The notes under the pieces: model-generated | Databases searched by the model: none | What the model saw: only the letters and a program-made list of their open reading frames with translations | What the model was told of the DNA's origin: nothing | In this document: piece by piece, positions 1-46,641 of the stretch | How positions within the stretch are numbered: the first letter of the stretch is position 1 | Layout: every line of letters begins with the position of its first letter | Assembly (NCBI GenBank): GCA_027013815.1 | Contig: JALWFY010000111.1 | Location: 1-46,641, forward strand | Origin: Desulfohalobiaceae bacterium | GTDB taxonomy: Bacteria > Desulfobacterota > Desulfovibrionia > Desulfovibrionales > Desulfothermaceae | DNA: 46,641 bases | Reading direction: 5' to 3' | Translations under genes and position numbers: made by a program

Positions 1-145
1 GCAATTTATTGGATTCAAGTATCATTTTAGGGCCTTGTAGGGCATTTCTCAATTCATGGACAAATCCACCTATTAGATAATTTTCTGTAAGTTCCCTATC
101 CTTTTCTATGAGTCTACTAATACCCTCCCTTGAGCCAGGGTATAA
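1..145 (-). CDS. Histidine-kinase-like ORF, partial, no normal start codon
   Basis: On the minus strand a reading frame is open from a TGA at 146-148 to the window edge. Its translation includes FVHELRNALQGPKM, which resembles the phospho-acceptor H-box of HisKA histidine kinases (H-E-L-R-N). The frame overlaps the last ~40 bases of the ABC ATPase gene. No ATG, GTG or TTG lies between the TGA and the H-box; only ATT (121-119) and ATA (109-107) are available, near an AGGGAGGG at 123-130. Either a rare start, a frameshift from the ATPase gene, or a sequence error is implied. The assignment rests on about 35 residues. Confidence 0.45.
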
Positions 146-903
146 TCAGGAACAAATACCTTACTGCCCCTATCCTCAAACACCACTACAGTGGTATCAT
201 AGACAGTTTCAATAACGTCCTCTCTCATTATCTCTTTTGTGGGACCATTAAATGCAATCCTACCCTGTTTTAAAAACAAGGACTTATTACAAAATCCATA
301 AGCCATATTTATATCATGAACTGCCATTACTATGGTCTTGCCATGCTCTTGGTTTAAAGACTTCAATAAATTTAGTATCTGTTTTTGATAATAAATATCT
401 AAGTTGGATACAGGTTCATCAAGAAGCAGAATTTCACTGTCCTGGGCAAGGCAAGTGGCTATAGCAACCCTCTGTCTCTCACCTCCAGACAACTCAGTCA
501 GTTTTCTATGTGCAATATCACTAATTTCCACTAGTTCCATGGCCCTGAGCACAACTTCTTTATCCTTTTCAGAACCCTGGCCAAGATAACCTATGTATGG
601 GAACCTCCCTGCCATAACTGTCTCATATACACTAAAAGGGAAATAAACTGGTACATTCTGAGGTATATAACTAAGTAATCTGGCCCTTTGTCTGGTTGAA
701 TATTCCCTAACATCTCTCCCTTTGATAGTAACACTTCCATAGGTGGGATTCAAGATGCCGTTTATTAACTTTAATAAGGTACTCTTCCCACTTCCATTTG
801 GTCCAAGTATACCTAGGAAATCACCTTTATCTATTTTTAGATCTATTTGTTCTAAAATCTCCTTTTTCCCATAGGAAAAAGACAGACTTTTTAAGCTTAT
901 CAT
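106..903 (-). CDS. ABC transporter ATP-binding protein (cobalamin/iron-siderophore type)
   Basis: A 265-residue ATPase of the FecE/BtuD kind that would power uptake of cobalamin, haem or ferric siderophore at the inner membrane. Visible motifs are Walker A GPNGSGKST near residue 35, the signature LSGGERQR near 140, Walker B ILLLDEP near 157 and a switch histidine in AVHDINMAYG near 195. The length is normal for the family. It starts 26 bases after the periplasmic binding protein gene, so the two are surely co-transcribed. The permease gene usually found in such operons is not between or immediately before them. The substrate cannot be fixed from sequence alone. Confidence 0.9.
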   Translation of the reverse strand: MISLKSLSFSYGKKEILEQIDLKIDKGDFLGILGPNGSGKSTLLKLINGILNPTYGSVTIKGRDVREYSTRQRARLLSYIPQNVPVYFPFSVYETVMAGRFPYIGYLGQGSEKDKEVVLRAMELVEISDIAHRKLTELSGGERQRVAIATCLAQDSEILLLDEPVSNLDIYYQKQILNLLKSLNQEHGKTIVMAVHDINMAYGFCNKSLFLKQGRIAFNGPTKEIMREDVIETVYDTTVVVFEDRGSKVFVPDYTLAQGRVLVDS

Positions 904-929
904 TTCATAGGGTCTCTTAATCTATTCAT

Positions 930-1787
930 TCAATGGGTCTGGTAGAGGTAATGCATAAAAGTTTTGGCTATTAAGACAATCCTAGGTCCTGGAATAGTCA
1001 TATATGGTGCATTTAACACATATATTTTCCTGTGTCTAACTGCCCCAACGTCACCGAGCTCAGACCAAAGGTTCCATGCCTTCTTGGGATCATTACTTAT
1101 TTCCATACTAGTAGTCTCAAATATCATATCTGGATTTCTGGCAAGTATCTCTTCAACAGACACCCTTGCATATGGCTTTTTTAAATCATTAAACACATTT
1201 ATCCCACCACACCTACTTAAAATCTCTCCTAAAAAACTCTTGGGCCCTGCCACCCACACATCCCTTAGCCTATTTACCTCCCTATATACAACCAGAAGAA
1301 CCCTTGGCCTTTTTGCACTATATTTTTTAGCAACAACCCTGTTTAGTCCCTCTTCTATCCTAGCAACCAATTTTTTGGCCCTAAGGGGAACCCCTAAGAC
1401 CTCACCAATTCGTAGGATAGAATCATATATATTAGAGATAGAATCAAAATTTACTTCAACTATACGTACTCCAATCTTTCTGCAATATTTTTTTACTTTA
1501 TTATCAGTCTTTAAAACCACTGCCATTGTAGGCCTTAACTCTGAAATCTTCTCTAGGTCAGGATTAAAATCACCACCAATATGGACCTTTTTTGTTGCCT
1601 CAGGGGGATAGGTACAAAAGTTCGTTACTCCTACCACTAAGTCTCCGCAACCAAGGGCAAACAGGATCTCTGTGGCAGACGGAGTAGTAGATATTATCCT
1701 TTCTCTACCATATGCATTGGTCAAGGGATAGGACAACAGACCGATCAAACAAAAAAAGAACCACCTTTTATTTAAAACTAAATACAT
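930..1787 (-). CDS. Periplasmic substrate-binding protein, BtuF/FepB-like
   Basis: A 285-residue binding protein. The first ~25 residues (basic start, FFFCLIGLLSYPL, then NAYG) look like a Sec signal peptide without a lipobox cysteine, so the mature protein is probably soluble in the periplasm. RIISTTPSATEILFALG followed by VVGVTNFCTYPPEA is the typical N-terminal lobe of BtuF-class cobalamin or siderophore receptors, and the closing lobe ends with PGPRIVLIAKTF. It is the first gene of the visible operon and is followed by the ATPase. No B12-riboswitch core was recognised upstream, so B12 over iron is not established. Confidence 0.87.
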   Translation of the reverse strand: MYLVLNKRWFFFCLIGLLSYPLTNAYGRERIISTTPSATEILFALGCGDLVVGVTNFCTYPPEATKKVHIGGDFNPDLEKISELRPTMAVVLKTDNKVKKYCRKIGVRIVEVNFDSISNIYDSILRIGEVLGVPLRAKKLVARIEEGLNRVVAKKYSAKRPRVLLVVYREVNRLRDVWVAGPKSFLGEILSRCGGINVFNDLKKPYARVSVEEILARNPDMIFETTSMEISNDPKKAWNLWSELGDVGAVRHRKIYVLNAPYMTIPGPRIVLIAKTFMHYLYQTH

Positions 1788-2089
1788 AGATCAGGCCATT
1801 AGTGGATATCAATTGGTTTAAATGCAGATTTATATTCTAAGAAATAATATTTTTATCTTGCTCATATCAAAAATAAATTCATTATACAAGCCCATATTGG
1901 ACACGACAAAGAGGCTGTTGTTATATCCTTTTAGGATTATAAAAAAATGATTCTCCCCAAAAAGAATTTAATTGATTTTTTAAGAAAATCTCCACTGTCC
2001 AAGTCTGGGATAGATTTTTCTACACTTCATCAAGAAAATAAACCACGTGATATAGATGTAGTATTATGAAATATCTTATTAATACCTAG
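1788..2089. other. Intergenic region, AT-rich
   Basis: About 300 bases upstream of the binding-protein gene. It should hold that operon's promoter. A small inverted repeat (TATATCC-TTTTA-GGATTATA, near 1922-1940) is visible. No riboswitch, tRNA or convincing coding frame was recognised. Confidence 0.5.
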
Positions 2090-2272
2090 GTGATTGAAGA
2101 GGTTATCGAACCTAAGTCAAATCTTAAGGTTCTTAGGTGGCTGGAAAAGCACAATGAAAATCAATTTTATATAAGATATTGTTTAGTATTATTATTTTCA
2201 TTCATGTTGATTGCCTACTATACTTTAGGTCAAAATGAATTTGATTCAAATAACTACAATTCAAGTGTATAA
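2090..2272 (+). CDS. Possible small membrane protein
   Basis: A 60-codon frame with a GTG start. It has a charged N-terminal half (residues 1-28) and one clear hydrophobic stretch, YCLVLLFSFMLIAYYTL, near residues 30-46, followed by an Asn-rich tail. No good ribosome-binding site precedes it and no family is recognised. It may be a single-pass membrane peptide or a chance ORF. Confidence 0.25.
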   Translation: MIEEVIEPKSNLKVLRWLEKHNENQFYIRYCLVLLFSFMLIAYYTLGQNEFDSNNYNSSV

Positions 2273-2290
2273 GACAATATTGTGTTGTTT

Positions 2291-2803
2291 TTATGGATTA
2301 TCCCCAGAATAAGTGGGGGCTGCCTTTGGTGCTTTTCCTTTTTTTACTTCATGATAATATGCATAAGTCATTGGCTCTCCTTCTGTCATTATTTCACTTC
2401 CAACTAGTTTACCTATGAAAATAGTGTGGGTGCCACAATTTACCTCATTGATTACATTTGCCTCTAAATAGGCTACAGTATGATCTAGGACTATTGGGGA
2501 ACTAGTTGTTTCTAACTTGTATTTGATTTCTTTAAATTTATCTATATCCCTTCCTGACCTAAAACCAAAATTACCAATAAAGGTCATAGGTGCATCTTTT
2601 GACAGTATTTGTATAGAAAATACCTTACTATAGGTGATATATTCATGGGTCAAGTTCTGTTTATTTATACTGACTGCTATAGTAGGTGGATTTGAGGTGA
2701 TTTGAAAAACAGTATTTGCAATCTGGGCATTTATCTCTTTTTCCTTTACTGAACCTACTATATATAATCCATACTGCAGTTTATAAAGTGCATTTGATCC
2801 CAT
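2291..2803 (-). CDS. Flavin reductase-like FMN-binding protein (flavoredoxin/Hrb N-domain type)
   Basis: A 170-residue protein of the flavin-reductase-like (split-barrel FMN-binding) family. The opening GSNALYKLQYGLYIVGS, the central NPPTIAVSINKQNLTHEYI and NFGFRSGRDIDKF are typical of flavoredoxins and of the N-terminal half of high-molecular-weight rubredoxin (Hrb), which passes NAD(P)H electrons to rubredoxin and flavodiiron proteins. The C-terminal rubredoxin domain of Hrb is absent: the protein stops after KKGKAPKAAPTYSGDNP, about where the linker would begin. It could therefore work with the separate rubredoxins encoded at 12.7-13.1 kb. That partnership is inference. A ribosome-binding site (GGGGGAG) precedes the ATG. 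Confidence 0.85.
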   Translation of the reverse strand: MGSNALYKLQYGLYIVGSVKEKEINAQIANTVFQITSNPPTIAVSINKQNLTHEYITYSKVFSIQILSKDAPMTFIGNFGFRSGRDIDKFKEIKYKLETTSSPIVLDHTVAYLEANVINEVNCGTHTIFIGKLVGSEIMTEGEPMTYAYYHEVKKGKAPKAAPTYSGDNP

Positions 2804-2994
2804 TTTTTCTCCCCCTTATAAAATTTTTTAAAGACCCAATCTCAATTTAAATTAAAAAACAAAAAATAATAAAATCAACAAATAAAAAATTATTTTAAAA
2901 AATGCCCTCCTACGACCTTGGTTAGCATAAGGATATTGTATTAAATAAACCCTTATTAATTGTGTAGCATGATTTGGAAATGTAAAATAGAATA

Positions 2995-3021
2995 GGATCT
3001 CCTCTTAATCCCAGGAGACCC
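2995..3021 (-). terminator. Likely terminator after hcp
   Basis: On the minus strand, GGGTCTCCT pairs with AGGAGATCC (one G-T pair) around a 9-base loop. It lies 26 bases past the hcp stop and is followed by TATTCTATTTT. Confidence 0.6.
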
Positions 3022-3046
3022 TATCTATCATTTATACCTAATCTAT

Positions 3047-4705
3047 TTATTTACCCTGCATCATGGCTTCTATATCTTGCTTTACGTCCCCTATTGGCTT
3101 TAGGTCAAATTTTTCCACTAGGACCTTGGCTACATTAGGAGACAAAAATCCTGGCAAGGTAGGTCCAAGCCTAATCCCCTTAACACCAAGATACAAGAGT
3201 GCCAAAAGGACTGTTACTGCCTTTTGCTCATACCATCCAATATCAAAAGAGATAGGAAGATCATTTATATCCTGTACCCCAAAGACCTCTTTTAATTTCA
3301 GTGCAATTACAGCCAAGGAATAACAATCATTACACTGTCCTGCGTCCAATATCCTTGGGATACCTCCAATATCTCCAAGGTCCAGCTTATTGTATCTGTA
3401 CTTTGCACAGCCAGCAGTCAAGATCACTGTATCTTTTGGAAGATTCTTGGCAACCTCTGTAAAGTATTCCCTTTTTTTCTGCCTGCCATCACAACCTGCC
3501 ATTACAATAAATCTCTTAATGGCCCCTGATTTAACTGCGTCTACTACCTTATCTGCAAGGGCAAGGACCTGGTTCCTTGCAAATCCTCCAATTATTTTTT
3601 TGTCCTCTAATGAGGTTGGGGGAGGACAAGATTTTGCACGTTCAATGACCTTGGAAAAGTCCTTGGATCCTCCCTTTGGCCTATCTTCAATATGGACTGC
3701 ACCAGGATAGTTTACCACCCCTGTGGTAAATAGTCTGTCTAAATAGTTTCCCCTAACAGGAATAAGACAATTTGTGGTCAAGATAATTGGTCCATTAAAG
3801 GACTCAAATTCCTTGTTTTGGTGCCACCATGAACTCCCATAATTACCAACAAAATGATCGTATTTCTTAAATGCTGGATAATAATGGGCAGGCAGCATCT
3901 CACCATGGGTATACACGTCAATACCAGTGCCCTTTGTCTGTTCAAGTAGCTCTTCCAGGTCTTTTAAATCATGACCACTTATCAATATACCAGGATTGTT
4001 TCTAACACCTAGATATACCTCTGTAATCTCAGGATGTCCATAAGTAGATGTGTTTGCCTCATCTAACAGGGCCATTGTCTTAACACCATATTCCCCAGTC
4101 TTTAATACAAGATTAAACAACTCATCTCCAGATAGATCCTCTGTTACTGCTGCCATTGCCTCAAAAATAAAATCATAAATATCAGGATCTTTATATCCAA
4201 GTATAGCAGCATGGTCTGCATATGCAGCAATTCCCTTCACCCCATAAGTTATAATCTGTTTTAAGGAACGAGCATCTTCATCCTTTATACGTAACCAACC
4301 TGCCTCTTTTGCCTTTTCATAAAAATCTTCGGGATTATCACTATACCAAGTAGCAGCATCATCTAATGGACCATCAAATTCCTTTCCATATTTTTCTTTG
4401 TATGCCTGTAGGAATTTTGCCTTTAGGTCATCCCTCACCTTAAGGGCGTCTTTAATCCATTTCTCAAACCTCTTATTGTCCCATCCAACATTTGTAATAG
4501 TGCTAAATAGGGCCTCGCATACAAACCTACCTACGCTCTCATCTACCTGACCAAACTCCTTAAACTTTTTTGCATAAATAGATATTCCTTCTACTAAATA
4601 AATGAGTAAGTCTTGAAGGTTTGCAGTATCCTCTGGTTTTCCACACACGCCCTTTTTGGTACAACCTGTGTTTTTTGCAGTTTCTTGACATTGATTACAA
4701 AACAT
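3047..4705 (-). CDS. hcp: Hydroxylamine reductase / hybrid cluster protein
   Basis: A 552-residue hybrid cluster protein (prismane). It contains an iron-sulfur cluster and a hybrid Fe-S-O cluster, and reduces NO or hydroxylamine in the cytoplasm. The N-terminal cysteines C3, C6, C15 and C21 ([23 protein letters not shown]) are the anaerobe-type cluster motif. Downstream ligands include the [44 protein letters not shown] and [10 protein letters not shown] blocks. Length is normal. It is third in a cluster after an HD/zinc-ribbon protein and a two-cluster ferredoxin-like protein. A perfect TTGAC-CCAT-GTCAA palindrome 76 bases before its ATG suggests control by an HcpR-type nitrosative stress regulator. 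Confidence 0.97.
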
Positions 4706-4780
4706 AACAAACTCCTTTTGTTTTTAAGGTTAATTTTTTATCTTTTTGCTCTTCATAAAACATATATAAAAGCTAAGCCC

Positions 4781-4794
4781 TTGACCCATGTCAA
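4781..4794. promoter_or_regulatory. HcpR-type palindrome upstream of hcp
   Basis: TTGACCCATGTCAA is a perfect inverted repeat (TTGAC-N4-GTCAA) in the 100-base gap before hcp. It fits the CRP/FNR-family HcpR operator reported upstream of hcp in sulfate reducers. It implies that hcp has a promoter of its own in addition to read-through from the genes ahead of it. Confidence 0.65.
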
Positions 4795-4805
4795 TTTGCC
4801 TTAGT

Positions 4806-5498
4806 TTACCCAACAATATTTCCCTTAGGATCAATAACTATCTGTTTTATCTTATAATTTTTATCACTTTTTTCCATACCTTTTTTCACTATAACAGGTA
4901 GACTACTACAACATGGGACTGTCATAATAGCCACTGTAACAGAATTTATTTCATTTTTTAAAAATATATGTTTGAATTTTTCTACATATTCTTCTTTATT
5001 GTCAAACTTTGGACATCCAATCATAACCACCTTCCCTGGGAGCATATCTTTATGGAGATTGGGATATGCAACTGCAACACAATCCGCCATGACTAGTAAG
5101 TCACTATTTTTTAAAAATGGTGCATGGGGAGGAATTAACTTTATCTGAACAGGCCAATGACCTAGACTAGATTGCACCCCTTGTGTTTGAGTTGGTGTAG
5201 GTGCATCTAATATCTGCACCTGAGTAGAAGGACATCCACATTCCAATCTTTCCCTTGATTTAAGATATTCTTCCACAGCCTGTTCATCAAAGTCCTCTGC
5301 CTCTCTTTCTACTATCCTGATTGCATCATTTGGACATTCCCCAAGACAAGCACCCAATCCATCACAATACTTTTCAGCAACAAGCCTTGCCTTTCCATCT
5401 ATTATCTGGATAGCCCCTTCTTCGCACGCAGGGACGCACTGTCCACAACCATCACATCTTTCCTCATCTATTTCTATAATCTTCCTAAGTACCTTCAT
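4806..5498 (-). CDS. Two-cluster ferredoxin-like iron-sulfur protein, hcp partner
   Basis: A 230-residue cytoplasmic protein. Residues ~10-70 form a bacterial ferredoxin fold with CDGCGQCVPAC and CDGLGACLGEC motifs for two [4Fe-4S] clusters. The remaining ~150 residues contain further cysteines (ECGCPS, IGCPKFD, VPCCSSLP) that may bind another cofactor. Proteins of this layout are commonly encoded next to hcp in anaerobes and probably donate electrons to it; that role is inference. It starts 4 bases after the HD-domain gene stop, so translation is coupled, and it lies 100 bases before hcp. Confidence 0.85.
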   Translation of the reverse strand: MKVLRKIIEIDEERCDGCGQCVPACEEGAIQIIDGKARLVAEKYCDGLGACLGECPNDAIRIVEREAEDFDEQAVEEYLKSRERLECGCPSTQVQILDAPTPTQTQGVQSSLGHWPVQIKLIPPHAPFLKNSDLLVMADCVAVAYPNLHKDMLPGKVVMIGCPKFDNKEEYVEKFKHIFLKNEINSVTVAIMTVPCCSSLPVIVKKGMEKSDKNYKIKQIVIDPKGNIVG

Positions 5499-5502
5499 AA
5501 GA

Positions 5503-6237
5503 TTACTCCTTGTTTAATAATGCTTTTTTAGCCAATTTTTTCCCAGTATTTGTAAAAAATCTTTTTTCTATGATTTGTTCAAGTTTTTCAGGAGAGATTT
5601 CTTGTTTTTTTAATTTTTCTTCTAAATTCACAATAGTATCTGCATCGTATAGGCATTTAAAATTCAAGGTCTCCTCCTCCCTAGGATGATGGTGATGTCC
5701 TATAATATCACAGACCTCTGAGATTAAGGCTTCATCTGCCCCCAGCCTTTTTAATATATCCTCAGCTATACCTGGTCCTAATTCTTCTTGGTAAATAGCA
5801 GCAGATGAATTGTATTTCTTCTCTGCTTCTATTATTCCTATATCATGCAAGTATCCAGATATTATAACTATCCCCATGTCAGCGCCTTCTTCCCTCGCGA
5901 TTTGCTCAGCATATCTTGTTACCTTAACTGCGTGTCCAATCCTCTTAAAATCCCTTCCAAACGCTTTTTTCATCTCTATGGCCACCCTATCTTTTAACAT
6001 CTCTTTTCTCTGGGCAATGAGTTCCGGGGGCAAATTACCAAGACACTGTTCAGCATAAGGACAATATGCAGCACATCCAAAGTCCATCTTTGGGTTTAAG
6101 AATTTATGTCCACAATGTGGGCACCTCCTCATGGTATCGTCCTTAAAAAATTCCACATCTTTTCCACAATTTGGACATTTTACCTCAAATACTGCTGAAT
6201 GGTCCCAAAATTGAGTATCTTGACCTGGACACTTCAT
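5503..6237 (-). CDS. HD-domain protein with N-terminal zinc ribbon
   Basis: A 244-residue protein. The first ~65 residues carry paired cysteines (CPNCGKDVEFF...CPHCGHKF, then CAAYCPYAEQC) suggesting a zinc ribbon plus a further metal site. Residues ~100-200 form an HD phosphohydrolase domain: VTRYAEQIAREEG, the metal-binding HD in SGYLHDIGI, and GHHHHPREEE. It is the first gene of the hcp cluster and is followed without a gap by the ferredoxin-like gene. The substrate (nucleotide or otherwise) is unknown. An FNR-like palindrome lies 83 bases upstream. Confidence 0.8.
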   Translation of the reverse strand: MKCPGQDTQFWDHSAVFEVKCPNCGKDVEFFKDDTMRRCPHCGHKFLNPKMDFGCAAYCPYAEQCLGNLPPELIAQRKEMLKDRVAIEMKKAFGRDFKRIGHAVKVTRYAEQIAREEGADMGIVIISGYLHDIGIIEAEKKYNSSAAIYQEELGPGIAEDILKRLGADEALISEVCDIIGHHHHPREEETLNFKCLYDADTIVNLEEKLKKQEISPEKLEQIIEKRFFTNTGKKLAKKALLNKE

Positions 6238-6319
6238 TTTTCACTCCTTGTGTTCTAATTAATATAAAACCTTTTCCTTGAACTGTTGATCATACCTTAC
6301 CTATTTGATTTGATTTTAC

Positions 6320-6335
6320 TTTGATATAGATCAAA
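6320..6335. promoter_or_regulatory. FNR/HcpR-like palindrome upstream of the HD-ferredoxin-hcp cluster
   Basis: TTTGATATAGATCAAA is a perfect inverted repeat (TTTGAT-N4-ATCAAA) matching the FNR half-site pattern. It is in the only sizeable gap ahead of the cluster, between exonuclease III and the HD gene. Confidence 0.55.
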
Positions 6336-6376
6336 AACAAAAATTTTTTCAAGATCGCTCAAAATCATCCAAAAAA

Positions 6377-7141
6377 TCAACTTATTTCTAATCCTATGGG
6401 ACAATGGTCTGATCCCATAACCTTGTGTTCTATCCATGCTTTTTTCACCCTTGGTAACAATTCCTTGGATACAAAAAAATAGTCTATCCTCCACCCAATG
6501 TTCTTTCCCCTTGCATTAAATCTATAGCTCCACCAGGTATATCTACCTGGATTTTTATCAAATATTCTAAAGGTATCCACATATCCATGGGATATAAATT
6601 TATCTATCCATGCCCTTTCTTCAGGTAAAAAACCAGATCTCTTGGAGTTTTCCTTTGGATTGGCCAGGTCTATTTCAGTATGGGCAGTATTAAAATCTCC
6701 ACCAACTATAATTGGCTTATTTTTTCTTAGTTCTTCAACATATGATAAAAAATAATCATAAAAATCCATCTTAAATCTCAACCTATCATCGTTCATCTGA
6801 CCATTTGGAAAATATACATTAAATAAATAAAAATTTTTGTACTCCAATTGAATAACCCTGCCCTCTCCAGAAAATTTCTGTTCTGGAAATTCAAACAAAA
6901 ATCCCTGAGGTTCTATCTTATAAAACACTGCAACACCAGAATATCCCTTTTTTGTCTTAGACTCATTCCACAAGAGTTTATAACCATTTTTTTTCACAAG
7001 TTCTTTTTTTGGGATCTGATCCAGGGTGGCCTTTACTTCTTGCAGAAGCACTATGTCTGCACCTGAGGTCCCAAGCCATTCCCAAAATCCCTTTTTAATA
7101 ACAGCCCTAAATCCATTTACATTCCAAGAATAAATCTTCAT
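6377..7141 (-). CDS. xthA: Exodeoxyribonuclease III (AP endonuclease)
   Basis: A DNA-repair nuclease of the ExoIII/APE family that cuts at abasic sites and trims 3' ends. Motifs are the opening MKIYSWNVNGFRA, LLQEVKA with the metal-binding Glu, GGDFNTAHTEIDL, WWSYRFNARGKNIGWRIDYFF and the closing GSDHCPIGLEI with the catalytic Asp-His. The start at 7141 is chosen because AAAGGG lies about 6 bases before this ATG; an upstream in-frame TTG would add ten unneeded residues. The 254-residue length is normal. Placement inside the oxidative-defence island suits its role in repairing oxidised DNA. Confidence 0.95.
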   Translation of the reverse strand: MKIYSWNVNGFRAVIKKGFWEWLGTSGADIVLLQEVKATLDQIPKKELVKKNGYKLLWNESKTKKGYSGVAVFYKIEPQGFLFEFPEQKFSGEGRVIQLEYKNFYLFNVYFPNGQMNDDRLRFKMDFYDYFLSYVEELRKNKPIIVGGDFNTAHTEIDLANPKENSKRSGFLPEERAWIDKFISHGYVDTFRIFDKNPGRYTWWSYRFNARGKNIGWRIDYFFVSKELLPRVKKAWIEHKVMGSDHCPIGLEIS

Positions 7142-7299
7142 AAGTGTCCCTTTTGTATAAGAGAAGATCAAGTTGAATTGAAAAAAATTATTATTAGTTA
7201 CAGGGATACATGGCCCAGTAGATATTTGGCGGGAATTAAAGGATAAGTAATATATAATAAAAACAGCTCAAGCCATATATCCCTAACTATCCTGTGATG

Positions 7300-8001
7300 T
7301 TATGGTTTCCAGACCTCCCACACCTTTCCAACTAAATCTGGTCCAGGGGTCAATGTCTTGCCACCTGGTTCCCAACCTGATGGAGTAACCTCTCCTGTCT
7401 TGACCACATGTTGAAACGCCTTTATCTGCCTGAGTAGTTCTTTTGGATTCCTGCCCACCTCAGGGGTCAAGACTTCCATTGCCCTGATATTAAAGTCAGG
7501 GTCTATGATGAATCTGCCCCTAATATCTACCCCTGCATCTTCATCATATACCCCATACACTGTACCTATCTTTCCCCCTGGATCAGATAGGATTGGAAAA
7601 GGAACACCACCATCTAACATCTTGGTAAGTTCCATCTCCTGCCACGTCTTGTGCACAAATCTACTATCTGTACTAATTGCAAGGATTTCCACATTAAGGG
7701 CCTTGAATTCATCATACAGGCTCGCAACCGCAGCCAACTCAGTAGGTCAAACAAAGGTAAAATCCCCTGGATAAAAACAAATTACAATCCATTTCCCCTT
7801 ATAATCTGAGAGCTTAACGGGCTTGAATCCATAACCCTCTATATATGCACTTGTCTCAAAATCCACTGCTTCTTTTCCAACCCTAACTAACATATCTACA
7901 CCCCCTTTTTTTAAATCAATGGCCTCACCTGCCCTATCTCCTCCTTCTGGAATTATTGGCCCTTTTGTTGGGGCCACGCAATCATCTTTTAATCTTCCCA
8001 T
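7300..8001 (-). CDS. Selenocysteine-containing peroxiredoxin (TGA read as Sec)
   Basis: Two frames separated by one TGA make a single AhpC/Prx1-type peroxiredoxin of about 233 residues. The peroxidatic motif, normally FTFVCPTE, reads FTFV-TGA-PTE, so TGA at 7747-7749 sits exactly at the catalytic Cys position (residue 85). Directly after it a hairpin with a GGTT loop forms a bacterial SECIS element. The usual C-terminal resolving motif VCP is VTP ([11 protein letters not shown]), so there is no canonical resolving Cys; Cys8 and Cys75 are the only cysteines noticed. The start at 8001 is chosen because GGAGG lies 8 bases before that ATG, whereas an ATG at 8007 would be only 2 bases away. It lies 14 bases after fprA in the same operon and should reduce peroxides. 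Confidence 0.92.
7719..7735 (-). promoter_or_regulatory. Bacterial SECIS element
   Basis: Eleven bases after the TGA the minus strand reads GGCTGCGGTTGCGAGCC: GGCT pairs with AGCC, GC with GC, with one bulged G, leaving a GGTT apical loop. The loop G-G-T about 17 bases past TGA matches the known bacterial SECIS pattern recognised by SelB. Confidence 0.8.
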
Positions 8002-8015
8002 ATCCATGCCCTCCT

Positions 8016-9209
8016 TTATTTTAATTGTTTCAGCCTTGCTGCCACCTGTTTCCCTAAATCCCTGCACATATCAAGACCCTGTGCATTTGGCACATATTGG
8101 ATCCTGAGTGCCGGAGAAACTATATCAAACTTCATCTCTTCAAGTAGTTTTTCAATTACCTTAGGGGCCTCACCGCTCCAGCCATAAGAACCAAAGGCAG
8201 CACCTATTTTATTCTGAGGCCTAAGGCCTTTCATATATGTGAGAAAATCAGAAACCGTAGGAAATATGTTATTGTTCAAAGTTGGTGAACCTATCAAGAC
8301 TGCCCCAGAATCTAAGACCTCTGTTATTACATCACTTCTGTGGCAAGATTTTAGGCTCATAAGTTTTACATCTATCTGTTCTTTAGCAATCTCTTTGACT
8401 ATCTCTTCTGCCATAATCTCTGTACTGTGCCACATGGTGTCATATACAACAAGGGCCCTGGATTTTTGCTCTTGCTTACTCCATTCAACATAACGGGAAA
8501 CAATATCTGGGATATTTTTAGTCCATATCACCCCATGATCTGGACAGATCATGTTAAATTCCAGCTTTAGCTTTTGTATCTTTTCTACTAATTTTAATAT
8601 CAAATTAGAATAAGGATATAAAATATTTGCAAAATATTTCTTGGCCTGTTTAAACAATTCATCTTTATCTACCTCATAGTCAAATCTCTTTGATGTTGCA
8701 TAATGTTCCCCAAATGCATCACTGGAAAAGAGTATCTTTTCTTCAGGGATATAGGTAAACATACTATCAGGCCAATGGAGCATCCTTGTTTCAATAAACA
8801 TGAGCTCTCTTTTTCCAATACTTAATTTATCCCCATCTCCAACTGGGATAAAATAAAATTTATCTCCAAAATGTAAGGACAAATTTTTCTTTCCCATCTT
8901 TGAACAATAAATAGGTTTATCCTTACCAATTAAATGCATTAATCTTGGGATAGATCCACTGTGATCCATCTCAGTATGATTGCTTATAAGTATGTCAATT
9001 TTCTTAGGATCAATTATCTGTTTTATGTTTCCTATAAATTGTTCATACAAATGTTCCTTTACTGTATCTATTAATGTTATTTTTTCATCTAAAATAAGGT
9101 ATGCATTGTACGTTGAACCTTCATATGTGGAATATCCATGAAAATCCCTTATGTTCCAATCTACTGCACCAACCCAATATATATTGTCTGCTATTTTTAC
9201 AGGTCCCAT
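8016..9209 (-). CDS. fprA: Flavodiiron protein (rubredoxin:oxygen/NO oxidoreductase)
   Basis: A 397-residue A-type flavodiiron protein. Residues ~1-245 are a metallo-beta-lactamase-fold diiron domain with the HTEMDHSGS ligand motif, further histidines at LHWPDS and a later CPDHGVIW. Residues ~250-397 are a flavodoxin domain ([41 protein letters not shown]). Such proteins reduce O2 to water or NO to N2O with rubredoxin electrons in the cytoplasm. The ATG is preceded by AAGGAGG. It heads an operon with the selenoperoxiredoxin. A possible sigma-54 promoter and inverted repeats lie upstream. Confidence 0.95.
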
Positions 9210-9265
9210 ACTACCTCCTTTTTATTAATTATTCCATCACACACTTAACATATTGAACAATAGAG

Positions 9266-9371
9266 TATGAAAAACAACAAAACTTCTCTCAAAAGAAGTG
9301 CTGTTTTTGCAAGCAAATGTCCATTTTTTAAACTAAAATAGCAAGTTTCGTTCAATCTGTTGTTTTTCATA
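9266..9371. repeat. 14-base inverted repeat pair around the fprA promoter
   Basis: TATGAAAAACAACA at 9266-9279 is exactly inverted as TGTTGTTTTTCATA at 9358-9371. A second interleaved pair is ATTGAAC (9252-9258) and GTTCAAT (9350-9356). A small hairpin ACTTCT...AGAAGT sits at 9282-9299. They flank the candidate sigma-54 promoter and could be activator sites or a structured leader. Confidence 0.6.
9308..9323 (-). promoter_or_regulatory. Possible sigma-54 promoter of fprA-selenoperoxiredoxin
   Basis: On the minus strand TGGACATTTGCTTGCA fits the -24/-12 pattern with GG and GC exactly 10 bases apart (consensus TGGCACG-N4-TTGC). It is about 100 bases before the fprA ATG. Confidence 0.5.
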
Positions 9372-9400
9372 AAACTCATTAAACATCAGTTAAATTAATA

Positions 9401-9595
9401 CTATTCTGAAATAGAAATACACCCAGCAGGGCAACTATCTATAGCCTCCTGGATGAGATTATCTGAACACCCTTCAAAGTGCTTTACATATGCCTTTTGT
9501 TCTGTCTCATCAAAGCCAAATATTTCAGGACATATTTCTACGCAGCTTTCGCACCCAAGACATTCTTCTCTGTCTATTGTTATTTCCCTTGCCAT
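9401..9595 (-). CDS. Ferredoxin, single [4Fe-4S], Desulfovibrio type
   Basis: A 64-residue ferredoxin. CLGCESCVEICPEIFGF followed near the end by DSCPAGCISI gives the CxxCxxCxxxCP and the distal cysteines of Desulfovibrio ferredoxin I-like proteins; the spare cysteines may form a disulfide. The start at 9595 is chosen because GGAG lies about 8 bases upstream of this ATG; an in-frame ATG four codons earlier has no such site. It follows cydB by about 20 bases and is the last gene of the cyd operon, a plausible low-potential electron carrier for the defence enzymes. Confidence 0.92.
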   Translation of the reverse strand: MAREITIDREECLGCESCVEICPEIFGFDETEQKAYVKHFEGCSDNLIQEAIDSCPAGCISISE

Positions 9596-9616
9596 TGTAA
9601 TCTCCATTTTCTTTCT

Positions 9617-10639
9617 TTAATAAGATTCTTCATAACCCAAATCATCTTCAGTTAAAGGATGTGCAAATTTTCTATAGACCCAAAACTGGTACAATATAAC
9701 AATGGGTACAAATATCAAGGCTACTGTTAGCATTATTTTTAATGTAAGTGGACTGGATGAACCATTATATATTGTTATTGAATATTTTGAATCAATAGAA
9801 GATGGAAGCATATTGGGATAAATTCCAAGTACTCCAAATAGTGTGCATCCTGCAATTGTAATAGCTGAACCTATCCAGGCCTTTATCCACTTCTGTTCTG
9901 CCATAGAATTCCTAGACAAAAAGATACCATATATAGGAACCAACAATATTGGTATAAGATAAATGTGGTGAAAATAGTTTGAAAAAATATTAGTAGAAAA
10001 TACTGACATAGCCAAAAATAATACAAAAACAATGACTTTGGCTTGCCATATCTTAGTTGCCAATACTCCTGCCCTCATTTGTAGTTCACCTCTGGTCCTG
10101 ATACATAACCATAGTGCACCATGTTCTAGAAACAACAATACAAATAGGACGCCTCCAATGAGTCCATAGGGATTTAATAATGTAAGTATATTTCCATGGA
10201 ACACACCATTTTCATCTATTGGTATCCCCTTGAAGATATTGGCAAATGCCACACCAAGTAATAGTGCTGGCACAAAACTACCAATAAAAAGACAAATATC
10301 CCATATTCCCTTCCAAAATCTACTTTCTACTTTGCCCCTAAATTCAAAGGATACACCCCTTATTATAAGTGCTACTAAAAGTAACATTAATGCAGTATAT
10401 AATCCTGAAAACATCACTGCATATGTCTTTGGAAATGCAGCAAATGTAACCCCTCCTGCAGTGATCAACCACACCTCATTTCCGTCCCAAAAGGGTCCCA
10501 TTGCATTATATATATATCTTTTTTCCTGTTCATTTTTTGCAAGAAATGGCATGAGGGTGCCAAGCCCTAAGTCAAATCCATCCAATATAAAATATATTAC
10601 CCACAATATTCCCCATAACAAAAACCAAATGGTATTCAT
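9617..10639 (-). CDS. cydB: Cytochrome bd oxidase subunit II
   Basis: A 340-residue integral membrane protein with about eight to nine hydrophobic helices. The opening FLLWGILWVIYFILDGFDLG and GPFWDGNEVWLITAGG are diagnostic for CydB. With CydA it forms the quinol oxidase that reduces O2 to water with high affinity, protecting an anaerobe from traces of oxygen. It follows cydA by 26 bases. No small CydX-type ORF was recognised. Confidence 0.96.
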   Translation of the reverse strand: MNTIWFLLWGILWVIYFILDGFDLGLGTLMPFLAKNEQEKRYIYNAMGPFWDGNEVWLITAGGVTFAAFPKTYAVMFSGLYTALMLLLVALIIRGVSFEFRGKVESRFWKGIWDICLFIGSFVPALLLGVAFANIFKGIPIDENGVFHGNILTLLNPYGLIGGVLFVLLFLEHGALWLCIRTRGELQMRAGVLATKIWQAKVIVFVLFLAMSVFSTNIFSNYFHHIYLIPILLVPIYGIFLSRNSMAEQKWIKAWIGSAITIAGCTLFGVLGIYPNMLPSSIDSKYSITIYNGSSSPLTLKIMLTVALIFVPIVILYQFWVYRKFAHPLTEDDLGYEESY

Positions 10640-10665
10640 ACCTTATACCTCCTGAAATTTAAATA

Positions 10666-11976
10666 TTATCCTTGAACTGGTTCAGGACCTTTTCTTGCGT
10701 ATTTAAACAATAAATAAATGTCCACGGCCCCTAAAAAGGTATATAACAAGGTCAAAAGTACCAAAGAGAAATATACTTGAGAACCAGCAATAGGAGATAC
10801 TGCATCAGATGTCTTTAATACTCCATATACAATCCAAGGTTGTCTTCCAACTTCTGCAACCACCCATCCTGCCTCTATGGCAATATATGGGATAGGAATG
10901 GCCCAGGGGAGAAATTTTAATATCTTGGGCTTGTTCTCAAGCCTATTTCTCTCCCTCCATGCCAAGAAGGACAGGGCCAGGAGCAAAAATCCCAGACCAA
11001 CCATAAGTCTAAAAGACAAAAAGGTGAGTAAAACAGGAGGTCTCTCGTCTTTTGGAAAGTCCCTAAGACCCTTTACCTCGGCAGATGGCCTGTCATAGGC
11101 CAATATACTTAATACCCCAGGAAGGGGCAAAATCTCTATCTTGTTTCTCTCATGTTCCTCATCTGGTATGAGAAAAAGATACATTGGCGCATATTTTTTT
11201 GTCTCCCAAAAAGACTCCATTGCCGCAAGCTTTGCAGGCTGTTTATGGGCAACCTCACTTCCATGTATATGGCCCTGCACAACTAAAAACACCACAAATA
11301 TAAGAGACCATATTGAGGCCAGACGAAAGGACTTTTTAAAAAAATTAAACTCCCTGTCCCTTAATAGATGATAACTAGATATACCTAGGATGAAAAATCC
11401 AGCCAGCACATAGGCTGAAGACAAGGTATGAAAGATTTGCTGCCATGCAAATGGATTGGTAACAACTGCCTTAAAACTGCTCAGTTCCGCACGCCCATTT
11501 CTAATCACATATCCAACTGGATTTTGCATAAACCCATTTGCAAGTAATATCCAAATGGCAGATAGATTAGATGCAAAAGCCACTAACCAGATGGAAACTG
11601 CATGAAGTTTAGGGGATAGCTTTTCCCATCCAAAGACCCAAACAGCCACAAAGGTAGACTCCAGAAAAAAAGCCGCTGTTGCCTCAATGGCAAGTAAGGA
11701 ACCAAAAATATCTCCTACATATTCAGAATATCTTGCCCAATTTGTACCAAACTGAAATTCTAGGGTTATCCCTGTAACTACTCCTAGGGCAAAATTGATT
11801 AAAAATAGCTTACCCCAGAATTTTGCCATCCTCTTATAGTCCTCGTCCTTGGTCATCACATATCTTGTCTCCATAATGGCAACTAGTAAAGAAAGTCCAA
11901 GGGTCAAAGGCACAAAGATAAAATGAAACATAGTAGCCATTGCAAATTGGAGCCTTGATAACCATACAACATCCAT
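10666..11976 (-). CDS. cydA: Cytochrome bd oxidase subunit I
   Basis: A 436-residue haem-bearing subunit with about nine membrane helices. WLSRLQFAMATMFHFIFVPLTLG carries the haem-ligand His near residue 18, and VAEVGRQPWIVYGVLKT is the conserved GRQPW block. The quinol-binding Q loop around residues 230-310 is of the short type (the protein is well under the ~520 residues of the E. coli enzyme). It is preceded by a HEAT-like gene whose stop is 3 bases away, so translation is coupled. Confidence 0.96.
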   Translation of the reverse strand: MDVVWLSRLQFAMATMFHFIFVPLTLGLSLLVAIMETRYVMTKDEDYKRMAKFWGKLFLINFALGVVTGITLEFQFGTNWARYSEYVGDIFGSLLAIEATAAFFLESTFVAVWVFGWEKLSPKLHAVSIWLVAFASNLSAIWILLANGFMQNPVGYVIRNGRAELSSFKAVVTNPFAWQQIFHTLSSAYVLAGFFILGISSYHLLRDREFNFFKKSFRLASIWSLIFVVFLVVQGHIHGSEVAHKQPAKLAAMESFWETKKYAPMYLFLIPDEEHERNKIEILPLPGVLSILAYDRPSAEVKGLRDFPKDERPPVLLTFLSFRLMVGLGFLLLALSFLAWRERNRLENKPKILKFLPWAIPIPYIAIEAGWVVAEVGRQPWIVYGVLKTSDAVSPIAGSQVYFSLVLLTLLYTFLGAVDIYLLFKYARKGPEPVQG

Positions 11977-11979
11977 ATC

Positions 11980-12669
11980 CTACCTCCTACTATAATTTAA
12001 TACCTTAGAGGCAATCTGTTTAATATTGAACTCTTGAAACCTATAGTCCCAAAATACCTGTAAGTTCTTATCAATTCTAATCAAATCCCTAGCCCCTTCC
12101 CACGATATGTTGAGGTTGTTTAAAATAAACAACCCCATTAAAATAATAAATGGGTCTTTTTCACCATCTAATGATCTTAATATTTCGGTCTCATACCCTC
12201 TCACCAATTTGGGATATGATTTAGAAAATCTGGCAACTGCCCAATATCCTCCCCGTCTAAGTGGCTCAAACTCTATAAAATTATCTGTTTTATCTCCTAA
12301 GTCTATTATCTGATGAATCAAAATAGAGGAATATTCCTGGGCCAGGATATCTACCTTTGACAATACCTCGCCCATCACCTCAGGGACTCCCCACGCAATA
12401 CCCCCAGATTCATCACATAGCATCCAGAGGAGTCGCCTTACAAAAATCCTTCCTTGCTCTGGATCATCTTCACTAAGGATGTTAACCACTTCTCCAAATC
12501 CTGCCACTGCATGCCATCTTATTCTCTCATCACTATTTAGCAAGGCAGAGAACAAACAACCTATTACCTTTTTTAAGGGAAAAGAAACAAGCCCTTCAAT
12601 ATAATCAGGATAGTCTTTCTCTCTCAAGAGCTTAATTATGTTTTTTTTTATTTCACTGGTCCTATTCAT
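11980..12669 (-). CDS. DVU0298-like HEAT-repeat protein
   Basis: A ~229-residue soluble alpha-helical protein that resembles the DVU0298 family of sulfate reducers (HEAT/PBS-lyase-like). Blocks such as LLNSDERIRWHAVAGFGEVV, FVRRLLWMLCDESGGIAWGVPEVMGEV and FEPLRRGGYWAVARFSK look like HEAT repeats. The start at 12669 is preferred; a start eight codons earlier would place the N-terminus inside the terminator hairpin after the rubredoxin gene. No clear ribosome-binding site is seen for either. It directly precedes cydA, so a role in oxidase assembly or regulation is possible but unproven. Confidence 0.75.
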   Translation of the reverse strand: MNRTSEIKKNIIKLLREKDYPDYIEGLVSFPLKKVIGCLFSALLNSDERIRWHAVAGFGEVVNILSEDDPEQGRIFVRRLLWMLCDESGGIAWGVPEVMGEVLSKVDILAQEYSSILIHQIIDLGDKTDNFIEFEPLRRGGYWAVARFSKSYPKLVRGYETEILRSLDGEKDPFIILMGLFILNNLNISWEGARDLIRIDKNLQVFWDYRFQEFNIKQIASKVLNYSRR

Positions 12670-12684
12670 AAAAAAATAAAAAAA

Positions 12685-12701
12685 GCCCCTCATTAAGGGG
12701 C
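12685..12701 (-). terminator. Terminator between rubredoxin and the cyd operon
   Basis: GCCCCT and AGGGGC form a hairpin with a five-base loop. On the minus strand it is followed by a T-rich run (TTTTTTTATTTTTTT), ending the defence operon 13 bases past the rubredoxin stop. Confidence 0.75.
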
Positions 12702-12713
12702 CTTTATTTTTTA

Positions 12714-12872
12714 TTATTCCTCGCTAAAATCACTCTTTGATGCACCGCACACTGGACATGTCCAATCATCTGGTAGATCTTCAAACCTTGTCCCAGGTTC
12801 AATTCCATTATCTGGATCACCTTTTTCAGGATCATAAACATACCCACATACTCCACACACCCATCTAGCCAT
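12714..12872 (-). CDS. rub: Rubredoxin, classical CX2C type
   Basis: A 52-residue rubredoxin translated from the minus strand as [18 protein letters not shown]...[20 protein letters not shown]. Four cysteines in CxxC and CPxCG bind one iron, and the sequence and length are those of ordinary rubredoxins. GGAGG lies 8 bases before the ATG. It is the last gene of a rubrerythrin-desulfoferrodoxin-rubredoxin-rubredoxin operon and can pass electrons to the flavodiiron protein, desulfoferrodoxin and rubrerythrin. Confidence 0.95.
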
Positions 12873-12903
12873 GACCACCCTCCTTAATGTTTTTTCTATT
12901 AAT

Positions 12904-13113
12904 TTATTTGTTTTCTTCTAAAACAGAACCCTTTCCAGCAAGGGGTCTAAACGCATCCTTTGAAGCACCACATATTGGACATCTCCAATCATCTGGCAAG
13001 TCCTCAAATTTTGTCCCCTTTGGGATCTTGCCTTTTCTATCCCCCTTATCTGGGTTATAAATATAACCACAATTGGTAGTCTGACATTGATACATTTCCT
13101 CTGGTCTAGCCAT
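12904..13113 (-). CDS. Rubredoxin, CX4C (Rd-2) type
   Basis: A 69-residue rubredoxin. The first iron-binding pair is [10 protein letters not shown], with four residues between the cysteines instead of two, as in Desulfovibrio desulfuricans Rd-2; the second pair, WRCPICGAS, is normal. A polar tail of ~15 residues follows the domain. GGAG lies 5 bases before the ATG. It sits between desulfoferrodoxin and the classical rubredoxin, so the cell makes two rubredoxins with likely different iron-site properties from one transcript. Confidence 0.92.
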
Positions 13114-13128
13114 AATAACTCCAGATGG

Positions 13129-13509
13129 TTACAGATTTGCCTTCCAAAGGCCATGTAGATTACAGTATTCCCTTGCCACGACCTCCTTGGCTTCCAACTT
13201 AAATACTGCCTCTGGTGTATCTCCAGGATTTAAAAACTGTACATAGGACTTTCCATCTCCCTGGAGTTCAACCCATTCAATATAATGTTTATCTTCCATT
13301 GGATGGGCTACGCTTCCAACCTTGACCTTGTATCCACCATCTATCTTTTCAATTATAGGGACATGTTTTTCCTTTGCTGCGTCAACAGATCCCTCTTTTA
13401 ACAACTCCATGGGTTGGTTACAACATACTAACTCACCCTTACCCCCATGCATTACCATAACAATATTCCCACAAACATTACATCTATAAACTTCTAATCT
13501 CTGGGCCAT
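13129..13509 (-). CDS. dfx: Desulfoferrodoxin (2Fe superoxide reductase)
   Basis: A 126-residue two-iron superoxide reductase that reduces superoxide to hydrogen peroxide in the cytoplasm. Centre I cysteines are C10, C13, C29 and C30. Centre II ligands are H49 (EKHVP, with the catalytic Glu-Lys), H69, H75, C116 and H119 (EYCNLHG). All are intact and the length is normal. It is co-transcribed with rubrerythrin upstream and two rubredoxins downstream, which are its electron donors and supply peroxide removal. Confidence 0.97.
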
Positions 13510-13539
13510 TTTTATACTCCTTTATTCTTACGTTAACAC

Positions 13540-14115
13540 TTAATAATTTTCACCTAACAACTCAAAATATGCCTTTGGATGGGCACATGCAGGACACATA
13601 TCAGGGGCCTCAGTCCCTTTATGTAAATATCCACAGTTCTGACATCTCCATACTACTTCTTTTTCCCTCTTGAAAACTATACCTTTTTCAATATTTTCTG
13701 CAAGCTTTTTGTATCTTTTTTCATGTTGTTCTTCAGCTACTGCTATGGCCTCAAATATAAGTGCAATATCATCAAATCCCTCTTCCCTGGCCACCTTTGC
13801 AAACTCTGGATACATAGTTGTGTGTTCATAATTCTCACCTTCAGCAGCGGCCTTTAGGTTTTCTAAGGTAGACCCTATCTTGCCTGCTGGAAAACTACCT
13901 GTAATCTCCACTTCTCCACCTTCTAAAAGCTTAAAGAGCCTCTTTGCATGTTCTTTTTCCTGATTGGCAGTCTCTTCAAATATCTTTGAAATCTGCACAA
14001 ACCCCTCTTTTTTTGCCTGAGAAGCAAAGTATGAATAACGATTCCTTGCCTGGGACTCTCCAGCAAATGCAGTTAATATATTCTTTTCTGTCTTTGTACC
14101 CTTTAACTTGGCCAT
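13540..14115 (-). CDS. rbr: Rubrerythrin
   Basis: A 191-residue rubrerythrin, a peroxidase with a diiron four-helix bundle and a C-terminal rubredoxin-like iron site. ILTAFAGESQARNRY, ETANQEKEHAKRL, GENYEHTTMYPEF and AIAVAEEQHEKRY carry the Glu/His ligands; WRCQNCGYLHKG...CPACAHPKAYF is the rubredoxin-like domain. GGAGG lies 7 bases before the ATG and overlaps the end of a small upstream ORF. It removes the peroxide that desulfoferrodoxin, next in the operon, makes. Confidence 0.96.
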   Translation of the reverse strand: MAKLKGTKTEKNILTAFAGESQARNRYSYFASQAKKEGFVQISKIFEETANQEKEHAKRLFKLLEGGEVEITGSFPAGKIGSTLENLKAAAEGENYEHTTMYPEFAKVAREEGFDDIALIFEAIAVAEEQHEKRYKKLAENIEKGIVFKREKEVVWRCQNCGYLHKGTEAPDMCPACAHPKAYFELLGENY

Positions 14116-14118
14116 AAA

Positions 14119-14319
14119 TTATACCTCCGTGTTTTTTTTTAATGTTTTTTTTATCTTAAATGCACAATCCCTTATAATACCACATAACACTAAAAAATCA
14201 TCGCTCTTTATCTCTTTCATGCCTTTATTAGACAAACTAATCATCATTTCAATGAGATTTTCCACCTCTTCTAAGTAATTATTTTTTTTATTTTTTGCTA
14301 TTATATTATTTTTCTTCAT
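14119..14319 (-). CDS. Small uncharacterised protein ahead of rubrerythrin
   Basis: A 66-residue, Lys-rich, helical-looking protein (EEVENLIEMMISLSNKGMKEIKSDDFLVLCGIIRDCAFKIKKTLKK). It ends 3 bases before the rubrerythrin ATG and its last codons contain that gene's GGAGG, so the two would be coupled. Its own ribosome-binding site is weak. No family is assigned; it may be a small accessory of the defence operon, or a leader ORF. Confidence 0.5.
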   Translation of the reverse strand: MKKNNIIAKNKKNNYLEEVENLIEMMISLSNKGMKEIKSDDFLVLCGIIRDCAFKIKKTLKKNTEV

Positions 14320-14506
14320 AATGTAAATTCTTTTTTTTAAAAGCCTCTATGGATAAAAATAATCATGACCACCAAAGGACTTTTATAACCCCTCATTCCC
14401 CTAAAATTAATATATATTGTCTTCTCAACCTAACCACCGCCCCTTTCTCTTATATAGAAGCAATGAGTATGCCAATATTTTAAGCATATTCCTTATTACA
14501 TATATC

Positions 14507-14621
14507 AAACTAAAATTCCGAAATCTTGCCTTTAGCCCTTAGCCTTTCACCTTATATACAATGAATTAGAATTCAGAAAAAAACATAAACTTTTTTTCAT
14601 TTTTGAAATAAAAAGCATAAT
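14507..14621 (+). repeat. Dispersed intergenic repeat, copy A
   Basis: It shares three blocks in the same order with 39590-39757: AAACTAAAATTCCGAAA, CCTTTAGCCCTTAGCC, and TTTTTGAAATAAAAAGCATAAT, with a conserved GAAAAAAA...TTTTTTTC stem before the last block. Copy B has about 55 extra bases between the first two blocks. Confidence 0.7.
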
Positions 14622-14751
14622 TAGTCTTCAATAAATAAAATCAGTCTTATCTCTAATCTCATATATCTTGCTTATAAGACACATTATGTTATGATACACA
14701 TCTCTTTGATAACTAGTCTATTTTCAAACATTCTCATTAAATCTCATTTTT

Positions 14752-14775
14752 TGTCTCATTCTCAAAATTGAGACA
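14752..14775. repeat. TGTCTCA inverted repeat downstream of the DUF3786 gene
   Basis: TGTCTCA (14752-14758) and TGAGACA (14769-14775) are exact inversions with a 10-base spacer. The same half-sites occur at 15639-15657 on the other side of the gene. Confidence 0.5.
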
Positions 14776-14792
14776 TAAAAAATTAACTTATA

Positions 14793-15617
14793 TTATTTAG
14801 CATCCATTAGTAGATTGGCCAATTTTTCCAATAAAAACAGAATAGATTCTATGTCTAAGTGTTCTATTATAGTCTCATCAAAAAGCAGATTGATCTGTGC
14901 TGGCATATGCTCCTCTTCAGTTTCCTCATCCCAAAATAGGATGAGCACAGGGACCTTTGGAAGGGGATAAAATAAAAGGGCCAAATCACATGATGAGAAC
15001 TCCCTTGACACGTCCTTTGCACCAAGGGATATTCCCCTTTGTCTAAGTAACTCTATTTTTCCAGTAAAATATTCTTCCAGTGGTCTTTTTATATGTCTCT
15101 CCAATGACTTAATCTTTGATATTGTATTTGGAAGTTCATGAAATGGAACAAACTTGCCTATTGGATTACTCTTACCACCCTGGGCAATATGATTATACAA
15201 AAACACCCTTTCCCAATGGTCTAGCTCAATCTCATTAGAATAAATCCCATCATTTGTAATATATACATGGGTACCAAAATAAGGGAGCTTTAGGGCCTGT
15301 TTACCATCTACTTCAACTATCTCTCCACCTATCCTATATGGTAGGTCTTTGATATCTGTCAAAGCAGCCCTTTGTTCTGCCCATTCCACTGCATCTTTTG
15401 CAGGGTCCCTTTTGGCATAAAGGCCATCTTTGTGTTGGTTATCTAGTATCTTTTGATAATGTGCAATGTTTTCCCTTAAAACATGTGGACATTTAGACAA
15501 TGACACGTTTTCTGAGACAACCTTTGCAGCAAAGGCAAGACAGCTCTTTTCCCCACAATCCCCGCAATTGGTCTTTGGTAGAATGTCCCTATATACATCA
15601 ATTGGAGACAATCCCAT
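14793..15617 (-). CDS. Iron-sulfur DUF3786 protein
   Basis: A 274-residue cytoplasmic protein. The N-terminal ~60 residues contain NCGDCGEKSCLAFAAKV...SKCPHV, a CxxC-x4-C...C [4Fe-4S] motif like that of the corrinoid iron-sulfur protein and related domains. The rest (DLPYRIGGEIVEVDGKQALKLPYFGTHVYIT onward) matches my recollection of DUF3786, common in sulfate reducers. A strong AGGAGG precedes the ATG. Its function is unknown; a palindrome TGTCTCA-N5-TGAGACA lies just upstream of its start. Confidence 0.78.
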   Translation of the reverse strand: MGLSPIDVYRDILPKTNCGDCGEKSCLAFAAKVVSENVSLSKCPHVLRENIAHYQKILDNQHKDGLYAKRDPAKDAVEWAEQRAALTDIKDLPYRIGGEIVEVDGKQALKLPYFGTHVYITNDGIYSNEIELDHWERVFLYNHIAQGGKSNPIGKFVPFHELPNTISKIKSLERHIKRPLEEYFTGKIELLRQRGISLGAKDVSREFSSCDLALLFYPLPKVPVLILFWDEETEEEHMPAQINLLFDETIIEHLDIESILFLLEKLANLLMDAK

Positions 15618-15638
15618 GATACACTCCTCCTAATTTAG

Positions 15639-15657
15639 TGTCTCAATAAATGAGACA
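15639..15657. promoter_or_regulatory. Palindromic operator candidate TGTCTCA-N5-TGAGACA
   Basis: A perfect seven-base inverted repeat in the divergent gap between the DUF3786 gene (minus) and the second rubrerythrin (plus). It is 22 bases ahead of the first gene's ATG and about 125 bases before the sigma-54 promoter of the second, a usual distance for an activator site. Confidence 0.55.
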
Positions 15658-15781
15658 ATCTTAATATTTTTTGATATACTTCCCATATCCAAACCTATTT
15701 AGCTCTTGAATTTATAATCAGTTAGTTTAACATTACGGATCTGTATTTGTATAAAATGCAAATTAACAACCAAAAGGATGC

Positions 15782-15797
15782 TGGCACGGTTATTGTT
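15782..15797 (+). promoter_or_regulatory. Sigma-54 promoter of rubrerythrin 2
   Basis: TGGCACG-GTTA-TTGTT matches the -24/-12 consensus TGGCACG-N4-TTGCW at all but one core base (T for C at -12), with correct GG to GT spacing. It lies 38 bases before the rubrerythrin 2 ATG. Confidence 0.7.
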
Positions 15798-15834
15798 AAT
15801 AACAAAAAAATAAAAACTAAAAAAGGAGGATTAG

Positions 15835-16329
15835 ATGAAAAAGAGCATAAAAAATTTAATGGAGGCATTTGCAGGTGAATCACAGGCCAATAGAAGATAT
15901 CTGGCCTTTGCAAAAAAGGCAGAACAGGAAGGCTACAGACAAATAGCAAAATTATTTCGTGCAGCGGCTGAAGCAGAAACTATCCATGCCCTATCTCATC
16001 TTAGGGTCATGGGAGGGATAAAGGGAACCAAAGAAAATTTAGAAGAAGCCATTAAAGGTGAGACACATGAGTTTACATCCATGTATCCCAAAATGATACA
16101 AGAGGCCAAAGAAGAGGGCAATTCTCAGGCAGTTAGGACCTTTGAATATGCAAATGAGGTAGAAAAAATCCATGCAAATCTATTTAAAAAGGCATTAAAT
16201 AACATGGATTCACAAGAAGAAATTGACTATTATGTATGTCCTGTATGCGGATATACCTGTGAGAATGAACCCCCTGAGAGGTGTCCAGTTTGTAATACAA
16301 TGAAAAAAGTTTTCAAAAAAGTAGAATAA
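15835..16329 (+). CDS. Rubrerythrin 2
   Basis: A 164-residue rubrerythrin-family protein, shorter and diverged from the one at 13.5 kb. LMEAFAGESQANRRY, AAAEAETIHALSH, GETHEFTSMYPKM and ANEVEKIHANLF provide the diiron ligands, and YYVCPVCGYTCENEPPERCPVCNTM the rubredoxin-type iron site. AAGGAGG precedes the ATG. It is transcribed away from the other defence genes, probably from the sigma-54 promoter just upstream, and is followed by a tiny winged-helix gene. It is likely a peroxidase acting with rubredoxin. Confidence 0.93.
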   Translation: MKKSIKNLMEAFAGESQANRRYLAFAKKAEQEGYRQIAKLFRAAAEAETIHALSHLRVMGGIKGTKENLEEAIKGETHEFTSMYPKMIQEAKEEGNSQAVRTFEYANEVEKIHANLFKKALNNMDSQEEIDYYVCPVCGYTCENEPPERCPVCNTMKKVFKKVE

Positions 16330-16345
16330 AAAGGAGGTAGTTTTT

Positions 16346-16525
16346 ATGGATGAAAGAGAAGCCTTAGTATTAAATGCCATGAGAGAGGCAGGCAAGCCTG
16401 TAAGACCTGGAGATATTGCAAAGGCCCTGGGCCTTGAGAGCAAAGAAGTCTCTAAAATAATTAAAAAACTCAGGGAAAAAGGGGAAGTAATTTCACCCAA
16501 AAGGTGTTATTATGCCCCTAAGTAA
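16346..16525 (+). CDS. Small winged-helix DNA-binding protein
   Basis: A 59-residue protein beginning MDEREALVLNAMREAGKPVR. A helix-turn-helix with wing is visible: PGDIAKALGLESKEVSKIIKKL then REKGEVISPKRCYYAP. It has a strong AAGGAGG and starts 16 bases after rubrerythrin 2, so it is in the same transcript. Being a bare winged helix with one Cys (residue 54, in KRCYY), it could be a redox-sensing or autoregulatory repressor; this is inference. Its small size makes it easy to miss. Confidence 0.8.
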   Translation: MDEREALVLNAMREAGKPVRPGDIAKALGLESKEVSKIIKKLREKGEVISPKRCYYAPK

Positions 16526-16536
16526 TTAGGGATAAA

Positions 16537-16995
16537 TTAAAGATCAGAATAGGGCAGTAAGGGTAGCTGCCCTATCTTTAATTCTTCTTCTGTTATCACT
16601 TTAATACCATTTTGTATGAACAATCCAGTGGTTATTCCATTGCCTGGAATAATAGTACCTGAGAAACTACCATCATAGACCTTACCACATCCACAAGAAG
16701 GGCTATATTGTTTAAAGATTGCCAATTTTATACCTAACAAATCTGCTATCTTAAGGGCCTCTCTTGCCCCTTTAATAAAATTACCAGTTACATCTCTGCC
16801 TGATAGGGTAATCACTTTGTTGTCTCTTATTTCAGCCCTTTCCCTGGGAGTTGGAAGTCCTCCAAGTTGCTCAGGACAAATGGGAACAATAAAAAACTCA
16901 TCTACTGTTTTAATTATATTTTTAAATCCCTTGCCCTGTCCATCATATCTACAATTTATGCCAAGCAAACATGCACTACATAAAACCTTTTTCAT
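16537..16995 (-). CDS. DUF523 protein
   Basis: A 152-residue protein of the DUF523 family. The opening MKKVLCSACLLGINCRYDGQGKG with its cysteine pair, the PICPEQLGGLPTPR block and FKQYSPSCGCGKVYDG are diagnostic. The conserved cysteines suggest metal or persulfide chemistry, but the function is not known. It is convergent with the winged-helix gene (11 bases apart) and sits 25 bases downstream of the sigma-54 activator gene, probably in one transcript. Confidence 0.88.
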   Translation of the reverse strand: MKKVLCSACLLGINCRYDGQGKGFKNIIKTVDEFFIVPICPEQLGGLPTPRERAEIRDNKVITLSGRDVTGNFIKGAREALKIADLLGIKLAIFKQYSPSCGCGKVYDGSFSGTIIPGNGITTGLFIQNGIKVITEEELKIGQLPLLPYSDL

Positions 16996-17020
16996 TTTTT
17001 TATCAATTTATTTAAGCTAA

Positions 17021-18355
17021 CTACTCTGTATTTATCTTGGACAACCACCTGTATAGAGTGGCCCTAGATACACCTAGAAACCTTGCAGCCTTCACCTTAT
17101 TCCCACCACACCTTTTAATGGCCATCTCTATTTCCTTAGGATCAAATTGTTTTCTAACCCTTTTTGTATTATTACTTTTAGACAAGGCTATCTCATGGAC
17201 CACATTTTTTTCTAAAAGATAATTAGGTAGATGAGAAGGTTCTATCCTATGTCCATTAGATTCTAGAGATTCTACCAAGGCATATTGAATTACATTTTGA
17301 AGTTCCCTTATATTTCCTGGCCAATTATGTCTTTTCAAGAGTTCCATAGCACTTGGAGAAACCTGGGGTTTAGGCATATTAAATTCAGAAGAAAATTCTT
17401 CTACAAAATGATCGATCAATAAGGGAATATCCTCAATCCTTTGTCTAAGAGGTGGAATTTTAATGGGAATAACTGAAATCCTGTAAAACAAATCCTCTCT
17501 AAAATTCCCCTGTTTAATCTCCTCCTTTAAGTCCTTATTAGTAGCTGAGACTATCCTAATATCAACTCTTATCCTCTTATCATCTCCTAACCTCTCAATG
17601 GTATAAGTCTGGATTGCCCTCAGTAGCTTTACCTGCATTGCAGGGCTTACATCTCCAATCTCATCTAAAAACAATGTCCCACCATGGGCAAGTTCAAAGC
17701 GACCTTTTTTTGTCTTTGTTGCCCCAGTAAATGCACCCTTAACATATCCAAACAATTCACTCTCAATCAAAGAATCTGGAAGGGCTCCGCAGTTTACTGC
17801 TACAAATGGACCATTCTTCCTGGGACTAAGTTTATGGATGGTCTGGGCAACCAATTCCTTTCCTGTACCTGATTCCCCTAAAATAAGCACAGGCACAGAT
17901 ATCTTGGAAACATTTCTTATCTGTGCGTAAAGTCTAAGCATCTTTTCTGAACTTCCTATTATGTCGTGAAATTTAGTTGCCCCTTCTACCTCCCTTTCTG
18001 TATTAATTTCATATGTTATATCCTGAAATACAGCACATATTCCTATTATCTCCTTGTCATTATATATAGGAACAACCCTTGTCTCCAAGAATTTCAGATT
18101 CCCCTGTTTGTCAATAAATTTAACATTATATTCAAGGTCCTTAAAGCTCAAGATAGTTGTATTTTTCTTAAAGCTACATTTTTTACCGCAAAATCCACCA
18201 GGGAATACTTTATGACAGTCATTTCCTATTACTTCTTGTTTTGTATAACCTGTTAAATTCTCTGCTTCCCTATTAAAAAAGAATATCTTTCTATTTAAAT
18301 CATGGGCAATAACAGCAACCGGAAGGGAATCTAAGACCTTTTCTAACTCCCACAT
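17021..18355 (-). CDS. Sigma-54-dependent activator with Cys-rich PAS domain
   Basis: A 444-residue enhancer-binding protein. Residues ~1-110 are a PAS domain (VLDSLPVAVIAHDLNRKIFFFNREAENLTGY) with a cysteine cluster, DCHKVFPGGFCGKKCSF, that could sense redox state or bind a metal or cluster. Residues ~128-365 are the AAA+ domain: GESGTGKELVAQ, GAFTGA (sigma-54 contact) and FLDEIGD. The C-terminus has a Fis-type helix-turn-helix (NKVKAARFLGVSRATLYRWL). Its placement in the defence island and near sigma-54-type promoters at 9.3 and 15.8 kb makes it a candidate regulator of those genes. Confidence 0.95.
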   Translation of the reverse strand: MWELEKVLDSLPVAVIAHDLNRKIFFFNREAENLTGYTKQEVIGNDCHKVFPGGFCGKKCSFKKNTTILSFKDLEYNVKFIDKQGNLKFLETRVVPIYNDKEIIGICAVFQDITYEINTEREVEGATKFHDIIGSSEKMLRLYAQIRNVSKISVPVLILGESGTGKELVAQTIHKLSPRKNGPFVAVNCGALPDSLIESELFGYVKGAFTGATKTKKGRFELAHGGTLFLDEIGDVSPAMQVKLLRAIQTYTIERLGDDKRIRVDIRIVSATNKDLKEEIKQGNFREDLFYRISVIPIKIPPLRQRIEDIPLLIDHFVEEFSSEFNMPKPQVSPSAMELLKRHNWPGNIRELQNVIQYALVESLESNGHRIEPSHLPNYLLEKNVVHEIALSKSNNTKRVRKQFDPKEIEMAIKRCGGNKVKAARFLGVSRATLYRWLSKINTE

Positions 18356-18665
18356 AATATAAGCCCCCTGAAATAGGTGTTAGGTTGATTAAGTCAATTG
18401 GGTCACATGTCAATATTTAATTAATTTCTATAGAACAGGCCTATCCTAAATATTATGAGAAAAAAATCAAGATAACCAAAACACCCCAAACTTCATCAAT
18501 ACCCTATCATTCTGGGATAATACAATATATTTTCTCCCATATCCTCATTATCCCTCTCATAATTTACTAAAGCCAATATATCATTAGGACATATATAAAA
18601 AAGAGATATGCATAAGAAAATAACTTTTTTGTATTAAAGTTACCCTGGTAGATTTGAGAAAAAAC
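18356..18665. other. Intergenic region between sigma-54 activator and pgk
   Basis: About 310 bases of AT-rich divergent spacer that should hold the activator gene's promoter. No RNA gene, repeat or coding frame was recognised. Confidence 0.5.
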
Positions 18666-18693
18666 TTTACTTATTGGGCTATCCTATTATAAT
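18666..18693 (+). promoter_or_regulatory. Likely sigma-70 promoter of pgk-tpiA-secG
   Basis: TTTACT (18666-18671) and TATAAT (18688-18693) with a 16-base spacer, about 58 bases before the pgk ATG. Confidence 0.45.
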
Positions 18694-18750
18694 ATTTTGT
18701 GTCAGTATATTGTAAGGGATAACTATATAAAAACATCACGGAGTATGATT

Positions 18751-19938
18751 ATGGGAATAAAATTTATAGACCAGGTTGATATAAAAAACAAAAAAGTCCT
18801 TGCTCGCTTTGATTTTAATGTTCCATTAAAAAATGGAAAAATCCTTGACGATTCCAGAATCAGAGCAGCAATTCCAACTATCAGACATATACTTGAACAC
18901 AAGGGCAAATTGATTGCATGTTCTCACCTTGGAAAACCAAAAGGAAAGGTAGTCAAAGAACTATCTTTGAGCCCTGTTGCCAAAAGGCTAGAGGAGCTTT
19001 TAGAGATAAATGTAGATATGGCCAAAGATTGTATTGGGGAGGAAGTCCAGTCCTTAGTTGATGGTTTAAACCCTGGGGAGATGCTATTACTTGAAAATCT
19101 CAGATTCCATGAGGGTGAGACAAAAAACTCTCCTGAATTTAGCAAAGAACTTGCAAAACTCGGGGAAATATATTTAAACGATGCCTTTGGGGTAGTGCAC
19201 AGGTCACATGCATCTGTGGTTGGGGTCACTGAATATATTGACATAGTTTGTGCTGGTTTTTTGATCAAAAAGGAAATTGAATACCTTAGCAATTATTTAA
19301 AAGACCCTGCCCGTCCCTTTGTTCTCATAGCTGGTGGAGCAAAGGTATCTACGAAGCTCGGTATATTAAACAGCCTAATGCATAAGGTAGATAGGGTTTT
19401 GATAGGCGGCGCAATGGCAAATACCTTTAGGATATCCCAAGGATATCCTATTGGAAAGTCTATCTATGAAAAAAACCTAATAGAGGAGGCAAGGGAGATT
19501 ATTGCAAAGGCAAGGGAAAACAATGTGGGATTTTACCTCCCTGTTGACTATATCCTAGGCAAAGATATAGAACAAGAAGTCCCCATGGGGGTTTACCCCT
19601 ATCAAAACGTAGATCCTGAGGGTAAAATCTTTGATATTGGACCAGCTACACATACATTATTTTCAGAGGTACTAAGGGATGCAAAGACAATTGTTTGGAA
19701 CGGACCCATGGGTGCCTTTGAAAATCCCACATTCTCTCAAGGTTCTTTTGGAATTGCCCAAAGTGTTGCAGCAATAGATGGAACAACCATAGTGGGAGGA
19801 GGAGACACAGATAATCTAATCCATGGTTGCAAATTACAAGACAAAATAACCTTTATATCCACAGGTGGAGGTTCTTTTCTGGAATTTCTAGAAGGGAAAA
19901 AACTCCCTGGTTTACAGGCACTCGGATTTTATGATTAA
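18751..19938 (+). CDS. pgk: Phosphoglycerate kinase
   Basis: A 395-residue monomeric glycolytic and gluconeogenic kinase that interconverts 1,3-bisphosphoglycerate and 3-phosphoglycerate with ATP. Motifs are VLARFDFNVPLKNGKILDDSRI (substrate Arg and Asp), SHLGKPKG, NDAFGVVHRSHAS, GGAKVSTKLGIL, WNGPMGAFE and GGGDTDN. GGAG lies 7 bases before the ATG at 18751, which gives the usual MGIKFIDQ start; an upstream in-frame ATG has no such site. First gene of a pgk-tpiA-secG operon. Confidence 0.96.
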   Translation: MGIKFIDQVDIKNKKVLARFDFNVPLKNGKILDDSRIRAAIPTIRHILEHKGKLIACSHLGKPKGKVVKELSLSPVAKRLEELLEINVDMAKDCIGEEVQSLVDGLNPGEMLLLENLRFHEGETKNSPEFSKELAKLGEIYLNDAFGVVHRSHASVVGVTEYIDIVCAGFLIKKEIEYLSNYLKDPARPFVLIAGGAKVSTKLGILNSLMHKVDRVLIGGAMANTFRISQGYPIGKSIYEKNLIEEAREIIAKARENNVGFYLPVDYILGKDIEQEVPMGVYPYQNVDPEGKIFDIGPATHTLFSEVLRDAKTIVWNGPMGAFENPTFSQGSFGIAQSVAAIDGTTIVGGGDTDNLIHGCKLQDKITFISTGGGSFLEFLEGKKLPGLQALGFYD

Positions 19939-19968
19939 TACCTACTAATCTAAACAGGAGCAACTTAG

Positions 19969-20727
19969 ATGAAAAAACTAATGGCAGCTAACTGGAAGAT
20001 GTATAAGACACAAAGGGAGGCAAAAGAGACCATCAGAGAATTAATTTCCCTTATAAACGACAATATGCCATCAGAAAGGGAAATCCTTATTTTTCCACCT
20101 TTTACTTCCCTTGATGTTGTTTGTAATGAGATCAAAGAAATAGAGTATATCCATGCTGGAGCACAAAATTTTTATCCAGCTATAGAGGGGGCATACACAG
20201 GAGAAATATCCCCAAAGATGTTATTGGACGTGGGGTGTGAATATGCACTTGTTGGACACTCGGAAAGACGCCATATCTTCTTGGAACAAGATGACCTGCT
20301 GGCTAAAAAGGCCCATTTTGGAATAGATTCAGGGCTCAAGATTATATTCTGCGTTGGAGAAAAATTAGAGGAGCGAAAGGCAGGAAAGGTAGAAGATGTC
20401 TTAAAAGAACAACTAAAACAAGGGCTCAAAAAAATTAAGGATGTATCATCTCCTGAAAAGGTTCTGAATATAGCATATGAACCTGTGTGGGCCATTGGGA
20501 CTGGAGAGGTTGCAGGAGAAAAAGAAATATCTGAGGCACATGCCATTATAAGAAAAGAACTCAGATCTATGTTTGGAACACAAGCTAATAATATTAGGAT
20601 CCTATATGGGGGAAGTGTAAAACCTGAAAATGCAGATTCAATAATAAGTATTGACAATGTGGATGGAGTATTGGTAGGTGGAGCTAGTCTGTCAGCCAAA
20701 AGCTTTAGCAAAATAATATTTGCCTGA
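19969..20727 (+). CDS. tpiA: Triosephosphate isomerase
   Basis: A 252-residue TIM-barrel enzyme that interconverts glyceraldehyde-3-phosphate and dihydroxyacetone phosphate. AANWKMYKT carries the catalytic Lys, LVGHSERR the catalytic His, AYEPVWAIGTG the catalytic Glu and flexible loop, and ILYGGSVKPENA the phosphate site. It follows pgk by 30 bases with AGGAG upstream and is in turn followed by secG, a common gene order. Confidence 0.97.
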   Translation: MKKLMAANWKMYKTQREAKETIRELISLINDNMPSEREILIFPPFTSLDVVCNEIKEIEYIHAGAQNFYPAIEGAYTGEISPKMLLDVGCEYALVGHSERRHIFLEQDDLLAKKAHFGIDSGLKIIFCVGEKLEERKAGKVEDVLKEQLKQGLKKIKDVSSPEKVLNIAYEPVWAIGTGEVAGEKEISEAHAIIRKELRSMFGTQANNIRILYGGSVKPENADSIISIDNVDGVLVGGASLSAKSFSKIIFA

Positions 20728-20785
20728 CAATTAGCTCATAAATATTGGGCAATAAAACGACTAGAAACTATAAGGAGGACATGTT

Positions 20786-21145
20786 TTGGAGACCCTGCTT
20801 CTAACTATTCATTTTATAGCATGTATCTTACTCATTATTGTCATATTATTACAAAGTGGACATGAGGGTATGGGGGTAATCTTTGGGGGCCCTAGTTCTT
20901 CTTCCTTTTTTGGAAGTACTGGTGCTGGTGGATTTTTAGTTAAAATAACTGTAGGAGTGGCAATAGTATTTTTCTGTACCTCACTAGGTTTTACTATACT
21001 GGATTCTGCCAAGAAAACAAAGGTACAGCCATCTATTGTACTGGAAAAACCAGTTACATCAGCTCCTATAAAACGACCAGCTCATGTTTCAACCCCAGCT
21101 AATCAGGGCACTCAAAAAAACAGGAAACAAAAATCAGAAAAATAA
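20786..21145 (+). CDS. secG: Protein translocase subunit SecG
   Basis: A 119-residue inner-membrane protein of the SecYEG channel. Two membrane helices are visible (LLTIHFIACILLIIVILLQSG, then VKITVGVAIVFFCTSLGF), separated by the conserved GGPSSSSFFGSTGAGGFL loop. The Lys-rich tail of ~45 residues is long but low in complexity. A TTG start is used: AAGGAGG is 7 bases upstream. The end of the gene is 55 bases before tRNA-Leu. Confidence 0.92.
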   Translation: METLLLTIHFIACILLIIVILLQSGHEGMGVIFGGPSSSSFFGSTGAGGFLVKITVGVAIVFFCTSLGFTILDSAKKTKVQPSIVLEKPVTSAPIKRPAHVSTPANQGTQKNRKQKSEK

Positions 21146-21200
21146 TGGAGTAAAAGCCTAGACATTTCAAAAAAAATTTTATAGAAGAATATTTTGTTGA

Positions 21201-21284
21201 GCCGAGGTGGTGGAATTGGTAGACACGCTATCTTGAGGGGGTAGTGGGCATCCGCCCGTGAGGGTTCGAATCCCTCTCTCGGCA
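21201..21284 (+). tRNA. tRNA-Leu (anticodon GAG)
   Basis: An 84-base cloverleaf with acceptor GCCGAGG/CTCTCGGC, anticodon loop TTGAGGG (GAG), a long variable arm GTGGGCATCCGCCCG typical of class II leucine tRNA, and the T arm AGGGTTCGAATCCCT. CCA is not encoded. Confidence 0.95.
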
Positions 21285-21285
21285 T

Positions 21286-21393
21286 AAAGTGGAACAAAGT
21301 TCCACTTTACCTTGGCCATAAAGGCCAAGTTTTATAAGGAATAAAAATTTCTTATAATAGGCGTAAGCCACAAAAGCGGAGTAAAACTCCACT
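21286..21393 (+). repeat. Tandem hairpin modules after tRNA-Leu
   Basis: Consecutive hairpins, mostly with A-rich loops: AAAGTGGAAC-AAA-GTTCCACTTT (21286-21308), CTTGGCC-ATAAA-GGCCAAG (21311-21329), TTATAAGGAA-TAAAAA-TTTCTTATAA (21332-21357), GGC-GTAA-GCC (21360-21369) and AGCGGAGT-AAA-ACTCCACT (21375-21393, one mismatch). Together with the terminator that follows they leave almost no unpaired bases. Two modules recur at 27316-27357 on the other strand. Confidence 0.8.
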
Positions 21394-21420
21394 AAGGTCG
21401 AGTAAAAACTCGACCTTTTT
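21394..21420 (+). terminator. Terminator ending the secG/tRNA-Leu transcript
   Basis: AAGGTCGAGT-AAAA-ACTCGACCTT is a perfect ten-base-pair hairpin followed by a T run. It is the last of the tandem hairpins and abuts the stop of the convergent PTS gene at 21419. Confidence 0.85.
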
Positions 21421-22102
21421 ATTTTATAAAGAGCAAGACCACAGCCATCCCTATAAAACCAGTTATTAATATAATATAATTTTTTTTCACCCTAAGTGAT
21501 AATACCCCACCAATAAGGGAAATGGCCCAAATAAAGGGCCATGATATATGTATAGAACTATTACCCTTCAACCTATCCCCAATGGATATAAGAATATAGA
21601 ATAATACCAAAAAACTTGACCAAAATATAGCCATATTCATAGAAAATAGCTGAAATAGGGACCTTAAAATCTTGGGAGATAAAGAATATCTCTCATTAGT
21701 ATTGATACAGTGTATTATATTCTCATAATCCTTATTTTGAAAAATCCTGTGTACTCTCTCAAGATATGAACCAATAAACGCAAAGGGAAGTGTAAGCAAA
21801 AGCAAGATATAAAAATCTACACCTGAGGGTTTGAGTTCATGACAAATTGTGAGATTCAAAAACAAGGGAAATATTCGATGAGGAGGGATAAAGGTGCCCG
21901 CAGGAAACAAATCCAGCCAAAAAAGTTCAAAAAATATACCAAGCCCTAGGGAGTATTCCCATGAATTGGTAATAAGGCCAAAAAACAAAGAAATTGTAAT
22001 TGGTCTATCTACCAGACCAGGAGTTACAAAAAACCTAGTCAAACAAAGTCCACTAAAGAATAATCCATATATAGTTGCCTTTAAGACGATGTCTAATCCC
22101 AC
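21419..22102 (-). CDS. PTS mannose-type EIIC component
   Basis: A 227-residue membrane protein of about six to seven helices resembling EIIC of the mannose/sorbose PTS family (GLVDRPITISLFFGLITN, GIFFELFWLDLFPAGTFIPPH). It would be the sugar channel. It overlaps the EIIB gene by 10 bases. No EIID, HPr or enzyme I gene follows in this window, so whether it transports sugar or is part of a reduced, regulatory PTS is unclear. Confidence 0.82.
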   Translation of the reverse strand: MGLDIVLKATIYGLFFSGLCLTRFFVTPGLVDRPITISLFFGLITNSWEYSLGLGIFFELFWLDLFPAGTFIPPHRIFPLFLNLTICHELKPSGVDFYILLLLTLPFAFIGSYLERVHRIFQNKDYENIIHCINTNERYSLSPKILRSLFQLFSMNMAIFWSSFLVLFYILISIGDRLKGNSSIHISWPFIWAISLIGGVLSLRVKKNYIILITGFIGMAVVLLFIK

Positions 22103-22587
22103 AATTGTTCATCCTTGATTGAGACTGGATTATTGGGTACACACCTCAAGTCTAAATTGATTCCCTGATCTTTTAGATACTTAAGACATGTAATATCATC
22201 TGGACTCAAAAATATATGGTCACATAGCTGTCTTTTCCCAGGTGCATAATGTAGGTTCCCAATGTTCAGGGTATAAAACTCCAATCCCCTATCAAAGGCC
22301 TTTTTGGCATCTTCACAAGTAGCAAAGAGTATAAAGATCTGGCTAGATACTACCTCTTGCTCTATATTTTTTACAGTCTTTATTATATCCCTTATACTAC
22401 AAAAAGTAATTCTTAAATCTGCAGGGATAGCAAGTTTCATTATTTCCTGCCTGAGTTCATCTTCGCATAATTCATCATTTGCAACAATTATATACTTTGA
22501 TTTACAATAAGGAACCCAGGTTTCTACTATCTGACCATGAATCAACCTATTGTCTATCCTTACCCAGACCTTATTATTATCTTCCAT
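22093..22587 (-). CDS. PTS mannose/sorbose-type EIIB component
   Basis: A 164-residue cytoplasmic phosphocarrier. VRIDNRLIHGQIVETW holds the phosphorylated His (residue 17), and KLAIPADLRITFCSI follows the family pattern. It overlaps both neighbours (EIIA end and EIIC start), so it is translated with them as one unit. Confidence 0.93.
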   Translation of the reverse strand: MEDNNKVWVRIDNRLIHGQIVETWVPYCKSKYIIVANDELCEDELRQEIMKLAIPADLRITFCSIRDIIKTVKNIEQEVVSSQIFILFATCEDAKKAFDRGLEFYTLNIGNLHYAPGKRQLCDHIFLSPDDITCLKYLKDQGINLDLRCVPNNPVSIKDEQLWD

Positions 22588-22993
22588 TGCATGGAACCTT
22601 TCTCTGAAGTAGCTCCCCTGCCACCCTTATTCCCTTTTTACCAGCAATCTTGCCCTCATTTGCCAAGTCTTCCAAAGAGAGATTTCTATTTGTCAGTATC
22701 TTAAGTAGCATGGGGAGATTTGCACCAGTTATGACCTCAAGGTTATAAGAATTTAACAGAGAAAAACTCAAATTGCTAGGAGAACCACCAAACATATCAG
22801 TTAAAATAATCACCCCATCACCTTCATCCAATTCCTTTACACTGAGTTGAATGTCCCCTAAGATCTCTTCCATTGGTTTTGAGGTATCCACTGACAGGGC
22901 CTTACATCTATTTTGTCTTCCTATAATTGACTCTGCGGTCAATAATAGTTGTTTTCCAAAATCCAGATGAGTAACTATTAATACTCCAACCAT
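22577..22993 (-). CDS. PTS mannose-type EIIA component
   Basis: A 138-residue phosphocarrier. MVGVLIVTHLDFGKQLL contains the active His (residue 9), and GVIILTDMFGGSPSNLS is the diagnostic loop. It sits 65 bases downstream of rapZ and overlaps EIIB by 11 bases. Confidence 0.93.
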   Translation of the reverse strand: MVGVLIVTHLDFGKQLLLTAESIIGRQNRCKALSVDTSKPMEEILGDIQLSVKELDEGDGVIILTDMFGGSPSNLSFSLLNSYNLEVITGANLPMLLKILTNRNLSLEDLANEGKIAGKKGIRVAGELLQRKVPCNGR

Positions 22994-23058
22994 TTTATCA
23001 CCTTAAGTAATAGACCTTACGCACTTAAAATATTAAAAATAAATATCGAAAAACATGC

Positions 23059-23961
23059 TTACACATCAGTATAAGTAATGGACATTAAAGACAGATGTCT
23101 GTGTTCTAATTGAACAGTATAATTTTTTCCCTTAAGTTCATGATATACCAACTCTGCAATAGCCACCGAACGATGATAACCCCCTGTACACCCAAAGGCA
23201 ATGGTCAATCTAAATCTTCCCTCTTCTGCATAAAGTGGCAATATAAATTCCAGAAAATCCAAGAGTTTTTTCAAAAATATCCGACCTTGTTCAAAACCCA
23301 AAATATATTCTTGAATAAGTCTTTCTTTACCTGATAATGGCTTTAGATCTTTTACAAAATAGGGATTTGGCAAAAATCTAAGATCCAAAACCACATCTGC
23401 CTCTTTTGGGATTCCATATTTATATCCAAAGGATATTAAATGTATCCTTAGCCCTGTTTTTTTGTCTACCAAATAACTAAAATGGGATTGGATTGTACGC
23501 CTTAAATCGTGGATTGAAAAATAAGAAGTATCTATAACAATATCTGCCTCTTTTTTTAAGGATTTAAGTAACTCTTTTTCTGACTTTATGGCCTGAGTTA
23601 GCCCCAATTCCTGAGATTCCAAAGGATGCGGACGTCTTGTAGTAGCATATCTCTTTATCAAGACCTCATCATTTGATTCCAAAAAAATTATCTGGGGTCT
23701 CATTTCCTGATCAATAAGCCTTTGTCTTATACCATCCCATTCATTTAAGTAGTCTTTTTGTCTTATATCCACGCCAAGGGCGAGCCCCCTATAATTCCTA
23801 GGGTTCTCCAAACCAAACAATTCAGTCAAGCGTACTATCATAGGAAGGGGCAGGCCATCTACTGTAAAAAAACCCATATCTTCAAACACCCTGAGGGCAG
23901 TGGTCTTACCTGCCCCAGAAACTCCAGTGATAATAATCAAAGGGAGCTTTGTATGATTCAT
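23059..23961 (-). CDS. rapZ: RapZ-like P-loop protein (RNase adapter / nucleotide sensor)
   Basis: A 300-residue member of the RapZ (YvcJ) family. Walker A is GVSGAGKTTALRVFED, followed by FFTVDGLPLPM; the C-terminal domain includes LRFLPNPYFVKDLKPLSG, the conserved IAFGCTGGYHRSVAIAE and VQLEHRHLS. In enterobacteria RapZ binds small RNAs and directs RNase E to them to tune glucosamine synthesis; elsewhere the role is less clear. It lies 9 bases after ptsN, in the familiar rpoN-hpf-ptsN-rapZ order. Confidence 0.95.
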   Translation of the reverse strand: MNHTKLPLIIITGVSGAGKTTALRVFEDMGFFTVDGLPLPMIVRLTELFGLENPRNYRGLALGVDIRQKDYLNEWDGIRQRLIDQEMRPQIIFLESNDEVLIKRYATTRRPHPLESQELGLTQAIKSEKELLKSLKKEADIVIDTSYFSIHDLRRTIQSHFSYLVDKKTGLRIHLISFGYKYGIPKEADVVLDLRFLPNPYFVKDLKPLSGKERLIQEYILGFEQGRIFLKKLLDFLEFILPLYAEEGRFRLTIAFGCTGGYHRSVAIAELVYHELKGKNYTVQLEHRHLSLMSITYTDV

Positions 23962-23970
23962 TTTACAGCC

Positions 23971-24420
23971 TTACACAGAGGTTAAAAGTTCCCATATTTC
24001 ATCTACACCCTTGGCCTCCATAAACCCATGTCTAAATTCTTGGTCTTTTAAAAGCCTAGATATATGAGCCAAAATCCTTAGATGAAGTCCTGCTACATTC
24101 TCTGGTGCCAGGACAAGAAAAAATATATGGCACGGTTTTTTGTCCAAGGCATCAAAGTCAATACCCTGAAAACTTCTACCCACTGAAATTATAATATTTT
24201 CAATCTCTTTTAACTTGCCGTGAGGAATAGCAACTCCGTCTCCTATCCCAGTTGAACCCAATTGTTCCCTTTCAATTAGGACATTATAAGCATTTTTTAT
24301 ATTAAGTTGTGGGAACTCAGTCTCAAAAGGCACAAGTAGCTCCCTTAATACCTCTTGTTTGGTAGTTGATTTGAGTTCTGAAATTATAAATTCTTTTTTT
24401 ACATATTCAGATAATTGCAT
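23971..24420 (-). CDS. ptsN: PTS IIA-like nitrogen regulatory protein PtsN
   Basis: A 149-residue EIIA-Ntr/fructose-type domain. GSTGIGDGVAIPHGKL carries the phosphorylated His near residue 67, and PCHIFFLVLAPENVAGLHLRILAHISRL matches the family. It starts 3 bases after the hpf stop. It is a regulatory phosphocarrier rather than a transporter subunit in most bacteria. Confidence 0.95.
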   Translation of the reverse strand: MQLSEYVKKEFIISELKSTTKQEVLRELLVPFETEFPQLNIKNAYNVLIEREQLGSTGIGDGVAIPHGKLKEIENIIISVGRSFQGIDFDALDKKPCHIFFLVLAPENVAGLHLRILAHISRLLKDQEFRHGFMEAKGVDEIWELLTSV

Positions 24421-24423
24421 TTT

Positions 24424-24966
24424 CTACACCCTTGGATCTATTAATCCAAAATCACCGTTTTTCTTTTTGTATATCACATTAACCCTCTTTGTATCAGCAT
24501 TAATAAATACAATAAAGTTGTGCTCATTCTTTTGAAGCTCAATCGCTGCATCTTCAATTGATATGGGTTTTTGTATATAATTATCAGAAATTATGATATT
24601 TGGAGTCCCACTAACATTGGAGTCATCTATTTCTATATTTTTAATGCCCTGATTCTTAGTTAACTTTCCCTTTCTTCTATCTTTTTCTTTGTCCTTCATC
24701 TTTCTAATTTGGGCGTTCATTTTATCAAGAACTTTGTCAATGGAGGTATACATATCTTCACTTTCTTCCTGAGCAGATAGATGAATGTCATCTGCATTAA
24801 AAACTACATCTATCTTTTGCCTATACCTATCAACCTCCATATTGATTTGCAAAAACGCACTGTCCTTTCTCTTAATATATTTCTCCAGTTTACTAAAACG
24901 ATTCTGAGCATACTTTTTTAGATGTTCTGAAGGCTCAAAGTTCTTGAAGTTAAATTGTAGTTCCAT
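24424..24966 (-). CDS. hpf: Ribosome hibernation promoting factor, long form
   Basis: A 180-residue protein. Residues 1-~100 form the S30AE/HPF domain that docks in the 30S decoding centre (FNFKNFEPSEHLKKYAQNRFSKL, then IDKVLDKMNAQIRKMK). After a charged linker, residues ~120-180 (KPISIEDAAIELQKNEHNFIVFINADTKRVNVIYKKKNGDFGLIDP) are the C-terminal dimerisation domain of long HPF, which pairs ribosomes into 100S dimers. It follows rpoN by 22 bases. Confidence 0.95.
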   Translation of the reverse strand: MELQFNFKNFEPSEHLKKYAQNRFSKLEKYIKRKDSAFLQINMEVDRYRQKIDVVFNADDIHLSAQEESEDMYTSIDKVLDKMNAQIRKMKDKEKDRRKGKLTKNQGIKNIEIDDSNVSGTPNIIISDNYIQKPISIEDAAIELQKNEHNFIVFINADTKRVNVIYKKKNGDFGLIDPRV

Positions 24967-24988
24967 AGTGCCTCCTTAATGTTTTATA

Positions 24989-26413
24989 TTAAAAATACCT
25001 CTTCCTTTTACTAGAGGATGGAATACCAAGGGCTTCTCTATATTTGGCCACAGTCCTCCTTGCTATTTGTATCTTAAATTTTTCCTTCAATAAATCTGCT
25101 ATTTTTTTATCACTATAGGGTTTTTTGGGATCTTCTTGAGAAATCAAATTTTTGATATGATATTTCACGCTCTCAGCAGAAACCTCACCCCCTTCTTCTG
25201 TATTTATCCCACTATTAAAGAAAAATTTTAATTCAAAAATACCATGAGGTGTGGATACATATTTATTTGTAGTCAATCTACTCACAGTAGATTCATGCAC
25301 ATCAATGTCCTCTGCCACATCCCTCAATATTAAAGGTCGCATGTGGGTAATACCGTGTTCAAAAAAAGGACGTTGAAATTTCACTATACTCTCTATTACC
25401 TTGTATAAGGTCCTCTGCCTCTGATGAATACTTTTAATGAGCCAAACGGCATCTCTAAATTTTGATTCAATATACTCTCTCTCTTTAATACTGTTCTCTT
25501 TAAGAAGTGCTAGATAATAGTCATTGACTCTTATATTAGAAAAACCCTCATCATTTAAAAGTATCACAAACTCGTTATCTACCTTAAATACATATGCATC
25601 AGGACTGATGTAAAAGGTCTCACCTTCATCAAAATTATTCCCAGGCTTTGGATCTAAACCCCTTATTATCTCAACATATTCAAGGACCTTATCAAGAGCT
25701 AAGCCCATCTTTTCAGCAATATAGTTATAGTTCTTCTTTTCAAGATAGGGTAGGTAGTTATTTATTATTTCTTTTAAATAAGGATCATCTTGACCCAAAT
25801 ATTTTAATTGTTCAATCAGACATTCCTTAATATCCCTGCTCCCTACACCAACTGGGTCGAATTGTTGAATTTTTTTAAGTACCTGTTCTACCCTCTCAGG
25901 ACTTGTGCCTAAAATATCTGCAATCTCTTCTACATTGGTATCTAAATAACCAGACCTGTCTATATGCTTTATAATAACTTCTCCTATCTTTATTTCCTCG
26001 TCTCCCATACTAGATAGGTGAAGTTGCCAAAGCAAATGGCTCTCCAAGGTAGGTTTAGATGCACAAAATGCCTCTAAATTTGCCTTCTCATCTTGATATT
26101 CTATCTCCCTTATTACCTTTGAAGAACTGGAAAAATAACCGAGATAGTCTTCCCATTCAGCATTTTTCAAAAGGTGTTTTTCGTCAATTTTAACTAACTT
26201 AATAAGGTCTTTAGATGTTTTTTCTTTGTTTTCCTCTTGGGTTGAGAATTCAAGAGAAGCTTCTTCTAAAAGAGGATTTTCTTCTAGGGCCTGCTTTACA
26301 GTCTCTACCAACTCAAGACGGGATAGTTGCAAGAGTTTAATGGCTTGTTGCAACTGAGGAGTCATTATGAGTTGTTGAGTTAGTTTAAGATTCTGTTTTA
26401 ATTGTAGACCCAT
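24989..26413 (-). CDS. rpoN: RNA polymerase sigma-54 factor
   Basis: A 474-residue sigma-54. Region I is Gln/Leu-rich (LKQNLKLTQQLIMTPQLQQAIKLLQLSR) and contacts the activator; the central part binds core polymerase; the HTH (VAEDIDVHESTVSRLTTNKYV) and the RpoN box ARRTVAKYRE near residue 455 bind the -12 and -24 elements. Its presence supports the sigma-54-type promoters proposed at 9.3 and 15.8 kb. It has its own ~110-base upstream gap after lptB. Confidence 0.97.
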   Translation of the reverse strand: MGLQLKQNLKLTQQLIMTPQLQQAIKLLQLSRLELVETVKQALEENPLLEEASLEFSTQEENKEKTSKDLIKLVKIDEKHLLKNAEWEDYLGYFSSSSKVIREIEYQDEKANLEAFCASKPTLESHLLWQLHLSSMGDEEIKIGEVIIKHIDRSGYLDTNVEEIADILGTSPERVEQVLKKIQQFDPVGVGSRDIKECLIEQLKYLGQDDPYLKEIINNYLPYLEKKNYNYIAEKMGLALDKVLEYVEIIRGLDPKPGNNFDEGETFYISPDAYVFKVDNEFVILLNDEGFSNIRVNDYYLALLKENSIKEREYIESKFRDAVWLIKSIHQRQRTLYKVIESIVKFQRPFFEHGITHMRPLILRDVAEDIDVHESTVSRLTTNKYVSTPHGIFELKFFFNSGINTEEGGEVSAESVKYHIKNLISQEDPKKPYSDKKIADLLKEKFKIQIARRTVAKYREALGIPSSSKRKRYF

Positions 26414-26526
26414 TATATAAAAATTTCCTCCTTATTGTAATCCTTATTTTGGTCTATAGATTTATTTTGCCACACCTCACTATTTAAAGCAAATATTAAT
26501 CTTGCATATATCCAAATAAAACATGG

Positions 26527-27255
26527 TTATAATGCAAACCTCTCCCCTAAATATAGCCTTTTTGCTATTTCATTGTTTGCTATTTCCATTGGAGTCCCTT
26601 TTAGGATAATCTTTCCCTCATACACAAGATATACCCTATCACAAATCCTCATGGTATCCCTCACATTATGGTCAGAGATCAAAATGCCTATCCCTCTCTT
26701 TTTTAACCCCTCAATGATCTGTTGAATATCCATAATAGCTAGAGGGTCTATACCAGCAAAGGGCTCATCCAACAATATAAATTTTGGTTCTCTTATCAAG
26801 GCCCTGGCAATCTCTAACCTCCTCCTCTCTCCCCCTGACAAAAAACAGGCCTTTTGATCTGCAAGTTTATCTATACCCAATTCTCTTAATAAAAAATACA
26901 ATTTTTCTCTTTGTTCCTTAGGGCTTAGGTCAGTAAATTCCAATATAATTTTGAGGTTCTCTGATACTGTTAACTTTTTGAACACCGAACTCTCCTGAGG
27001 TAAATAACTAACCCCATTTCTGGCCCTTTTGTACAGGGGCCACGAGGTAATATCCTGTTCATTCAAAAATATCCTACCCTTAGTTGGATTAATTATACCA
27101 ACTAACATATAAAATGTGGTGGTCTTTCCTGCACCATTGGGCCCCAAAAGCCCTACCACCTCTCCATTCTCTAAATCCAGACTTATGTCCCTAACTACAG
27201 TCTTCTTTCCATATGTCTTAGTTATATTCTCGGCCCTTAATTTGTCTTTTTTCAT
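26527..27255 (-). CDS. lptB: LPS export ABC transporter ATPase LptB
   Basis: A 242-residue ATPase that drives lipopolysaccharide extraction from the inner membrane with LptFG (not in the window). Walker A GPNGAGKTT, Q-loop YLPQESSVFKKL, signature LSGGERRRLEIARAL, Walker B FILLDEPFAGIDP and the switch ISDHNVRDTMRICDR are typical of LptB. It is about 210 bases downstream of lptA, the gap holding inverted-repeat modules. Confidence 0.96.
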   Translation of the reverse strand: MKKDKLRAENITKTYGKKTVVRDISLDLENGEVVGLLGPNGAGKTTTFYMLVGIINPTKGRIFLNEQDITSWPLYKRARNGVSYLPQESSVFKKLTVSENLKIILEFTDLSPKEQREKLYFLLRELGIDKLADQKACFLSGGERRRLEIARALIREPKFILLDEPFAGIDPLAIMDIQQIIEGLKKRGIGILISDHNVRDTMRICDRVYLVYEGKIILKGTPMEIANNEIAKRLYLGERFAL

Positions 27256-27295
27256 TTATAATTTCGAGTCTTAGTTTATAGTTTCTAAATTCAAT

Positions 27296-27357
27296 GTGGC
27301 TCGAAGGGCCACGATAAAGCAAAACTTTGTTTCACTTTAAGGGCTTACGCCTATTAT
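27296..27357 (-). repeat. Hairpin modules between lptA and lptB
   Basis: Read on the minus strand: ATAATAGGCGTAAGCC (27342-27357, identical to 21354-21369), then AAAGTGAAAC-AAA-GTTTTGCTTT (27316-27338, a paired variant of the first module at 21286), then GTGGCCC-TTC-GAGCCAC (27296-27312). The order differs from the copy after tRNA-Leu. Confidence 0.7.
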
Positions 27358-27373
27358 CATGAAAAATTTTGGA

Positions 27374-27451
27374 TTTTAAATTTTGAATGTTGGATTAATA
27401 TTCATTTAACCATGACCAGTAACCTGTTTTATTTTAGTTCAAAATTTAAAA
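27374..27451. repeat. 14-base inverted repeat upstream of lptB
   Basis: TTTTAAATTTTGAA (27374-27387) is exactly inverted as TTCAAAATTTAAAA (27438-27451), 50 bases apart, next to the hairpin modules. Being A/T only apart from one base per arm, it carries limited information. Confidence 0.45.
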
Positions 27452-27466
27452 TTAAAAAAACAGCCC

Positions 27467-27988
27467 TTAATTTGTACTATTTGTTTCCCCATTTCTTTTT
27501 GGAGAAAAAATGACTTTCACCCTATTAGTACTATTTGAAAATATCTCACTCTTATTATTTTTTAAATCAATAATCAATCTATCCCCCATAATCTTATTCT
27601 TATCTTGTATTAATTTTACTTCACCAGTTAATACTATATATTGATCCAATAAGTTATATTGTGCCTTTTTACAAAATGCTTCTTTTCCCTGAAGTATTAT
27701 ATGAACATTGCCGGTAGCAATCATCTCTTTTATTGAACTCTTATCATTTTTTATCCTATTTTTTTGTGAAACACCCTTATTAAGTATTAATTCCAAATTA
27801 TCACAATATAATTTAAAGTCTTTTCCCTCAACATATACATTACCTAAAAACTTTATCTTATTTTCATTTTGCAAATATATTGCTTTATCTGAATTAATAG
27901 ATATAGGGCCGTTCTTTATTCCTGCATATGAATTACAGTTAAAACTGTATAGCAGTGCTATAAAAATTAATACAACAATCTTTTTCAT
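27467..27988 (-). CDS. lptA: LPS transport periplasmic protein LptA
   Basis: A 173-residue OstA-like protein. A Sec signal peptide (KKIVVLIFIALLYSFNCNSYA) precedes the beta-jellyroll repeat: GPISINSDKAIYLQNENKIKFLGNVYVEGKDFKLYCDNLELIL, then MIATGNVHIILQGKEAFCKKAQYN. It bridges LPS across the periplasm. Its ATG overlaps the lptC stop by four bases, so the two are coupled. Confidence 0.92.
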   Translation of the reverse strand: MKKIVVLIFIALLYSFNCNSYAGIKNGPISINSDKAIYLQNENKIKFLGNVYVEGKDFKLYCDNLELILNKGVSQKNRIKNDKSSIKEMIATGNVHIILQGKEAFCKKAQYNLLDQYIVLTGEVKLIQDKNKIMGDRLIIDLKNNKSEIFSNSTNRVKVIFSPKRNGETNSTN

Positions 27989-28527
27989 ATAATTTTTACC
28001 CTTACATTATTTGTTACTTGGAATATGTTTTTTTCTATATCTACAACACCTTCTTTTCCTTTAATTGTAACTTGAGTATTTCTTGCACTAATTCCATCTA
28101 TTAATTTTATTAAATTATCTTTAATATAATAAACTAAATGTTGAGACTTAACATTAATATCTGAATATTTTAGTTCTACACCTTCCCATAGCTCTATTTT
28201 ACCTTTCTTTTTATTATATAATCCATGGACGGCATTAATATGTATTATGACATTGTGTTTTATCAAATTCAAGGCGGGATCAATAAGTAATACCTCGGAA
28301 AAATTCTTTTTTACCATTATCTTATTGGCAACAAGACTCCACTTATATCCCTTATTTGTTATCCCTGTTATCTTAACATGTTGTAATACAGATTCAAAAG
28401 GAATGTCTTTTAAAAATAATTTTGGAGAACTTTCATGTATTTTTTTTTGATAAAAAAAGTACAAAAATATAATCAAACCTAAACACAAGGTATAAATTAT
28501 ATACCTTGATTTAACCAATTTTCCCAT
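27985..28527 (-). CDS. lptC: LPS export protein LptC
   Basis: A ~180-residue single-pass inner-membrane protein. A short basic start and helix (KSRYIIYTLCLGLIIFLYFFYQ) anchor a periplasmic OstA-like domain (VKITGITNKGYKWSLVANKIMV...IELWEGVELKYSDINVKSQHLVYY). The start at 28527 has AAGG close upstream and lies within the end of kdsC; an in-frame ATG at 28551 is also possible. Sequence is poorly conserved, but place and domain support the call. Confidence 0.86.
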   Translation of the reverse strand: MGKLVKSRYIIYTLCLGLIIFLYFFYQKKIHESSPKLFLKDIPFESVLQHVKITGITNKGYKWSLVANKIMVKKNFSEVLLIDPALNLIKHNVIIHINAVHGLYNKKKGKIELWEGVELKYSDINVKSQHLVYYIKDNLIKLIDGISARNTQVTIKGKEGVVDIEKNIFQVTNNVRVKII

Positions 28528-29021
28528 AATAACCTTAGCTTCCCTTGACACTCTAAAATATAATTTATGGCTTCCCTAAGTGCCCCATCTCCACCATCCT
28601 TTTTTGAAATCCAAAGGGCAAGGGACTTAATTTCTGGTTGGGCATTATTAACTGCCATTGGGAGTCCCACCATCTTCATAGGAGGACCATCAACCCAGTC
28701 ATCTCCAATATATGCCATTTCCTCAAATTTGATGCCTTTTTTTTTGGCAATTTCCTTAATTACATCTTCCTTTCTAAGATGCCCTTGATAATATTCTTCT
28801 ATACCCAGGCTAAGTATCCTCTCTTTGACTGCATCAGATCTTAGACCAGTGATTACAATTACCTCCAGTCCTGCATATTGAGCCAATTTAACACCCAATC
28901 CATCTTGGACATTAAACTTTTTAAATACTGTGCCTTCATCAGTATAATAGAGCCCCCCGTCTGTGAGCACCCCATCTACGTCAGTAATTAATACCTTTAT
29001 TTTTTTTACTATTTCCTTCAT
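28497..29021 (-). CDS. kdsC: KDO-8-phosphate phosphatase
   Basis: A 174-residue HAD phosphatase that makes KDO for lipopolysaccharide. VLITDVDGVLTDGGLYY is the nucleophile Asp motif, VIVITGLRSDAVKERI the second motif, and MAYIGDDWVDGPPMKMVGLPMAVNNAQPE the metal-binding third. It has the small size of KdsC tetramer subunits. It starts 4 bases after kdsA, the enzyme for the preceding step. Confidence 0.95.
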   Translation of the reverse strand: MKEIVKKIKVLITDVDGVLTDGGLYYTDEGTVFKKFNVQDGLGVKLAQYAGLEVIVITGLRSDAVKERILSLGIEEYYQGHLRKEDVIKEIAKKKGIKFEEMAYIGDDWVDGPPMKMVGLPMAVNNAQPEIKSLALWISKKDGGDGALREAINYILECQGKLRLLWENWLNQGI

Positions 29022-29025
29022 GATA

Positions 29026-29829
29026 TCATAATACCTTGTTAATTTCCAAAAGTTGCAAGACCAATTCTTCTAGATCATTGAGAGGCCAACTATTGGGACC
29101 ATCACAAAGGGCATTATCTGGATCTGGATGGACTTCCATAAATATCCCACTACATCCAGACGCCATTGCACATTTTGCAAGGGTTGGCACAAACTCCCTC
29201 TGTCCCCCTGAAGAGGTCCCCCTTCCTCCTGGCAATTGCACTGAATGGGTAGCATCAAATACCACAGGGTGAGCTAAACCTTTCATAATAGGTATGGACC
29301 TAAAATCTACCACCAAATTATTGTATCCAAAGATATTACCCCGTTCTGTTAACCATATCTTTTCATTTCCAGTGGACCTGACCTTGTTTACAGCATTTTT
29401 CATGTCCCAGGGGGCCATAAATTGACCTTTTTTTATGTTTATAATCTTATTGGTCCGTCCAGCAGCTAATAGTAGGTCTGTTTGTCTACACAAAAATGCA
29501 GGGATTTGAATCACATCTACTACGTGAGCCACCTTTCCCGCCTGCTTAGGCTCGTGTATATCTGTAATAATAGGAAGACCTGTTTCTTGTTTTACCTTTT
29601 CCAAAATCTTTATTCCATCAACTAAGCCCGGTCCCCTAAAGCTATCCAATGAAGATCTATTGGCCTTATCAAAAGAAGATTTAAACACCACCAATAAATT
29701 ATACCTATCAGACAACTCTTTAATTTTCTTTGCAGTGTGTAGGGCAAGTTCTAGACCTTCTATTACACATGGCCCTAATATAAAAAACAATTTATCAACA
29801 GATGAGGAATACAAATCTTCTAAGTTCAT
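29026..29829 (-). CDS. kdsA: 3-deoxy-8-phosphooctulonate synthase
   Basis: A 267-residue aldolase-class enzyme that condenses PEP with arabinose-5-phosphate to KDO-8-phosphate. [69 protein letters not shown] and [11 protein letters not shown] are family motifs. It follows pyrG by 12 bases, a common pairing that couples CTP supply (for CMP-KDO) with KDO synthesis. Confidence 0.97.
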
Positions 29830-29841
29830 CTCTATCTACCT

Positions 29842-31536
<1,695 letters not shown>

Positions 31537-31645
31537 TCACTGCTTACAGCATCCTGGCCTCAGGGTGCATTTATAAGCTTAATTGTCTTTAAAATCACCT
31601 TATCTGATGCCTGATATCTGATATATAACTCCATACCCCACAAAA

Positions 31646-31677
31646 GTCCACATTTACCTTGCAAGGTAAATGTGGAC
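31646..31677. repeat. Perfect 32-base palindrome upstream of pyrG
   Basis: The 16-base arm GTCCACATTTACCTTG (31646-31661) is followed immediately by its exact reverse complement (31662-31677). On the minus strand it is followed by TTTTGTGGGG, so it could act as a terminator/attenuator ~150 bases before pyrG or as a binding site. Confidence 0.75.
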
Positions 31678-31751
31678 CCTGTCAAAGTTTTCAGGACAGT
31701 CATTCTGAATTTAGTGAATAGTGATTAGTGATTGGCAAGAGGATAGAATAA

Positions 31752-32115
31752 ATGAAAACGCATTACGATTTGAATGTTTGGAATGGTTCAACAGCTTTAG
31801 TGAAAGAAATATACAAAATTACCATTAAATTTCCAAAATATGAGGTTTATAGTTTAACTTCTCAAATAAAAAGACAGTAATTTCAATTCCAAGTAATATA
31901 GCAGAAGGTGCTTCAAGGTAAAGTAATAAAGAATTTATTCAATTTCATATAGCTTTGAGTTCTACAAGTAAAGTTGGAACTCAGTTTATTATAGTTAAAG
32001 AATTAGATTTTATTGCTAATGATGAATTAGTTTTTTTATTAAATAAACTAAATCAAATCAAAAAAAAATGTTAAATGAATTAATAAAATACTTGAAAAAT
32101 AGAAATTCAACATAA
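31752..32115 (+). pseudogene. Decayed four-helix-bundle (S23/IVS-type) protein gene
   Basis: Fragments in different frames join into a recognisable four-helix-bundle protein: MKTHYDLNVWNGSTALVKEI...FPKYEVYSLTSQIKR, then ISIPSNIAEGASR, NKEFIQF-HIALSS, FIIVKELDFI, and MLNELIKYLKN. A TAA follows KRQ near 31879 with a frame change there, another in-frame TAA follows GASR, and a further frame change sits in a run of A near 32060-32068. This family is often found in rRNA intervening sequences or as stray genes of unknown role. Confidence 0.8.
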
Positions 32116-32179
32116 CACTAATCACTAAAATACTTGACATATAATCTTATGGGTACTATAAAGAATATTCTAATTTTTT

Positions 32180-32271
32180 GGAGAGGTGGCCGAGCTGGCT
32201 GAAGGCGCTCGCCTGCTAAGCGAGTATAGGGGCTTCAACCTCTATCGAGGGTTCAAATCCCTCCCTCTCCG
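32180..32271 (+). tRNA. tRNA-Ser (anticodon GCT)
   Basis: A 92-base cloverleaf: acceptor GGAGAGG/CCTCTCC, anticodon stem-loop CTCGC-CTGCTAA-GCGAG (GCT), a long variable arm as in serine tRNAs, and T arm GAGGGTTCAAATCCCTC. CCA is not encoded. Confidence 0.95.
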
Positions 32272-32272
32272 T

Positions 32273-32316
32273 AAGACACGAAAAAACCCTCCTTTTGGAG
32301 GGTTTTTTCGTGTCTT
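32273..32316 (+). terminator. Large hairpin terminator after tRNA-Ser
   Basis: Twenty bases (32273-32292, starting AAGACACG and ending CCCTCC) are exactly inverted at 32297-32316 around a TTTT loop. The right arm contains TTTTTT. Either direction could terminate. Confidence 0.8.
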
Positions 32317-32530
32317 AATACCAAAGGAATTAAAACATATCAATGGAGTGACCTAATTTTTATTCTTTAATATAATTCATCCCTATCTCTTTATATCTTC
32401 TCATAAAAAAACAACAGTTATTGTGTATTGTAATTTATAAATAATTTCGTATTCACCTATTAAATAACCTTCTAAGAATCTCCTGGAAAACAATAGAGTC
32501 AAGTTGTTACTTAATGTTGTTAATAGTATG

Positions 32531-32935
32531 TTATATTTTTCTCTTTTTCCATAGTTGTATTTCCTGCATCTTCTTTCTTCTCTCTCTAGCAAGTGATTTT
32601 GCTATCAAGGACTGGTTCTTCTTATAGCCCCATTTCTTTTTATACTCTTCAGGGGTGAGACCATGGCTTTTAAGATGTCTCTTTGTAATTATTCTAAACG
32701 ACTTGCCACATTCAAGACATACAATAGACTTTTCTCTTATAGCCTTTTTGGGATCAACAGGTGGCTTTTTCTCTTCTTCCTGAAGTGCCTCAGCTTCTTT
32801 TCCTTCCATAAGTTCCTTTAACTGATTGGCCAAAGATTTCACCATGGACGTAATTTCTTCCTCTGTCATGTTCCTAACACTGGCCTGGGCCTTTACTATC
32901 TCCAACGCCTGTCTTATGTACTCCTCCATTTCCAT
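32531..32935 (-). CDS. MucR/Ros-family zinc-finger regulator
   Basis: A 134-residue DNA-binding protein. Its N-terminal helix (YIRQALEIVKAQASVRNMTEEEI) probably mediates oligomerisation. The zinc finger IVCLECGKSFRIITKRHLKSHGLTPEEYKKKWGY is the signature of MucR/Ros, which acts as a nucleoid-like repressor of exopolysaccharide and other surface genes in Proteobacteria. A strongly basic tail follows. It has GGAGG before the ATG. galE lies just upstream on the same strand. A TTGAC-N5-GTCAA palindrome lies 133 bases upstream. Confidence 0.9.
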   Translation of the reverse strand: MEMEEYIRQALEIVKAQASVRNMTEEEITSMVKSLANQLKELMEGKEAEALQEEEKKPPVDPKKAIREKSIVCLECGKSFRIITKRHLKSHGLTPEEYKKKWGYKKNQSLIAKSLARERRKKMQEIQLWKKRKI

Positions 32936-33067
32936 ACCTCCTTATTATTAAAAATTTTTTTAAATAAAAAATGCAAAACAACATTATGTCTTAAACAAGG
33001 AAAAGATAAATATCAATACAAATCTCATAAAGGAAAAAAAATTCTGGTTTATATTTTATACACATAT

Positions 33068-33082
33068 TTGACTTTAGGTCAA
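33068..33082. promoter_or_regulatory. TTGAC-N5-GTCAA palindrome upstream of the MucR gene
   Basis: TTGACTTTAGGTCAA is an inverted repeat with the same half-site as the HcpR-type box before hcp but with a spacer one base longer. It could be a related regulator's site or the MucR gene's own operator. Confidence 0.4.
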
Positions 33083-33227
33083 GGGGGATAGCCTTTTTAT
33101 AAAAATAAATTAACATATAAAAATTTAACAATTATATATTGTTGTATTTATATTATAACAATCCATTTAATAATCATAAATTTATTTATAAATTTACTAT
33201 ATCCAAGAGAAACTATATGTCAAAAAA

Positions 33228-34220
<993 letters not shown>

Positions 34221-34338
34221 TTATTTATATAATTAAATACATCTATTACTTATAAATAATATTAGTTGACATTAAAAATAAAATCAATGAGGATTTTTAC
34301 CAACCTATATTTTTTTATTAGAACATGGGAGAGACACC

Positions 34339-34875
34339 ATGAACAACAAGATTGAAATATTAAATAAAAATCAAATAACAAGGATTATTAACAGACTTGC
34401 CTTTGAAGTAATGGAAAGACATGGGGAATGTAATGACCTTATCTTAATGGGCATTTATAGGAGAGGGACCCATCTTGCTGAAAGACTAAAGAGAATCATT
34501 GAAAATCACATCAATAGACAAATACCTTTAGGAAAATTGGATATAAATTTCTATAGAGACGATTGGACATCCCTAAAACAACACCCCATAATAAATAAAA
34601 CAGAAATCGATATGGATATTAATGACAAAAAAATATTACTAATAGATGATGTGATCTTTACAGGAAGGACCACTAGGGCTGCACTAGATGCTATAATGGA
34701 CTATGGGAGACCAGCAAAGGTAGAGCTCCTGGTACTAGTAGATAGAGGGCACAGGGAACTCCCTATTCATCCTGACTATTGTGGGAAAAAGGTCAACACT
34801 TCCAAAAAAGAACAAGTAGATGTATTACTCAGTGAAATAGATGACATGGATGGCGTTATATTGCATAAAAACTAG
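34339..34875 (+). CDS. pyrR: PyrR: pyrimidine regulator / uracil phosphoribosyltransferase
   Basis: A 178-residue PRTase-fold protein. ILMGIYRRGTHLAERL, LDINFYRDDWT and the PRPP-binding motif KILLIDDVIFTGRTTRAALDAIMDYGRP identify PyrR, which binds pyr mRNA as an attenuation regulator in some bacteria and makes UMP from uracil. It stands alone here; no pyr attenuator or pyr biosynthetic gene adjoins it, so salvage may be its main role. GGGAGA precedes the ATG. Confidence 0.93.
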   Translation: MNNKIEILNKNQITRIINRLAFEVMERHGECNDLILMGIYRRGTHLAERLKRIIENHINRQIPLGKLDINFYRDDWTSLKQHPIINKTEIDMDINDKKILLIDDVIFTGRTTRAALDAIMDYGRPAKVELLVLVDRGHRELPIHPDYCGKKVNTSKKEQVDVLLSEIDDMDGVILHKN

Positions 34876-34876
34876 G

Positions 34877-34911
34877 AGTCCCCTATACCGTAATGATAAG
34901 GGGACTATTTT
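34877..34911. terminator. Bidirectional terminator between pyrR and dapA
   Basis: AGTCCCCT and AGGGGACT pair around a 14-base loop, followed by ATTTTA on the plus strand and CCTAGTTTTTAT on the minus strand. It separates two convergent genes. Confidence 0.8.
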
Positions 34912-34920
34912 AAAAATTAT

Positions 34921-35802
34921 TTAAATCAGGCCTGCATCTTTTAACACATTTTCCAATTTTTTCTTGTTCTCAAGTTGCATCTCACATAAGGGAAGTCTGA
35001 GTTCCATATCAATCCTCCCCATCATATTAAGTGCCGTCTTTACTGGAATGGGATTGGTCTCAAAGAACATTGCCCTGCATAAAGGTGCCAATTCATAATG
35101 TAGCTTTTTGGCCTCTGCTAAATTGCCTTCAAAATATGCATTACATAGGCCTGCCATCTTATCAGGTACTATATTGCTCACCACTGAGATCACGCCCTTA
35201 CCCCCAATTGAGAGCATTGGGAAGGTTATAAAATCATCTCCTGAGAGCACTATAAAGTCCTCTCCACACAATTCCAAGACATCAGATGCCTGTCTAATAT
35301 TACCACTTGCCTCTTTTACACCCACAACCTCTGGCACATTATTTTTTATCTCATATAGTGTTTGGGGTAAAAGATTGGTCCCTGTCCTGCCTGGCACGTT
35401 ATATACTACAATAGGCAGAGGTGCCACCTTTGAAATCTCCTTATAATGTTTTACAAGCCCAGCAGGGGTAGGTTTATTGTAATATGGAGTAATTATCAAG
35501 GCTCCATCTACACCTACTGATTTTGCAAAACTAGTTAGTTCTATGGCCTCTTTTGTATTGTTAGAACCTGTACCAGCAATTACTGGCACCCTGCCCTTTA
35601 CCTGTTCCACACATATCTTTATCACCTTTTTGTGTTCTTCATGGGACATTGTAGCAGACTCCCCAGTAGTGCCACAAGGCACAAGGCCATGTATACCCTT
35701 TTCTACCTGCCACTCAATATGTTCTCTATATCTGTCTTCATCTACTTCCCCATTTTTAAAAGGGGTAACCAAGGCAGTAAATGCTCCTTTAAAAAAGTCC
35801 AT
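34921..35802 (-). CDS. dapA: 4-hydroxy-tetrahydrodipicolinate synthase
   Basis: A 293-residue aldolase of lysine and diaminopimelate synthesis, condensing aspartate semialdehyde with pyruvate. GTTGESATMSHEEH, YNVPGRTGTNL (catalytic Tyr) and GVKEASGN (Schiff-base Lys) are all present. It is monocistronic or the last gene after ade, with a ~120-base gap. Confidence 0.97.
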   Translation of the reverse strand: MDFFKGAFTALVTPFKNGEVDEDRYREHIEWQVEKGIHGLVPCGTTGESATMSHEEHKKVIKICVEQVKGRVPVIAGTGSNNTKEAIELTSFAKSVGVDGALIITPYYNKPTPAGLVKHYKEISKVAPLPIVVYNVPGRTGTNLLPQTLYEIKNNVPEVVGVKEASGNIRQASDVLELCGEDFIVLSGDDFITFPMLSIGGKGVISVVSNIVPDKMAGLCNAYFEGNLAEAKKLHYELAPLCRAMFFETNPIPVKTALNMMGRIDMELRLPLCEMQLENKKKLENVLKDAGLI

Positions 35803-35925
35803 GTCTTCCTCCTAACTATCTATTTAATTTTTACCAACTCCTTACAAATATATTTACAAACCCCATCTTTGTAAACCTTAATTTGTAGGATATAAAAAAC
35901 CAATAGAAGCAAAATAAAACAATTC

Positions 35926-37653
35926 TCAATCCCTCTCCCCATTGACAAATAAAGACACAAATCCAAACTTCTCCACATCCACAAGCCCCTTGTCTGTGAT
36001 CTTTAATTTTGGAATAACAGGAAGGGCTAAAAAAGAAAGGTGCATAAAAATACTTGAACCAAGTGGGGTCAATGTCTTGGTCTCCTTATCTAAAGCCCGC
36101 ATCTTTGCAGCCACCTCTTCTGCCTCCCTTAAACTCATCAACCCTCCAAAGGGTAAATCCAGATAACACACAATCTCTCTATCTTTTACAACTATAATAC
36201 CGCCTCCTATTTCCCTTAAAAAATTCACACACACTGCCATATCTGTATCGTCTACACCAGCGACTATTACATTATGGGAATCATGGGCCACACTACTGGC
36301 CACAGCACCTGCCTTTAATTTTAGACCATTTACCAATCCTTTTGCCATATTACCTGTACCCATATACCTCTCTATAACTGCTATTTTTAAAATATCCCTT
36401 TTTACATCTGAGAGTACAAGACCATCTCTTACCAGTGGCTCTTGTATCAGTTCCCTTGTAATTATCTGTCCAGGTATTATTCCTATAATCCTGGCCATTG
36501 TCCCCTTTGGTATTATCTCAAAGTCCTGTGCACTAACCTCTTTTAAGTTCAATTTCTTATTTTTTGGCAACAAATCCAAATGACCGTGCCATTTATATGT
36601 ATCTACTTCCTTTCCTTTTAAAAGGGCCCTGTTGATTTTAAAATCATGGATATCATCTAATACCAAAATATTTGCATATCTACCAGGTGCAATAGCACCA
36701 TGTCTTTTAAGCCCAAAATAAGTAGCTGGATTTATGGTTGCCATCTTTATGGCCAATATGGGATCTAGCCCAAGACCAATGGCCTTTTTTACAGTAAAAT
36801 TCAGATGTCCTATATCCATGAGTTCGTCTGCATGGCGATCATCTGTTACCAGACAGAACCTAGATACATTCTCTTCATTCACTAGAGGGAGTAATTGTTC
36901 AAGGTTTTTCTCAGTACTGCCCTCTCTAATAAATATGTACATCCCCTTCCTTAGCTTCTCCAGCGCCTCTTCTCTAGACACACATTCATGGTCACTCATA
37001 GGGCCAGCCAAAATATATGCATTCAACAGGTTTTCCATAAGACATGGACTATGCCCATCTATGATCCTTTCTTTAGATGCCAATATCTTGTCTAACACTA
37101 TCCTATCTCCATAATATGTGCCTGGAAAATTCATGACCTCTGCAAGACCCAATATCCTATCTCCATATTTTTCATACAACTCTCTTATTTGCTGGGCATC
37201 AATGATTCCACCAGATGTCTCCATTTGAGTTGCTGGCACACAGGATGGGGCCATAAAATAAATTTCTAATGGCAAGTCCTTGGTCATTTCAATAAACAAT
37301 TCTATCCCTTGTGTTCCCATGACATTTGCAATTTCATGGGGATCGCACACAACACATCCAGTACCATTAAGAGATACTATCTTTGCAAACTGGGAAGGAC
37401 ATAAAAAGGTGGACTCTATATGGATATGTGCATCTATAAAGGACGGACACAAGAACTTACCTTTTACATCAATTTCTCGCTCTGCCTTGTATCCATCTCC
37501 TATTCCAACGATATATTTATCGTATATGGCTATATCCTGTTCATATATCTCGCCTGTGAATACATTTATGAACTTCCCACCCTTTAATAGAATATGAGCA
37601 GGCTTATCTCCCCTGGAAGCACTTAATAACAAAGATAATTCCTCTATATCCAT
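35926..37653 (-). CDS. ade: Adenine deaminase
   Basis: A 575-residue metal-dependent amidohydrolase that deaminates adenine to hypoxanthine. FIDAHIHIESTF has the metal-binding His-x-His, CDPHEIANVMG and HSPCLMENLLNAYI follow, and the C-terminal domain contains SVAHDSHNVIVAGVDDTDM. The length is as expected. Its ATG overlaps the end of nfo by 10 bases. Confidence 0.96.
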   Translation of the reverse strand: MDIEELSLLLSASRGDKPAHILLKGGKFINVFTGEIYEQDIAIYDKYIVGIGDGYKAEREIDVKGKFLCPSFIDAHIHIESTFLCPSQFAKIVSLNGTGCVVCDPHEIANVMGTQGIELFIEMTKDLPLEIYFMAPSCVPATQMETSGGIIDAQQIRELYEKYGDRILGLAEVMNFPGTYYGDRIVLDKILASKERIIDGHSPCLMENLLNAYILAGPMSDHECVSREEALEKLRKGMYIFIREGSTEKNLEQLLPLVNEENVSRFCLVTDDRHADELMDIGHLNFTVKKAIGLGLDPILAIKMATINPATYFGLKRHGAIAPGRYANILVLDDIHDFKINRALLKGKEVDTYKWHGHLDLLPKNKKLNLKEVSAQDFEIIPKGTMARIIGIIPGQIITRELIQEPLVRDGLVLSDVKRDILKIAVIERYMGTGNMAKGLVNGLKLKAGAVASSVAHDSHNVIVAGVDDTDMAVCVNFLREIGGGIIVVKDREIVCYLDLPFGGLMSLREAEEVAAKMRALDKETKTLTPLGSSIFMHLSFLALPVIPKLKITDKGLVDVEKFGFVSLFVNGERD

Positions 37654-38612
37654 GAATATTCCCCTTTAAGATTATTAATAATATTATATTTCTCTTTTCC
37701 AACAATCAATCTAATCAATATATCCATATTTATCCTATCCTCTTTTAAATCAGGTCCTTTTGGGGTCTCAAGTATCTTGGGAACAGAAAATATATTCATA
37801 TCATTTACAATTTGCATAAACCCCATAAGACCAATCCTACCAAGTCCTATATGCTCATGTCTATCTTTTTTAGAGCCCAACTCTGACTTTGAATCATTTA
37901 TATGAATAAGTTTTAATTTGTTTATACCAATTTGTTGTTTAAATCTTTTAAAGGTCTGTTTATAGCCTGTATCTGTTTTTATGTCATAGCCTGCTGCAAA
38001 AATATGGCAGGTATCCAAACATACACCTAGGAGTTCAGAATACCTTGAATTTTCTATTATCCACGCAAGATGAGAAAATTTATGTCCCAGGTTGGTCCCC
38101 TGTCCTGCAGTGGTCTCAAGTAAGATCATCATGTCCCTACACCTGGATATTTCTATTGCCAAATCAAGGGAATCAACAAACCTCTTGAGCCCTATTTGTT
38201 CCCCATCACCCAAATGAGACCCAGGATGGACAACAATATATTTTATCCCCAAAGAACTTGCCCTATTTATTTCCACAACAAAAGATTCTATAGACCTTTC
38301 CAAGATATTCTTTTTGGGTGAAGCCAGGTTTATAAGGTAAGATACATGGGCAAATATTGGATAATTACCCCAATTAATCCACTCTTTTTTAAATCTCTCT
38401 ATGTCATCTTCCTTTAATTCAGGTACCCTCCACTGCCTCTGATTCTTGGTAAATATTTGCAGTGCAGTGGCACCAAGTTCCTTGGCCAACTTTATTGACC
38501 TAAATATACCACCACCAATTGGGAGATGAGACCCAAGATAGATAGGTAAAAAAGGCCATAGGTCCATCGGGGTAAAAAACAATTTCTTTGTATTAACCAT
38601 GCAATGTCTCAC
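37644..38612 (-). CDS. nfo: Endonuclease IV (AP endonuclease)
   Basis: A 280-320-residue zinc-dependent AP endonuclease. Metal-binding motifs are VHPGSHLGDG, LLETTAGQGTNLG, GVCLDTCHIFAAGYD, KLIHINDSKSELGSKKDRHEHIGLG and ILETPKGP. The family usually begins just before GSHLPIGGG, so the ~25 extra N-terminal residues are doubtful; no clear ribosome-binding site settles the start. Overlaps ade, suggesting co-transcription of DNA repair with purine salvage. It is the window's second AP endonuclease besides exonuclease III. Confidence 0.93.
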   Translation of the reverse strand: MRHCMVNTKKLFFTPMDLWPFLPIYLGSHLPIGGGIFRSIKLAKELGATALQIFTKNQRQWRVPELKEDDIERFKKEWINWGNYPIFAHVSYLINLASPKKNILERSIESFVVEINRASSLGIKYIVVHPGSHLGDGEQIGLKRFVDSLDLAIEISRCRDMMILLETTAGQGTNLGHKFSHLAWIIENSRYSELLGVCLDTCHIFAAGYDIKTDTGYKQTFKRFKQQIGINKLKLIHINDSKSELGSKKDRHEHIGLGRIGLMGFMQIVNDMNIFSVPKILETPKGPDLKEDRINMDILIRLIVGKEKYNIINNLKGEYSWI

Positions 38613-38677
38613 TATTAAAAACAGGAAATAAATTCAGGATAAAACACACAATTTTAAACCTAACCTTAGAGATAATA

Positions 38678-39331
38678 TTAATACTTCCACTTTAAAAATC
38701 CAAGGGCCACAATATTCATCAACGCTGGCACAAGGTATATAACCCCAACAGTGAGCAACTTGGTCTTCATATTCTTTAAACTAATTACTAAAATAGCCAA
38801 GGCAAAAAAGGGAAGATATCCAAGTAGGAAAATCAGCCATACCCCTTTAAATGAACGGTTCCAAAAGGGATATTCCCAAATGAGATGGCCTCCTTTATTT
38901 AACAGGACTTCTACAAAAACACAAAATGCAGAAAAGACAATTGCCCAAAACCATTTCTCAGAAATACCTAAGATCCTCTCTTTAGTGGTAGGAGATAAGG
39001 TATGATAGTAAATTAGGCCAAGTATGGAGAACATGAAGATAATCTCAATATTCCAACCAACCATTACCCTTAAGGCAGTATCCCCTGGGGTAGTCCAAAA
39101 TGCCGAACGGTTGGTAAGATACATCACCCAACTATTCCACGTCTCATTAAAAAAATCTGCCCCTAAAACAGTTAGACCTGCAAGGACTGCGTTCCAATTT
39201 CCTGTGGTCCTAGCCTCTTTTATCTCCCGTGCATAGATATAACTCACAATGGCCAGAAGTGGAATTGCGTACCACTTAAACATTGAAAGGTCTCTTAGGC
39301 CGTGAAGGGCCATAATAGTTGCATTGGTCAT
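38678..39331 (-). CDS. Uncharacterised multi-pass membrane protein
   Basis: A 217-residue inner-membrane protein with about seven hydrophobic helices (WYAIPLLAIVSYIYA, AVLAGLTVLGADFF, WNIEIIFMFSILGLIYYHTL, WFWAIVFSAFCVFVEVLL, GVWLIFLLGYLPFFALAILVI, LLTVGVIYLVPALMNIVALGF). Conserved-looking polar or charged points inside helices (DFFNETWNSWVMYLTN, GWNIEI, EVLLNKGGHLIWEYPFW) suggest a real enzyme or transporter rather than a structural peptide. I cannot name the family. A GGGGGG run lies just before the ATG. Confidence 0.75.
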   Translation of the reverse strand: MTNATIMALHGLRDLSMFKWYAIPLLAIVSYIYAREIKEARTTGNWNAVLAGLTVLGADFFNETWNSWVMYLTNRSAFWTTPGDTALRVMVGWNIEIIFMFSILGLIYYHTLSPTTKERILGISEKWFWAIVFSAFCVFVEVLLNKGGHLIWEYPFWNRSFKGVWLIFLLGYLPFFALAILVISLKNMKTKLLTVGVIYLVPALMNIVALGFLKWKY

Positions 39332-39782
39332 TTTACCCCCCCTTTTTTTTCAAAATTTTTTATTAGTTAATACCAAACTTTTTCAACAAAATAAAGCTAA
39401 TATAAAATTTTGATCATAAAAAACTTAGTTCTCTTATCTTAAAGTTATGCAAAAGGCTCCTGTAATTTTTTATATTTTTTTAATTAACCACTTGAAAATC
39501 TAATATAATTTGTTAAAGATTTATGTCTCTATTTTATTTTAGACTTCAGCTCTAAGGTAATATGGTACCCAATAAACCAATAATATATTAAACTAAAGTT
39601 CCGAAAATTGCAGGTTGATATGAAAGGTGGCAAAAGGTATATGGGGCAAGATGCGAATTCTTCCCTTTAGCCCTTAGCCATTAGCCATTATATACAATGA
39701 GTTAGGATTTAGAAAAAACGTAAATTTTTTTCACGTTTTTGAAATAAAAAGCATAATAATATTTTTGTAAAAAGGGGGATAA
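39332..39782. other. Intergenic region upstream of glpK
   Basis: About 450 AT-rich bases between a divergent membrane-protein gene and glpK. Its right-hand part is copy B of the dispersed repeat. The rest shows no coding frame or RNA that I recognise. Confidence 0.5.
39590..39757 (+). repeat. Dispersed intergenic repeat, copy B
   Basis: Same ordered blocks as 14507-14621: AAACTAAAGTTCCGAAA (39590-39606), CCTTTAGCCCTTAGCC (39664-39679), and TTTTTGAAATAAAAAGCATAAT (39736-39757), with a GAAAAAA...TTTTTTC stem. It ends 25 bases before the glpK ATG, so it is in that gene's leader. Confidence 0.7.
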
Positions 39783-41300
39783 ATGAAAGAAAAATATATC
39801 CTTGCCCTTGATCAAGGTACTACTTCCAGCAGAAGTATAGTATTTACCCTCAAAGGGGATATAGTCTCCATGGACCAAGAAGAATTTACCCAGTATTTTC
39901 CAAGACCTGGATGGGTAGAACATGACCCCAATGAAATTTTAAAGACCCAAATAGAGACTGCAAAAAATGCCATAAAAAAAGCAAATATAGATCCAAAAGA
40001 CATAGCAGCAATTGGGATTACTAATCAACGGGAAACCACTATCTTATGGGACAAGGGTACTGGTGAACCAGTGTATAGGGCAATAGTTTGGCAGGATAGG
40101 AGGAGCGCATCTTTATGTAAATGGCTAAAGGACAAAGGACATGAAGATAAATTTAGAGAAAAAACAGGTCTTTTCCTAGACCCATATTTTTCAGGGACAA
40201 AACTCTTGTGGTTATTTCAAAATATTGAAGGATTAGAAGAAAAGGCAAAAAATGGAGAATTGGCCTTTGGCACCATTGATAGCTGGCTAATATACAAGCT
40301 CACAGGGGGTAAGGTCCATGCAACTGATGTAACAAATGCAAGTAGGACATTGTTATTTAATATTAACACCTTAAAATGGGACCGAGATCTATGTGATATT
40401 TTAAAGATACCCCCATCTATCCTACCTGAAGTAAAACCCTCCTCTTGTATCTTTGGGCAAACTACCTCTTCAATCTTTGGGGTACCTATTCCAATATCAG
40501 GGGTGGCTGGAGACCAACAAGCCGCCTTATTTGGCCAAGCATGTTTTGACAAAGGCATGGCAAAAAACACATACGGTACTGGTGCCTTTATTGTTTTAAA
40601 TACAGGAAATACCCCTATCCTGGGAAAGGGATTGCTCACGACCCTGGCCTGGAAAATAAAAGACAGCAAGCCCATATACGCCTTAGAAGGCTCAATATTT
40701 ATAGCAGGTGCAGCAGTCCAATGGCTAAGGGATGGACTTGGAATAATCAACCACTCAAGAGAGATTGAAGAGATGGCAAAAGGGGTTTCAGATAACGGAG
40801 GAGTATATTTTGTCCCTGCTTTAACTGGGCTTGGAGTACCCCACTGGGACCCATATGCCAGGGGCATGATTATTGGAATCACTAGGGGGACTACCAAGTC
40901 CCATATAGCCAGGGCCACCCTTGAGGCAATGGCGTATTCCACAAAAGATGCAATAGACGCAATGACTGAGGCCACAGGGATACCTTTAAAAGAACTAAGG
41001 GTGGATGGAGGTGCAAGCATCAATAACCTACTTATGCAATTTCAATCTGATATTTTAAATGTACCTGTGGTTAGGCCAAGGGTAAAGGAAACCACGGCAC
41101 TTGGGGCGTGCTATCTTGCTGCAATAGGGGTGGACCTCATTGATTTAAGTAAGGTTGCTGAATTATGGAACATAGACACTCGTTTTGAGCCCAAAATGAA
41201 AGATAGCACAAGGGATTTGTTATATAAGGGTTGGACACTGGCAGTTAACAGGGCAAAAAAATGGGCAATGTTTGCTCAAGACCAGGTAGTGGAGGATTAA
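39783..41300 (+). CDS. glpK: Glycerol kinase
   Basis: A 505-residue FGGY kinase that phosphorylates glycerol to glycerol-3-phosphate. [16 protein letters not shown] is the phosphate-1 motif; [58 protein letters not shown] and [21 protein letters not shown] follow. GGGGGAT precedes the ATG. The next gene, glpD, would oxidise its product but is broken here. Confidence 0.97.
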
Positions 41301-41301
41301 A

Positions 41302-41850
41302 TTGGAAATCTCAAGACAAAGACTTATTCAAAGACTGGAGAACGAAAAATTTGATCTCTTGATAATTGGTGGAGGGGCAACAGGGGCAGGAATAGCACTT
41401 GATGCTGTAACTAGAGGACTTAAGGTGGCCCTAGTTGAAAGAGAAGACTTTGCAAGCGAGACCTCCTCTCGTTCCACAAAATTAATACATGGAGGCGTGA
41501 GATACCTAGAGGCTGCATTTAAAAATCTTGACAAGACAGAATTTTCCTTTGTTTATGAGGCATTGCATGAAAGGGCTATAATGATAAATCAAGCCCCTTA
41601 TCTGTGTTCATCCTTACCAATCCTTATTCCTGTATACTCTCAATTTCAAAAACTATATTATTTAAGCGGACTTAAAATTTATGACTGAATGGCAGGTAAA
41701 AAAAGGCTCATACCTACTAGGACAATAAGTCGCAAGGAAATAATTTCACGTTTTCCTTTAATTAAGACTAATGGTCTAAAAGGCGGTGTACTCTATAGCG
41801 ATGGCATATTTAATGATGCCAGGATGAACCTGATGGTTATATTAACTGCC
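41302..41850 (+). pseudogene. glpD: Truncated, TGA-interrupted glycerol-3-phosphate dehydrogenase
   Basis: The 5' third of glpD. It starts at TTG one base after the glpK stop with GGAGG 6 bases upstream. FDLLIIGGGATGAGIALDAVTRG is the FAD-binding fold, and FASETSSRSTKLIHGGVRYLE is diagnostic. The frame hits TGA at 41686-41688 in KIYD-TGA-MAGKK, where GlpD normally has Trp (YDWMAGK); TGG to TGA is the simplest explanation. Homology resumes in the same frame (GLKGGVLYSDGIFNDARMNLMVILTA), then changes abruptly to a histidine kinase near 41850. About 180 of ~530 residues remain, so FAD-dependent oxidation is lost. Confidence 0.88.
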
Positions 41851-44454
41851 ATGAAAAACAGCCTTAAACCTGTCCTTGGACTTTTGGGAGCCATAACCAT
41901 ATTTTTGGCTTTATCTGGACTAACTATCTTGGGCATTGCTAGCCGGGTTGAACGGGAACTGAGACAAGGATGGTTAAATAAGGCCAAAATAGCTGCTGCC
42001 GCCCTAGATGTGAATGAGATTGCGAAACTAACTGGCAGTGCACAGGACTTAGATAACCCAGCCTATCTAGACCTCAAAAAACAACTAAGGAGGCTTAGAT
42101 TAGCCACTGATGAATGTAAATTTTTATATCTAATGGGGCAAAAGCATAATGGACAGGTATTTTTCTATATGGACTCCCAGATGCCAGGGTCCAAGGACTA
42201 TGCCCCACCGGGGTTGATCTACACAGAAGTAGATCCCCGTTATCTTCCAGCATTTAAAGGAATGGCCTCCACTGTTGGGCCTATAACAGACCGCTGGGGA
42301 ACATTGATAACCGCCTTGGTACCTATTTGCTCACCCCAAGGTAAGGTTATTGCTGTTCTAGGGATGGACGTACAAGCAAACAACTGGAAGCTTATGATCT
42401 TTCGGCAACTCCTTGCCCCATGTACAGCGATCCTGCTCTTTGGTATGTTACTGTGTTTGATATTTATAAACCGGTGGCAACTCAAAAAGACCGTACAAGA
42501 ACGTACCCAAGAACTCAAAAAATCCAAGGAAGAGCTCCAGACCATCCTGTATTCCATTGGTGACGGGGTAATAGTAACAGACGTGAAAGGTAATATAATA
42601 GAAATCAACCCTATGGCCGAGGAATTGACCGGCTGGCAAAAAAAAGATGCCATAAACAAACCCTTAACAGAGGTGTTTAATATTATAAACACCCTTGACC
42701 GAACACCTTGTGCTAATCCAGTCCAAAAGGTGCTATCCACAGGTCATATTATTGGACTGGCCAACCACACATCTCTAATTTCCAAAGATGGTCAAGAATA
42801 TCAAATCGCTGATTCTGCAGCCCCTATAATCTCTCTCCAGGGAAATACCTGGGGTGTGGTGCTCACATTTCGAGACGTTACTGAAGAATATAAAAGACAA
42901 ATACAAATACGGGATATGGCGGAAAGATATCAAAGCATTTTTGAAAACGCGCCCATAGGTATAATGTATTATGACTCCCAGGGAATATTGACAGAGTGTA
43001 ATCCCTTTTTTGCTTATGGAATTGGGAGCAAACGGGAGGATCTCATTGGGCTCAATATGCTTACCCAGTTAAAAGACAAAAAATTGATAAATGAGATCAA
43101 AATGTCCTTAACCCAGGGCCGAGGATATTACGAAGACCTCTATACCTCTTTTTTAACAGGGAAAAGCACTTATGTAAGGGGTTTTTTAAAGGGAATCCAG
43201 GATGACAAAGGCAAGATCATCGGAGGGATAGGTATTTTTGAGGATATCACAGAGCGAAAAATGGCTGAACAAAAACTGCGCAAGACCCAAGAGTTGATCC
43301 ATGAGATAATCAATTCTATGCCCCAAATCCTTATCTGTATAGATCTAAAAGGAAAAATCATACTCTTTAACCGTAAGGCAGAACAGGAGTATAAAATCAA
43401 GTCCACCCAGGTCATAAATAAAACCTTTTGCCAGGCATTGCCTTGCCTCAAAGAAATATGGCCAAAAATTCAAACAAGCCTACAACACAGGGAAATCATA
43501 TATCAAAACAAAGTTCAATTAAAAAAACAAGAGAATAAATTCTTTGATATCACCATTTATCCTCTGTTAAAAACAGAGAGTTCAGGAGTAGTACTCTTGA
43601 TAGAAGACGTTAGCAAACAGGTTCAATTAGAAGAGCTAATGATCCAATCTGAAAAAATGCTATCTGTAGGGGGACTTGCTGCTGGCATGGCCCATGAGAT
43701 AAATAATCCCTTAGCAGGAATAATTCAGAGTGCAGAGGTCATTCAACGCCGCGTGACCCAAGATCTACCTGCTAATATTCAGGCTGCACAAAAGGCCGGC
43801 ATTTCTCTCCAGGCCTTGAGAAGCTATTTGTCTGATCGTAACCTACTAAAAATGATAGAAAACATAAAAGAATCAGGGTTTAGGGCAGCGGAAATAGTAA
43901 AAAATATGTTGAGCTTTGCTCGCAAAGGTGGGCCAGACTTTGCCAATTACTCCATCGTGCAACTTTTAGATCAAACAGTGGAATTGGCTAGTACAGACTA
44001 TGATCTAAAAAAACGTTTTGATTTTAAACAAATAAAAATTATTAAAGAATACGAGCAAGATTTGCCCCAAGTTTCCTGTTCAGGGAGTAAGATCCAACAG
44101 GTATTTTTTAACATCTTGAAAAATGGAGCCGAAGCCATGCATGAGGCAAGGGAAAAGACTGGTCAACCTAAGCAACCCTGTTTTTGGTTGCGGGCCTACA
44201 CCTTAGGAAAAGAGGTTTGCATTGAAATTGAAGATAATGGACCTGGCATGGACGAGGAAATCCGAAAAAGGGCGTTTGAGCCATTTTTTACTACCAAAGG
44301 GGTTGGTAAAGGCACTGGACTTGGACTCTCAGTGTCCTATTTCATCGTAACCGTCAACCACCAAGGTAGCCTAACAATAGATTCTAAACCTGGAAAGGGA
44401 AGTAAATTTATCATTAAATTACCGCAACAACCATTAGACCATACAGCACAATAA
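41851..44454 (+). CDS. Membrane sensor histidine kinase with three PAS domains
   Basis: About 867 residues from the ATG at 41851; the same frame is open from 41689, so a glpD-fused form is possible. Domains: membrane helix (LGLLGAITIFLALSGLTILG), extracytoplasmic sensing region of ~160 residues, second helix (LLAPCTAILLFGMLLCLIFI), coiled coil, three PAS domains (LYSIGDGVIVTDVKGN; FENAPIGIMYYDSQGI; NSMPQILICIDLKGK), HisKA (GLAAGMAHEINNPLAGI) and HATPase (FFNILKNGAEAM, IEDNGPGMDE, GKGTGLGLSVSYF). No receiver domain or partner regulator is adjacent. It has no own ribosome-binding site and uses CGN arginine codons much more than its neighbours, which points to transfer. Confidence 0.92.
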   Translation: MKNSLKPVLGLLGAITIFLALSGLTILGIASRVERELRQGWLNKAKIAAAALDVNEIAKLTGSAQDLDNPAYLDLKKQLRRLRLATDECKFLYLMGQKHNGQVFFYMDSQMPGSKDYAPPGLIYTEVDPRYLPAFKGMASTVGPITDRWGTLITALVPICSPQGKVIAVLGMDVQANNWKLMIFRQLLAPCTAILLFGMLLCLIFINRWQLKKTVQERTQELKKSKEELQTILYSIGDGVIVTDVKGNIIEINPMAEELTGWQKKDAINKPLTEVFNIINTLDRTPCANPVQKVLSTGHIIGLANHTSLISKDGQEYQIADSAAPIISLQGNTWGVVLTFRDVTEEYKRQIQIRDMAERYQSIFENAPIGIMYYDSQGILTECNPFFAYGIGSKREDLIGLNMLTQLKDKKLINEIKMSLTQGRGYYEDLYTSFLTGKSTYVRGFLKGIQDDKGKIIGGIGIFEDITERKMAEQKLRKTQELIHEIINSMPQILICIDLKGKIILFNRKAEQEYKIKSTQVINKTFCQALPCLKEIWPKIQTSLQHREIIYQNKVQLKKQENKFFDITIYPLLKTESSGVVLLIEDVSKQVQLEELMIQSEKMLSVGGLAAGMAHEINNPLAGIIQSAEVIQRRVTQDLPANIQAAQKAGISLQALRSYLSDRNLLKMIENIKESGFRAAEIVKNMLSFARKGGPDFANYSIVQLLDQTVELASTDYDLKKRFDFKQIKIIKEYEQDLPQVSCSGSKIQQVFFNILKNGAEAMHEAREKTGQPKQPCFWLRAYTLGKEVCIEIEDNGPGMDEEIRKRAFEPFFTTKGVGKGTGLGLSVSYFIVTVNHQGSLTIDSKPGKGSKFIIKLPQQPLDHTAQ

Positions 44455-44530
44455 CTCCATGCCTAATCATATAAAGGATTATAAGGTTAGATCAGCAAGA
44501 TATTCTTATTCAATAACATGAGTTATTAAA

Positions 44531-44604
44531 CGGGCAATGCAGGACTTGAACCTGCGGCCTCCAGCTCCGGAGGCTGGCGCTCTATCCACCTGAGCTAATT
44601 GCCC
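44531..44604 (-). tRNA. tRNA-Arg (anticodon CCG)
   Basis: A 74-base cloverleaf on the minus strand: acceptor GGGCAAT/ATTGCCC with G discriminator, D arm GCTCAGGTGGATAGAGC, anticodon stem-loop CCAGC-CTCCGGA-GCTGG (CCG, reads CGG) and T arm GCAGGTTCAAGTCCTGC. CCA is not encoded. It faces the end of the foreign-looking kinase gene. Confidence 0.95.
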
Positions 44605-44689
44605 GTTTCCAAAAATTTTAGACATGCAAATAACAACTTGTCAACCTTGATTGCTTAGATTAAGGTTACAAGAAAAATGGTGATATGTT

Positions 44690-45277
44690 ATGTCAAAACA
44701 TATAATACTTGGAATAACTGGAGCAAGCGGGGCAATATATGGACTAAGATTATTTGATGTCTTGCTCTCATTGGATTTTGAAGTCCATGTTATTTTATCT
44801 AATGCAGGGAAAAAGGTCCTATGGATGGAAACAGGGCATAAAATAGTATATTTTAAAAGACCTGGGGCCCATCTTTATCTTGAAAACCAGATCGAGGCCC
44901 TGCCAGCCAGTGGATCTTGGCCTAATTCAGGTATGATTGTGTGTCCATGCTCCATGGCTACCCTAGGTGCCATTGGCAATGGCATTGGAGACAATCTCAT
45001 ACATAGGGCAGCAGATGTATGTCTAAAAGAGAGGAGAAAACTCATATTGGTTATAAGGGAAACCCCTTTAAACATAATCCACATAGAAAATATGTTAAAG
45101 GTATCAAGGGCAGGCGGAGTTGTATTCCCAGCATGTCCTGGTTTTTACAATAATCCCCAAGAAATATCTGACCTTGTGAATCACGTTGTTTGTAGAATAC
45201 TTGATCAACTTGGAATTAAAAATAATCTATGTCCCAGATGGGAAGGACTAAAAAACAAAGACGTCAAGGAGGTGTAG
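44690..45277 (+). CDS. ubiX: UbiX-like flavin prenyltransferase
   Basis: A 195-residue flavoprotein of the UbiX/Pad1 family, which makes prenylated FMN for UbiD-type decarboxylases. The N-terminal LGITGASGAIYGLRL, the middle IVCPCSMATLGAIGNGIGDNLIHRAADVCLKERRKLILVIRETPL and the FPACPGFYNNPQEISDLVNHVV block are characteristic. It overlaps the region before the next gene, so the two are likely co-transcribed. No ubiD is in view. Confidence 0.93.
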   Translation: MSKHIILGITGASGAIYGLRLFDVLLSLDFEVHVILSNAGKKVLWMETGHKIVYFKRPGAHLYLENQIEALPASGSWPNSGMIVCPCSMATLGAIGNGIGDNLIHRAADVCLKERRKLILVIRETPLNIIHIENMLKVSRAGGVVFPACPGFYNNPQEISDLVNHVVCRILDQLGIKNNLCPRWEGLKNKDVKEV

Positions 45278-45279
45278 AG

Positions 45280-45975
45280 ATGAAAAAGTCAATTAAATGG
45301 CATGGCCATGCAAATTTTCAGATCAATACAAGGTGGGGAAATATCCTAATTGACCCATGGTTTGAAGAAAATCCATCATGTAAGATCAAGCCTAGTGAAT
45401 GTGGAGACATATCAATGGTATTAGTTACCCATGATCACTTTGACCATGTGGGAGAAACAGTAGAGATATGCAAAAATACTGGGGCAAAATTATTTGCCAT
45501 AGTTGAAACTGCACTAAAACTAAAGGACATGGGGATTAATGATGATCAAATCGTCAATGGAATTGGATTTAATATTGGCGGTACAGTAGAAGAAAATGGA
45601 ATTAAATTTACCATGGTAGAAGCCCATCATTCTTCAGCATCAGGAGTTCCTGTTGGATATATAATAACCTTTCCAGACGGTTTTACAATATATCACGCCG
45701 GAGATACATCTATATTTGCATCTATGCAAACATATGGAGAGCTATATAATATAGATATAGCAATGCTCCCAATTGGCGGAGTATTTACCATGGATCCACG
45801 GCAGGCTGCATATGCATGTAAATTACTCAAGTGTAAATCTATTATCCCAATGCATTGGGGATCCTTTCCTGTATTAGAACAAAATACAGAAAATCTAATA
45901 AAAGAGATAAAAGCACTTAAATTAGACACAAAAGTTATATCTTTAAATCCTGGAGAGGAGATAGAGGTTGAATAA
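45280..45975 (+). CDS. Metal-dependent hydrolase, UPF0173 family
   Basis: A 231-residue metallo-beta-lactamase-fold protein. IKWHGHANFQI, ILIDPWFEENPS, the zinc-binding VLVTHDHFDHVGE, MVEAHHSS, IYHAGDTSIFASM and IIPMHWGSFPVLEQ all fit UPF0173. The start at 45280 has AAGGAGG 7 bases upstream; a longer in-frame start would overlap ubiX. The substrate is unknown. It is between ubiX and nadC with almost no gaps. Confidence 0.92.
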   Translation: MKKSIKWHGHANFQINTRWGNILIDPWFEENPSCKIKPSECGDISMVLVTHDHFDHVGETVEICKNTGAKLFAIVETALKLKDMGINDDQIVNGIGFNIGGTVEENGIKFTMVEAHHSSASGVPVGYIITFPDGFTIYHAGDTSIFASMQTYGELYNIDIAMLPIGGVFTMDPRQAAYACKLLKCKSIIPMHWGSFPVLEQNTENLIKEIKALKLDTKVISLNPGEEIEVE

Positions 45976-46641
45976 TCAAAAATTAAGGGAGCCCAGCTCC
46001 CTTAAATATGACTATATAAAATTTAAATTATACCAAAGGTTTGATAAATTCTTTGATTTTTTTACCCGCACAAGATGGGAATATCTACTCAATATAATCC
46101 ATCTAGCATTAAAAGAAGATGGTGAAGACCTAACCTCAAATGGGATATTTAATGAACAAGATATAGCATGTGCATATATTATATCAAAACAAGAGGCTAT
46201 AGCCTCTTGTCTTCCTTTAATCGATATAGTACTCCAATTCTTTTCAAAAAAGAATACAGTAGAATATCTTATACAAGAAGGAGATATGGTATATAAAGGG
46301 ACTAAAATTGCCCAGATAAAAGGACCAGCCATTGAAATATTAAAGGGAGAGAGGGTGATCTTAAATTTCTTATCCCATACCTTTGGAGTATCTTATTATA
46401 CAAACTTATTTGTAAAAAAATTAAAGAAATCAACCACCAAACTATTAGATACTCGAAAGACTATCCCAGGGATGAGATATCTAGACAAATATGCAGTAAA
46501 AACAGGCGGAGGCATGAATCACAGGATGGATCTATCAGAGATGCTAATGATAAAAGACAACCATATCGATCGTGCTGGTTCAATAAAAGATGCAGTTGAT
46601 TTAGTAAGAAACAAATATAAAGATAATTGTCCTCCAATAAT
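45968..46641 (+). CDS. nadC: Nicotinate-nucleotide pyrophosphorylase (NadC), partial
   Basis: The first ~224 residues of quinolinate phosphoribosyltransferase, which makes nicotinate mononucleotide for NAD. WEYLLNIIHLALKEDGEDLTS begins the usual fold, and ILKGERVILNFLSHTFGVSYYT, LLDTRKTIPGMRYLDKYAVKTGGGMNHRMDLSEMLMIKDNHI are diagnostic. It is cut by the window end. The only start seen is a TTG at 45968 overlapping the previous stop, giving ~35 extra N-terminal residues; a palindrome AAGGGAG-CCCAG-CTCCCTT then lies inside the coding region. Confidence 0.9.
   Translation, partial: MNNQKLREPSSLKYDYIKFKLYQRFDKFFDFFTRTRWEYLLNIIHLALKEDGEDLTSNGIFNEQDIACAYIISKQEAIASCLPLIDIVLQFFSKKNTVEYLIQEGDMVYKGTKIAQIKGPAIEILKGERVILNFLSHTFGVSYYTNLFVKKLKKSTTKLLDTRKTIPGMRYLDKYAVKTGGGMNHRMDLSEMLMIKDNHIDRAGSIKDAVDLVRNKYKDNCPPI

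Follow-up and report, generated by a model that had tools for sequence, protein, structure and literature searches.

The window, i.e. the whole stretch of 46,641 nt that was analysed, carries on its minus strand prxU, a gene encoding a peroxiredoxin with selenocysteine (Sec) at the peroxidatic position. The reading frame runs from ATG 8001-7999 to TAA 7302-7300, comprises 233 codons and contains a single in-frame TGA, on both sides of which the translation matches one and the same peroxiredoxin. The following features lie at the locus:

7300..8001, minus strand: prxU, selenocysteine peroxiredoxin, long form of 233 aa (match to NF040737, 352 bits)
7747..7749, minus strand: Sec codon TGA at the peroxidatic position, residue 85 of the long form and 49 of the proposed short form, kept in relatives
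7719..7735, minus strand: SECIS hairpin GGCUGC-GGUU-GCgAGCC with one bulged G and a GGUU loop (family covariation)
7384..7386, minus strand: Thr206 in VTPSGW, replacing the resolving Cys of typical 2-Cys peroxiredoxins
7777..7779, minus strand: Cys75, ten residues before Sec (VICFYP)
7894..8001, minus strand: N-terminal extension, codons 1-36, with Cys8 (codon 7980-7978), predicted to be disordered
8010..8016, minus strand: Shine-Dalgarno sequence 1 (AAGGAGG) of the long form, overlapping the end of the flavodiiron gene (duplex -12.2 kcal/mol)
7899..7907, minus strand: Shine-Dalgarno sequence 2 (AAGGGGGTG) within the reading frame, conserved (duplex -14.7 kcal/mol)
7891..7893, minus strand: internal ATG (Met37), proposed start of a 197-aa short form
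8016..9209, minus strand: flavodiiron protein gene directly upstream of prxU, 14 nt gap, putative operon
9617..11976, minus strand: cydAB, cytochrome bd oxidase, further upstream

Sec85 is embedded in the sequence FTFVUPTE, and the protein matches the AhpC-TSA and 1-cysPrx_C domains. The NCBI equivalog model for PrxU (NF040737) covers residues 6-232 with a score above its curated cut-off of 270 bits. The gene is a member of the named family PrxU, i.e. of the Sec-dependent peroxiredoxins with Prx1/AhpC fold, and shares with the thioredoxin-dependent selenoperoxiredoxins described by this model the peroxidatic Sec, the TxxU motif and a profile match over the whole length. PrxU of Eubacterium acidaminophilum is attributed to Sohling 2001 (reference 83 in PMC13188914). 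In the genome, which is 95% complete, prxU is the only AhpC/Prx1-type gene found. The window protein has the fold and the active-site motif PxxxTxx(C/U) of typical 2-Cys peroxiredoxins (AhpC, Prx1/2), but differs from them by carrying Sec, a disordered tail with Cys8, the additional Cys75 and, at the place of the C-terminal resolving Cys in VCP, Thr206. AlphaFold predicts a standard peroxiredoxin core and a disordered tail, the latter with low confidence, and the identity to solved structures amounts to 36-45%.

The PrxU family and decoding of its UGA codon

All components required for Sec incorporation were detected in the same genome: tRNA-Sec (84 bits), SelA (586 bits), SelB (392 bits) and SelD (327 bits). 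A previous sequence-only reading of this DNA had proposed to search for this machinery, and the search was successful. The selD gene (G000:C111:87474-88391, L019) has an in-frame TGA of its own, and SelD is likely a selenoprotein itself. The same reading had noted a SECIS hairpin with a GGUU loop downstream of the UGA codon. As the stability of the window hairpin alone was not above that of shuffled sequences (z -0.13), covariation within the family was used instead. In 43 PrxU genes 88% of the cells of the helix are paired, and 57 double changes were counted as compared to 21 in shuffled alignments. The covariation score was 0.505 versus 0.123 after shuffling, a value reached by 0 of 500 shuffles, and sliding the pairing register destroyed the covariation. 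The hairpin is thus supported by covariation of its helix across the family.

The stop codon itself, but nothing further, could suggest an ordinary peroxiredoxin pseudogene or a sequencing error yielding TGA in place of TGC or TGT. This is refuted by conservation of the TGA in nearly all relatives, and the complete Sec machinery and the SECIS covariation also speak against it, so that we regard it as ruled out for practical purposes. The initial assignment as a Sec peroxiredoxin with TGA at the peroxidatic position is borne out by this conservation, by the NF040737 match and by the Sec machinery.

PrxU proteins above the cut-off were detected in 61 of 297 genomes of a class-level sample, almost all of them containing just one in-frame TGA, and in 129 of 395 genomes of a sample covering the phylum of the window. 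The latter number makes the statement that selenoperoxiredoxins are known in a few anaerobes an understatement. Traits of the family were counted in a tree whose 112 rows include 109 Sec proteins. Among the latter, the C-terminal resolving position is occupied by Thr in 85, by Cys in 13 and by other residues in 11 cases, and 90 possess an N-terminal extension with a Cys. Cys8, Thr206 in VTPSGW and the extension of roughly 36 residues are all present as the sequence-only reading described them, and it was correct in that the resolving Cys is missing and the extension has a lone Cys; however, it took these traits for oddities, and they are normal for PrxU. The Cys ten residues before Sec is found in 105 of the 109 proteins and is a candidate partner for Sec. 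This Cys of the VLCFYP motif is almost invariant in Sec PrxU; Phe is found at its place in ordinary Prx1/AhpC proteins and in four PrxU lacking the N-terminal tail (L055, L057, L058, L059).

The extension carries a conserved motif, GC(A/S/T)(R/K)P (GCxRP). The dN/dS values are 0.12 for the region of the motif, 0.19 for the linker and 0.05 for the core, showing that the tail is under purifying selection at the protein level. Loss of the C-terminal Cys was not seen to covary with the N-terminal Cys: the latter is retained also in genes with VCP. Because these genes keep both residues, the N-terminal Cys is no simple replacement of the C-terminal one.

Signals for translation initiation within the gene

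An internal start point in prxU had been overlooked by the sequence-only reading; this probable second start is the new feature, whereas the PrxU family itself was already known. The sequence AAGGGGGTG (7907-7899) is separated by 5 nt from the ATG at 7893-7891, and Met37 encoded by the latter is located exactly where tail-less PrxU genes begin. In the literature covered, which comprised open-licence papers, no mention was found of PrxU having a second internal start or occurring in two forms.

Conservation was assessed in a main set of 82 non-redundant N-extended Sec genes, or 79 after removal of three genes for exported proteins (L053, L054, L082), from about a dozen phyla, with most of the named relatives being metagenome-assembled genomes, which may be mislabelled. 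A Met 44-50 codons before Sec is encoded by nearly every N-extended gene, and the internal Met is kept in 78 of the 82 genes. ATG or GTG preceded by a Shine-Dalgarno sequence of -6 kcal/mol or stronger was found in 75 of the 79 non-exported genes, and 66 of the 79 still qualified at -8 or stronger; these duplex energies assume one anti-Shine-Dalgarno sequence for all genomes, and the relatives are not independent. In comparison, 3.2% of the Met codons at positions 20-60 in 414 other genes of the same loci reach -8. In the set of 82 genes, the mean duplex energy at the internal start (-10.2) is close to that at the first start (-10.5), whereas Met codons and codons in general of the core average -3.7 and -3.5, respectively. 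Accordingly, the energy profile exhibits a sharp peak at the internal start codon.

When the same peptides were recoded synonymously, the set mean was -6.2 (sd 0.33) as opposed to the observed -10.2. The peptide therefore explains part of the Shine-Dalgarno signal and codon choice the rest. The strength of the synonymous test lies in the aggregate only; for single genes it is weak, with 17% of them at p of 0.05 or less. The Shine-Dalgarno sequence occurs in each of the three codon phases (46, 18 and 10 genes), as selection acting on the nucleotides would predict. Synonymous difference is lowest in the Shine-Dalgarno stretch (0.53 versus 0.66-0.72 elsewhere), and pN/pS is highest there. Predicted local folding at the internal start equals that at the first start, being -6.3 as compared to -11.2 in the core, to which base composition contributes. 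Internal Shine-Dalgarno sequences are depleted in coding regions (PMC5100845), which makes their conservation in PrxU more telling.

In L073 and L147, Met has been lost and GTG is found in its place, while the Shine-Dalgarno sequence is intact. The internal signal is lacking or weakened in four of the 79 cytosolic genes (L041, L071, L140, L144); L144 has ATT at the internal position with the Shine-Dalgarno sequence present, and L071 has lost both elements. Fresh loci from the phylum-level sample provided 29 further non-redundant genes: all 29 have the internal ATG, 28 have a Shine-Dalgarno sequence of -8 or stronger, and the mean is -11.9. The single exception, L190, encodes a signal peptide, i.e. 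among the non-exported genes 28 of 28 carry the internal start with its Shine-Dalgarno sequence.

L190 joins L053, L054 and L082 in a group of paralogous PrxU with signal peptides, which were judged by eye. These four are probably exported selenoperoxiredoxins. They retain the N-terminal Cys and the internal Met but lack the internal Shine-Dalgarno sequence, with energies at this Met of -2.0, -2.6 and -1.5 in L053, L054 and L082, respectively. Thus, the internal Shine-Dalgarno sequence is present in none of the four exported but in 103 of the 107 cytosolic genes (Fisher p = 1.2e-5). A natural Cys version of N-extended PrxU, L182, has a Cys codon in place of TGA and keeps the internal start with its Shine-Dalgarno sequence (-9.5 kcal/mol).

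One gene, two predicted products

A second in-frame start with a functional-looking and conserved Shine-Dalgarno sequence would make prxU a case of dual initiation. We consider it very probable, judging from these sequence signals, that the gene has two in-frame translation starts, giving rise to a long product of 233 aa that includes Cys8 and a core product of 197 aa. We likewise infer that both are produced, and what their functions might be.

Alternatively, only the long form could be made, the internal ATG and its Shine-Dalgarno sequence being either the relic of an ancestral short gene that was given a tail, or a site of elongation pausing. The position of the internal Met exactly at the start of tail-less PrxU would fit a relic, and the exported copies demonstrate that the Met alone can persist without the Shine-Dalgarno sequence. 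However, a relic would decay, whereas this Shine-Dalgarno sequence has persisted across roughly a dozen phyla although peptide and codon phase differ, synonymous change is unusually low there, and GTG substitutes for ATG while the Shine-Dalgarno sequence is kept. A pause aiding Sec insertion is unlikely because the four exported PrxU lack the Shine-Dalgarno sequence; being Sec genes too, they indicate that it is dispensable for Sec insertion. Production of the long form only is therefore improbable in our view. Even less credit is due to the converse, i.e. that only the short form is made and the upstream part is an untranslated leader or a regulatory frame that is in frame by chance. Tail-less PrxU exist and must work, and the purified Eubacterium acidaminophilum enzyme reportedly has its Sec near position 47 and thus the length of the short form. 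But the first Shine-Dalgarno sequence is strong (mean -10.5), the tail exhibits dN/dS values of 0.12-0.19 and the conserved GCxRP motif, it always shares the reading frame of the core, and the curated PrxU model of NCBI includes it.

For clpB, infB and other bacterial genes, it is established that two in-frame starts yield a long and a short form (PMC11005335). The prxU pair resembles these cases in that one gene has two in-frame starts, but here it is known from sequence, resides in a selenoprotein involved in oxidant defence and is conserved across many phyla. If our reading is true, it represents a rare case of internal initiation in a selenoprotein, kept over about a dozen phyla. If both forms are made, studies of PrxU that cloned one start saw half of the system, and annotations as well as mass-spectrometry searches miss one product of a widespread peroxidase of anaerobes. 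Natural controls are built in, namely the tail-less genes and the exported genes without the signal.

The proposed sequence of events starts with the UGA codon, which is read as Sec through the SECIS element just downstream and SelA, SelB, SelD and tRNA-Sec of the genome. Initiation at ATG 8001 would produce the 233-aa form with its flexible tail and Cys8, and initiation at ATG 7893 with its own Shine-Dalgarno sequence the 197-aa core, which begins where tail-less PrxU begin. Peroxide reduction by the peroxidatic Sec is established for PrxU as a family. In the window protein, Sec85 is predicted to attack the peroxide and to be regenerated thereafter by a thiol system, thioredoxin being the most likely one. 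A fragment of a thioredoxin reductase gene is located at a contig end of the genome. Since Thr206 replaces the resolving Cys, another thiol would have to resolve oxidised Sec, the candidates being one from outside the protein, Cys75, and Cys8 in the tail of an adjacent subunit.

Peroxiredoxins with Prx1/AhpC fold form decamers. Mixed rings of long and short subunits would therefore be the likeliest arrangement. In such rings the two ribosome-binding sites would determine the ratio of the forms, and the tail thiol, acting as a tether or as an alternative resolving thiol, would be confined to a part of the subunits. The best structural match of window PrxU is human peroxiredoxin 4, which likewise extends N-terminally into a flexible segment containing a single Cys. 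This residue, Cys51, forms disulfides between neighbouring dimers within the decamer (PMC3824332). However, human peroxiredoxin 4 is a secreted/ER cysteine enzyme with a resolving Cys, and the tail sequences are unrelated, rendering this an analogy only. Whether Cys8 resolves Sec or links dimers is a guess. Our tentative model, which we would call possible rather than probable, is that a mixed ring is built from one mRNA, with the ribosome-binding sites fixing, through the share of long subunits, how many Cys8 thiols per ring are available to resolve Sec or to link dimers instead of the lost resolving Cys, a control that exported PrxU forgo. It may offer an answer to the question of how a peroxiredoxin without resolving Cys can work.

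Neighbourhood and origin of the window gene

At the window locus, prxU forms a sensible oxygen-defence group with the flavodiiron gene and cydAB. Coupling to a flavodiiron protein, as proposed by the sequence-only reading, holds for this locus but not as a family trait: flavodiiron genes or cydAB recur close to PrxU at a few loci only, with cydAB also found in L076, L090, L106 and L122. No conserved operon partner of PrxU was detected among the loci, which have mixed neighbours including scattered genes for catalase, rubrerythrin, cytochrome bd and ferritin. Window PrxU is nearest to proteins of Chloroflexota (84% to L074 in the core region, 75% to L072 across the whole length) and distant from the PrxU proteins of its own class, pointing to probable horizontal transfer. 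Elsewhere in the window, a gene for hydroxylamine reductase (hybrid cluster protein; 3047-4705) lies beside a ferredoxin-like gene (4806-5498), and this gene pair is also found near PrxU in L131.

Follow-up and report, generated by a model that had tools for sequence, protein, structure and literature searches.

The window, the whole 46,641-nucleotide stretch analyzed here, contains six hairpins in a row directly 3′ of tRNA-Leu(GAG), at 21285-21417 by folding. What is this chain of hairpins, and does it belong to the tRNA? The original prediction listed six consecutive hairpins with their loops, which the fold of this stretch confirms give or take a base, and offered three readings: a small RNA with structure, an element for processing or stability, and a family of mobile hairpins. 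We find that the feature is very probably a single copy of a dispersed palindromic element, P-H2-H3-H4-P, which is short (~110 bp) and non-autonomous and has entered the stretch separating tRNA-Leu from its terminator. Our preferred reading is a mobile, non-autonomous palindromic repeat akin to BOX, REPIN and MITE repeats, and not a conserved small RNA.

Hairpins downstream of tRNA-Leu

The minimum free energy of 21285-21417 is −59.3 kcal/mol, versus −22.6 ± 3.4 in dinucleotide shuffles (z = −10.7, 0/200 shuffles). The reverse strand folds equally strongly (z = −9.65), as a row of palindromes should. The sixth hairpin (21394-21417) with its T-rich tail is scored as an intrinsic terminator, which leaves a unit of five hairpins followed by a terminator. 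The array, which had been described as one feature, thus divides into a dispersed repeat of five hairpins (21285-21395) and the terminator of tRNA-Leu. The features of the locus are:

21201..21284, + strand: tRNA-Leu (anticodon GAG), from ARAGORN, Rfam and sequence; abuts the element; no encoded CCA
21285..21395, + strand: five-hairpin element copy, subfamily F1 (P-H2-H3-H4-P); covariance model match E 5.7e-18, 16-copy alignment; no element at the corresponding site of L010 and L011
21285..21309, + strand: P1, perfect 11-bp palindrome, loop AAA; from the fold and the list of perfect hairpins
21311..21329, + strand: H2, CTTGGCC/GGCCAAG hairpin, 7 bp, loop ATAAA; from the fold; nearly invariant among copies
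21332..21357, + strand: H3, AATAAGGAA-type hairpin, 11 bp; from the fold; AT-rich module E2 in the loop of long variants
21360..21369, + strand: H4, GGC-GTAA-GCC hairpin, 3 bp, loop GTAA; from the fold; counted in the 20-copy covariation set
21375..21393, + strand: P2, second P with a diverged stem; from the fold; covarying among copies
21394..21417, + strand: intrinsic terminator of the tRNA-Leu transcript, 10 bp, outside the element; from terminator scoring; terminator at the corresponding place in congeners

In the congeners G002 and G003, tRNA-Leu is followed directly by a terminator, without the element; these empty-site congeners are ~67% identical in TpiA, and the spacer at the tRNA itself is unalignable. 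By TpiA (67%), the nearest relatives that carry a name are MAGs labelled Desulfohalobiaceae and Desulfobacterales. CCA is not encoded in the tRNA-Leu(GAG) of this genome and of two congeners (L010, L011); most family and order relatives (L012-L037) encode it.

Could the array serve as a multi-hairpin terminator of tRNA-Leu? Its last hairpin is a good terminator and TTTT follows the H2 hairpin, but a T tract is lacking at P, H3 and H4, the congeners use a single hairpin, and the five-hairpin unit also occurs upstream of genes and inside genes. We regard serial termination as very improbable. For tRNA-Leu, the insertion most likely results in a structured trailer ahead of the terminator; the element is probably a passive insert there.

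Copies, insertion sites and nesting

A DNA search of the genome that carries the window (G000, a fragmented draft of 2.59 Mb in 219 contigs, 95% complete) places this stretch at 42 sites, nearly all covering just the part 3′ of the tRNA, and the copy analysis is based on stretches around matches in this genome. Covariance models give 107 matches (R1) and 113 (the broader R2), counts that include both strands of the near-palindromic unit; the matches correspond to ~50 distinct element loci at E ≤ 1e-3. The element is a modular unit of ~110 bp: a palindrome P of ~25 nt, three small hairpins (TTGGCC, AATAAGGAA, GCGTAAGC), then P again. In the unit aligned from 16 copies over 21285-21395, P is TAAAGTGGAAC-nnn-GTTCCACTTTA with a diverged stem in the last P, H2 is TTGGCC...GGCCAA, H3 is AATAAGGAAT...TCCTTAT, and H4 is GGC-GTAA-GCC. 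There are three subfamilies with one architecture: F1 (the window type), F2 (P = TAAAGCGAAAC...), and F3 (P = CCGAAGC...). Copies also form chains with P in common (for example C54:6242-6434), and some copies have extended stems.

Perfect stems, loop inversion and these extended stems are what local palindrome growth by template switching alone, without any mobility, might leave. Such growth is hardly credible as an explanation of the whole: unlinked copies are 75-88% identical and keep the same order of five distinct hairpins at ~50 loci, which is beyond local mutation, and the sequence common to unlinked copies already contradicts it. The flanks of copies are not complementary. Template switching accounts for the upkeep of P, not for dispersal.

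Most F1 and F3 loci are intergenic (37/44, with gene calls by a simple codon model), and both orientations occur. Of 35 upstream genes, as defined in element orientation, 13 have the direction of the element, and copies occupy divergent, convergent and co-directional gaps alike. F3 and F1 copies are also found inside IS transposase genes, where HTH_Tnp_1 and rve pieces flank the copy at C4:15916 and an HTH_Tnp_1 ORF runs into the copy at C205:4033. At G000:C29:2843-2956 (L101) an F3 copy splits a gene. Of the two pieces, the downstream one matches PF13310 (RhuM family, E 9e-16) and the upstream one gives no significant Pfam match; both are open in the same frame, and the in-frame stops come from the element. 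The reading frame of a DHHA1-domain protein continues into a partial copy at G000:C27:14920-15006 (L112), and its C-terminus thus gains a short stretch encoded by the element. We take the copies in the transposase, RhuM-family and DHHA1-protein genes as filled sites of DNA insertions.

Five of the element loci are no more than 100 bp from one of the 44 tRNA genes, and two of these five abut a tRNA 3′ end, a weak enrichment (5 loci versus ~1 expected given ~13% non-coding sequence in the window, uncorrected). Several copies (G000:C76:7636-7744, C89:3582-3689, C141:11267-11484) end 12-16 bases before the next start codon, beside an AGGAG-like ribosome-binding site, and are thus part of the 5′ untranslated region.

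The element is nested with two other repeats. E2, an AT-rich quasi-palindromic module of ~115 bp (TTTTGGATTTTGAATT...AATCCAAAATTCAAAATTT), is nested in the H3 loop of long F1 copies (L045, L048, L049, L056, L058, L060; ~27340-27440 of the window); conversely, some F1 copies sit within E2. The copy at this second place in the window is:

27205..27440, − strand: second, partial copy (E2 right half, H4, P, H2); covariance model matches 27224-27339 and 27316-27405; upstream of the ORF at 26527-27255

E3 is a second dispersed repeat, present at G000:C61:9430-9815 and some 30 other places (L129, L136-L165). It measures ~220-260 bp without a core and up to ~390 bp with one; its ends are conserved (TATAACAAACTAAAGTTCC... 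and ...GAAATAAAAAGCNTA) and its interior is variable, with AAAGGC and TTTTGGATT units. Read by eye, the flanks of E3 are TA-like and its two ends weakly similar, which is suggestive of a MITE. Nearly all F2 copies occupy one site of E3, and the core is absent from many E3 copies. Given the MITE-like traits of E3, we read F2 as having spread mainly as its passenger. The E3 copy on C197 has a single P left, with the left arm from one P and the right arm from the other, as expected from recombination between the two P repeats. The flanks of F1 copies are unrelated to one another; F1 would have moved on its own or in another vehicle.

Distribution and covariation of the stems

The R1 covariance model has no match in 149 other genomes of the order and R2 has none in 394 other genomes of the phylum (both with stricter filters); within the family, R2 also has no match (10 other genomes, including three congeners). 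The exact P palindrome gives 0 matches in GTDB genome contigs and IMG/VR, collections from which near-identical genomes are possibly left out. Rfam (Rfam 15, gathering score) finds tRNAs alone in the window, and nothing over the element in four copy-bearing loci. A literature search on repeats in this lineage found nothing. The original prediction was to be given up if relatives showed no conservation and folding showed no excess over shuffled sequence; conservation in relatives is indeed absent, folding excess is present, and what is conserved is conserved between copies inside one genome.

Covariation among copies is strong. Across 20 copies drawn from all of the subfamilies, 93.7% of the cells are paired and 13 pairs are changed on both sides; double-change cells number 63, versus 22.6 ± 3.7 after shuffling and 3-8 in slid controls. 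Variation in P is nearly all whole-pair replacement (UA/CG, GC/CG/AU) without G-U steps, and the P1 loop is AAA in some copies and TTT in others, on an unchanged stem of fixed orientation. Monttinen and Loytynoja (PMC8794818) attribute loop inversion and compensatory change of several bases to DNA template switching. From the whole-pair stem changes and the loop inversion we infer that DNA template switching, through correction of palindromes and inversion of loops, and not RNA selection, largely keeps the P stems perfect.

The covariation could also reflect a functional structured RNA family (an sRNA, or cis stabilizing or processing elements) that multiplied in this species, with RNA selection keeping the hairpins. 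The five copies near tRNA genes, two of which abut a tRNA 3′ end, fit such a family, as does the excess of G-T over A-C in H2 and H3 (19 to 5, counts that are few and uncorrected for kinship). The P stems show no G-U excess (14 G-T, 14 A-C) and change as whole pairs, the orientation of copies is random relative to flanking genes, copies sit inside transposase and other genes, and there is neither an Rfam match nor conservation beyond this genome; a structured RNA family is accordingly improbable. We also considered the G-U/A-C asymmetry as a sign of RNA selection in its own right and rejected it: there is none in P, and that in H2/H3 is too little to claim. The conserved small RNA that had been proposed, and equally the tRNA-processing or stability element, find no support, as the element is absent in relatives, has no Rfam match and lies in both orientations beside unrelated genes.

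An RNA-like run of hairpins with strong covariation can thus be a DNA repeat and not an RNA gene, which calls for caution when RNAs are discovered by covariance. With dozens of P palindromes that share an origin, the family is a natural test set for hairpin upkeep by template switching.

Probable mobility and comparison with known repeats

Dispersal, nesting, chains, collapse to a single P, and filled and empty sites are directly observed for the element. The third reading of the original prediction, a mobile hairpin family, gains support from the ~50 dispersed loci, the empty sites in two congeners, the copies within transposase genes, and the nesting. The element would move as DNA when a transposase or a replication-linked process acts in trans on its folded hairpins; recombination between P repeats may expand or contract it, and template switching would keep the P stems perfect.

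No target-site duplication is found (shared junction words 3.84 versus 3.93 in permuted pairs, p = 0.72); an 8-bp repeat at the junction of C4:15916 is a single case. A few copies hinted at preferential insertion into hairpin loops, which we rejected (flank complementarity 2.48 versus 2.44 permuted, p = 0.42). Mobilization by RAYT/Y1 finds no support, as the 95% complete G000 draft has no match to the Y1 (RAYT/IS200-type) transposase, PF01797; control genomes are positive. No autonomous partner or related IS was identified in this fragmented genome. A bolder reading is a novel class of mobile element built as a chain of hairpins. It would spread with no Y1 transposase, no target duplication and no known tag, travel as folded single-stranded DNA or via RNA, and have its palindromes rewritten by template switching; we consider this unlikely.

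The non-autonomous palindromic repeat has parallels in several known families. Like BOX of Streptococcus pneumoniae (boxA-boxB-boxC; PMC3049150), it is short, modular, highly folded and mostly intergenic, and copies insert into one another and sometimes into genes. BOX-like modularity is seen in its variable composition from few modules, its chains, the E2/E3 nesting, and the single-P remnant. It differs in having a five-hairpin unit with end palindromes and not boxA/B/C, and in lacking target duplication; its sequence is probably unrelated to BOX, which was compared by description.

With REPINs/BIMEs (PMC3116915, PMC3733652) it shares palindromes at both spacer ends, chains, a species-specific family, and intergenic spread. 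Unlike them, it has no GTAG/CGTC tag (neither is in the F1 consensus or the joint-alignment consensus), there is no Y1 transposase in the genome, and the spacer contains three further hairpins.

Like prokaryotic MITEs (PMC10969869), the element is <500 bp, AT-rich, folded, non-autonomous and intergenic; it is also dispersed and non-coding, and E3, the carrier of F2, looks MITE-like. In a terminal inverted repeat test the element ends are complementary by construction, each P being itself a palindrome. In contrast to MITEs, the P-A-P element lacks target-site duplication, and no IS related to it was identified. Rickettsia palindromic elements (described in PMC10969869) are palindromic repeats that also enter genes, comparable to the read-through at the DHHA1-protein C-terminus here; the element is unrelated to them and mostly intergenic, and its copy in the RhuM-family gene brings in-frame stops.

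We withhold the label of REP or proven MITE because the tests for a REP tag and RAYT were negative and there is no target duplication. We instead file the element among short interspersed palindromic repeats, as a new variant of modular build, and modular palindromic repeats are thereby extended to a Desulfohalobiaceae-like lineage.
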